From: an uncultured Bacteroidota bacterium
GTDB lineage: Bacteria > Bacteroidota > Bacteroidia > Bacteroidales > VadinHA17
Assembly (NCBI GenBank): GCA_937864815.1
Contig: CALMJY010000123.1
Span: forward strand, 1 to 35,219
DNA: 35,219 nucleotides
Direction of reading: 5' to 3'
In this document: positions 1-35,219 of the stretch, piece after piece
How positions within the stretch are numbered: position 1 is the first letter of the stretch
Layout of the letters: every line of letters starts with the position of its first letter
The notes under the pieces: generated by a model
Database searches by the model: none
The model's input: only the letters and a program-made list of their open reading frames with translations
What the model was told of the DNA's origin: nothing
Translations under genes and position numbers: made by a program

Positions 1-2
1 GG

Positions 3-113
3 CTTAAAGAGGTGATAACAATGGAATTAGTTAGAAATATGTATCTTGGAGTAAAATCATATATTCTGAAATCAGGAAGGCTACCTATAAAGTACATTAC
101 ATATGTAAAATGA
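3..113 (+). CDS. Possible C-terminal end of a CDS truncated by the window edge (…LKEVITMELVRNMYLGVKSYILKSGRLPIKYITYVK*)
   Basis: Frame open from the window start to TGA at 111-113; no family recognised. Confidence 0.3.
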   Translation, partial: LKEVITMELVRNMYLGVKSYILKSGRLPIKYITYVK

Positions 114-118
114 TTTCA

Positions 119-150
119 AGTCCCCCCTGGGGGATTTAGGGGTGGATTTA
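119..150. repeat. 32-bp direct repeat copy A (agtcccccctgggggatttaggggtggattta)
   Basis: Identical to 18118-18149; contains a CCCCC-TGGGGG palindromic core. Confidence 0.85.
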
Positions 151-198
151 ACATGGGATGTAGAGGTGAGACTATATTATAGGATTAAAAGTTAAGAA

Positions 199-1239
199 AT
201 GAAAACTGACCTCCTCAAACTTGTTGAATACGGTGGCTGTTCAGCAAAAATACCTGCGAAACAGCTTGAGGAGATATTGAAGTTCCTGCCTCTGCAGTCT
301 GATCCTAATATAATTGTAGATATTGATACTCATGATGATGCCGGAGTTTATAAGATCAATGAAGATCTTGCCCTTGTATTTACAACTGATTTTTTCCCAC
401 CTGTCTGCAGTGATCCATATGAATTCGGACAAATTGCAGCAGCGAACTCAATAAGTGATGTTTATGCAATGGGTGGCGATCCGGTACTTGCTCTTAACAT
501 TGTTATGTTTCCCTCAAAAGGTCTGCCTCTTGAAGCTTATGCCGAGATGCTTAGGGGTGGATTCGATAAGGCTACCGAGGCAGGTGTAAGGATCATCGGG
601 GGACATACAATAGATGATACACCACCGAAATACGGACTTGCGGTTGTTGGCTATGTACATCCCGGAAAGATCATGACAAATTCAGGAGCCAGACCGGGTG
701 ATAAGCTTATCCTTACCAAGCCTTTGGGTACAGGTATCATAATGGCTGCCCAGAGGATGGGTATTGCCGGTCAGGCAGATATTGAAGAGGCCAATAGACA
801 GATGAAGCTTCTGAACAATAAAGGGGCTGAGGTAATGAAGAAGTATGGGATCACGGGCGCCACAGATATCACAGGATTTGGCCTTGCAGGACATGCACTG
901 AAGATGGCAAGGGCGAGCAAAGTTACTGTAAATATCAAAATGAAGAAAGTCCCACTTATAGGAAAAAGCTATAATCTGGTTGATGACGGATGTATTCCGG
1001 GAGCATCATTCCGCAACCTGGAATATTGTGAGAGCGATACGTGCTTTGCACCGGATCTCGATTATAATCTTAAGATGATCGCCTTTGATGCACAGACATC
1101 CGGTGGCCTTTTGATCTGTGTTTCTGAAAGCAAATCAGAGAAGGTATTATCAGATCTTAAAGAGTCTGGTATCTGGCTCCCGGAGATTATCGGTAGTGTA
1201 ACGGAGCACAGTGATAAATTCCTATATTTGAGTAATTAA
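199..1239 (+). CDS. selD: Selenide, water dikinase (Cys form)
   Basis: N-terminal GGCSAK motif equivalent to the SelD catalytic Cys/Lys; [40 protein letters not shown] and GGHTIDD motifs. Confidence 0.95.
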
Positions 1240-1256
1240 TCCAGATAATTATCAAG

Positions 1257-2396
1257 ATGCAGGGAAAGAAAACTGATTCCGGAAATATAAGCAGAAGCAT
1301 AAACGGATTATCAAGTCTTATTGGCAATACACCACTTCTGGAGATAGAATTCACTTATAAGAACAAACCTTACCGTCTATATGCAAAAGCCGAACATCTG
1401 AATATGACAGGCAGCATAAAGGACAGGATGGCACTTTACATAATGAAAGAGGCTTATGCAAAAGGAAATCTTAAGCCTGGTGACAGGGTAATTGAGGCAA
1501 CTAGCGGAAATACAGGTATTGCATTTTCTGCAGTGGGCAGAGCTCTGGGACATCCTGTTACAATCTTCATGCCTGACTGGATGAGCGATGAAAGAAAAAA
1601 CCTGATAAGGAGCCTCGGAGCTGAAATTGTGCTTGTGAGTAAAGCAGATGGTGGGTTTCTAGGAAGCATACAACGGACCAGAGAATTGGCTCAGTCATCT
1701 GATAATACATTTCTTCCCAGGCAGTTCGAGAATACCGATAATGTGATGACACATTATACCACTACAGGTCCTGAGATATGGTGGCAGCTGAGGATGCATG
1801 GCAAAAAAGCCGATGCTTTTGTGGCCGGGGTCGGAACCGGAGGAACAATCATGGGTGTAGGTCGTTACCTGAGAGAAATGAATCCTTCAGTGAGGATTTA
1901 TCCTCTGGAACCTTCAAATTCCCCAACTATGACAACAGGTCATAAAGTAGGCTCTCACAGGATACAGGGAATATCGGATGAATTTATACCTGATATTGTA
2001 AAACTTGATCAGCTTGATGAAGTGATTGCTGTTGATGACGGCGACTCAATAATAATGGCTCAGAAGCTTGCAAGAGAACTAGGGATAGCTGTGGGTATTT
2101 CCTCAGGAGCTAATTTTCTCGGGGCTCTGTTGATGCTTGAAAAGCTTGGTTCAGAGGCAACGGTTATTACGATTTTTTCTGATGACAATAAGAAATACCT
2201 CAGTACAGGATTGATGCAGAATGAACCTGTAAAAAAAGGGTATATATCAACTGATGTTAAACTGAAATCCTTTGTTGCACTGAAACGGAATTGCATAACC
2301 TGCTGCAATCCTGATGAATGCAGGATGCTTGTAGACAGGGCTGTCATTAAGGACATTGAGTTTCCCCAATGTTTCCTCAGAAGCCTGAAAAATTGA
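1257..2396 (+). CDS. PLP-dependent cysteine synthase / CBS-like enzyme with Cys-rich C-terminal extension
   Basis: [12 protein letters not shown] (PLP lysine), [27 protein letters not shown]; extra C-terminal tail [11 protein letters not shown]…PQC. Confidence 0.9.
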
Positions 2397-2410
2397 TTAA
2401 TCTTATTATC

Positions 2411-2442
2411 TCCTTCCGCCTTCCGCCCTTCTGCCTTCCGCC
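2411..2442. repeat. Imperfect heptad tract (CCTTCCG)n
   Basis: tccttccgccttccgcccttctgccttccgcc, abutting the stop codon of the minus-strand CDS at 2442. Confidence 0.7.
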
Positions 2443-3560
2443 TATTTCTTAATATATTGTGTCCTTATCGCTTTCTCAAATACTATCCAGTCGTCCTTTG
2501 TCATCCTCTCAGGGGTGAAAAGACAGATTCCGGCAGCTCCATTTTCCATCGATTCCCTGATTGCCGGTTCAAGTTCTTCGGGCGACAAGCCATGATTTTC
2601 AGGATCAGGATTTGAGGCTTTACCGGCAGGATCAGGACAAATAAAAAGTCCGCTGTAGAGAGGTATTTTATTATTCAGGGCTGATACACCTTCATTGCAC
2701 ATATCTCCAATCCACTTTGTTCCCTCCAGATAAAAGTCATTATATAGCATTGGATAAACCGCATCGAGGTTCCACTTATCCCATTCCTGCCTGACGATAA
2801 CCTTTGCCACAGAATTAGGACCGGGGAAAACTGCAGCAGTGATCTTTTTGTTTTTTGCATGCACTGCTTCTGTTAAATTATTAACAAGACTGGTTATAAG
2901 ATCATACCTGAACTGCTTCCATTTTTCAACCTGTGACGGATCTTCAACACTCTTTATATCAATACCTGTAGCAGACAGAAAATCATTGACACATTTGTCA
3001 CAATAGCAATAATCGAACTGAGGAAATTCCCTGTCCATTACCAGGTTATATTTCTTCCAGAGGCCTTTGGCAAGGATAACATCAGGAAAACGAATAAAAT
3101 CGAGGTGGACACCATCAACTTCCGGTATTTCAGCCACTTTAACATACATATCCTTAAGATATTTCTGCACCTCTTCACGGTTAGGGCATACAAAATGATA
3201 ATGGTCGGCATAAGCAGGTTTATCATATGCCGATTCACCAACCCCGTTAACAGCATACCATTCCGGTTTCATATCCGGATTATAGTTCTGGGTAAGTGTT
3301 GGGATCCAGGTATGAAATTCAAGACCAACCTCCTTAGCAATTTTACCAACTCGTTTATAGGCTTCAATATTCCAGCCAGAGTTATACATCAGGCCGTCAA
3401 CACCTTTATTCTTTAGGTCCTGTAATTTTGATTTTATTTCTGTATCAGTTGCTTTTCCCGGGCCTCCGGTCCATGCATAGACGGGAATTTTCCTGAATTC
3501 TTCACAAGAAAATGAAACCAGCAGGATTGCTGTTATTATCAGTGATAATACTTTTTTCAT
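2442..3560 (-). CDS. Family 10-like glycosyl hydrolase (GHL10/DUF187-like) lipoprotein
   Basis: Lipobox-like LVSFSCEE; VDGLMYNSGW, EFHTWIPTL, VDGVHLDFIRFPD, LDAVYPMLYNDFY. Confidence 0.75.
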   Translation of the reverse strand: MKKVLSLIITAILLVSFSCEEFRKIPVYAWTGGPGKATDTEIKSKLQDLKNKGVDGLMYNSGWNIEAYKRVGKIAKEVGLEFHTWIPTLTQNYNPDMKPEWYAVNGVGESAYDKPAYADHYHFVCPNREEVQKYLKDMYVKVAEIPEVDGVHLDFIRFPDVILAKGLWKKYNLVMDREFPQFDYCYCDKCVNDFLSATGIDIKSVEDPSQVEKWKQFRYDLITSLVNNLTEAVHAKNKKITAAVFPGPNSVAKVIVRQEWDKWNLDAVYPMLYNDFYLEGTKWIGDMCNEGVSALNNKIPLYSGLFICPDPAGKASNPDPENHGLSPEELEPAIRESMENGAAGICLFTPERMTKDDWIVFEKAIRTQYIKK

Positions 3561-3639
3561 TGATGTCTGTATTTATTATTTGTATTTTCAAAGATAAGAA
3601 TCACAAAGAATTTTGGGATAAATAATCTTACTCAGTCGT

Positions 3640-3785
3640 GGTACCCTTCATTATTATCAGATAATGAGAAGTGATAGATCCTCTTATCCTCGTTATAGAC
3701 AATGATTTTAATTGTAGTATTATCTCCTGAATAATTGATGGCATTCTCAATCAGATTCTGAAATATCGACAGGATAGGTGATTTC
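3640..3785 (-). pseudogene. Truncated duplicate of the HATPase region of the PhoR-like kinase
   Basis: Strong nucleotide similarity to ~10151-10294; minus-strand translation [43 protein letters not shown] matches the kinase at 9964-11781. Confidence 0.85.
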
Positions 3786-3928
3786 ATCTCCGGGGAGGGA
3801 TTCTGTTAATTAAATGAAATACATTTAAAAAAGAATTTTAAGTCATACGTCAGACATTTTACAGTATTTGTAATAATAACTTCAAAGAAATGTAACAAGA
3901 ATGCTTAAGATAATCCGGATAGGTCTTG

Positions 3929-4069
3929 TAATTTTGTAGTGTTCAGAAGATAAGAATTGATTCCTGCAAATGTTTTTATGATCATTTATTCTATCAGGCA
4001 TATAAATTTTTAGGTTTTTTTAGGTTGTTTTAGTGAGCAGTACTTCTATAGGGAGTACTGTTTTTTTTT
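3929..4069 (+). ncRNA. Candidate small RNA: TAnnTTTG-like element followed by an intrinsic terminator
   Basis: taattttg at 3929-3936; hairpin plus T9 at 4038-4069; no plus-strand ORF in between. Confidence 0.35.
4038..4069 (+). terminator. Rho-independent terminator
   Basis: CAGTACT-(N9)-AGTACTG followed by TTTTTTTTT. Confidence 0.8.
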
Positions 4070-4331
4070 CAGTCAGGAGTCGAATTTTTTTTGTGATAAA
4101 GTATCTTTTCAATCATAACCTGGAATAAATGTTTAGGATCAAAATTACTCTGTTAATGTATTAACAATAAAATGTATAATAATTAATTCAATAATTACGA
4201 TTTTGTTAAATGATAAGTATTTGTTGAAGGAATCTGAGATTTAAAGATTAATTTAGAATTAATGTTTCTGAAAATGATGTTAATAAATGTAATCAGCCTT
4301 TTCTGACAGATTGATTATAATTAAATATTCT

Positions 4332-6071
4332 ATGGAAATGATTTCTGATAAACAAGCAAAATCCGGAGATTTAAAAACCGAAAAATCCCTTCGATTACTA
4401 CCCGGTATCATTATAATAATAATCCAATCGCTGGTACGATTTGCGTTACCTGCTATCATACCAAGCGATGAAGCTTTAATGATAGCTGTTTTCGGAGGAG
4501 TCGTTGGTGGATTGGCAGTCGTTGTTTGGTGGTTGTTCTTTAGCCATGCACCAAAGCTGGATAGATATGGCACCATAGTGTTGATGGTCGCAGGCTTGTT
4601 CCTGGCATCGCGCTTGCTGGATAAATCAATAGCGACCGCAAACATGGGATTGATGTTCATCTTGAATTCTATCCCGGTAATGAGTCTTGCCTTTGTTCTC
4701 TGCCTGGTGGCAAGTCGTCATCTATCAGTCAGGATCCGTCGGACAGCAATGATTGTCACTATCCTGCTTGCTTCCGGAGTGTGGACCCTCCTCCGTACAA
4801 ATGGCATGTCAAGCAATCTTCATTACTATTTTACATGGCGATGGGCAAAAACTCAGGAGGAGATATTTCTGGCTCAGACCTTAAATGAAAAAATGATACC
4901 GGACCAGGGAATATCAGACGGCAGGGACTGGCCGGGTTTCAGAGGACCCGACCGCGATGGCATTGTCCATGGTTCAACGATCAAGACAGACTGGATTTCT
5001 TCACCACCTGAAGAATTATGGCGCCGGCAGATCGGTCCCGGTTGTTCATCATTTGCAGTTAAAAGTGGACTTCTGTTTACACAGGAACAAAGAGGTGATG
5101 AAGAGGTTGTAACATGTTATAACTTAAGTAATGGAGAATTAGTTTGGATACATAGCGATAAGGCACGGTTCTGGGACTCTCATGCCGGCGCTGGTCCTCG
5201 CGCAACGCCTACCTTTCACAATAATCGTATATACACATTTGGTGCTACCGGAATCCTGAATGCGCTTGACGCAATGAATGGCTCTGTGATCTGGTCCAGG
5301 AATGCTGCTAATGATACTGGTGCTAAGAACTCAGGATGGGGTTTCACCAGCTCTCCCCTTGTAACAGACAGTTTGGTTTTTATAGCTGCATCCGGTATTC
5401 TTGCAGCATATGATCTGGCTACAGGCCGGCCAGAATGGTTAGGACCTGATTATGGTAAAAGTTATAGTTCACCACATCTTATTACGATTGATGGAGTAAA
5501 CCAGATTGTTTTGATGAGTGACTCAGGTGCAATCAGTCTTGCCCCATCAGATGGAAAGCTTCTCTGGAAGCATCTATGGCCGTTACAGGACCGTGTGTTA
5601 CAACCAGCAATAACAACTGAAGGTAATATCCTGCTGAACGGAAGTATGACTAATGGCACCAGATCGATCACAGTGGTGCATGAATCAGACAATTGGAAAG
5701 TTACAGAGAACTGGACAACAACTGGGCTTAAACCAAACTTCAATGATTTTGTTGTACATAATGAATACGCTTATGGCTTTAATGGCCGCAGCCTTACATG
5801 CATTAATATTAAGAACGGGAGGCGCACATGGCAGCAGGGACGATACGGTGGTCAGTTATTACTTCTGGCTGACCAGGATATATTACTGGTGTTAACGGAA
5901 ACCGGCGAACTGGCACTGGTCGCTGCAGATCCTGAAAAGTTTACCGAATTATCACGGGTACCTGCAATAAAGGGCAGAACATGGAACCACCCCATACTTG
6001 CACAGGATATACTTGTAGTTCGCAATAGCGAGGAGATGGCTGCATTCAGCCTTTCACCTGAAGGCAGATGA
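4332..6071 (+). CDS. Membrane protein with N-terminal TM helices and a PQQ/BamB-like beta-propeller domain
   Basis: Multiple hydrophobic helices, then DWPGFRGPDRDGI and repeated propeller blades; ATG at 4332 preferred over the TTG at 4311. Confidence 0.8.
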   Translation: MEMISDKQAKSGDLKTEKSLRLLPGIIIIIIQSLVRFALPAIIPSDEALMIAVFGGVVGGLAVVVWWLFFSHAPKLDRYGTIVLMVAGLFLASRLLDKSIATANMGLMFILNSIPVMSLAFVLCLVASRHLSVRIRRTAMIVTILLASGVWTLLRTNGMSSNLHYYFTWRWAKTQEEIFLAQTLNEKMIPDQGISDGRDWPGFRGPDRDGIVHGSTIKTDWISSPPEELWRRQIGPGCSSFAVKSGLLFTQEQRGDEEVVTCYNLSNGELVWIHSDKARFWDSHAGAGPRATPTFHNNRIYTFGATGILNALDAMNGSVIWSRNAANDTGAKNSGWGFTSSPLVTDSLVFIAASGILAAYDLATGRPEWLGPDYGKSYSSPHLITIDGVNQIVLMSDSGAISLAPSDGKLLWKHLWPLQDRVLQPAITTEGNILLNGSMTNGTRSITVVHESDNWKVTENWTTTGLKPNFNDFVVHNEYAYGFNGRSLTCINIKNGRRTWQQGRYGGQLLLLADQDILLVLTETGELALVAADPEKFTELSRVPAIKGRTWNHPILAQDILVVRNSEEMAAFSLSPEGR

Positions 6072-6164
6072 GAATAATCAGGATCTGGGACCAGACTATT
6101 CAATCTGCTTGCTGTGATTTTGAATTTGATGATTATAAAAACATATTTATTCAAACTCTGATAT

Positions 6165-6656
6165 ATGAAAACAATACTGCACTGGAATAAAGGATTTTTA
6201 AATCAGGACTACAAGATATATTCAAATGATACTCTTGTTGGAACACTAAAAGGACAGACATGGTCGCGTAACGCTGAAGCTAAAATAAATAGCAGGAAGC
6301 TCTGGTTTAAGGTTAATGGTGTTTTTAATCAGGATATTCAGATAATTGATGCTGAGAATGATCTGGTTATCGGAACTATTAAATACAACACATGGATGAC
6401 AAAAGCTACAATCGATTACCCGGGAGGAGTGGCAAACTGGAAATACAATAATTTCTGGTGTACAAAGTTTTGTATTACTGATAACGAGGGTAAAGAGATA
6501 AACTATCATGGTTCATCTTCCGGTGGAAGAATTGAATTTGACAATCATAATGATTTAATGATTTTATCAGGACTTTATCTTCTAAATTATTACTGGCAAA
6601 AATCAGTGACACTATTGTTAGTCATTTTATTGCCTGTCTGGATAACAATTTTCTGA
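6165..6656 (+). CDS. Hypothetical protein with C-terminal hydrophobic segment; possibly LURP-one/Tubby-like fold
   Basis: Intact ORF; repeated YKIYSNDTLVGTLKGQTW / IQIIDAENDLVIGTIKYNTW motifs. Confidence 0.6.
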   Translation: MKTILHWNKGFLNQDYKIYSNDTLVGTLKGQTWSRNAEAKINSRKLWFKVNGVFNQDIQIIDAENDLVIGTIKYNTWMTKATIDYPGGVANWKYNNFWCTKFCITDNEGKEINYHGSSSGGRIEFDNHNDLMILSGLYLLNYYWQKSVTLLLVILLPVWITIF

Positions 6657-6707
6657 TAATATGGAATTTGAGTATCGGCAATCATAAACAAATTTCCTGA
6701 TATGTTT

Positions 6708-6885
6708 TGGAGATTCCTCGCTAACGCTCGGAATGACAAGCCATTAGTATGCAGGGGTGAGGGGGGTGAAAAGCGGCGATTCGCCTTCATACTTTTAAAG
6801 TTTTATTGAATATTGCACGAATCGCCGCTTTTCACCCCAATAAACTCAAAAGAATCTGTCATTCCGAACGAAGTGAGGAATCTCC
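6708..6885. repeat. Nested inverted-repeat element
   Basis: Outer arms tggagattcctcgctaacgctcggaatgaca / tgtcattccgaacgaagtgaggaatctcca; inner perfect 21-nt arms 6763-6783 and 6818-6838. Confidence 0.85.
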
Positions 6886-6995
6886 AGCCAAATATCACCA
6901 AATATTTTATGTTAATCATTCCCGACACTCAGAATATGGAATCAGAACATTTCCGATTACATGTGAGTCAGTTTTGGGAATAAGTTATAAAACTG

Positions 6996-7112
6996 CTATT
7001 GAAATAATCCAGCAGCATAGATCTCAGGCATATCTTCCAGATCAATGAAAGCAGTGTGCACACCTGTGGCTTTCATCACAAAAGGAGTTTCGGACACAAA
7101 ATGAATTTTCAT
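6996..7112 (-). pseudogene. 38-aa fragment resembling a glycosyltransferase N-terminus
   Basis: MKIHFVSETPFVMKATGVHTAFIDLEDMPEIYAAGLFQ*; looks like a family-4 glycosyltransferase start, then stops. Confidence 0.35.
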
Positions 7113-7213
7113 TTTGTATTTAAATTATCGCCAATGATTATTTCGATTACTAGGGAATTGTGATTGTATGATTCAATTCTGAATTTTCTGAAAAATCTCC
7201 GGTAATAAATACT

Positions 7214-9847
7214 CTATGATGTGAGTGATAATTTTTTATCACTGTAAGCAACAATATATTTACCAATTATATCAATCAAATGTCTGATTTGGATGGGTTT
7301 TGAAACATAGTTGTCACAACCTGCCTCAATGCATTTTTCCTTTTCACCCGAAATTGCATATGCAGTTGTTGCAATTATCCTTATTGATGAATTGATATTC
7401 TTTATACGTTTTGTTGCCTCATATCCATCCATTACCAGCATTCTCATATCCATCAGAACAACCGGAATATCGGGATCCTCAGCTATGATATTTACAGCTT
7501 CCTCTCCATTTACTGCTCTCAATATTTTCATTTTATATGGTTTTAACCCTTCCCTGAGGAACAGGTAATTGAATTCGACATCTTCAGCGATCAACAGTTT
7601 TACTCCCTCAAAGAGTTCAGATGTACAAGCGACTTGCGGTATTGATACTTCCTCCTCAATGACGAATGAATTGTTTAATAACGGAATCTCAAAGCTGAAT
7701 ACCGAACCTGTACCAGGAATGGAATCAACCCAAATCCTGCCTCCCAGGAGTTCCACAATACTTTTACAGATTGATAAACCCAGCCCGGTTCCTTCATATT
7801 GTTTATTATTTACCTCCTCAACCTGGGTAAAACGTTCAAAAACAATATCAATTTTATCCGGAGGGATTCCTATCCCGGTATCCTTCACAAAGAATTCAAG
7901 TATTTTTTTATCGCTTATTCTGTAGCCAACTTCAATTAAACCCTGGTGAGTAAATTTAATGGCATTGCTTACCAGATTGATCAGAACCTGTTCAAGCCTG
8001 TGCTGATCTGAATTTATGCAAAAATCCTTGTTTTCATAATACTTGAATACCCTGATAGCGATATGAGACTTATTTCTATTTCGTTTCATTTCATTGGTCT
8101 GGACAGCTATTTTGTTCATAAGCATATTCAGGTTAAAGTCGGAGTATGATACCTTAAACTGGCCTGATTCTAATCTGGCAACATCCAGAATATCATTTAT
8201 GATTTTCAGCAGCAGGTCACTGCTGTTCGAAATATAACCTGCATACTCCTGCCTGCTTTCCTGATCGAGGTCGGGTTGAGTCAGAATCTGTGAGAAGCCT
8301 ACGATAGAATTCATCGGGGTTCTGATTTCATGCGACATGTTTGCAAGGAATGCCGATTTTAGTTTATCTGCCTGTTCAGCCTTGGCTTTCTGTTCTTTAA
8401 GTTCTTCAGTATATCTGATTTTTTCTGTAATATCTACAATAATTCCGCGCATTCCTTCCAATTCATCATACTTTCGGATGCTTGTGACATATAATAAAAC
8501 CGGGAATTCTTCGCCATCTTTTTTCCGTGCAATGAAATCCGTTCCTGAGGAAGAGTGCTCCTTATTTAACAAGGTTTCACAGTCTGTATTCAGAATATCA
8601 GTGATCTTGAGTCCGCTGACTGTAACAGATTCATTTAAGCCAAACGTGTCAGCCATTGTCCTGTTATAATAGGTAAGGACACATTCTTTATCGGTTTCGA
8701 ATATGCTTTGCGGTAAAAGATCGGCAAGATTGCGGTACTTAGTTTCATTTTCACGCAGAGCCCTTTCTGCTTCATCACGTTCAGCTTCCCTGGCGTAAAG
8801 GTATTCCATCATTTTACTGAACTCTGACAAAAGAATTTTGATCTCATGATCAGCATATCTTATCGACTGCAATTTATCGGAACTGAAGTTATTTCTTGTT
8901 ATGTTCGATACAAAAACTGTCAGGTCCCTAAGGGGATTTGTAATAAATGTTGAAAGAAATACACTGATCAGAACATTTACAAGGATCAGTAATGAAAAAA
9001 ACCAGAAAGCATTTAGCTCAAGTCTCCTGATCATTATATCCTTTTCAAGGTTTCCTTTCTCAGCGATCCTGTTTATTACAGTCTCCGATTTACTGAAGAT
9101 AGATTCCAGGTCCTGTTTTATGCCGGAATTTTTATACAGGCCTATTTTCTCTTCAATAGCAACAAGATAGTTAAACCTTTGAATATAATTTGTCGCCAAT
9201 TCAATCAATGAATCCTTATAAGGCGGTACCATTTTTTCGGTTGATTGTATCCGATTCATAAGCTCAGATCCTGACCTGTTTAATTTATCAATATATTGAG
9301 GTTCCTTACGGATTATGTAGTCTTTTTCATGTCTGCGCATTGAGAGAAGAAGTTCCTTGTTTGTCCCCGAGCTTTCCAGTAAATGAGCATACTTCCTCAT
9401 TTCACCTTCTACTCCATAGTCTTTGAATCCTCTTATTCTGATATTTGTTACTATTTCGTCGAATTCCATTTTCATGGCCTTTCGGAGGTACTCCAATGAA
9501 TCAAGATCTGACTGAATATTAAGTCTTGAGGTAAATCTACTTTTTCTGATGGAAGCCAGTATTTCGTCAGTCCTTTTATTGACTGATTTATGAGCCTCGA
9601 GATTTTTACTTGTCCCCATAATATGGAATGAGGTATCCAATGCATCAAATCTGATAAAATCGCTTAAAAGCCTGATATCTTGTATATAGCTTACTTTGAG
9701 ATCAGTGAACATCATCAGACTTTCATTGATTAAATCTTTCTTCCTTAGAAAATACAGACAGTAAATAATGATTGTCAGGATTGTGAAGGCTGAAAGTAAA
9801 AGAAAACTCGTCAGAAGCTTTCCCCTGAAGGTATTGCCAATTTTCAT
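7214..9847 (-). CDS. Hybrid sensor histidine kinase (sensor, HAMP-like, PAS, HisKA, HATPase, receiver)
   Basis: FLANMSHEIRTPMNSIVGFS, NLVSNAIKFTHQG, DTGIGIPPD, GTGLGLSIC; C-terminal receiver VVLMDMRMLVMDGYEATKRI…SKPI. Confidence 0.95.
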   Translation of the reverse strand: MKIGNTFRGKLLTSFLLLSAFTILTIIIYCLYFLRKKDLINESLMMFTDLKVSYIQDIRLLSDFIRFDALDTSFHIMGTSKNLEAHKSVNKRTDEILASIRKSRFTSRLNIQSDLDSLEYLRKAMKMEFDEIVTNIRIRGFKDYGVEGEMRKYAHLLESSGTNKELLLSMRRHEKDYIIRKEPQYIDKLNRSGSELMNRIQSTEKMVPPYKDSLIELATNYIQRFNYLVAIEEKIGLYKNSGIKQDLESIFSKSETVINRIAEKGNLEKDIMIRRLELNAFWFFSLLILVNVLISVFLSTFITNPLRDLTVFVSNITRNNFSSDKLQSIRYADHEIKILLSEFSKMMEYLYAREAERDEAERALRENETKYRNLADLLPQSIFETDKECVLTYYNRTMADTFGLNESVTVSGLKITDILNTDCETLLNKEHSSSGTDFIARKKDGEEFPVLLYVTSIRKYDELEGMRGIIVDITEKIRYTEELKEQKAKAEQADKLKSAFLANMSHEIRTPMNSIVGFSQILTQPDLDQESRQEYAGYISNSSDLLLKIINDILDVARLESGQFKVSYSDFNLNMLMNKIAVQTNEMKRNRNKSHIAIRVFKYYENKDFCINSDQHRLEQVLINLVSNAIKFTHQGLIEVGYRISDKKILEFFVKDTGIGIPPDKIDIVFERFTQVEEVNNKQYEGTGLGLSICKSIVELLGGRIWVDSIPGTGSVFSFEIPLLNNSFVIEEEVSIPQVACTSELFEGVKLLIAEDVEFNYLFLREGLKPYKMKILRAVNGEEAVNIIAEDPDIPVVLMDMRMLVMDGYEATKRIKNINSSIRIIATTAYAISGEKEKCIEAGCDNYVSKPIQIRHLIDIIGKYIVAYSDKKLSLTS

Positions 9848-9963
9848 TCAAAAAATTTTTTCTAAATTGACGTTTTGAGATATTATTTCAGGGCTTCCTG
9901 CCGTTAAATTATTGTTAAGATTTTAATCAACGAAAAGAATTCTTTCAGGAGCAGGTCTGTGCT

Positions 9964-11751
9964 TTATTTAGGTAGTGTGAACAGAAACTCTGTCCCGCCC
10001 CCTGCTCTGTTTCTTACAAGTATATCTCCCTTATGAAGAAGAACAGCGTTTTTTACAATGGCAAGGCCGAGGCCTGTTCCTCCGCTCTTGCGGGAACGAC
10101 CGGAATCAATCCTGTAGAAGCGTTCAAAGATCCTGCTCATATGTTCTTCAGGTATCCCTACACCATTATCAGATAATGAGAAGTGATAGAACTTCTTGTC
10201 CTCATTATAGACAATGATTTTAATTGTAGTATTATCTCCTGCATAATTGATGGCATTCTCAATCAGGTTCTGAAAGATTGAAAGAATAAGCGATTTGTTA
10301 CCCTTTACAACAACTTTGCTTTCTATATCAATATCTACAATTATATTTTTTGTTTCAATAGCAGATTTGAAATTTTCAGCAACCTCTTTTATTGTTTTCC
10401 TGATTTTAACCTTTTCATCAGTATAAGTTGTTCCCGCCTCTTCTATTTTGTTCAGAACAACAATATCATTGATCAGACCGGTTAATCTGTCAGTTTGTGC
10501 AAGAGCTTTCTCCAGAAAATACTTCTTTTGTTTCTCCTCCATCGAAGGATCATTCAGAAGAGTTTCAATATATCCTTTAACTGATGATACGGGCGTCTTC
10601 AGTTCATGGGCAATATTGGATGTCATCTGTTGTTTTATCAATTTGCTTTTTCCAAGTTTGGTAACATCGCTGAGTATAACTTCGAAGCTCTTGTCATTAA
10701 AAATAACACATTGAACTCTGAAAAACCTGCCGTCTTTGGTAACCTGGTACTCGGTTTTAGGAAGGTCAGGACTTATAATATCTGTATTTGAATATTTGTC
10801 AATAAAATCAATTATTTCATAGAATTCAGGAATTTCAAAGAAGTTCGAAGTGAATATTTTGAGCTCACCTGAAATCATATTCATCAGCTGAATAAAATGG
10901 TCGTTGTTAAGAATAATTGATCTGTCCTTTGAAAAGAAAGCCACTCCCTCATTCAAGGCATCAAGATGGCTGAAAAGTTTTTCTCTTTCTGTAGCAAGGT
11001 CATTCTTGGTCTGCAGCAGGTTATTATATATCGTCAGGATCTCTTCACCTATGAAACCGATCTCATTTTTAGGAAATTTTGACTCAAAGTCGAATGGTTC
11101 ATTCTTGCCAACATGCTGAGCAAAATCGCGAAGCCTGGTAATCGATTCACTGAATTTGTTGGTTATGATGAGCATAACGAACCAGATTGCTATGAAAGCT
11201 GATAGAATTATCAGGAGAAAATTTTTCTTTGCAGCAAGAAAATTCTCAATGTTGACATCATATAATACAGCGGCTCTTATATAGTAGCCTTCAATATATT
11301 CTGCATAGTAATAATATGGTTGACCTGTTGATCCTGAAAGTCTTACCGATGTACCGAACTGTTCCTCTGAAGCCTGAATTATTTCAGGTCTCTGTGAATG
11401 GTTTTCCATTGATAACCAGTTTGGAACAGAACTGTCGTAAAGTACGACACCTGTCTTATCAACAATTGTAACCCTGAGATTTGCCTGGGGAAGAAGCTTT
11501 ACAAGGGAATCAAGTATTATGTAATTTTTCTTTTCATGGATAGAGTTTGCTGAGATATATTTTCCTGTGATTTTTACTATGTTATGAAGTTCATCATTAA
11601 GTGTGCCTGTACGGTAATCCTTTTCCCTCTTATAGAGATAGGCAAGCATAAGGAAAATAAATACAAGGAAAACTATCGAGTAAAAGAGAAGAAGATTATT
11701 TCTGAATGATCCGCGAACAGCATAGCTTTCAGAATTCAAAAAAGTAACCAT
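9964..11751 (-). CDS. phoR: PhoR-like sensor histidine kinase
   Basis: Two TM helices, PAS-like region, [54 protein letters not shown]; follows an OmpR-family regulator. Start ATG at 11751 preferred. Confidence 0.85.
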
Positions 11752-12415
11752 AACCGGTTTTATTCTTAAGATTATGACCATATTTTCCCAGCTTGGTCCT
11801 CAGCCTGGTGACATTCACATCAACAGTACGGTCAGTCACAATTACATCGGTCCCCCAAATGATTCTTAAAATATCCTCTCTTGAATATACCTTTGTAGGA
11901 TTCTCGAGAAGGAGTTTGAGTATTTCATATTCCTTTTTTGTGAGTTCAATTTTTTCATCGTTAACTATTACTCTTTTACGGGCTGTATCAAGCTGAATTT
12001 CGCCGAATTTTGCAATAGGCAGGCTTTTTTCTTTTGCAGAGTTTGTTCGTTTCAGAACAGCTTTTACCCTTGCTGTTAATTCATTAACAGAGAAAGGTTT
12101 GGTTATATAGTCATCAGCACCAATACTGAATCCTGTAAGTATGTCATTTTCTGTATCTTTGGCTGTCAGAAAGATCACAGGTACACTATTCCCCATCTCT
12201 TTTCTTAACTTATCTGCGAGCTTAAACCCCGAAATCTGGCCCATCATTACATCGAGCATGAGTAGGTCATATTCCTCAAGCTGCATTTTCAGAGCATCTT
12301 CAGCAGAATGAGCTATTTCAGTTTTATATCCCTCATTGCTCAGATTATATTGAAGAATCTCACACAGATCCTCTTCATCATCAACAATCAGAATGCGTTT
12401 TCCTTTTAGATCCAT
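11729..12415 (-). CDS. phoB: PhoB-like OmpR-family response regulator
   Basis: [41 protein letters not shown]-terminal winged helix [26 protein letters not shown]; overlaps the kinase start. Confidence 0.85.
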
Positions 12416-12452
12416 TTGTATTCACAGTTAATGTCTGATTTTCTGTCTGCTG

Positions 12453-12508
12453 CAAAGGTAAGTGCAATTATTGTTACAAAAAATATGTAAGTGTTACTTA
12501 AATGTTAC
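12453..12508 (-). promoter_or_regulatory. Candidate Pho-box-like promoter of the response regulator gene
   Basis: CAAAGGTA at 12453-12460 (minus-strand TACCTTTG = TAnnTTTG); TGTTAC at 12472, 12492 and 12503 (last two 11 bp apart). Confidence 0.5.
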
Positions 12509-12535
12509 AAAAAAAGGCTGATCTTTCGATCAGCC
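12509..12535 (-). terminator. Rho-independent terminator of the 14183-12573 gene
   Basis: Minus strand GGCTGATC-GAAA-GATCAGCC followed by TTTTTTT. Confidence 0.9.
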
Positions 12536-12572
12536 CCGGGCAAACAAAACATTATTTTAAAAATAATGGATG

Positions 12573-14183
12573 TTAGTAATCAGTATTCTGAGGGTTAAAG
12601 TTGCACCATCCTGAAGTCCAGTCTGTTGTTCCGAATGCACCCCTGTATGCTACCTGTGTAAAGAAAGCATCAGTCAGTCTGGTATTTGTAAATGAAGCGC
12701 CTGTGAGCAAGGGTGATCCTGCTGCCGGAAGGAATTTCGGAGCTGTAAGATTGAAAGGATCTGTAAGCATCAGCAGGTCATTTGTTGCCTTAATTTCATT
12801 ACCTCTGAGGGCATCGAGATACCATGCTTCGGTTCCCGGCAGACTTGTTAAGACATAATTTTCTGTCATTCCGCTCATAACAGATTTCTCAATCTGCAGG
12901 ACATTAGCAGTTGCCTGTGCAGGTGAATCGCCTTTGGCGCCATCGATGAACAATCCCTTTGGCCATCCTGCCAAAACTGTATTATAAATAGATGTGCGGG
13001 TACCTCTGCGGAGCTGCATGGAATGACGGTAAAGTGCATGTATTGTTGTTGTTGACGTTGCAAGTGGGCCGAGTACAGTACCGTTAACAAACAATGGCAT
13101 AGTAACAGGAGTAAGAGTTGAGCCGTCAGCGTCATTATCTGACTCAAATCCGTTCGACTGTGACTGGTCTGCAACTGCAGGATCGCGAAGGCTGACAAAG
13201 AACTGTACTTTACCGGTATAACCGTTATCTGTATCCCAGTCATCATCCCAGCCCCTGTGGGCAACAAGGTATTTACAGTTCACACTACCACCGAACCATT
13301 CAAAAGAATCATCACCAGAGTAAGATACCTGGATGTGATCAATAGTGGTTGCTGATCCTACTGCATAAAGGGTAAGTCCGTTAATTTCGCTGTTAGATGT
13401 TGAAGTAAGCGGAATTCCGGGGAATTCAATCCTTACATACTGAAGTATACCTGAATTATCAGCAGAATTTGTTCCTCCATAAAGTGAACCTATTCCGCCT
13501 TCAGCTTTTCCTTGTCCGGTCACTCCATCGTCATGCTTGTTAGTCAGTGCGTTACCGCATATAACCAACCCGCCCCAGTCACCGTAGGTACGCTGTCCTT
13601 TCGGCTTATCTGATGTGAAGACTATCGGTGCAGTAGCAGTTCCCTGGGCCATGATTTTAGAGCCTCTCTCAATAATAAGGGTGCCTTTTGTACCTGAAAC
13701 CCCTTTAATTATGGTACCTGCCTCAATAGTAAGAGTTGCATTGTTTTTTACATAAACAAATCCATTGAGCATGTATTTTCCTGCCGCATACCATTTGGTA
13801 TCTGTAGTAATATCTCCTGATACATTTATTACCTGACCTGTTGCAGGAGTAACAACAACCGAACATGTTGCCTGGATAGTAGTATCCGACTCGGAGATTG
13901 CAGTTATTGTGGCTGAACCGAGTGCCACACCTGTAACTGTTCCATTGGCTACTGTAGCAACAGCCGGACTTGACGTACGCCATTTAATGTTCTGGTTATC
14001 AGCATCTACGGGTGTTATAAATACTGAAAGGGTTGATGTTGCACCTACCTGTACCATCATGGTTGCCTTGTCGAGTTCAATAGCAGTAACCGGAATCGGG
14101 TCATCCTCACATGAGGCCACAATTAATAATAATCCCGTTAATAAACTCAGCATTTTTGCTGATCTGTAAAGATTTCTTTTCAT
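12573..14183 (-). CDS. Secreted lipoprotein with BIG2-type Ig-like domain and right-handed-repeat-like C-terminal region
   Basis: Lipobox LLLIVASCED; ITPVDADNQNIKWRTSSPAVATVANGTVTGVALGSATITA (BIG2). Confidence 0.8.
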   Translation of the reverse strand: MKRNLYRSAKMLSLLTGLLLIVASCEDDPIPVTAIELDKATMMVQVGATSTLSVFITPVDADNQNIKWRTSSPAVATVANGTVTGVALGSATITAISESDTTIQATCSVVVTPATGQVINVSGDITTDTKWYAAGKYMLNGFVYVKNNATLTIEAGTIIKGVSGTKGTLIIERGSKIMAQGTATAPIVFTSDKPKGQRTYGDWGGLVICGNALTNKHDDGVTGQGKAEGGIGSLYGGTNSADNSGILQYVRIEFPGIPLTSTSNSEINGLTLYAVGSATTIDHIQVSYSGDDSFEWFGGSVNCKYLVAHRGWDDDWDTDNGYTGKVQFFVSLRDPAVADQSQSNGFESDNDADGSTLTPVTMPLFVNGTVLGPLATSTTTIHALYRHSMQLRRGTRTSIYNTVLAGWPKGLFIDGAKGDSPAQATANVLQIEKSVMSGMTENYVLTSLPGTEAWYLDALRGNEIKATNDLLMLTDPFNLTAPKFLPAAGSPLLTGASFTNTRLTDAFFTQVAYRGAFGTTDWTSGWCNFNPQNTDY

Positions 14184-14228
14184 GGTAATTGTTTTAGTTT
14201 TTGATTTTATTTTTACTGTCCTTGTTTA

Positions 14229-17102
14229 TCAGAATTTATATGTTAATCCAAGTGTAAAATACCTTCCTGGCTGATAGGATTTTACTATCTGTTCCCTTTC
14301 AAAATGTTTTATACTGTTATCAGCTCCGCCTGTCACGTCAGCCATGTTTACAGTAGCGTTTACTGTCTGAACGGTTTTAAACTGTTCATTCAGAAGATCT
14401 TTCAGCCCCAGTTTAACTTCGAAGTGGTCATTTATTTTTTTACTTATTGCCAGGTCGATAAGATTTCTCGGTGTTTCATAGATGTTTGGAATATCTTCCC
14501 ATTCATTTGGAGAAGGCCTTCCTACTGCAACAATCCTTTTTCCTATAATATTGTACATAGTTGTAATCATCAAACCATTATTGTCATTATAATAGAACAA
14601 CCCGGCATTGATCATAAATGGCGACTGTCCCTGGAGAGATCTGTCCCTGTTGAGATCTCCATCAGGGAATTGAACCTTGCTTTTAATTAAGGCTGCATTC
14701 AATATAAGGGAAAAGTTTTCAGCTCCGGAAATGAATCCAAGAGATTTCCTGACATCTGTCTCCAGTCCGTAGCTGTATGCCGAAATGACATTCTTAAAGG
14801 AATATTGAGTAGGGCTGTTCCCCGTTATTGTCATCTCAATGGGATTTTTGAAATTCTTGTAGAAAAGCCCTATATTGAAAGTCTCATTGGGTGACGGGTA
14901 GTGTTCAAATCTCAGGTCAATATTATGTATATATGACTGTTTGATATCAGGATTACCATAGATACCGGCATTAAGATCAAAATCAACGAAATAGAAAGGT
15001 GCCAGTTCCCTGAATTCAGGTCTGTTAACCGATAATCCGTAAGCAGCCCTTATAAGGTTCTTTTCATTGAGGTTTACAGCCAGGTTTGCTGAAGGGAATA
15101 AGTTGAGTGTATCCCTCCTTACATTTACAGGAATAGTTGTGCCCTGCCTGTAGCTGTCGAGAGTCTGTATATTTTTCTCTACCCGGAGGCCTGTATATAA
15201 GCTGATGAATGAAGTTATGGGTAATTTTGCTGACAGATAACCTGATATCTGCTTATTTGATGCATTATATGAATCGGATGGTGAAGTTATTTCAGCAAGT
15301 TTTATTCCGTCAGTAAGATTTATATTGTTATCAACAAATACCATATCTGCGGGTAAATATGTCATGCTAAAATCAGAAAGGTTTCCTGCTGTTGACCATC
15401 CGAAATTCCTTGCATTGAATTCTCTTACCTTATTCTCGAGGTAGATACCTGTTCTGATCTCTGGTTTAAAGCCTGAGAGGTCAAGCTCTTTGGTGAAATT
15501 TATTGAAGCTGTCATCAGATCTTCCCTGAGTTTCAGCCACATTTGCGATTGAGAGGAGAGGTCGGCATTATCGGCAAACAGCATAAAGTATTTTGTAGTG
15601 TCAACTTCATCCCTGATATACCTTGTGCGTTTGATGTCAGGTTCATTTTTGTTTGAAAATGCATATCCTGCAACCCAGTCAATTTTTGATGTTCCGTCAC
15701 CAAATGTATGTTCTCCGGCAAGCTGTCCTGAGTATATGGTTCTGCTCATGTACCTGAGCTCATTTGATCTTATGTACCTTCCGTTATTATACCATTCACG
15801 TCCATCTCTCTCACTATACCTGTTCATGCCAATCTGGTTCAGAAGGTTACGAAACTCCAGCTTTGTATTGTTTGAAGGAAACCAGGTCCAGTTGTGCATT
15901 ACTCCGGCTTTAACCGTATTTGTGTACTGGTCATCATAGAATTCGTCGAGATAAGATGGTTTATCATCCCTGAAATTGTATATTGAATAGCTGTTATTAT
16001 TTATGTAATCGTAGTTGGTAGTATTGCTGTATGTAACAGATGTTACATTTCCAAAGGTTTGTGAGCCGCTTTTGAACCTTTTATTGAACCCGACTGCAAA
16101 TCGCTGATCAGGGATTGCAGTACCTTCTTGCTGAGCCCATGTTTTATTGAGTGACCTTCCCAGGTCGGTAATCCTTTTTTTAATCTGGGGATTGGTGGCA
16201 TTTTCATACTGGTTCAGGTGGGAAGGCATGTCAGCAGGAAGATCTCTGTATCCGTTGTCAAATCCCAACCAATCGGTACTTCCGGGTTGATATCTGGCCG
16301 ATGCGTCAAATGTTGCTCCCTGTGCAAAAGCTGTACCGTAGGTAACAAAAGCAGAGTTTTTTTCCGGAAGGTTGACTGTGGTTATCTTGACAAAGCCACC
16401 TGAAAAATCAGCCGGCAGCTCTGGAGCCGGTGACTTTATGATCATCATATTTTCAATCATAGAAGCAGGTATAACGTCAAAAGAAAACGCTTTAACATCA
16501 GATTCCGAGCTTGGAGTTGCAGTATTATTGAGCCAGACTGAATTATACCTCTGTGCCAGTCCTCTTACAACGATAAACCTGTCATCAATTATTGTTGTTC
16601 CCGGGAGTCTCTTTATTACTTCAGATGCATCCCTGTCCTGTGAACGAAGGATCTGTTGTCCTGAAATGCCGATTGAAACAAGCGGACTCATCCTGGTTGT
16701 ATTTATCATCGATACATCGGTGTTGGTTTTTTTAACACCTGTTATTGTTACTTCCTGGAGTGCAACTGTATTCTCTGACATTACAACCGGAACAGAGGTA
16801 GTCTTGCCTGCCTTCACTTCAACCCCTTCAAATACAAGCGGATCAAATGAAATATATGAAGCTCTGAGTTTATATTTCCCTGGCTTCACATTAGTTATTA
16901 TGAATTTCCCGTCAATATCGGCAGAAGCTCCCATTGTTGTACCATCAATCGTAACCATTACTCCCGGCAGTGCTTCCCCCGTCTTCTTATCAGTTGCTTT
17001 TCCTTCAATTGTACCTGTCTGACCTGTCAGTGCAAAAGCAACTGATATGATCAAAAACATTGTAATAAATACCCTTTTTAGCATTGAAAAATTTGTTTCC
17101 AT
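14229..17102 (-). CDS. TonB-dependent outer membrane receptor with carboxypeptidase-regulatory-like domain
   Basis: GTIEGKATDKKTGEALPGVMVTIDGTTMGASADIDGKF; plug region RDASEVIKRLPGTTIIDDRFIVVRGL; C-terminal aromatic FTLGLTYKF. Confidence 0.92.
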   Translation of the reverse strand: METNFSMLKRVFITMFLIISVAFALTGQTGTIEGKATDKKTGEALPGVMVTIDGTTMGASADIDGKFIITNVKPGKYKLRASYISFDPLVFEGVEVKAGKTTSVPVVMSENTVALQEVTITGVKKTNTDVSMINTTRMSPLVSIGISGQQILRSQDRDASEVIKRLPGTTIIDDRFIVVRGLAQRYNSVWLNNTATPSSESDVKAFSFDVIPASMIENMMIIKSPAPELPADFSGGFVKITTVNLPEKNSAFVTYGTAFAQGATFDASARYQPGSTDWLGFDNGYRDLPADMPSHLNQYENATNPQIKKRITDLGRSLNKTWAQQEGTAIPDQRFAVGFNKRFKSGSQTFGNVTSVTYSNTTNYDYINNNSYSIYNFRDDKPSYLDEFYDDQYTNTVKAGVMHNWTWFPSNNTKLEFRNLLNQIGMNRYSERDGREWYNNGRYIRSNELRYMSRTIYSGQLAGEHTFGDGTSKIDWVAGYAFSNKNEPDIKRTRYIRDEVDTTKYFMLFADNADLSSQSQMWLKLREDLMTASINFTKELDLSGFKPEIRTGIYLENKVREFNARNFGWSTAGNLSDFSMTYLPADMVFVDNNINLTDGIKLAEITSPSDSYNASNKQISGYLSAKLPITSFISLYTGLRVEKNIQTLDSYRQGTTIPVNVRRDTLNLFPSANLAVNLNEKNLIRAAYGLSVNRPEFRELAPFYFVDFDLNAGIYGNPDIKQSYIHNIDLRFEHYPSPNETFNIGLFYKNFKNPIEMTITGNSPTQYSFKNVISAYSYGLETDVRKSLGFISGAENFSLILNAALIKSKVQFPDGDLNRDRSLQGQSPFMINAGLFYYNDNNGLMITTMYNIIGKRIVAVGRPSPNEWEDIPNIYETPRNLIDLAISKKINDHFEVKLGLKDLLNEQFKTVQTVNATVNMADVTGGADNSIKHFEREQIVKSYQPGRYFTLGLTYKF

Positions 17103-17135
17103 TATTCTTTAATTATGTTCATATGTTTGCCGGTA

Positions 17136-17202
17136 CAAAAATCCTTTGATATTGTTACGGCGATGTTAAGTGCGGATTAAGAAAATATTACTAAAATGTT
17201 AC
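17136..17202 (-). promoter_or_regulatory. Candidate Pho-box-like array: five TGTTAC-like repeats at exact 11-bp spacing
   Basis: TGTTAC 17153, TGTTAA 17164, GATTAA 17175, TATTAC 17186, TGTTAC 17197; minus-strand -7-like GATTTTTG at 17143-17136. Confidence 0.6.
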
Positions 17203-17346
17203 AAAAGAAAAACAGTGTTTTAGTAGATCAGGGAGGATTTCTTATACAGCATTATTGGGGTCAGTAAATATGAGTTGTATCACCACTATGAAGTGATATC
17301 AGGTACTGTAAAGATTATTACCTTGCAAAGACAATAAAATATAATT

Positions 17347-18033
17347 ATGAAACTGAAAAGATACTTCGCAGGCTTGTTGTTCATTACCTCATTTGTCCAC
17401 GGATACTCACAGACTACGGTTAAGCCGAATTTTGGTCTTAAAAGCCATGAGACCCTCGATATTGCTAAAGTTGAGATTACAATAGAAAAGACTGTAGTAA
17501 ACTTTACAATTGAGAACCGTATAGAAAATGGTACATTCTGTGCCGACAGAAAAATTTACATAACCGATCCTGCAGGAAACAGATACAAAGTGATCAGCGC
17601 AACCGGAATTCCGGTTTGCCCTGACAATTATACTTTTAAGAAGCCGGGAGAGAAGCTCAGTTTTACACTCACATTTCCTCCCCTTACCGGAGAGTATGCT
17701 TATATCGATTTAAAGGAAGAGTGTTACGAAAACTGTTTTTCTTTTTACGGTGTAGTGCTTGATGAATATATCAACAGCAGGCTTGATGAAGGATTCTCCC
17801 TTGCTGAACGCGGGGAATCGCTGAAGGCTCTTGACAAGTTTACAAAGATGGTTGATATGGCAGGAAAGTTCAATGGAATTAAAGCCCTGGTATATTATAA
17901 TATAGTAAAGCTGGCAACTGATACCGGTCACACGGTTCAGGCCGGTGAATATTATAAAAAGCTGATTTCCATGAGTTCAAGAGGAGGGAAGATATATATT
18001 GAACAGCTTAATCTGCAGGGTATAAGATATTGA
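17347..18033 (+). CDS. Hypothetical secreted protein (beta-rich N-terminal, TPR-like C-terminal)
   Basis: Signal peptide MKLKRYFAGLLFITSFVHGYSQ; C-terminal helices LDEGFSLAERGESLKALDKFTKMVDMAG. Confidence 0.7.
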   Translation: MKLKRYFAGLLFITSFVHGYSQTTVKPNFGLKSHETLDIAKVEITIEKTVVNFTIENRIENGTFCADRKIYITDPAGNRYKVISATGIPVCPDNYTFKKPGEKLSFTLTFPPLTGEYAYIDLKEECYENCFSFYGVVLDEYINSRLDEGFSLAERGESLKALDKFTKMVDMAGKFNGIKALVYYNIVKLATDTGHTVQAGEYYKKLISMSSRGGKIYIEQLNLQGIRY

Positions 18034-18041
18034 CCCCCAAA

Positions 18042-18062
18042 CCCCCCATAGGGGGGCTTTTT
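18042..18062 (+). terminator. Rho-independent terminator-like hairpin
   Basis: CCCCCC-ATA-GGGGGG-CTTTTT just after the stop at 18033. Confidence 0.7.
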
Positions 18063-18117
18063 GAAATCAGAATTTCAGACTCCTTAAATCTTTTGTACGA
18101 TTGTTCTTAATTCTAAA

Positions 18118-18149
18118 GTCCCCCCTGGGGGATTTAGGGGTGGATTTAT
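18118..18149. repeat. 32-bp direct repeat copy B
   Basis: Identical to 119-150. Confidence 0.85.
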
Positions 18150-18170
18150 TGGAGTAAAATTGATGTAAAA

Positions 18171-18197
18171 AAAAGAGGCCGTATTGCAGCCTCTTTT
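18171..18197. terminator. Terminator hairpin, possibly bidirectional
   Basis: AAAAGAGGC-(N9)-GCCTCTTTT between the plus-strand gene at 18033 and the minus-strand end of the porin gene at 18221. Confidence 0.8.
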
Positions 18198-18220
18198 CTA
18201 TTGAGTATCATTTAAATCTT

Positions 18221-19846
18221 CTATTCTGTTTTTCCGAAATAGAAATCAAGACCTAAAGCAACAACCCATGTCTGTTTACCATATGTTTCGGTATATGCAC
18301 CAAGTGCTCTTGTATAGTCCTTTGTAACATCCTGGTACATGGTATACTGACCGCCGATGTTAAGATCGATCATTGGGGTGATACGATAACCTATGCCACC
18401 GCCAAACGAATTGGTATTGGCGCTGTATCTCATATCGCTCTGGTAGTTCTCATTGACTCCTGTTGAAGTCGCTACCCAGCCAAGACTTGCCCTTAGTTTT
18501 TCTGAGAAGCTATATTCTGCCCCAAGTCCATATTCAAGGAAATTATTGTCAATCATATCGATATCTGTTGATTCGCTGCCATCGTAATCGACATTCTTGT
18601 CAAAATAGGTGTTGAATGTGGCACCGACCAGAAGTTTATCCATAGGCTTGAATTCACCTCCGATTGCAAGCAGTGCAGGCATATCCGCAATTGTTTTTTC
18701 ACCGTCTGTATATAATCCGCCGCCATCCATTCCGTTATTAACTTTTGCTGTAAGTTCGAGGTTGGTTTTGAATTCGTACCTGATTGAAATATTTACCTTA
18801 TCAGACGGAGAATAATTGGCACTCAGTATAGGAGTATAGCCTGTTCCTGTCTCCTCAACATCTACAGTCCTGTCCTGTGTCTGAGAAGACAGACCTGCCA
18901 TTGTTGCTGATTTAGTTGCGTAAGTAGTTGAAGTAGTATTGAAAAATGTCTGAGTTTGTGCAATGGTCATACCAGCCGGATTGCCACCCAAAGCCGTAAT
19001 TGTTGCCTGAAGTGTTGCAACCTGAGCTGGGGTCATTCCAACCGCTGTCCCATTTGACAGAGGAACACTGCCACCACCACCTGTAATTATTGGTTGTAAT
19101 GCAGTAGCTGTATTAGCACACAGAGTAGAGACTCCGGCTAAATAATTGGCTCCGTCAGTAAAGAATCCGGGTGCCGGATTCATTACTCCGGTATATTTTG
19201 TCCCGAAAGCAGGATAATTTGGATTTATCTGAATATTCCTGATGTATCCGTTATATGTATTTTTGGCTGTTACAAGCCTGAATCCGGCACCTAATGAAAG
19301 CTGATCATTGATTTTATAAGCGACGTTAGCCTGGTAGCCGAAATAAACTGATGTTCCCTCAAAGAAGATTTCTGCATCATAAGCAGTTGTTGGTATACCC
19401 TGAGATGTAAGGAGAGCAGGTATCTCAGCCAACTGAGCCTCAAACGAAGGGAGCCCTTCTTCATATGTTGCACCACCGCCACCACCGATTGGATTGAAAC
19501 CAGCGGAGAAAGATAGTTTTCCGGTGTTATAAGCAACATAAACTCCCGGGTAAAAAGGAGCACTAACACTGCCTTCATAATCCTTTGGTGACCCGGTTAT
19601 GGGAGCATAGTTGGTACTGATGGTCCTTGTCTGACCGATAGTCTGATTGTTGATGGATGCAAAAAAACCATTTCCAAGTTTTGTCAGACCGGCAGGGTTG
19701 TAGTAGACTGCATCAATACTTGTTGAGGCATTGCGGTTCTGCAGACGTGTGAACATGGCACTCTGGTTAGTATTGGTAACCAGTCCGCCTGCAAGCAGAT
19801 TGCCTGCAATTAATGTGGCAGCAACAAATGTTAAAAGTTTTCTCAT
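18221..19846 (-). CDS. OmpP1/FadL/TodX-family outer membrane transport protein
   Basis: GGLVTNTNQSAMFTRLQNRNASTSIDAVYYNPAGLTKLGNGFF; porin-like C-terminus VVALGLDFYFG. Confidence 0.9.
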   Translation of the reverse strand: MRKLLTFVAATLIAGNLLAGGLVTNTNQSAMFTRLQNRNASTSIDAVYYNPAGLTKLGNGFFASINNQTIGQTRTISTNYAPITGSPKDYEGSVSAPFYPGVYVAYNTGKLSFSAGFNPIGGGGGATYEEGLPSFEAQLAEIPALLTSQGIPTTAYDAEIFFEGTSVYFGYQANVAYKINDQLSLGAGFRLVTAKNTYNGYIRNIQINPNYPAFGTKYTGVMNPAPGFFTDGANYLAGVSTLCANTATALQPIITGGGGSVPLSNGTAVGMTPAQVATLQATITALGGNPAGMTIAQTQTFFNTTSTTYATKSATMAGLSSQTQDRTVDVEETGTGYTPILSANYSPSDKVNISIRYEFKTNLELTAKVNNGMDGGGLYTDGEKTIADMPALLAIGGEFKPMDKLLVGATFNTYFDKNVDYDGSESTDIDMIDNNFLEYGLGAEYSFSEKLRASLGWVATSTGVNENYQSDMRYSANTNSFGGGIGYRITPMIDLNIGGQYTMYQDVTKDYTRALGAYTETYGKQTWVVALGLDFYFGKTE

Positions 19847-19878
19847 AGATTAATTTATTAAATTAATTATTCAGTTAG

Positions 19879-19928
19879 TGCAGGATCGCGATCCTGCAGT
19901 ACCAGCAGTGCCGGATTGCGATCCGGCA
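19879..19928. repeat. Tandem palindromes
   Basis: TGCAGGATCGCGATCCTGCA (perfect 20-bp palindrome, 19879-19898) and TGCCGGATTGCGATCCGGCA (19909-19928), 30-bp period. Confidence 0.9.
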
Positions 19929-20063
19929 TTACAATAAAAGTTCTGTCAAAAGTAGAAAAATAATTGAATTCTCCAACAAGTCTAAAATAATCTTTTGATA
20001 ATTAGGATATTGGATTGGAATTTCAGTTTTATTCGAAAAAATAGCACAATAGGTCAAATTCTA

Positions 20064-20154
20064 TTTAACCACGGAGTTTCACGGAGGTGCACAGAGTTGC
20101 ACTGTTTTAGACTCCGTGAAACTCCGTGAAAACTCAGTGTAACTCCGTGTTAAA
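20064..20154. repeat. Long imperfect inverted repeat, ACGGAGTTTC family
   Basis: aaccacggagtttcacggag… / …ctccgtgaaactccgtgaaaactcagtgtaactccgtgtt. Confidence 0.85.
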
Positions 20155-20165
20155 AAATAAATTAG

Positions 20166-23100
20166 CTAATTGCTTTTTAATAGCACAAACTCCTCAAACA
20201 ATCCGTAGTCAGGGAAGCTGTAATCCTTTCCGGAAGGATATTTCTCAATATTCCTCCATGTCCATGGAGTTACAAAACCCGGGTTTGGTTTTGAATGATG
20301 CGGACCCTGGAGGTTTCGCAGACTGCCTATAACCTTAACCTCAATTTTGTTCATGCCGGGTATAATGAGTCCGGTTACATCAGTGGTATAAGGCGGGAAT
20401 GCTATCGGATCTGCCTGCTTTCCATTCACATATACTTCCGCAACAGTACCAGACCATTTTTTAAGAGAAACAGCCCATTCTCCCTCTGTTTTTTCAATGC
20501 TGTATTCCCTGCTGTATGTTACTCCCCATGAATAGAAAGGCATCTCCTGGTCCTTCCAGCTGTCCATTGTATATATTCCGGTAGGCTTCTTAATCAACCA
20601 TCCTTTTTCATCAGGTATAAGTGAGAAATCACCAACAATGTAAACAGGTTCCACCTCAGCATGTACTTTCATTGGTGAGGCTTTCAGAGTAACTGTATTT
20701 GTTCCCTGTTTAACGTGTTTTCCGATGCTGAAGACCCTGAACGACCTGTCGAGCCACCAGGCTCCGGGCTCTGCGTTTATCTCCATGCCGTTGATTGTTA
20801 CACTCCAGTTCCATGGACGCTCTATCACTGCCTTTAATCCTGTAACATCGAAATTATCCCTGACGGTAAAATGATATGAAGCTGTAAATCCTGTATTGAC
20901 ATTAAAAGTATCTCTGTCAATAATGTTGGTTCTGAACTGCACAGATGTATTCCATGGATTGCCATTAATAAAGCCGTGATATTTGAAAACAGTGTCAGCA
21001 GCATTAAAGGTGTGAAGATCCTTAACCGGACCATTTCCCAGATCAATGTCACAGAAATCAATCATCAGCACATTCTCCTTTTCCCTGTTTATATTTACAG
21101 GGAAGGGGGACTCAACAACATTTGTGGGTATTTGTCTTAATGGTACGACAAAATTGTTATCATTTTCAGGTATGAAGAGGAGCAGACTTCCGGCAGGAGG
21201 TATCGAAATTGAGAGACTAACTTTTCCATTCAATGTTTTTACCGGGTAGCCATAAATCTCACCTGTAAGTGTATTTAGTTCAGCTGCTTCACTGCCTTTC
21301 ATTGTAAACGAACCTCTTACATATGCCTCAAGATCAGAGTTTACCAGGAATATAAGCTGCCCGTCTGAAAGAACTCTTCGCTGATGATAAAGTGTTCCGC
21401 CTTCTTCAATGGCAAAATCAATTTCCTCTTGTGAAAAGTGTTTTGCAATTATTTCGTTATTAAGATCAGATTCTTTTATAATTTTCGCTGAGTTATCACT
21501 GAAGAATTTTGTCATCTCATCATTTTTTGAACCGTTGACAAGTGTTGGTTCCGAGAAAGCTATCAGCATTCCTCCCGATGAAACAAATTTCCTGATCAGT
21601 TCAAATGTACTCTGATCAAGATTTTCAGTGTATGGAGGAATGACAACCCTGGAGTAGGATATCTTTCCTACTTTCAGCTTCCCTCCTGAAACGCTTCCCA
21701 TATCCTTCATAATATTTTCTGATCCCAGATCGTATTCAACCTGACTCTTTTCAAGCTTTGTTATGAAGGACTGGAAGACCTGACCTATCTCATGGCAACG
21801 TGGATTCTGTTTAACATAAGAATCATACAGCCAGGCGCTTGTTGAAGGTTCAATTACCAGGATGTCGTTGATCTGGCGTCCTGCTGACAATGCCAGTGAA
21901 AGCCGGGCATAGTGATCGTTAATATACCTGTAATCGTTCCACCATGGTTCATGGTAGTCAAAGGTTGGTGGATGGTCATATTTTCTTGCACCGGACATAG
22001 TGAAATATGTGAGATGCTGGTTCATGAAGTTCACGCCGAGTACATATTCCCAGTCACCGTTACGTTTCATATCCCTGAATGACAGGTCCCATCCCGATGC
22101 TCCATATGTCTCGCTGAGCTTTCTCTGTCTGCCGGTCTGATTGGCAGCACTTGCAAGTTCCTTTACAGATCTCACATTTCCGAACTGGGCAAAAGATGAA
22201 CTGTCATTGAACTGGTTGAAAAGCATATCAATGGCCGGCATCTGGTGCCAGGCATACATGGCCATATTGTCGCCCCCAAGGTGCATATTTGGCCACTCAT
22301 GTTCCCAGTAATGTCCTGTAAATATCAGCCCCTTTTCCTCGCAATAGTTATACCAGGGTTTTGCCCACCTGTCGATGAAAAGCTGAAGGAGGGTCTGTGT
22401 GTAATTATGTCTTACCTTTTTCCAGTCTCCTGTTTCTTCAAATAAAGAAGGAAGATTCAGTTTCAGATCATAGTTCCATTGCTGCATGAAAACTTCGAAC
22501 AGGTCTGGTGTCCATCTGATACCTCCGGGAGAACTAATCTGCGGTTCATCAGTAAAAGTGCCGGGTACGGTATTTCCAAATTCGGAACCAATATTTTTCT
22601 CATATCCGGTCATTGTTATATCGATGAATTTCTGTGTTACACCAGGCAGGAGAAGATCAACATAATTGAAACCACCATACCAGTCTGATTTGGCATTATA
22701 TGTTTTTGCAAAGAGAAGATAGCTGCCTTTTTTACCTTTTTCTGAAGCCAGAGAAGCTGTGATATCTGTAATTTTACCTGCTTCATCTTTCAGAATGAGA
22801 TAGTATTTTCCGGCAGTATCAGGCAGTGTTTCGACTTTTGTCATTGTAAGTCCCTGTCCCTGATTGTACGATTCAGGCATCTGATCAGGAACATGACCAC
22901 CTGCAAATCCGCTGGGATAAGAGTTTTCATCATAGATCCATACCTTCATGCCGAGCTCTTTTCCCTTTTCCACTGTATACCTGTACAGATCGAACCACTC
23001 TTCAGAGAGATATTCGGTAACCAGTCCGGGTCTGGGATGGATAAATGGCTGCATGACTCCCTGCTCTTTGAAACTTATCAGAAAACTGTCAATCTCCTCC

Positions 23101-23297
23101 TTATTTATTTTTTCATCCCATGTAAACAGAGGGCCTGAAGCATATTCGGCAGGGGGTTCATTAAATTGAGCCGAAAGGGTTGCAAAGTCGGGTACCTTCA
23201 CTTCATTGGGAAGATTGTCCTTGCAACTGCTTAATATACAGATAAAAGATAGTATAAAAACTATTTTTATGCCCTGAATGTAATTATGTAACTTCAT
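20166..23297 (-). CDS. Large secreted glycoside hydrolase, GH106 (alpha-L-rhamnosidase)-like
   Basis: Lipobox ILSSCKD; FNEPPAEYASGPLFTWDEKINKEEI, GMKVWIYDENSYPSGFAGG; C-terminal beta-sandwich/galactose-binding-like region. Confidence 0.65.
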   Translation of the reverse strand: MKLHNYIQGIKIVFILSFICILSSCKDNLPNEVKVPDFATLSAQFNEPPAEYASGPLFTWDEKINKEEIDSFLISFKEQGVMQPFIHPRPGLVTEYLSEEWFDLYRYTVEKGKELGMKVWIYDENSYPSGFAGGHVPDQMPESYNQGQGLTMTKVETLPDTAGKYYLILKDEAGKITDITASLASEKGKKGSYLLFAKTYNAKSDWYGGFNYVDLLLPGVTQKFIDITMTGYEKNIGSEFGNTVPGTFTDEPQISSPGGIRWTPDLFEVFMQQWNYDLKLNLPSLFEETGDWKKVRHNYTQTLLQLFIDRWAKPWYNYCEEKGLIFTGHYWEHEWPNMHLGGDNMAMYAWHQMPAIDMLFNQFNDSSSFAQFGNVRSVKELASAANQTGRQRKLSETYGASGWDLSFRDMKRNGDWEYVLGVNFMNQHLTYFTMSGARKYDHPPTFDYHEPWWNDYRYINDHYARLSLALSAGRQINDILVIEPSTSAWLYDSYVKQNPRCHEIGQVFQSFITKLEKSQVEYDLGSENIMKDMGSVSGGKLKVGKISYSRVVIPPYTENLDQSTFELIRKFVSSGGMLIAFSEPTLVNGSKNDEMTKFFSDNSAKIIKESDLNNEIIAKHFSQEEIDFAIEEGGTLYHQRRVLSDGQLIFLVNSDLEAYVRGSFTMKGSEAAELNTLTGEIYGYPVKTLNGKVSLSISIPPAGSLLLFIPENDNNFVVPLRQIPTNVVESPFPVNINREKENVLMIDFCDIDLGNGPVKDLHTFNAADTVFKYHGFINGNPWNTSVQFRTNIIDRDTFNVNTGFTASYHFTVRDNFDVTGLKAVIERPWNWSVTINGMEINAEPGAWWLDRSFRVFSIGKHVKQGTNTVTLKASPMKVHAEVEPVYIVGDFSLIPDEKGWLIKKPTGIYTMDSWKDQEMPFYSWGVTYSREYSIEKTEGEWAVSLKKWSGTVAEVYVNGKQADPIAFPPYTTDVTGLIIPGMNKIEVKVIGSLRNLQGPHHSKPNPGFVTPWTWRNIEKYPSGKDYSFPDYGLFEEFVLLKSN

Positions 23298-23375
23298 AAT
23301 AATCTCTTTTTTATGAAACTAAATGATTATTTGGAAGAATGCAACATTTCTGAAATATATGTTGGTTGTTTTTTT

Positions 23376-23478
23376 ACCACAGAGTTCACAAAGGTCTTCG
23401 TTTCTCTCAGACAATCACAAAGTTCACAGAGTCATTATCTCTGTGTGCTCAGTGTAAATACTCTGTGCCCTCTGTGGT
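23376..23478. repeat. Long imperfect inverted repeat, ACAGAG family
   Basis: ACCACAGAG (23376-23384) … CTCTGTGGT (23470-23478) with internal cacagag / ctctgtg copies. Confidence 0.8.
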
Positions 23479-23492
23479 TAAAATTATTTAGT

Positions 23493-25085
23493 TCAGAATC
23501 CTTTTGTTTCGAAATCTGTTGAATCTACCCATCCTGCAGTTTTACGGTGGATCTCACCTTTCATGTACCTGTTATAGAAATCTTTTGTACGAGAGTCGGC
23601 ATACGGGTATTTATCAAAAACATCTCCATTACCTTTTATTCTTGGATCCTCCTGCTTAAGAAGCTCATCATAGAGCTGATTATTCAGCCTTCTTCTGATT
23701 ACATTATAACCGGGATCATTTGCAAGGTTGACAAGACATTCCGGATCACCAGTGATATTATAAAGTTCATCATCATCTCTCTTCCCGAAGTTAAGTTTCC
23801 AGAATTCTGATGATATCCCGCTTCGTCTTATATTCAGTATCCGAGTTTTGGTAGGGCTTCCGTCACAATTAAGATATCCGGTTTCAGGATTCCCTGCAGG
23901 CCATCTTTCAGGTATATAGTTTTTCAGATAAAGAAAACCATCCTTTATTAAACCTCTTATCGGGTATCCCGCATCATCGGGACGTCCAACATCGTGTCGT
24001 TCTTTGCCGATAAGAACATGATCCCTCTTCTTATCAATAAAGCCTTTTTTTCTGCTTGAGAAGATATCGGAAAAGCTTTTTCCTTCCATTTTATGCATAC
24101 CTGATGCAGAAGGAGATATCCCTGCCACCTCAAGCAGTGTTGGTGCGAAATCGATAAAGCTTATATAATCATTGACTTCCCTGCCTGGTTTTTTTATCCC
24201 TTTTCCCCACATAACAGCCAGTGGCATATGGTTGGAATATTCATATGCCTGTCCTTTTACCCTGGGGAAGGGCATGCCATTATCTGCTGTCACAATTACG
24301 ATGGTATTCTCCAACTCACCTCTTTTTTCGAGGATCTCCAGCATTTTTACCAGGTGATTGTCAAAGTGCTCAATTTCAAATGCATAATCGAGCATATCAT
24401 TTCTTACCCTTTCGTCGTCTGGCCAGAAAGCGGGGATATTGCCTGTTTCAACTGTTTTTTTACCTCCCTTGCTGACACCTGATCCATATTCATAAATCCT
24501 GTGTGGTTCAAGTGAACCATACCAGAAGCAGAATGGAGAGCCTGCATCTTTTGTATTGAGAAATTCTTCAAAATTGGATGCATAATCAATTTCTGAGATC
24601 CCTGTTGTCGGTGGAGTCAGTTTTTTCGAATTGTATGCCTTTCCTGTCAGCTGCCTTGGATTACTTACTGAGTCGAGAGCTACTCCGGGTGCCCAGCCTT
24701 TTGCGGTATGTCCTGTGGAATATCCGTTTGCTGAAAGGGATTCCATGAAGGACCTGAATTTGGGAGGGAAAAAAGGTACATGGTTGGCAGCTTCTTCGAG
24801 TTGCCAGCTGTTCAGTCCTGTAAGAAAACAAGCCCTTGAAGGTGAGGATTTGGCATTGGGAGTGTATGCATTCCTGAAAAGGATTCCTTCTGCCGCTACC
24901 CTGTCAAATCCCGGTGTTTTAACCCATTTGGTACCGTAGGCTCCCATATGAGGATATGAAATATCATCACCCATAACAATCAGGATGTTTGGACGTTCAC
25001 CTGAAGGCTTGTCCTGAGATCCTCTGGTGCAAAATGTTAACAGCAGGGGAGAAATAATGAGACCTGCCTTAAATGTTTGATTCAT
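23493..25085 (-). CDS. Sulfatase (S1/arylsulfatase family, Ser-type)
   Basis: [21 protein letters not shown]; signature [11 protein letters not shown] with Ser at the formylglycine position; start ATG at 25085 preferred. Confidence 0.92.
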
Positions 25086-25124
25086 TTCTTCTTGTTTAAT
25101 GATTATCAGTATATATTTTATAAT

Positions 25125-25148
25125 CCACACAGAGATTCACAGAGATCA
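25125..25148. repeat. Partial copy of the CACAGAG repeat family
   Basis: ccacacagagattcacagagatca reaching the stop codon of the TonB receptor gene. Confidence 0.55.
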
Positions 25149-27395
25149 AAAGCTCCCTGACACCCGGAGGCTCACATTCCGGTGAGGCTGAATATCACCC
25201 GGTCGACCCATATATTCTGTATTTGTCAGATTCTTAACTGCAAATGAAAGTACAAGCGATTTATTTATGTGGTAGCCTGTATTCCAATCAATCATGAAAT
25301 ATCCTGTGTTATGATCCTGCCAGTAATTATAAAATCCGGGAAGGATCTGTTCTCGTGTTGCTTCATTAAGAAACACATCATCAATGTTGAGTATTTTCGA
25401 CCTTGCATATAAGGTTAAACCTGTTTCGAACTTCCTGTAAGTTAAATCAAAACTGATTTTTGCCGAGTGTTTACGCCGGTATTTCAGATAGATATCAGAT
25501 GATTGGTTGGTGACCCGGTTGAATTCAACCGGATGTATATAGGTATATCCTCCTGTGGAAGTAAGGATGAAATCATTATAATTACCTCCCAGGGATAATT
25601 CGAGCTCATACCCGTAAATCCTTGCCTGCTCAATATTATTGGCCTGAAATCCCAGATCAAAGATACCTGTAACCGGATCGGGATAGTTGCTGAATACATA
25701 TTCTATCATATCCTTATTCTGAGTAAGGAAGAAAGCCAGGTCAGCCTGCCCTGTTGCTTTTCCGATCTTTACCCCCTGCTTTATACCTATCTCTGTGTTC
25801 CATCCTGATTCAGCTTCAACATAGGGATTCGGGAAAATTTTAACAGATCCGAGGGTGGTGGAGGCATGTTTCTCAGCTATGGAAGGGTATCTGTATCCCT
25901 GTCCGAATGATGCTCTGAGAAATGTATATTCTGCTGCCTGCCAGTTGATCCCGGATCTTACAACAGGTACAATTCTGTCATTCTTATTATCGAGAGAATT
26001 CTGTTCCAACCTTATACCTGCAACCAGTTTAAGCTTATGTACAGGTTCAGCCTCCAGCTGGGTAAAACCAGCAATGTTCATACCTTCATGGTCACCATAG
26101 AAATTGGACTTTACATTACTGTATGTCTCAGATGCTCCGGCAGTCAGGGAAAAAATATCAGATAATTTGAAGAAACCCTGATATTCAGCATACAGTGAAT
26201 AAGCATCAGAATTATTTTCGGTACGAACCGGAAATCTGTTGTTCGATGACTGGAACCTCACTCTTATGTCATGCCGGAAACGGCCTGAATTATTGAATGT
26301 AAGATACGGATCGACAGCCAGAAATGTCCCGGTTAATTCTGAAACACTTGAAGTATCCTGTTTCAATGCACCATATTCAGCGTCTTCCCAGAGAATGAAA
26401 TCGGTTTTATCTGTTATACCTGAATTAAGATTGATTCCATAAGACAATCCTTTTACCCTGGCGTTGCGGTGCTTAAGTCTGAAGCTGATCCTTGCAAGTT
26501 TCTCGTCATTATATTTCCTGTAACTGTTGTCTGAAAGGAGACTCAGGCCAATTCCAATATCATTTTTTCCTGCTTTCCGGAGATGAGAGAATGATGCTGA
26601 TGTAAATATCCTGGGGGAATCCCACCATTCCCAGTTCTTATTATCAGGTTTGCCGAATATTCCTGTTTCTGCGTAAAAATTAGTCTCCGGCTGGCCGGAT
26701 GCATCAGCTGTCCGGAAGTTGATAATACCGTTCAATGCTGAAGAACCGTAGAGGACTGAGGATGCACCCTTAATTATTTCTATCTGCCTTATGTTTTCAA
26801 GTGGGAGGAACTGCCATTTAATATTCCCTGCATCGGGTGAAACAACCGGCAAACCGTCGATAAGAGCCATTACACGGCTTCCGACACCATAGCTGAATCC
26901 GCTTCCTCCCCTTACAGATGCCTGACCGTCAAGAACTTCAATACCTGCAGTTTTTGTAATAAGTTCCTGAGGATCAGTTATGTGTTTGTTAAGAAAATCG
27001 GTAGTTTTTAGTATATCCATTGAGACTGTCAGTTCTGCCACCTGCTTTTCTGCCCTGTCGGCACTGACGACTATCTGGCCTATCTCTTTGATATCCATGT
27101 CTAGTCCGATATTGATTCTGACAGTATCACCTGTTATAATGTTAACAGTTCTTTTAATGGTTTTATAACCGATAAACTGGTACGTTATTTCATTATCGCC
27201 CGGTTTACATGAAATTGAGTAGAATCCATCTTCACCGGTTATTGTACCATGGTTAGGTGGACTGATGACATAAACACCCTGAACCGGTTCCCCAGTGACA
27301 TTATCAGTAACAAAGCCGGATACAATCCCCTGGGAAATGGTAACGGTTATAAGAGATTTGATTATTAATGCAACAGTTAAAAGGTAGTATCGCAT
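25146..27395 (-). CDS. TonB-dependent outer membrane receptor
   Basis: Carboxypeptidase-regulatory-like N-terminus GFVTDNVTGEPVQGVYV; plug GSGFSYGVGSRVMALIDGLPVVSPDAG, IEIIKGASSVLYGSSALNGIINF. Confidence 0.93.
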   Translation of the reverse strand: MRYYLLTVALIIKSLITVTISQGIVSGFVTDNVTGEPVQGVYVISPPNHGTITGEDGFYSISCKPGDNEITYQFIGYKTIKRTVNIITGDTVRINIGLDMDIKEIGQIVVSADRAEKQVAELTVSMDILKTTDFLNKHITDPQELITKTAGIEVLDGQASVRGGSGFSYGVGSRVMALIDGLPVVSPDAGNIKWQFLPLENIRQIEIIKGASSVLYGSSALNGIINFRTADASGQPETNFYAETGIFGKPDNKNWEWWDSPRIFTSASFSHLRKAGKNDIGIGLSLLSDNSYRKYNDEKLARISFRLKHRNARVKGLSYGINLNSGITDKTDFILWEDAEYGALKQDTSSVSELTGTFLAVDPYLTFNNSGRFRHDIRVRFQSSNNRFPVRTENNSDAYSLYAEYQGFFKLSDIFSLTAGASETYSNVKSNFYGDHEGMNIAGFTQLEAEPVHKLKLVAGIRLEQNSLDNKNDRIVPVVRSGINWQAAEYTFLRASFGQGYRYPSIAEKHASTTLGSVKIFPNPYVEAESGWNTEIGIKQGVKIGKATGQADLAFFLTQNKDMIEYVFSNYPDPVTGIFDLGFQANNIEQARIYGYELELSLGGNYNDFILTSTGGYTYIHPVEFNRVTNQSSDIYLKYRRKHSAKISFDLTYRKFETGLTLYARSKILNIDDVFLNEATREQILPGFYNYWQDHNTGYFMIDWNTGYHINKSLVLSFAVKNLTNTEYMGRPGDIQPHRNVSLRVSGSF

Positions 27396-27802
27396 TATTC
27401 AGGTTTAAATGTCATCCTGATATTTATAGTGATCCCTGTTGTCAGATTTGGATAGCTTGTTGTTATTTTAAGCGAGGCAGCATTCAGTTCAGCTATTTTT
27501 GTGGTAAGAGGGATTGGAAGGGAATCGGTTTCAATAACTATTTGTGTCTCTTTATAAGCAAATCTCCACGTCCCTTCATAAACACCAAATGTACCTGTGC
27601 CATCCTTATTGAACTTTACCCTGCCATTGAATTTTTCAAGAACTCCACCAGGACCACCTGCATTTACTCCATTTGCAAGAAGGCTGTCACTTTTCCAGAC
27701 AGGATCAGTGAGAAGCTTAAATCTCTCAGATTCCGAATCTTTGTTACATGAAATTATTGCAACAGACAATGAGATGAATAATAGCAATGCAAGATTTTTC
27801 AT
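27395..27802 (-). CDS. Small lipocalin-like lipoprotein
   Basis: Lipobox AIISCNK; beta-rich protein; TAATG stop/start overlap with the TonB receptor gene. Confidence 0.65.
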   Translation of the reverse strand: MKNLALLLFISLSVAIISCNKDSESERFKLLTDPVWKSDSLLANGVNAGGPGGVLEKFNGRVKFNKDGTGTFGVYEGTWRFAYKETQIVIETDSLPIPLTTKIAELNAASLKITTSYPNLTTGITINIRMTFKPE

Positions 27803-27919
27803 GGCAGTGTTTATTAGATAAATCTACAAATCAAAGATAATAATTTACCTCAAAGAAACTCATCCCCAATACCATAGCCTTCAAGCTAAGTATAAATCTG
27901 TTGCAGGAAAATGTAGTAT

Positions 27920-28008
27920 AAGTTTCCCCTCCTTTTGAAGGAGGGGTGGCCGCAATGCAATGTTTATCATAGTATTGCAAAGCCTCAATGCGGCCGGGGT
28001 GGTTGATT
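27920..28008 (+). repeat. 89-bp palindrome-ended element, copy 1
   Basis: AAGTTTCCCCTCCTTTTGAAGGAGGGGTGGCCG – 38 bp – CGGCCGGGGTGGTTGATT. Confidence 0.85.
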
Positions 28009-28200
28009 AGCCCATCTGATATGATCATTATTTTCATTACAAATAACTTTCATATTCTTACCTATTTGTTAAGAAATTTACAAGAATACTAACCTGAACT
28101 TAATCCATATTATTTTAATCTAAAGCTAACCTGAAAAGATAATTGTTTCTAAGCGCCTGTATTTTATTACTGTCAATTGGATTATGAGTAAAGTTCATTT

Positions 28201-28290
28201 AAATCAACCACCCCGGCCGGGAAATGAACCTTGTAATAATCAGATAATCAATCGTCCCGGCCACCCCTCCTTCAAAAGGAGGGGAAACTT
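28201..28290 (-). repeat. 89-bp palindrome-ended element, copy 2 (inverted)
   Basis: Reverse complement carries the same two end blocks around a 38-bp divergent centre. Confidence 0.85.
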
Positions 28291-28368
28291 TTGTTAAGCC
28301 TCTATTTCAACTACCCCAACCTTTTGCTGTATTGGGACAAGTCCTACCTAGATGGGAGCTTTTATCCT

Positions 28369-28386
28369 GACGCCTGTCGCCTGTCT
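28369..28386. repeat. Short heptad tract (CGCCTGT)2 with flanking partial units
   Basis: gacgcctgtcgcctgtctc immediately downstream of the minus-strand stop at 28390. Confidence 0.45.
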
Positions 28387-28389
28387 CTT

Positions 28390-29127
28390 CTACTTTATCT
28401 CCCTTATCTTTATATTCTTAAACGCCACAATATCACCGTGTTCCTGCAGAAGAATACGACCTTCGACAGTTTCTCCGAATCCGGATATAGCTTTGAATTT
28501 ACTTTTTGAAACCGCCTCTTTCCATTCCGGGCTTCCCCTGTGATATTCTACAGTCATCTGACCGTTAAGCCAGTGCTGAACATGATTGCCTTTAACAATT
28601 ATCCTGGCATTGTTCCATGTATCTGGGCCATTATCTTTTACATGTACCGGAGGGATAAGATCATAGAGGCAGGCAAGTTTATGATTACCCGAGATACCTG
28701 CCTTTGAATCGGGATGAAGCCTGTCGTCGAGAATCTGGTATTCACATCCTATCGATCTGTAGATTCCGCTGTCTCTTTCAGTATCAATAAAATATTTAAT
28801 TCCGCTGTTGGCGCCCGGTTTGTAGTTAAAATCAACCGAGAGTTCAAAGTCCCGGAATTTTCCTTCCGATACAATATCCCCACCGCCATTTTCACCTTTT
28901 TTTTCAGGATTCGTCATAATGGTTCCGTCCTTGATTTCCCAGCCTGAAACAGGGAAATTCCCTGTTTTGGCATTTATCCATCCCCTTGATGTATTTCCGT
29001 CAAAGAGTAGTTTCCAGCCATCATCAAATTCTTTCTTTGACAAAGTATTGTCGGCCTGTTTTCCTGGCCCGCAACTTTGAACAAGAGTTAGAATAACAGC
29101 AGCAATTAAGGTTGTAAGTTTTTTCAT
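28390..29127 (-). CDS. DUF1080 (3-keto-disaccharide hydrolase-like) lipoprotein
   Basis: DDGWKLLFDGNTSRGWINAKTG, GWEIKDGTIMTNPEKKG, FELSVDFNYKPGANSGIKYF. Confidence 0.92.
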   Translation of the reverse strand: MKKLTTLIAAVILTLVQSCGPGKQADNTLSKKEFDDGWKLLFDGNTSRGWINAKTGNFPVSGWEIKDGTIMTNPEKKGENGGGDIVSEGKFRDFELSVDFNYKPGANSGIKYFIDTERDSGIYRSIGCEYQILDDRLHPDSKAGISGNHKLACLYDLIPPVHVKDNGPDTWNNARIIVKGNHVQHWLNGQMTVEYHRGSPEWKEAVSKSKFKAISGFGETVEGRILLQEHGDIVAFKNIKIREIK

Positions 29128-29199
29128 ACCGAAAGATTTTCAGGTTATTGTTTACTCATTTATGTTTCCTATTTTTGAGATAATATACCCTTGAAAATT

Positions 29200-32103
29200 A
29201 TGGAAAAAATAAAGATTTGCAAAACCGGTATCATTTTCATGCTATCGCTTGTATTATTTCTGACAAGTCTGTCAGCTCAGAATACCACACCTCCGGGTAT
29301 CGAATTATTAAATGCACCTGTACTCTTCAGGGAGGGAGGAAAAGCTTTCCAGCAGATAGTTGTTAACTGCCGGTCGGAGAAAGAAGGAAAGATATTGATT
29401 TCCTATGAAGGGAAAACTTCTGTTAAGGATGTCCTGAAGAAAGGGATGAATAAATTCCTGGTAACAGTGCCGGCTGTAACAAAATCCAGGAAAATCACCA
29501 TAAATGTTAAGATCGATGAAGGTGAAGTTGCATCTTACTCAATAAATGTTGTTCCTCCCAAAAAATGGGATATATATCTGGTCCAGCATTCCCACACGGA
29601 TATTGGGTATACACGTCCCCAGTCGGAGATTCTGGCAGAACAGATGAGATATATTGACTATGTACTTGATTATTGTGATCAGACCGACAATCTGCCTGAT
29701 GAGTCAAAATTCCGATGGACATGCGAATCATCATGGGTTACTCGGGAATACCTGCGTTCTAGACCAAAGGTGCAGATTGAAAGATTTCTGAAAAGGATTT
29801 CAGAAGGAAGAATAGAGGTTATGGGAATGTATGCAAACATGGCCGAGATAGCTGATGAAAATGTGATGTTTGATTTTCTCCAGCCGCTGAAGGAATTCAG
29901 TAAGCTGAATATTCCTGTTAAGGCAGCCATGCAGAATGATGTAAATGGTATTGCATGGTGCATGCCCGACTATTTTAAAAACACCGGTGTAAAATATCTT
30001 ATAATGGGGATCAATGAAACAAGGTCGGTATTGCCTTTCGACAAGCCAACCTGTTTCTGGTGGGAATCTCCGTCGGGAGCAAGATTGCTCGCATTCAGGG
30101 CTGATCACTATATGACAGGTAATTTTTTCGGGGCAGAAGGTGAAATGATAAAGCCGGAAAACCTTCTTGGCCACCTTGCCGATCTTGATAAAAAGGGATA
30201 TCCTTTCGACAGGATCGGAGTCCAGTTTTCCGGGTATTTTACCGATAATGCACCCCCTTCAACAGCAGCATGTGCAAATGTAACAGCATGGAACAGGAAA
30301 TATGAGTTTCCCAAAATTAGACTCTCAGTGGCAAGCGAATTCCCCGAGTATGTTGAAAAGAATTATGCCGATAAGCTTCCTGTTTACAGAAATGCCTGGC
30401 TCGACTGGTGGACCGACGGATATGGTTCCACCTCACGCGAAACTGCAGAGTCGCGTAAGGCAAAGAATATCAAACAGGTTGATGAGGGATTGTTTGCAAT
30501 GGTTTCAGCAATGGGAGGGGAGCTTAATCCTGAGCTTGAATCAAATCTCGATCACATAAGTGAGAACATCATCTTCTTCGATGAGCATACATGCGGAGCT
30601 GATGAGAGTGTAAGTCACCCATATTCTGAGAATTCTACCAAACAATGGCTGCAGAAGGGAGCATATGCCTGGGAAGCACTTAAGAAAGTGACATTGTTAA
30701 ACGAGGAGGCACTTGCCAGGTTTCAGCCATATCTGAAAAAGGCTGATTTTCCGATTATTTATGTAATGAATCCGCTGGGGTGGGAAAGATCAGGCACTGT
30801 CAGTCTTTTTGTTGATTTTGAAGTACTTCCTATCCGCACAAGGACCAGGATTGTTGACATAGCAACTGGAGAAGAAGTACCGGCCCAGATTGTTTCAAAA
30901 AGGGCAGAAGGAGCCTGGTGGGTTCTTGAAGTAAAGGATATACCTGCTATGGGATATAAGGCACTTAAAATTGAACTGCCGGGATTTAATGCCAGGGATG
31001 ATGAGGAAGGGAATAGTGAAGTGCTTGAAAATGATTTTTATAAACTTGTTATTGACAAAACCACCGGATCTATAAATTCTCTGTATGACAAGGAACTTAA
31101 AATGGAACTTATTGATTCACAGAATCCTTTTAAATTAGGTCAGCCTGTACGGGAGACCAGTGAGAAACGGGATGTATCGCCCTTTATCAGGTCAACAGTC
31201 TCAAATGTAAAAATCGAAAAAGGAGTAAAGGGTTCTGTCTGGGAAAGTGTAAAGATCTCATCTGACCTCGATGGATTTGAGAAAGGACCTGAAGGGTCAC
31301 CAAAAGGAATAGATACTGAAATAAGACTGTATAACAACCGCAAGAAAATAGAGATCAGGTATATGGCTAGAAAGCTTATAATTACTGATCCGGAAGCCCT
31401 TTATATTGCATTTCCATTCTCATTGCCAGGTTCACGTATTGTATTTGAGACTATAGGCGGTATACTTTCACAGGGTCAGCAGTTGCCCGGTTCTTCAACA
31501 GACTGGAATGCAGCACAGAATTTTGTGGCAGTGCGTGGAAAAAGCGGACAGATAGTTGTTGTGAGCAATGAGGTTCCGCTGTGGCATTTCAGCGACTTCA
31601 ACATGAATAAGTACGACAGGACACCGGAGGCAGGCAAGACATGGCTCTATTCATGGGTTATGAATAACTACTGGTTTACCAACTTCAGGGCTTACCAGGA
31701 AGGAGCTTTCAGCTGGGGTTACCAGATAACATCTTCCTCTGATACTACTAACACATTTGCAACCAAGTATGCCTGGGGTGAAAGGAATCATTTTCCGACA
31801 AGAACTTTCCCTGCAGGTGAAAATGAATTAGCATCGCCTGTACTTGAAACGCTTAAGCTGACCGGTGACAAGAATGCAATGCTCACAAACAGCAGACCTT
31901 CATTTACAAAGCCAGGTGCGATTTTGCTGAGATTCCGTGAACTTGAAGGGACAAATGCTGAGGTTAAAGTATCATCGGCAGTACCCGGACGTGCTGTTAA
32001 AAAATTAACAGAAGTTAATGCCGTGGGTAAATTTGTCGGACAGCCGCTTGAGTCAATAAAGCTCAATCCTTTTGAAGTCAAGTTTATTGAGGTAGAATTT
32101 TAA
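29200..32103 (+). CDS. GH38-like (alpha-mannosidase family) secreted glycosidase
   Basis: Signal peptide; IYLVQHSHTDIGYTRPQSEIL, CESSWVTREYL, MQNDVNGIAWCMPDY; C-terminal beta domain. ATG at 29200 preferred over TTG at 29191. Confidence 0.85.
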   Translation: MEKIKICKTGIIFMLSLVLFLTSLSAQNTTPPGIELLNAPVLFREGGKAFQQIVVNCRSEKEGKILISYEGKTSVKDVLKKGMNKFLVTVPAVTKSRKITINVKIDEGEVASYSINVVPPKKWDIYLVQHSHTDIGYTRPQSEILAEQMRYIDYVLDYCDQTDNLPDESKFRWTCESSWVTREYLRSRPKVQIERFLKRISEGRIEVMGMYANMAEIADENVMFDFLQPLKEFSKLNIPVKAAMQNDVNGIAWCMPDYFKNTGVKYLIMGINETRSVLPFDKPTCFWWESPSGARLLAFRADHYMTGNFFGAEGEMIKPENLLGHLADLDKKGYPFDRIGVQFSGYFTDNAPPSTAACANVTAWNRKYEFPKIRLSVASEFPEYVEKNYADKLPVYRNAWLDWWTDGYGSTSRETAESRKAKNIKQVDEGLFAMVSAMGGELNPELESNLDHISENIIFFDEHTCGADESVSHPYSENSTKQWLQKGAYAWEALKKVTLLNEEALARFQPYLKKADFPIIYVMNPLGWERSGTVSLFVDFEVLPIRTRTRIVDIATGEEVPAQIVSKRAEGAWWVLEVKDIPAMGYKALKIELPGFNARDDEEGNSEVLENDFYKLVIDKTTGSINSLYDKELKMELIDSQNPFKLGQPVRETSEKRDVSPFIRSTVSNVKIEKGVKGSVWESVKISSDLDGFEKGPEGSPKGIDTEIRLYNNRKKIEIRYMARKLIITDPEALYIAFPFSLPGSRIVFETIGGILSQGQQLPGSSTDWNAAQNFVAVRGKSGQIVVVSNEVPLWHFSDFNMNKYDRTPEAGKTWLYSWVMNNYWFTNFRAYQEGAFSWGYQITSSSDTTNTFATKYAWGERNHFPTRTFPAGENELASPVLETLKLTGDKNAMLTNSRPSFTKPGAILLRFRELEGTNAEVKVSSAVPGRAVKKLTEVNAVGKFVGQPLESIKLNPFEVKFIEVEF

Positions 32104-32108
32104 TTACA

Positions 32109-32188
32109 GTTGGACGCTAGTGTGGATTTAGCGAAGCGTAATCCGTGCTGACAAATATGGCACCGATTGCAAATCGGCGCCAGCCAAC
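32109..32188. repeat. Branched palindromic element (outer stem enclosing two hairpins)
   Basis: GTTGG (32109-32113) / CCAAC (32184-32188) enclosing ggattta-gcgaagcg-taatcc and ggcaccgatt-gca-aatcggcgcc. Confidence 0.6.
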
Positions 32189-32271
32189 CATGATTTTAGT
32201 TTAACACAGATGACACACTGCCTTATTCCCCCTTTGAAGGGGGCGAGGGGGATGTTTAAAAAAGAAGCAAA

Positions 32272-33513
32272 ATGAATTCAAGAGAACGTATTCTTTCAGC
32301 AATCAGTCACATGCAACCCGACAGGGTACCGGTTGATCTTGGAGCTACACCCAGCTCCGGTATATCCGCTGTTGCATATCATAACCTGATACGACATCTG
32401 AGAATGACTCATCTGAAAAACAGGGTTTATGATGTCATTCAGCAGGTAACCCAACCTGAAATGGAACTCCTGAACCATTTCAATGTCGATGTACTGGATG
32501 TGGGACGCTTCTTTAACACTCCTGATGATTACTGGCAGGAGCTTGAGCTTATTAAGGGCGTTCCTGCCTTATACCCGAAATGGTTCAATCCTGTGAAACA
32601 GCCTGACAACAGCTGGCTGGCTCCGGGAAAGACAGGTGAGTTTATCGGTAAAATGCCTGTGGGGGCAACTTTCTTTGACCAGCAGATATTTCCATATCTT
32701 GACGGATACCCTTCTGATTACATCGATATTGGCAGGGAGATGTCGAGAGTAATATGGGGCGGATTCGGTTTCACCCCTTTCGATCACCTTGATGAAAAGG
32801 ATTTCTGGAAGATGCTGAGAGAGACTATAATTCGTGAAAAGGCAAAAACAGATAAGGCTCTTCTTATCGGAATCGGTTGTAACCTTTTTGAATGGGGAAC
32901 CTTCCTCAGGAGAATTGATAATTTCCTTATGGACCTTTACCTGGAACCGGAGAATGTTCACCGCCTGCTGGATAAACTGATGGAAGGACATATGGCATTC
33001 CTTGCCAAGATTTGTGAGTCGGTCGGCGATGTGGTTGATATTATAAAATTCGGCGATGACCTCGGGACCAATACAGGACCTTTCATGCCCAGGGAGACAT
33101 ATGATGAGTTTTTCGGTCCCAGACATAAGATCCTGTGTGATTATGTAAAATCCCATTCCACAGCACATACAATGCTGCACGTCTGCGGAGGTATTTATGA
33201 ACTCATCCCGGGACTCATCAATGCAGGATTTGAAATAATCAATCCGGTACAGATCAATGCAGTAAACATGGAACCGGAGCGGTTAAAGAAAGAATTCGGA
33301 AAGGATCTTACTTTCTGGGGTGGTGGCTGCAATACACAAAGTGTTCTTAATCAGGGAACCCCTGAAGAGATAAGGAAGCATGTGCTTCATAACCTTGAAG
33401 TATTCAGTAAAGACGGAGGATATGTTTTCAATACAATTCATAATATCCTTCCTGATGTGTCGCCTCAGAATGTTGTGGCTTTGTTTGATGCAGTTGAGGA
33501 GTTTAACCGGTAA
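32272..33513 (+). CDS. Uroporphyrinogen decarboxylase-superfamily protein (MtaA/CmuA-like methyltransferase)
   Basis: MNSRERILSAISHMQPDRVPVDLG; KFGDDLGTNTGPFM; HVCGG … GGGCNTQS (H-x-C-Xn-C). Confidence 0.88.
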   Translation: MNSRERILSAISHMQPDRVPVDLGATPSSGISAVAYHNLIRHLRMTHLKNRVYDVIQQVTQPEMELLNHFNVDVLDVGRFFNTPDDYWQELELIKGVPALYPKWFNPVKQPDNSWLAPGKTGEFIGKMPVGATFFDQQIFPYLDGYPSDYIDIGREMSRVIWGGFGFTPFDHLDEKDFWKMLRETIIREKAKTDKALLIGIGCNLFEWGTFLRRIDNFLMDLYLEPENVHRLLDKLMEGHMAFLAKICESVGDVVDIIKFGDDLGTNTGPFMPRETYDEFFGPRHKILCDYVKSHSTAHTMLHVCGGIYELIPGLINAGFEIINPVQINAVNMEPERLKKEFGKDLTFWGGGCNTQSVLNQGTPEEIRKHVLHNLEVFSKDGGYVFNTIHNILPDVSPQNVVALFDAVEEFNR

Positions 33514-33591
33514 CCGGTAATCGGTGATCGGTAATCGGTGATCGGTGATCGGTGATCGGTAATCGGTAATCGGTAATTTGTGATCGGTAAG
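33509..33591. repeat. Heptad tandem array (GGTRATC)~12
   Basis: ggtaacc ggtaatc ggtgatc ggtaatc ggtgatc ggtgatc ggtgatc ggtaatc ggtaatc ggtaatt tgtgatc ggtaag; overlaps the stop codon at 33511-33513. Confidence 0.95.
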
Positions 33592-33614
33592 ATAGTTTAT
33601 AATTATCAGATTTT

Positions 33615-34667
33615 TCAGTGTCTTCGGATCTCCTTCGCAGCCTCCACCATTGCCATAAACCCGTCAACCGGAATGTACCCCGGAATTGAATTACCTGAAC
33701 CAAGTCCGTAACCATTAGCTTTGGCACGGTATACTGTTCCCATCTCCAGAACATTCCTGTAAACTTCCTCCGGTTTATTAAGGATGATAAGATTAAGATC
33801 AAAGCCTCCAAAGAGGCCTATCCTTGAGGAATATTTATCAATCCACGCTATGAATGGAGCAATCTGATCTTCATTGGAATGTTTGGCATCTATCCCAAGA
33901 CCTATTATTTCATCCATAAGAGGGAAAATACAGCCACAACTGTGAAGAAGAAATTTTTTACCCGAAGAATGAACAAGGTCTATTACTCTCTTATACTGAG
34001 GGAAGATATGTTCTCTTATAATATCGGGCTCAAGCATTGTTGAAGTCTTGTGACCAAGGTCGTCTCCCATTCTGTAGAAGACAAAAAGATCGTGGTAATT
34101 TTCGATTAACCAGCTCCATAACTCCACCCATAGATCACCAATTTTTATAAATAGTTCACGGAAAAGATCCGGATCCATGCATTGCATTACACACAGATAT
34201 TCAAATCCCACAAGGTCCTGACTGGCCTCAAAGATTCCATACCCGCAACCGCCATAAGCCTTCATTCCCTGTGGTAAAGTTTTGCGAATAGCTTCAAAAT
34301 GAGGAATGTAAGTGGTTTTAAAAATCTGAGGAATTTCATTCCATGGATATTTATTGAAATCATCCCTGGTCTGGATCGGTCCCGCCATGCCTCCAAGAAT
34401 GGCGCCATGCCCGGGAAGAATATCGCAAATAGCAGCTTCAAAGTCGAAACCATCATACGTCATATTATTCCAGAAACCAATCACTTTTTTGTAATAACCT
34501 ACAAGGTCATCTCCTTTAAGACCTGCAGGATTTATATCCTCTCCAAGAGCTTTTGAGATAAATGGGGGATCAATGTGATGTTCATATAACGGTAATCTTT
34601 TTGGTCTCTGGTTATTAAGAACTGAGAGTAGATTTGTATAGTCAGGGGAGAAAGAGGGGTCTGTCAT
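33615..34667 (-). CDS. Uroporphyrinogen decarboxylase-superfamily protein
   Basis: LNNQRPKRLPLYEHHIDPPFI; YRMGDDLGHKTSTML; LLHSCGCIFPLMDEI; GLFGGFDLN. Confidence 0.85.
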   Translation of the reverse strand: MTDPSFSPDYTNLLSVLNNQRPKRLPLYEHHIDPPFISKALGEDINPAGLKGDDLVGYYKKVIGFWNNMTYDGFDFEAAICDILPGHGAILGGMAGPIQTRDDFNKYPWNEIPQIFKTTYIPHFEAIRKTLPQGMKAYGGCGYGIFEASQDLVGFEYLCVMQCMDPDLFRELFIKIGDLWVELWSWLIENYHDLFVFYRMGDDLGHKTSTMLEPDIIREHIFPQYKRVIDLVHSSGKKFLLHSCGCIFPLMDEIIGLGIDAKHSNEDQIAPFIAWIDKYSSRIGLFGGFDLNLIILNKPEEVYRNVLEMGTVYRAKANGYGLGSGNSIPGYIPVDGFMAMVEAAKEIRRH

Positions 34668-34702
34668 GTTGTAATAGTGAATTGTTAGAGTTAAAGGTAA
34701 TA

Positions 34703-34740
34703 AGTAATCGGTAATCGGTATTCAGTAGTATTCTGTAATC
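34703..34740. repeat. Heptad array, GGTAATC/GGTATTC family
   Basis: agtaatc ggtaatc ggtattc agtagtattc tgtaatc, 8 bp downstream of the minus-strand stop at 34749. Confidence 0.8.
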
Positions 34741-34748
34741 GGCTGGTT

Positions 34749-35138
34749 TTATTGGGATTTATTACAAAATGTTGAAGATTTATCAATCATAGAATGAAGC
34801 ATCTTACCTATGGATTCACATTTTTGAATTAATTCTTTGGCTATTTTGCTATCAATATAATTACATTCATCAGCTTCTTCAATCCAATGTTGGGTCTCAA
34901 GTTGTTCTGAATCAGCATCTGTAAGCTTAGAAATGAAATGGTTTTCATACCTTCGTTTACCCCAGGCTTCAGCTATCTGTGCTCCAACTGATCTTGAAGA
35001 TCTTCTTATCTGATCAGTCAATGAAAATTTTTCTTCAGAAGGGAAACCTTTAGTGATTATATAGATTTCTTTTGAAACCTCCCTGGCAAGCTTATATACT
35101 TCAAGGTCTCTAAAACTCTTCACATAAACCATATTCAA
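34749..35138 (-). CDS. Four-helix bundle protein (23S rRNA IVP / bAvd-like family)
   Basis: VKSFRDLEVYKLAREVSKEIYIITKGFPSEEKFSLTDQIRRSSRSVGAQIAEAWGKRRYENHFISKLTDADSEQLETQHWI. Confidence 0.92.
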   Translation of the reverse strand: MNMVYVKSFRDLEVYKLAREVSKEIYIITKGFPSEEKFSLTDQIRRSSRSVGAQIAEAWGKRRYENHFISKLTDADSEQLETQHWIEEADECNYIDSKIAKELIQKCESIGKMLHSMIDKSSTFCNKSQ

Positions 35139-35162
35139 ATCAAATTAAATTTCATATCAATT

Positions 35163-35219
35163 CTATACTGATTACCGAATACTGATTACCGAATACTGAT
35201 TACCGAATACTGATTACCG
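35163..35219. repeat. 14-bp tandem array (GAATACT GATTACC)n, continuing past the window end
   Basis: GATTACC at 35170, 35184, 35198 and 35212 with exact 14-bp period; reverse complement of the GGTAATC/AGTATTC heptads. Confidence 0.95.

Follow-up and report, generated by a model that had tools for sequence, protein, structure and literature searches.

A phased five-unit candidate Pho box at the promoter of a TonB receptor gene next to phoBR in an uncultured Bacteroidota bacterium

The upstream region of a TonB-dependent receptor gene in an uncultured Bacteroidota bacterium contains five direct repeats in 11-bp phase, and computational evidence makes it very probable that they form a multi-site PhoB operator at the receptor promoter. 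They lie on a stretch of 35,219 nucleotides (assembly GCA_937864815.1, contig CALMJY010000123.1; Bacteroidales, VadinHA17), the whole of which is called the window here. The suggestion of a candidate Bacteroidota Pho box came from a sequence-only reading of the window, and it is now supported by conservation of the array, by its recurrence at phosphate genes and by the identity of the neighbouring PhoB and PhoR. A Pho box is a kind of site already known, and the receptor-lipoprotein/phoBR system is known in outline from the PUSIV locus of Flavobacterium johnsoniae (PMC8115612). What appears new is an explicit Pho-box signature for Bacteroidota, here from a genome in which neither PhoU nor Pst was detected; at the receptor it reads (TGTAACA-N4)2-6, 13 bp before a TAnnTTTG promoter.

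The array (17153-17203, minus strand) is located in the 244-bp gap that separates the receptor gene (14229-17102, minus) from the divergent gene at 17347-18033 (plus). On the plus strand TGTTAC, TGTTAA, GATTAA, TATTAC and TGTTAC start at 17153, 17164, 17175, 17186 and 17197, with a step of exactly 11 bp. The coordinates and phasing first proposed therefore hold, but the repeat had been written as the complement of the regulated gene's strand. In gene orientation the units are TGTAACA (17197-17203), AGTAATA (17186-17192), CTTAATC (17175-17181; the weak middle unit), CTTAACA (17164-17170) and CGTAACA (17153-17159), that is, repeats of 6-7 bp each in the pattern (TGTAACA-N4)n toward the TonB gene. 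With the strand corrected in this way, the repeat comes closer to known Pho boxes than the version first given, and like a PHO box it consists of direct repeats of about 7 conserved and 4 loose bases with an 11-bp period. The receptor-direction sequence TGTAACATTTTAGTAATATTTTCTTAATCCGCACTTAACATCGCCGTAACA contains five approximate TGTAACA-N4 units and 13 bp, followed by the TTTG of GATTTTTG. None of 300 dinucleotide shuffles of the 330-bp receptor upstream region reached the five-unit score, and a spacing scan of the upstream region gave 26 at 11 bp vs 16-18 at 8-10 and 12-15 bp. By a unit matrix trained on the other genus only, the array scores 32.3 bits, whereas the next-best non-overlapping five-unit place in the 35-kb window scores 4.0 bits.

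The predicted promoter element of the receptor, GATTTTTG (17136-17143, minus), is TAnnTTTG-like and lies 9 bp past the gene-proximal repeat, in agreement with the distance of about 10 bp noted before. Its TTTG stands 13 bp past the last repeat, a distance that all 16 promoters with this arrangement show. As in a PHO box, the site adjoins the predicted core promoter of the gene that it would regulate.

Which genes are found behind this promoter? The receptor (PF13715, PF07715; TIGR01782-like; alternative start ATG at 17083) is the first gene of the putatively controlled unit, and on the minus strand it is followed by the lipoprotein gene, phoB and phoR. The lipoprotein (12573-14183, minus) is a surface lipoprotein with an N-terminal Big_2 domain and a large conserved C-terminal region. 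This region has no match in Pfam, NCBIfam or PDB, the PDB and NCBIfam searches with the lipoprotein returned nothing beyond the Ig-like domain, and an AlphaFold model made without alignment has a pLDDT of 29.7. The response regulator PhoB (11729-12415, minus; NF053854, 330.2 bits, cut-off 270) and the sensor kinase PhoR (9964-11781, minus; NF053855, 639.5 bits, cut-off 500) both exceed the curated NCBIfam equivalog cut-offs for the Bacteroidota forms, so that the neighbours formerly called phoB/phoR-like can be named PhoB and PhoR. The receptor and large lipoprotein genes adjoin phoBR, as in the PUSIV / ElpS-type arrangement, and a hybrid kinase gene adjoins phoR. The divergent gene encodes 228 aa with no Pfam family; it shares the intergenic region with the receptor and often adjoins the receptor-lipoprotein pair in relatives. 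Elsewhere in the window, a GH106-like rhamnosidase, a sulfatase and a second TonB-type protein (20166-27395) resemble a polysaccharide utilisation locus, for which the matrix scan found no Pho box; two URO-D-family genes and a gene for a 23S rRNA intervening-sequence/bAvd-like four-helix protein lie at 32272-35138.

Is the array kept in relatives? In the same family (117 genomes searched), about 25 genomes from two genera have a receptor orthologue, with identities of 41-80%. All 25 upstream regions scanned, that of the window among them, fit five TGTAACA units best at a spacing of 11 bp, and each array is significant against dinucleotide shuffles (p<=0.007). The phased repeats are thus conserved at orthologous TonB genes, one of the checks named in the sequence-only reading. 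The mean column information is 1.27 bits in the array, compared with 0.50 in the 25 columns just upstream. One group of orthologues carries TGTCAT units. The other loci of genus 1 show a related arrangement with a longer gap, mostly with phoB divergent from the receptor and boxes on both strands between them. A search for related loci with a single receptor protein gave one locus, L143, whose receptor upstream region has no two-unit match of at least 13 bits, with single GTAACA-like units visible. As a separate observation, in genus g14 (L105-L107, L109) an AsmA-family gene replaces phoBR upstream of the receptor, and a Pho array lies between.

The box recurs at other phosphate genes. A matrix of the receptor arrays, with the window's array left out, was scanned over 252 kb of neighbourhoods, where two-unit sites of at least 16 bits number 38 at 11-bp spacing, against 0-8 when the spacing is set to 8-10 or 12-15 bp. 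Receptor arrays from many of these loci had gone into the matrix, but not the phoB, Pit and pst sites. On the gene maps the 38 sites lie before the receptor, phoB, Pit transporters, pstS and a 216-aa gene beside Pit, in the position of the DUF47 partner. Thus, as is characteristic of PHO boxes, the site is common to known phosphate genes (pst, pit, phoB), and this was another check asked of the array at the outset. In genome G049 a box stands directly before pstSCAB-phoU-phoB-phoR, beside the receptor-lipoprotein genes. In the 4.66-Mb window genome, the sole exact TGTAAC-N5-TGTAAC lies 137 bp upstream of a Pit gene (PF01384, 2.8e-97). For a second Pit gene (C170), no strong box was seen in the 350 bp before it. 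The sequence-only reading had named the receptor and lipoprotein as the regulated genes. The phased repeats do lie at the receptor of this pair, but the regulon is wider, with boxes also at phoB and Pit.

Allowing one mismatch gives 21 sites in the window genome vs 11 for the reversed pattern, so about half of them are expected by chance. With up to two mismatches the two-unit pattern shows no excess over the reversed control in the whole genome; loose matching is therefore useless here, and a matrix or a near-exact pattern is needed. The intergenic one-mismatch sites with a same-strand gene at most 150 bp downstream belong to Pit, phoB, a CHAD-domain gene, a 442-aa protein and an alanine-racemase-like gene. 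CHAD domains bind polyphosphate, and the CHAD-domain gene, 73 bp downstream of the two-unit box TGTAACATTTTGGTAAC (L195; C5:8809-8825 of the window's own genome), is likely a polyphosphate-related member of the regulon. The box TGTAACAAAAATGTAAT (L208; C241:28737-28753 of the same genome) lies 40 bp upstream of the 442-aa protein, which has no Pfam family and looks like an outer-membrane beta-barrel; it was considered as a phosphate porin and rejected for having no Pfam porin match. The sites at cytochrome bd, TetR, DEAD helicase and alanine racemase genes are probably due to chance. In genome G088 (C337; L132 1501-1528) an MGDG-synthase/GT28-like gene near Pit has the box CTTAACCAGCTTGTAACA upstream of it, which suggests Pho-controlled lipid remodelling; a glycosyltransferase of the same Pfam family is induced in the PhoBR operon of phosphate-starved F. 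johnsoniae (PMC8115612).

Within the window there is a second candidate Pho box upstream of phoB (12472-12509, minus), which the sequence-only reading did not include. It consists of TGTAACATTTAAGTAACA at 12492-12509, the sole exact TGTTAC-N5-TGTTAC in the window, and a third TGTAACA at 12472-12478, 20 bp further on and outside the 11-bp phase. By the matrix from the other genus only, it ranks second among the two-unit sites of the window. A TAnnTTTG promoter element of phoB, TACCTTTG (12453-12460, minus), is predicted. Between the lipoprotein gene and phoB the sequence reads as an intrinsic-terminator-like hairpin, GGCTGATC-GAAA-GATCAGCC-T7 (12509-12535, minus). From this hairpin and the second box after it, phoBR would seem to form a transcription unit apart from that of the receptor and lipoprotein, with one box for each.

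A scenario for the control of these genes can be proposed. When phosphate is scarce, PhoR (9964-11781) would phosphorylate PhoB (11729-12415). PhoB would then bind the 11-bp repeats head to tail along one face of the helix, by analogy with PhoB-type regulators (PMC4415409), and recruit RNA polymerase to the promoter of TAnnTTTG type that follows the last repeat at a distance of 13 bp. In this way it would switch on the TonB receptor and the surface lipoprotein, which may serve as a surface capture and import unit for a phosphorus compound, as proposed for the F. johnsoniae clusters. The separate box before phoB would allow autoregulation, and the same box would drive the Pit phosphate transporter elsewhere in the genome.

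Some points speak against a PhoB operator: one of the five repeats, the middle one, is weak, sites at 11 bp would be expected of any OmpR/PhoB-type regulator, and PhoU and Pst, through which the signal usually comes, were not found. Could a different OmpR/PhoB-family regulator encoded in this genome bind the array instead? Tandem sites at 11 bp are a general trait of this family, tandem sites serve other response regulators that share the DNA-binding fold, and a hybrid kinase is encoded next to phoR in the window. However, the same box stands before phoB, Pit, DUF47 and pst genes, and in several genomes phoBR is divergent from the receptor with the boxes in between, so we consider another regulator unlikely. 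Even less probable, at the level of a slim chance, is that the array mainly serves the 228-aa gene (17347-18033) or is a repressor site for the receptor. The array does lie between two divergent genes, and in relatives the 228-aa gene is found with the cluster, but the element kept at a fixed 13 bp from the array is that of the receptor promoter, several relatives have the 228-aa gene elsewhere with the array still at the receptor, and a site just upstream of a promoter is typical of activators. Chance periodicity in an AT-rich intergenic region, for which one may cite that loose two-unit patterns are common, is hardly credible and was rejected on the shuffles, the 25 orthologues and the far higher conservation of array columns than of neighbouring ones.

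Given a PhoB operator at the receptor, there is a further question that can be put to experiment: how is PhoR controlled where Pst and PhoU are missing? In the window genome, a 97% complete draft, PhoU has no match and PstB none over the cut-off, so neither the PstSCAB nor the PhoU of the canonical Pst-PhoU-PhoR system was detected. Four of five sister-genus draft genomes tested also lack PhoU, while Pst/PhoU are present in G049 and genus g14. PhoR of the window genome therefore cannot be controlled through Pst and PhoU in the manner known from E. coli, with the reservation that absence from a draft is not proof. The extracytoplasmic region of PhoR, which has a sub-threshold single-Cache-like match, could sense phosphate shortage directly; the DUF47 protein beside Pit is another candidate for the control of PhoR.

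How far does the signature extend? Of 290 genomes sampled from the class, 144 encode a member of the lipoprotein family (E<=1e-60). At 20 class-wide lipoprotein loci the lipoprotein gene usually lies next to that of the receptor, and at several the pair is found beside phoB-, phoR- or pst-like genes. Eighteen class-wide receptor promoters show 11-bp repeats with a looser xTAACA core; with three unit counts tried, 14 of them reach p<=0.015 for one or more (mononucleotide shuffles, uncorrected for the three tries), and the class-wide statement is weaker than that for the family. As a side observation, the recognition-helix region of the window's PhoB (11729-12415) differs from the DRTIDVHIRKIREKLG of other orders in the class, a difference in protein sequence that may accompany the change from TGTAACA to looser xTAACA boxes. 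A broader hypothesis, whose chance we would put somewhat short of even, is a Pho system free of Pst and PhoU, in which PhoR's own domain or Pit/DUF47 would do the sensing and a class-wide box of xTAACA per 11 bp would control outer-membrane phosphorus import, Pit, polyphosphate handling (the CHAD gene) and lipid remodelling. With the signature, the phosphate regulon becomes predictable in Bacteroidota, which abound in soil, sea and gut, and an uncharacterised, widespread receptor-lipoprotein pair is tied to phosphorus.

Several known systems can be compared with the one described here. The Bacillus subtilis PhoP box is made of TT[ACT]A[AC]A repeats about 5 bp apart. The present array shares with it GTAACA/TTAACA units, N5 spacing, the gene direction and several units per operator, although the phylum is unrelated and the regulator is PhoB rather than a Bacillus-type PhoP/PhoR. 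The E. coli PHO box comprises two 11-nt direct repeats with a CTGTCAT core, bound head to tail by PhoB (PMC4415409). Tandem promoter repeats of 7 conserved and 4 loose bases are common to both, and so are the TGTCAT units in one orthologue group; here, however, the core is TGTAACA, there are 5-6 units at the receptor, and the promoter element is of Bacteroidota type with no sigma-70 -10. In the open-access literature (subscription journals lay outside the search) we found no paper defining a Bacteroidota Pho-box motif. Bacteroides fragilis PhoB binds the pstC promoter in EMSA with a 512-bp fragment, likewise a Bacteroidota PhoB at a phosphate promoter, but in the part of that report available to us no box sequence is defined (PMC3547664); in the accessible part of a marine survey that includes a flavobacterium, Pho boxes are predicted and the motif is not given (PMC4796936). 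In Caulobacter crescentus, the gene of the phosphate-starvation lipoprotein ElpS (CC0170) lies beside the TonB receptor gene CC0171 (PMC2996285). The likeness is one of gene arrangement, and ElpS differs in coming from an alphaproteobacterium and in its type II secretion-dependent release (PMC2996285). The FI-FIII forms of F. johnsoniae are reported to be 31-36% identical to a low-phosphate Caulobacter lipoprotein (PMC8115612). The resemblance to F. johnsoniae PUSIV, or 'PhoBR operon' (Fjoh_0543-0549), is one of gene arrangement and domains: phoR, phoB, a TonB receptor (PF07715, PF13715) and a large lipoprotein lie side by side, as the window's pair lies beside phoBR, and Pst is missing in the Flavobacterium strains of that study, which, unlike ours, reports no Pho box (PMC8115612). 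On phosphate depletion the log2 change there is 8.02 for the receptor and 9.91 for the lipoprotein, and a surface capture/import unit was proposed for the phosphate-induced clusters (PMC8115612). By this analogy, the receptor gene of the window would also be induced through PhoB when phosphate runs short.

What the first reader, a model, noticed from the sequence alone, without database searches (positions are those of the whole stretch)
34696..35219. Four-helix-bundle gene bracketed by inverted-orientation heptad arrays: candidate mobile or RNA-structured cassette
The IVP/bAvd-like gene (34749-35138) has GGTAATC/GGTATTC heptads on its 3' side (34703-34740, plus orientation) and (GAATACTGATTACC)n, the same heptads in reverse complement, on its 5' side (35163-35219). 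The flanks are therefore complementary and could fold into a long stem with the gene in the loop. Known IVP genes of this family lie in intervening sequences at the tip of 23S rRNA helices; bAvd relatives act in diversity-generating retroelements. Here there is no rRNA or reverse transcriptase in the window. Mobility or a functional link between protein and repeats is inference.
Basis: partly seen in the sequence, partly recalled or inferred. Interest (0 to 1): 0.75.

Follow-up and report, generated by a model that had tools for sequence, protein, structure and literature searches.

The report
Gene cassettes framed by mirrored repeats
A small gene of unknown function sits between two stretches of short repeated DNA that mirror each other; the same layout turned up around most members of this gene family examined, in many bacterial phyla, with a repeat sequence that tends to go with the type of gene, which suggests an undescribed kind of mobile element.

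Summary
The host genome has 10 IVP (PF05635) genes; on reading, every one is bracketed by a short tandem array upstream and its reverse complement downstream, with units that mostly differ between loci. Over 106 IVP loci in relatives, 76% have complementary flanks against 3.4% of 178 other genes. Named genomes from many phyla (64%) and four of five cyanobacterial plasmid loci read fit too. The repeat unit follows the IVP clade across species at non-orthologous sites (r=0.29; within-genome permutation maximum 0.10). Arrays and gene behave as one cassette: homology to a copy in a foreign context ends in the arrays, one junction holds different cassettes in different species, and four relatives have overlapping genes where the host has a 539-nt gap with a cassette. 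Best reading: a transposon-like cassette whose IVP recognises its own array. No reverse transcriptase was found in the genome, and a G-U wobble test gives no support for RNA-level selection. Movement and binding are inferred, not seen. It resembles 23S rRNA intervening sequences and cyanobacterial STRR hairpins; no paper found links IVP genes to such arrays.

The parts
34749..35138 (-). IVP / four-helix-bundle gene (ATG start more likely at 35132)
   Evidence: PF05635 112 bits; TIGR02436 104 bits
34696..34740 (+). array on the gene's 3' side, GGTAATC/GGTATTC type (reads GATTACC on the gene's strand)
35165..35219 (-). array on the gene's 5' side, (GGTAATCAGTATTC)n on the gene's strand; cut by the contig end
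   Evidence: C65 starts with the same array
35133..35164 (-). short spacer between the 5' array and the start codon
   Evidence: no promoter was tested
33504..33590 (+). single array of the same family, without a partner, at the other end of the neighbouring URO-D gene

Best explanation
The feature is one copy of a widespread cassette: array - leader - IVP gene - reverse-complement array, about 500 bp. It behaves like a small transposon-like element whose ends are tandem copies of a short, clade-specific site. Shown here: the architecture, its statistical strength, the match between IVP clade and array unit, presence or absence at orthologous junctions, and homology that stops in the arrays. 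Inferred: the IVP protein (a pentameric ring in its solved relative) binds its own array unit at both ends; the cassette moves as a unit and settles at gene junctions, usually against a stop codon where it does little harm; copies that lose the gene remain as hairpins or single arrays. The chemistry of movement is unknown: it could come from host replication and repair, or from the invariant polar residues of the protein.
For: Complementary flanks and arrays far above control genes; unit follows IVP clade at non-orthologous sites; the two arms of a locus match each other better than those of clade mates, so they change together (25.3 against 18.8, p = 2.6e-6); homology to G001:C71 ends in the arrays; different cassettes or none at the same URO-D junction and around sir2; sir2 and ubiX overlap in four relatives where the host has a 539-nt gap with a cassette; hairpins without the gene; spread over phyla; Q43, E57 and E81 invariant or nearly so in 210 sequences.
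Against: No movement was seen: no near-identical copies, no target duplication, no strain pair. No catalytic activity is known for the family. Arrays of the window's type occur in genomes of the genus without a close cognate IVP, and the genome-wide association for another clade is only moderate (p = 0.03). A quarter of IVP loci in relatives fall below the threshold.
Confidence: 0.55

Rival explanations
1. RNA-level rival: the cassette works like a 23S rRNA intervening sequence. In read-through transcripts the two arms pair, RNase III cuts the stem and the IVP message is excised, so the insertion is tolerated inside operons.
For: Same protein family and the same gene-in-the-loop layout as the Coxiella IVS (PMC4990558); the window transcript folds with paired arms, z = -4.7; cassettes often lie between co-directional genes.
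Against: No excess of G-U-compatible mismatches in the arms on the sense strand (332 against 456). The 5' arm ends a median 49 nt before the start codon, so a transcript starting in that leader would lack it.
Confidence: 0.2
2. Hairpin-target rival: arrays that form hairpins exist on their own, and IVP elements insert into the loop of such hairpins, as they do at hairpin tips in rRNA.
For: Hairpins without an IVP and with the same unit occur in the host; rRNA intervening sequences replace loops of rRNA helices (PMC4990558).
Against: Several orthologous junctions without an IVP have no hairpin at all (G009 URO-D junction; overlapping sir2-ubiX), so the arrays seem to come with the gene. Clade-specific units would need a separate target for each clade.
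Confidence: 0.15
3. Host-function rival: the IVP is a resident protein that binds intergenic arrays to shape transcription ends or chromosome structure, and its gene is kept next to its own sites for regulation.
For: Clade-unit match; arms abut stop codons; arrays without IVP are common.
Against: Presence at orthologous sites is patchy and one site carries different clades in different species.
Confidence: 0.08
4. Artefact or chance: simple repeats near a gene, or assembly error.
For: Arrays cause contig breaks, and most relatives are draft genomes.
Against: Control genes from the same genomes, permutations, shuffles and closed replicons argue against it.
Confidence: 0.02

Closest known systems
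23S rRNA intervening sequence (IVS) with an S23p/IVP ORF (Coxiella, Leptospira; PMC4990558)
   Same: IVP-family ORF in the loop between complementary ends, element of about 430-540 nt
   Different: Not in rRNA; ends are tandem arrays of a clade-specific unit; many per genome
Cyanobacterial STRR hairpins (PMC2670836)
   Same: Repeats of about 7 bp forming an intergenic hairpin, function unknown
   Different: Described there without an IVP gene; whether they share descent with IVP cassettes was not tested
REP sequences with RAYT transposases (PMC2817692)
   Same: Dispersed intergenic inverted repeats with a cognate protein gene
   Different: The protein is a four-helix bundle matching PF05635, not a tyrosine transposase; repeats are tandem arrays
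Foldback transposons such as Tetris (PMC4079207; layout partly from own knowledge)
   Same: Inverted ends built of short tandem repeats
   Different: Eukaryotic, with a real transposase; no transposase here
DGR accessory protein Avd
   Same: Same fold: a predicted IVP model matches 4DWL and 8UB7 chains with TM-score about 0.8
   Different: No reverse transcriptase found in the host assembly; DivGenRetAVD cut-off not met, 34.7 of 80 bits

Membership tests
IVP / S23 protein family (PF05635, TIGR02436) | profile score above the curated cut-off | tested here: met
   112 bits against 33.8; 104 against 24
23S rRNA intervening sequence | lies inside an rRNA gene | tested here: not met
   no Rfam match in the window; neighbours are URO-D genes
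23S rRNA intervening sequence | complementary ends with the IVP ORF between them | tested here: met
23S rRNA intervening sequence | excised by RNase III | not testable with these tools
   needs RNA
Diversity-generating retroelement | reverse transcriptase with the Avd gene | tested here: not met
   no PF00078 match in the assembly, 97% complete
REP/RAYT | tyrosine (Y1) transposase gene | tested here: not met
   the gene in the loop matches IVP/bAvd models only
Foldback-type transposon | inverted ends made of tandem short repeats | tested here: met
Foldback-type transposon | target-site duplication | not tested
   no strain pair with clean filled and empty sites at nucleotide level
STRR hairpins of cyanobacteria | tandem repeats of about 7 bp forming an intergenic hairpin | tested here: met
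   window unit 7/14 bp; architecture only, descent not tested
CRISPR array | repeats separated by unique spacers | tested here: not met
   units are contiguous

The most novel reading that the evidence does not exclude
IVP proteins are an unrecognised class of mobility proteins: pentameric four-helix bundles that read a short tandem DNA code at both ends of their own cassette and catalyse or guide its movement through the invariant Q/R/S/N/E/E residues. The rRNA intervening sequences and the 7-bp repeat hairpins of cyanobacteria would be offshoots of the same element.
Probability: 0.2. Interest if true: 0.95.

Novelty: new variant of a known kind. Interest (0 to 1): 0.85.

Why it matters
IVP genes are common: 157 of 198 genomes sampled from the host's phylum have them, and their function is unknown. 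Short-repeat hairpins in cyanobacteria and the origin of rRNA intervening sequences are old open questions. A rule that ties protein clade to repeat unit offers a binding test that bears on all three. It may also help explain why earlier scans found IVP genes near CRISPR loci (PMC3936711, PMC10910872): in two of the five plasmid loci read, the IVP gene lies between cas6 and cas4.

Tried and rejected
Assembly artefact or chance: rejected by control genes, permutations and closed replicons. DGR or retroelement reading: no reverse transcriptase found in the host. RNA-level selection read from G-U wobble: no support. Strict dependence of arrays on the cognate IVP: not found; GGTAATC-type arrays occur in 35 of 62 genomes of the genus while window-like IVPs (above 65% identity) occur in two, and for the GTCNTGCAN clade the association is only moderate (p = 0.03). 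G001:C71 as the orthologous locus: rejected, different neighbourhood. A search with the diverse alignment A1 failed for lack of conserved stretches and was replaced by A2. No match in phages for one IVP. The literature search covered only open PMC papers, so a description elsewhere cannot be excluded.

Full report
Observation. The window is contig C123 of a 4.66-Mb draft genome in 348 contigs. At its right end an IVP gene, 34749-35138 on the minus strand, lies between two arrays of one heptad family in opposite orientation. The right end is an assembly break inside the array. Contig C65 starts with the same repeat and then a URO-D gene whose orthologue adjoins the window's URO-D gene in relatives, so it is probably the next contig. 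The overlap itself is repetitive and proves nothing alone.

Generality in the host. The genome has 10 IVP genes. I read the flanks of all of them. Each has a short tandem array on the 5' side and a reverse-complement array close behind the stop codon, but the unit mostly differs between loci: GGTAATC, GGTACGGC, GGCGCAAC, GGTGATGA, GGTCTGCT, TCATTCAATAG and others. This was a reading by eye; L008 is the least regular, with both orientations in its 5' flank, and it scores below the threshold used later.

Statistics in relatives. I collected IVP loci from related genomes (112 after additions). For 94 loci with full flanks in 30 genomes, the alignment score of the 5' flank with the reverse complement of its own 3' flank averages 24.3, against 12.3 for mismatched pairs; the sum, 2284, exceeds the maximum of 2000 within-genome permutations, 1725. 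Compared with 178 other genes taken from loci of these genomes, complementary flanks (score 18 or more) occur in 76% of 106 IVP genes and 3.4% of controls, and arrays on both sides in 86% and 10%. The threshold of 18 was set after the first scores had been seen; at 20 the figures are 68% and 3.4%.

Protein and repeat go together. Across different genomes, with pairs that share outer-flank homology removed, IVP protein identity correlates with array similarity, r = 0.293 over 4125 pairs; 999 within-genome permutations reach at most 0.103. At 60-80% protein identity 55% of pairs score 20 or more, below 40% about 4-6%. I compared the 5' flank of one locus with the 3' flank of the other, so positional homology cannot produce the match. 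The clade table shows the same by eye: mostly GTCNTGCA in a clade of 12 loci in 10 genomes, and AGCNCAG, GAAGACC and GTTGCTG in smaller clades, with GGTAATC in the window's. The largest clade, 25 loci, is more mixed.

Cassette behaviour. The window cassette is 74% identical over 509 aligned columns to a stretch of G001:C71 in an unrelated neighbourhood, and the homology ends in the arrays. At the junction between two URO-D genes, G002 has another IVP (about 50% identical) with another array, while G001, G009 and two copies in G052 have no IVP. Around sir2, 6 of 30 genomes carry IVP genes, with different arrays. In G001, G020, G070 and G074 sir2 and ubiX overlap by 17 nt where the host has a 539-nt gap with a cassette. 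Next to queA, 29 of the 30 loci read show no IVP in the sequence available, up to 900 nt and less in some; G008, outside those 30, has one (L094). In G022 the region behind sir2 holds a hairpin without the gene whose loop resembles the leader of that clade; I judged that likeness by eye. Hairpins without an IVP in the host carry units found at IVP loci.

Geometry. In 81 scoring loci of the relatives' set the arms are a median 57 nt long, end 49 nt before the start codon and begin 12 nt after the stop. The 5' arm has more G than C in 73 of 81, and in 62 of 64 of the distant set. Where the left neighbour within 400 nt reads towards the cassette (68 cases, against 14 reading away), the arm's outer edge lies a median 3 nt inside that gene's end. 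Mismatches between arms are not enriched for G-U pairs.

Breadth. In 77 loci from a named genome collection, including Flavobacterium, Geobacter, Vreelandella, Clostridia, Omnitrophota and an ANME-1 archaeon record, 64% pass the threshold; in 30 loci sampled over the phylum 50% pass. Mismatched pairs pass in 2.9% and shuffled flanks in 1.9%. The named loci were the best matches to four proteins, so they are not a random sample. Of 34 plasmid records with an IVP match I read five, all complete cyanobacterial plasmids. All five score 28-36, but in L355 the arrays run in the same direction, so four of five fit the inverted rule. The IVP gene lies between ribonucleotide reductase beta and alpha genes in L351 and between cas6 and cas4 in L353 and L355. 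In L352 the neighbours are an AAA-family ATPase and a ParB-family gene, and in L354 an integrase-family and a hypothetical gene.

Protein. Solved relatives are 2GSC, a homopentamer (PMC4990558), and 2RLD. A model of one IVP from G001 (pLDDT 92) matches both and, with TM-score about 0.8, Avd. Over 210 divergent sequences Q43, E57 and E81 (window numbering) are invariant or nearly so, S50 97%, R46 90%, and the position of window Q54 is N in 90%. Such strict polar conservation suggests a functional site; what it does is not known.

Judgement. The architecture and the match between clade and unit are well supported. That the cassette is mobile is supported by comparison of species but was not seen. 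That the IVP binds its array is inferred. Known relatives are the rRNA intervening sequence and cyanobacterial STRR hairpins; no paper in the open library searched describes arrays around IVP genes.

Noticed in passing
window 33615-34667: The URO-D gene next to the IVP is inverted relative to the order in relatives (u413> u350> <u412) and lies between arrays of the same family, which suggests inversion by recombination between arrays.
   Followed up: partly
window 20070-20149 and 23371-23483: Two further intergenic hairpins with short repeated units in the arms (CACGGAG and CACAGAG types) and no gene in the loop.
   Followed up: partly
L353 and L355: IVP gene between cas6 and cas4 on cyanobacterial plasmids; cas1d follows cas4 in L353. 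May bear on the reported CRISPR linkage of IVP genes.
   Followed up: partly
L351: IVP gene with GGGAGTA-type arrays between ribonucleotide reductase beta and alpha genes on Nostoc plasmid pNe_5.
   Followed up: partly
window 27920-27952 and 28258-28290: Perfect 33-nt inverted repeat, 305 nt apart, each arm itself a near palindrome.
   Followed up: no
L028 (G037:C193): A reverse transcriptase match lies about 2.3 kb from this IVP gene, a possible DGR.
   Followed up: no
L200-L201 (G001:C71): Many single GGTAATC-type arrays in one orientation within about 14 kb around two window-type IVP genes.
   Followed up: no
IVP cassettes in general: The 5' arm is G-rich in 135 of 145 scoring loci; this polarity has no explanation yet.
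   Followed up: partly
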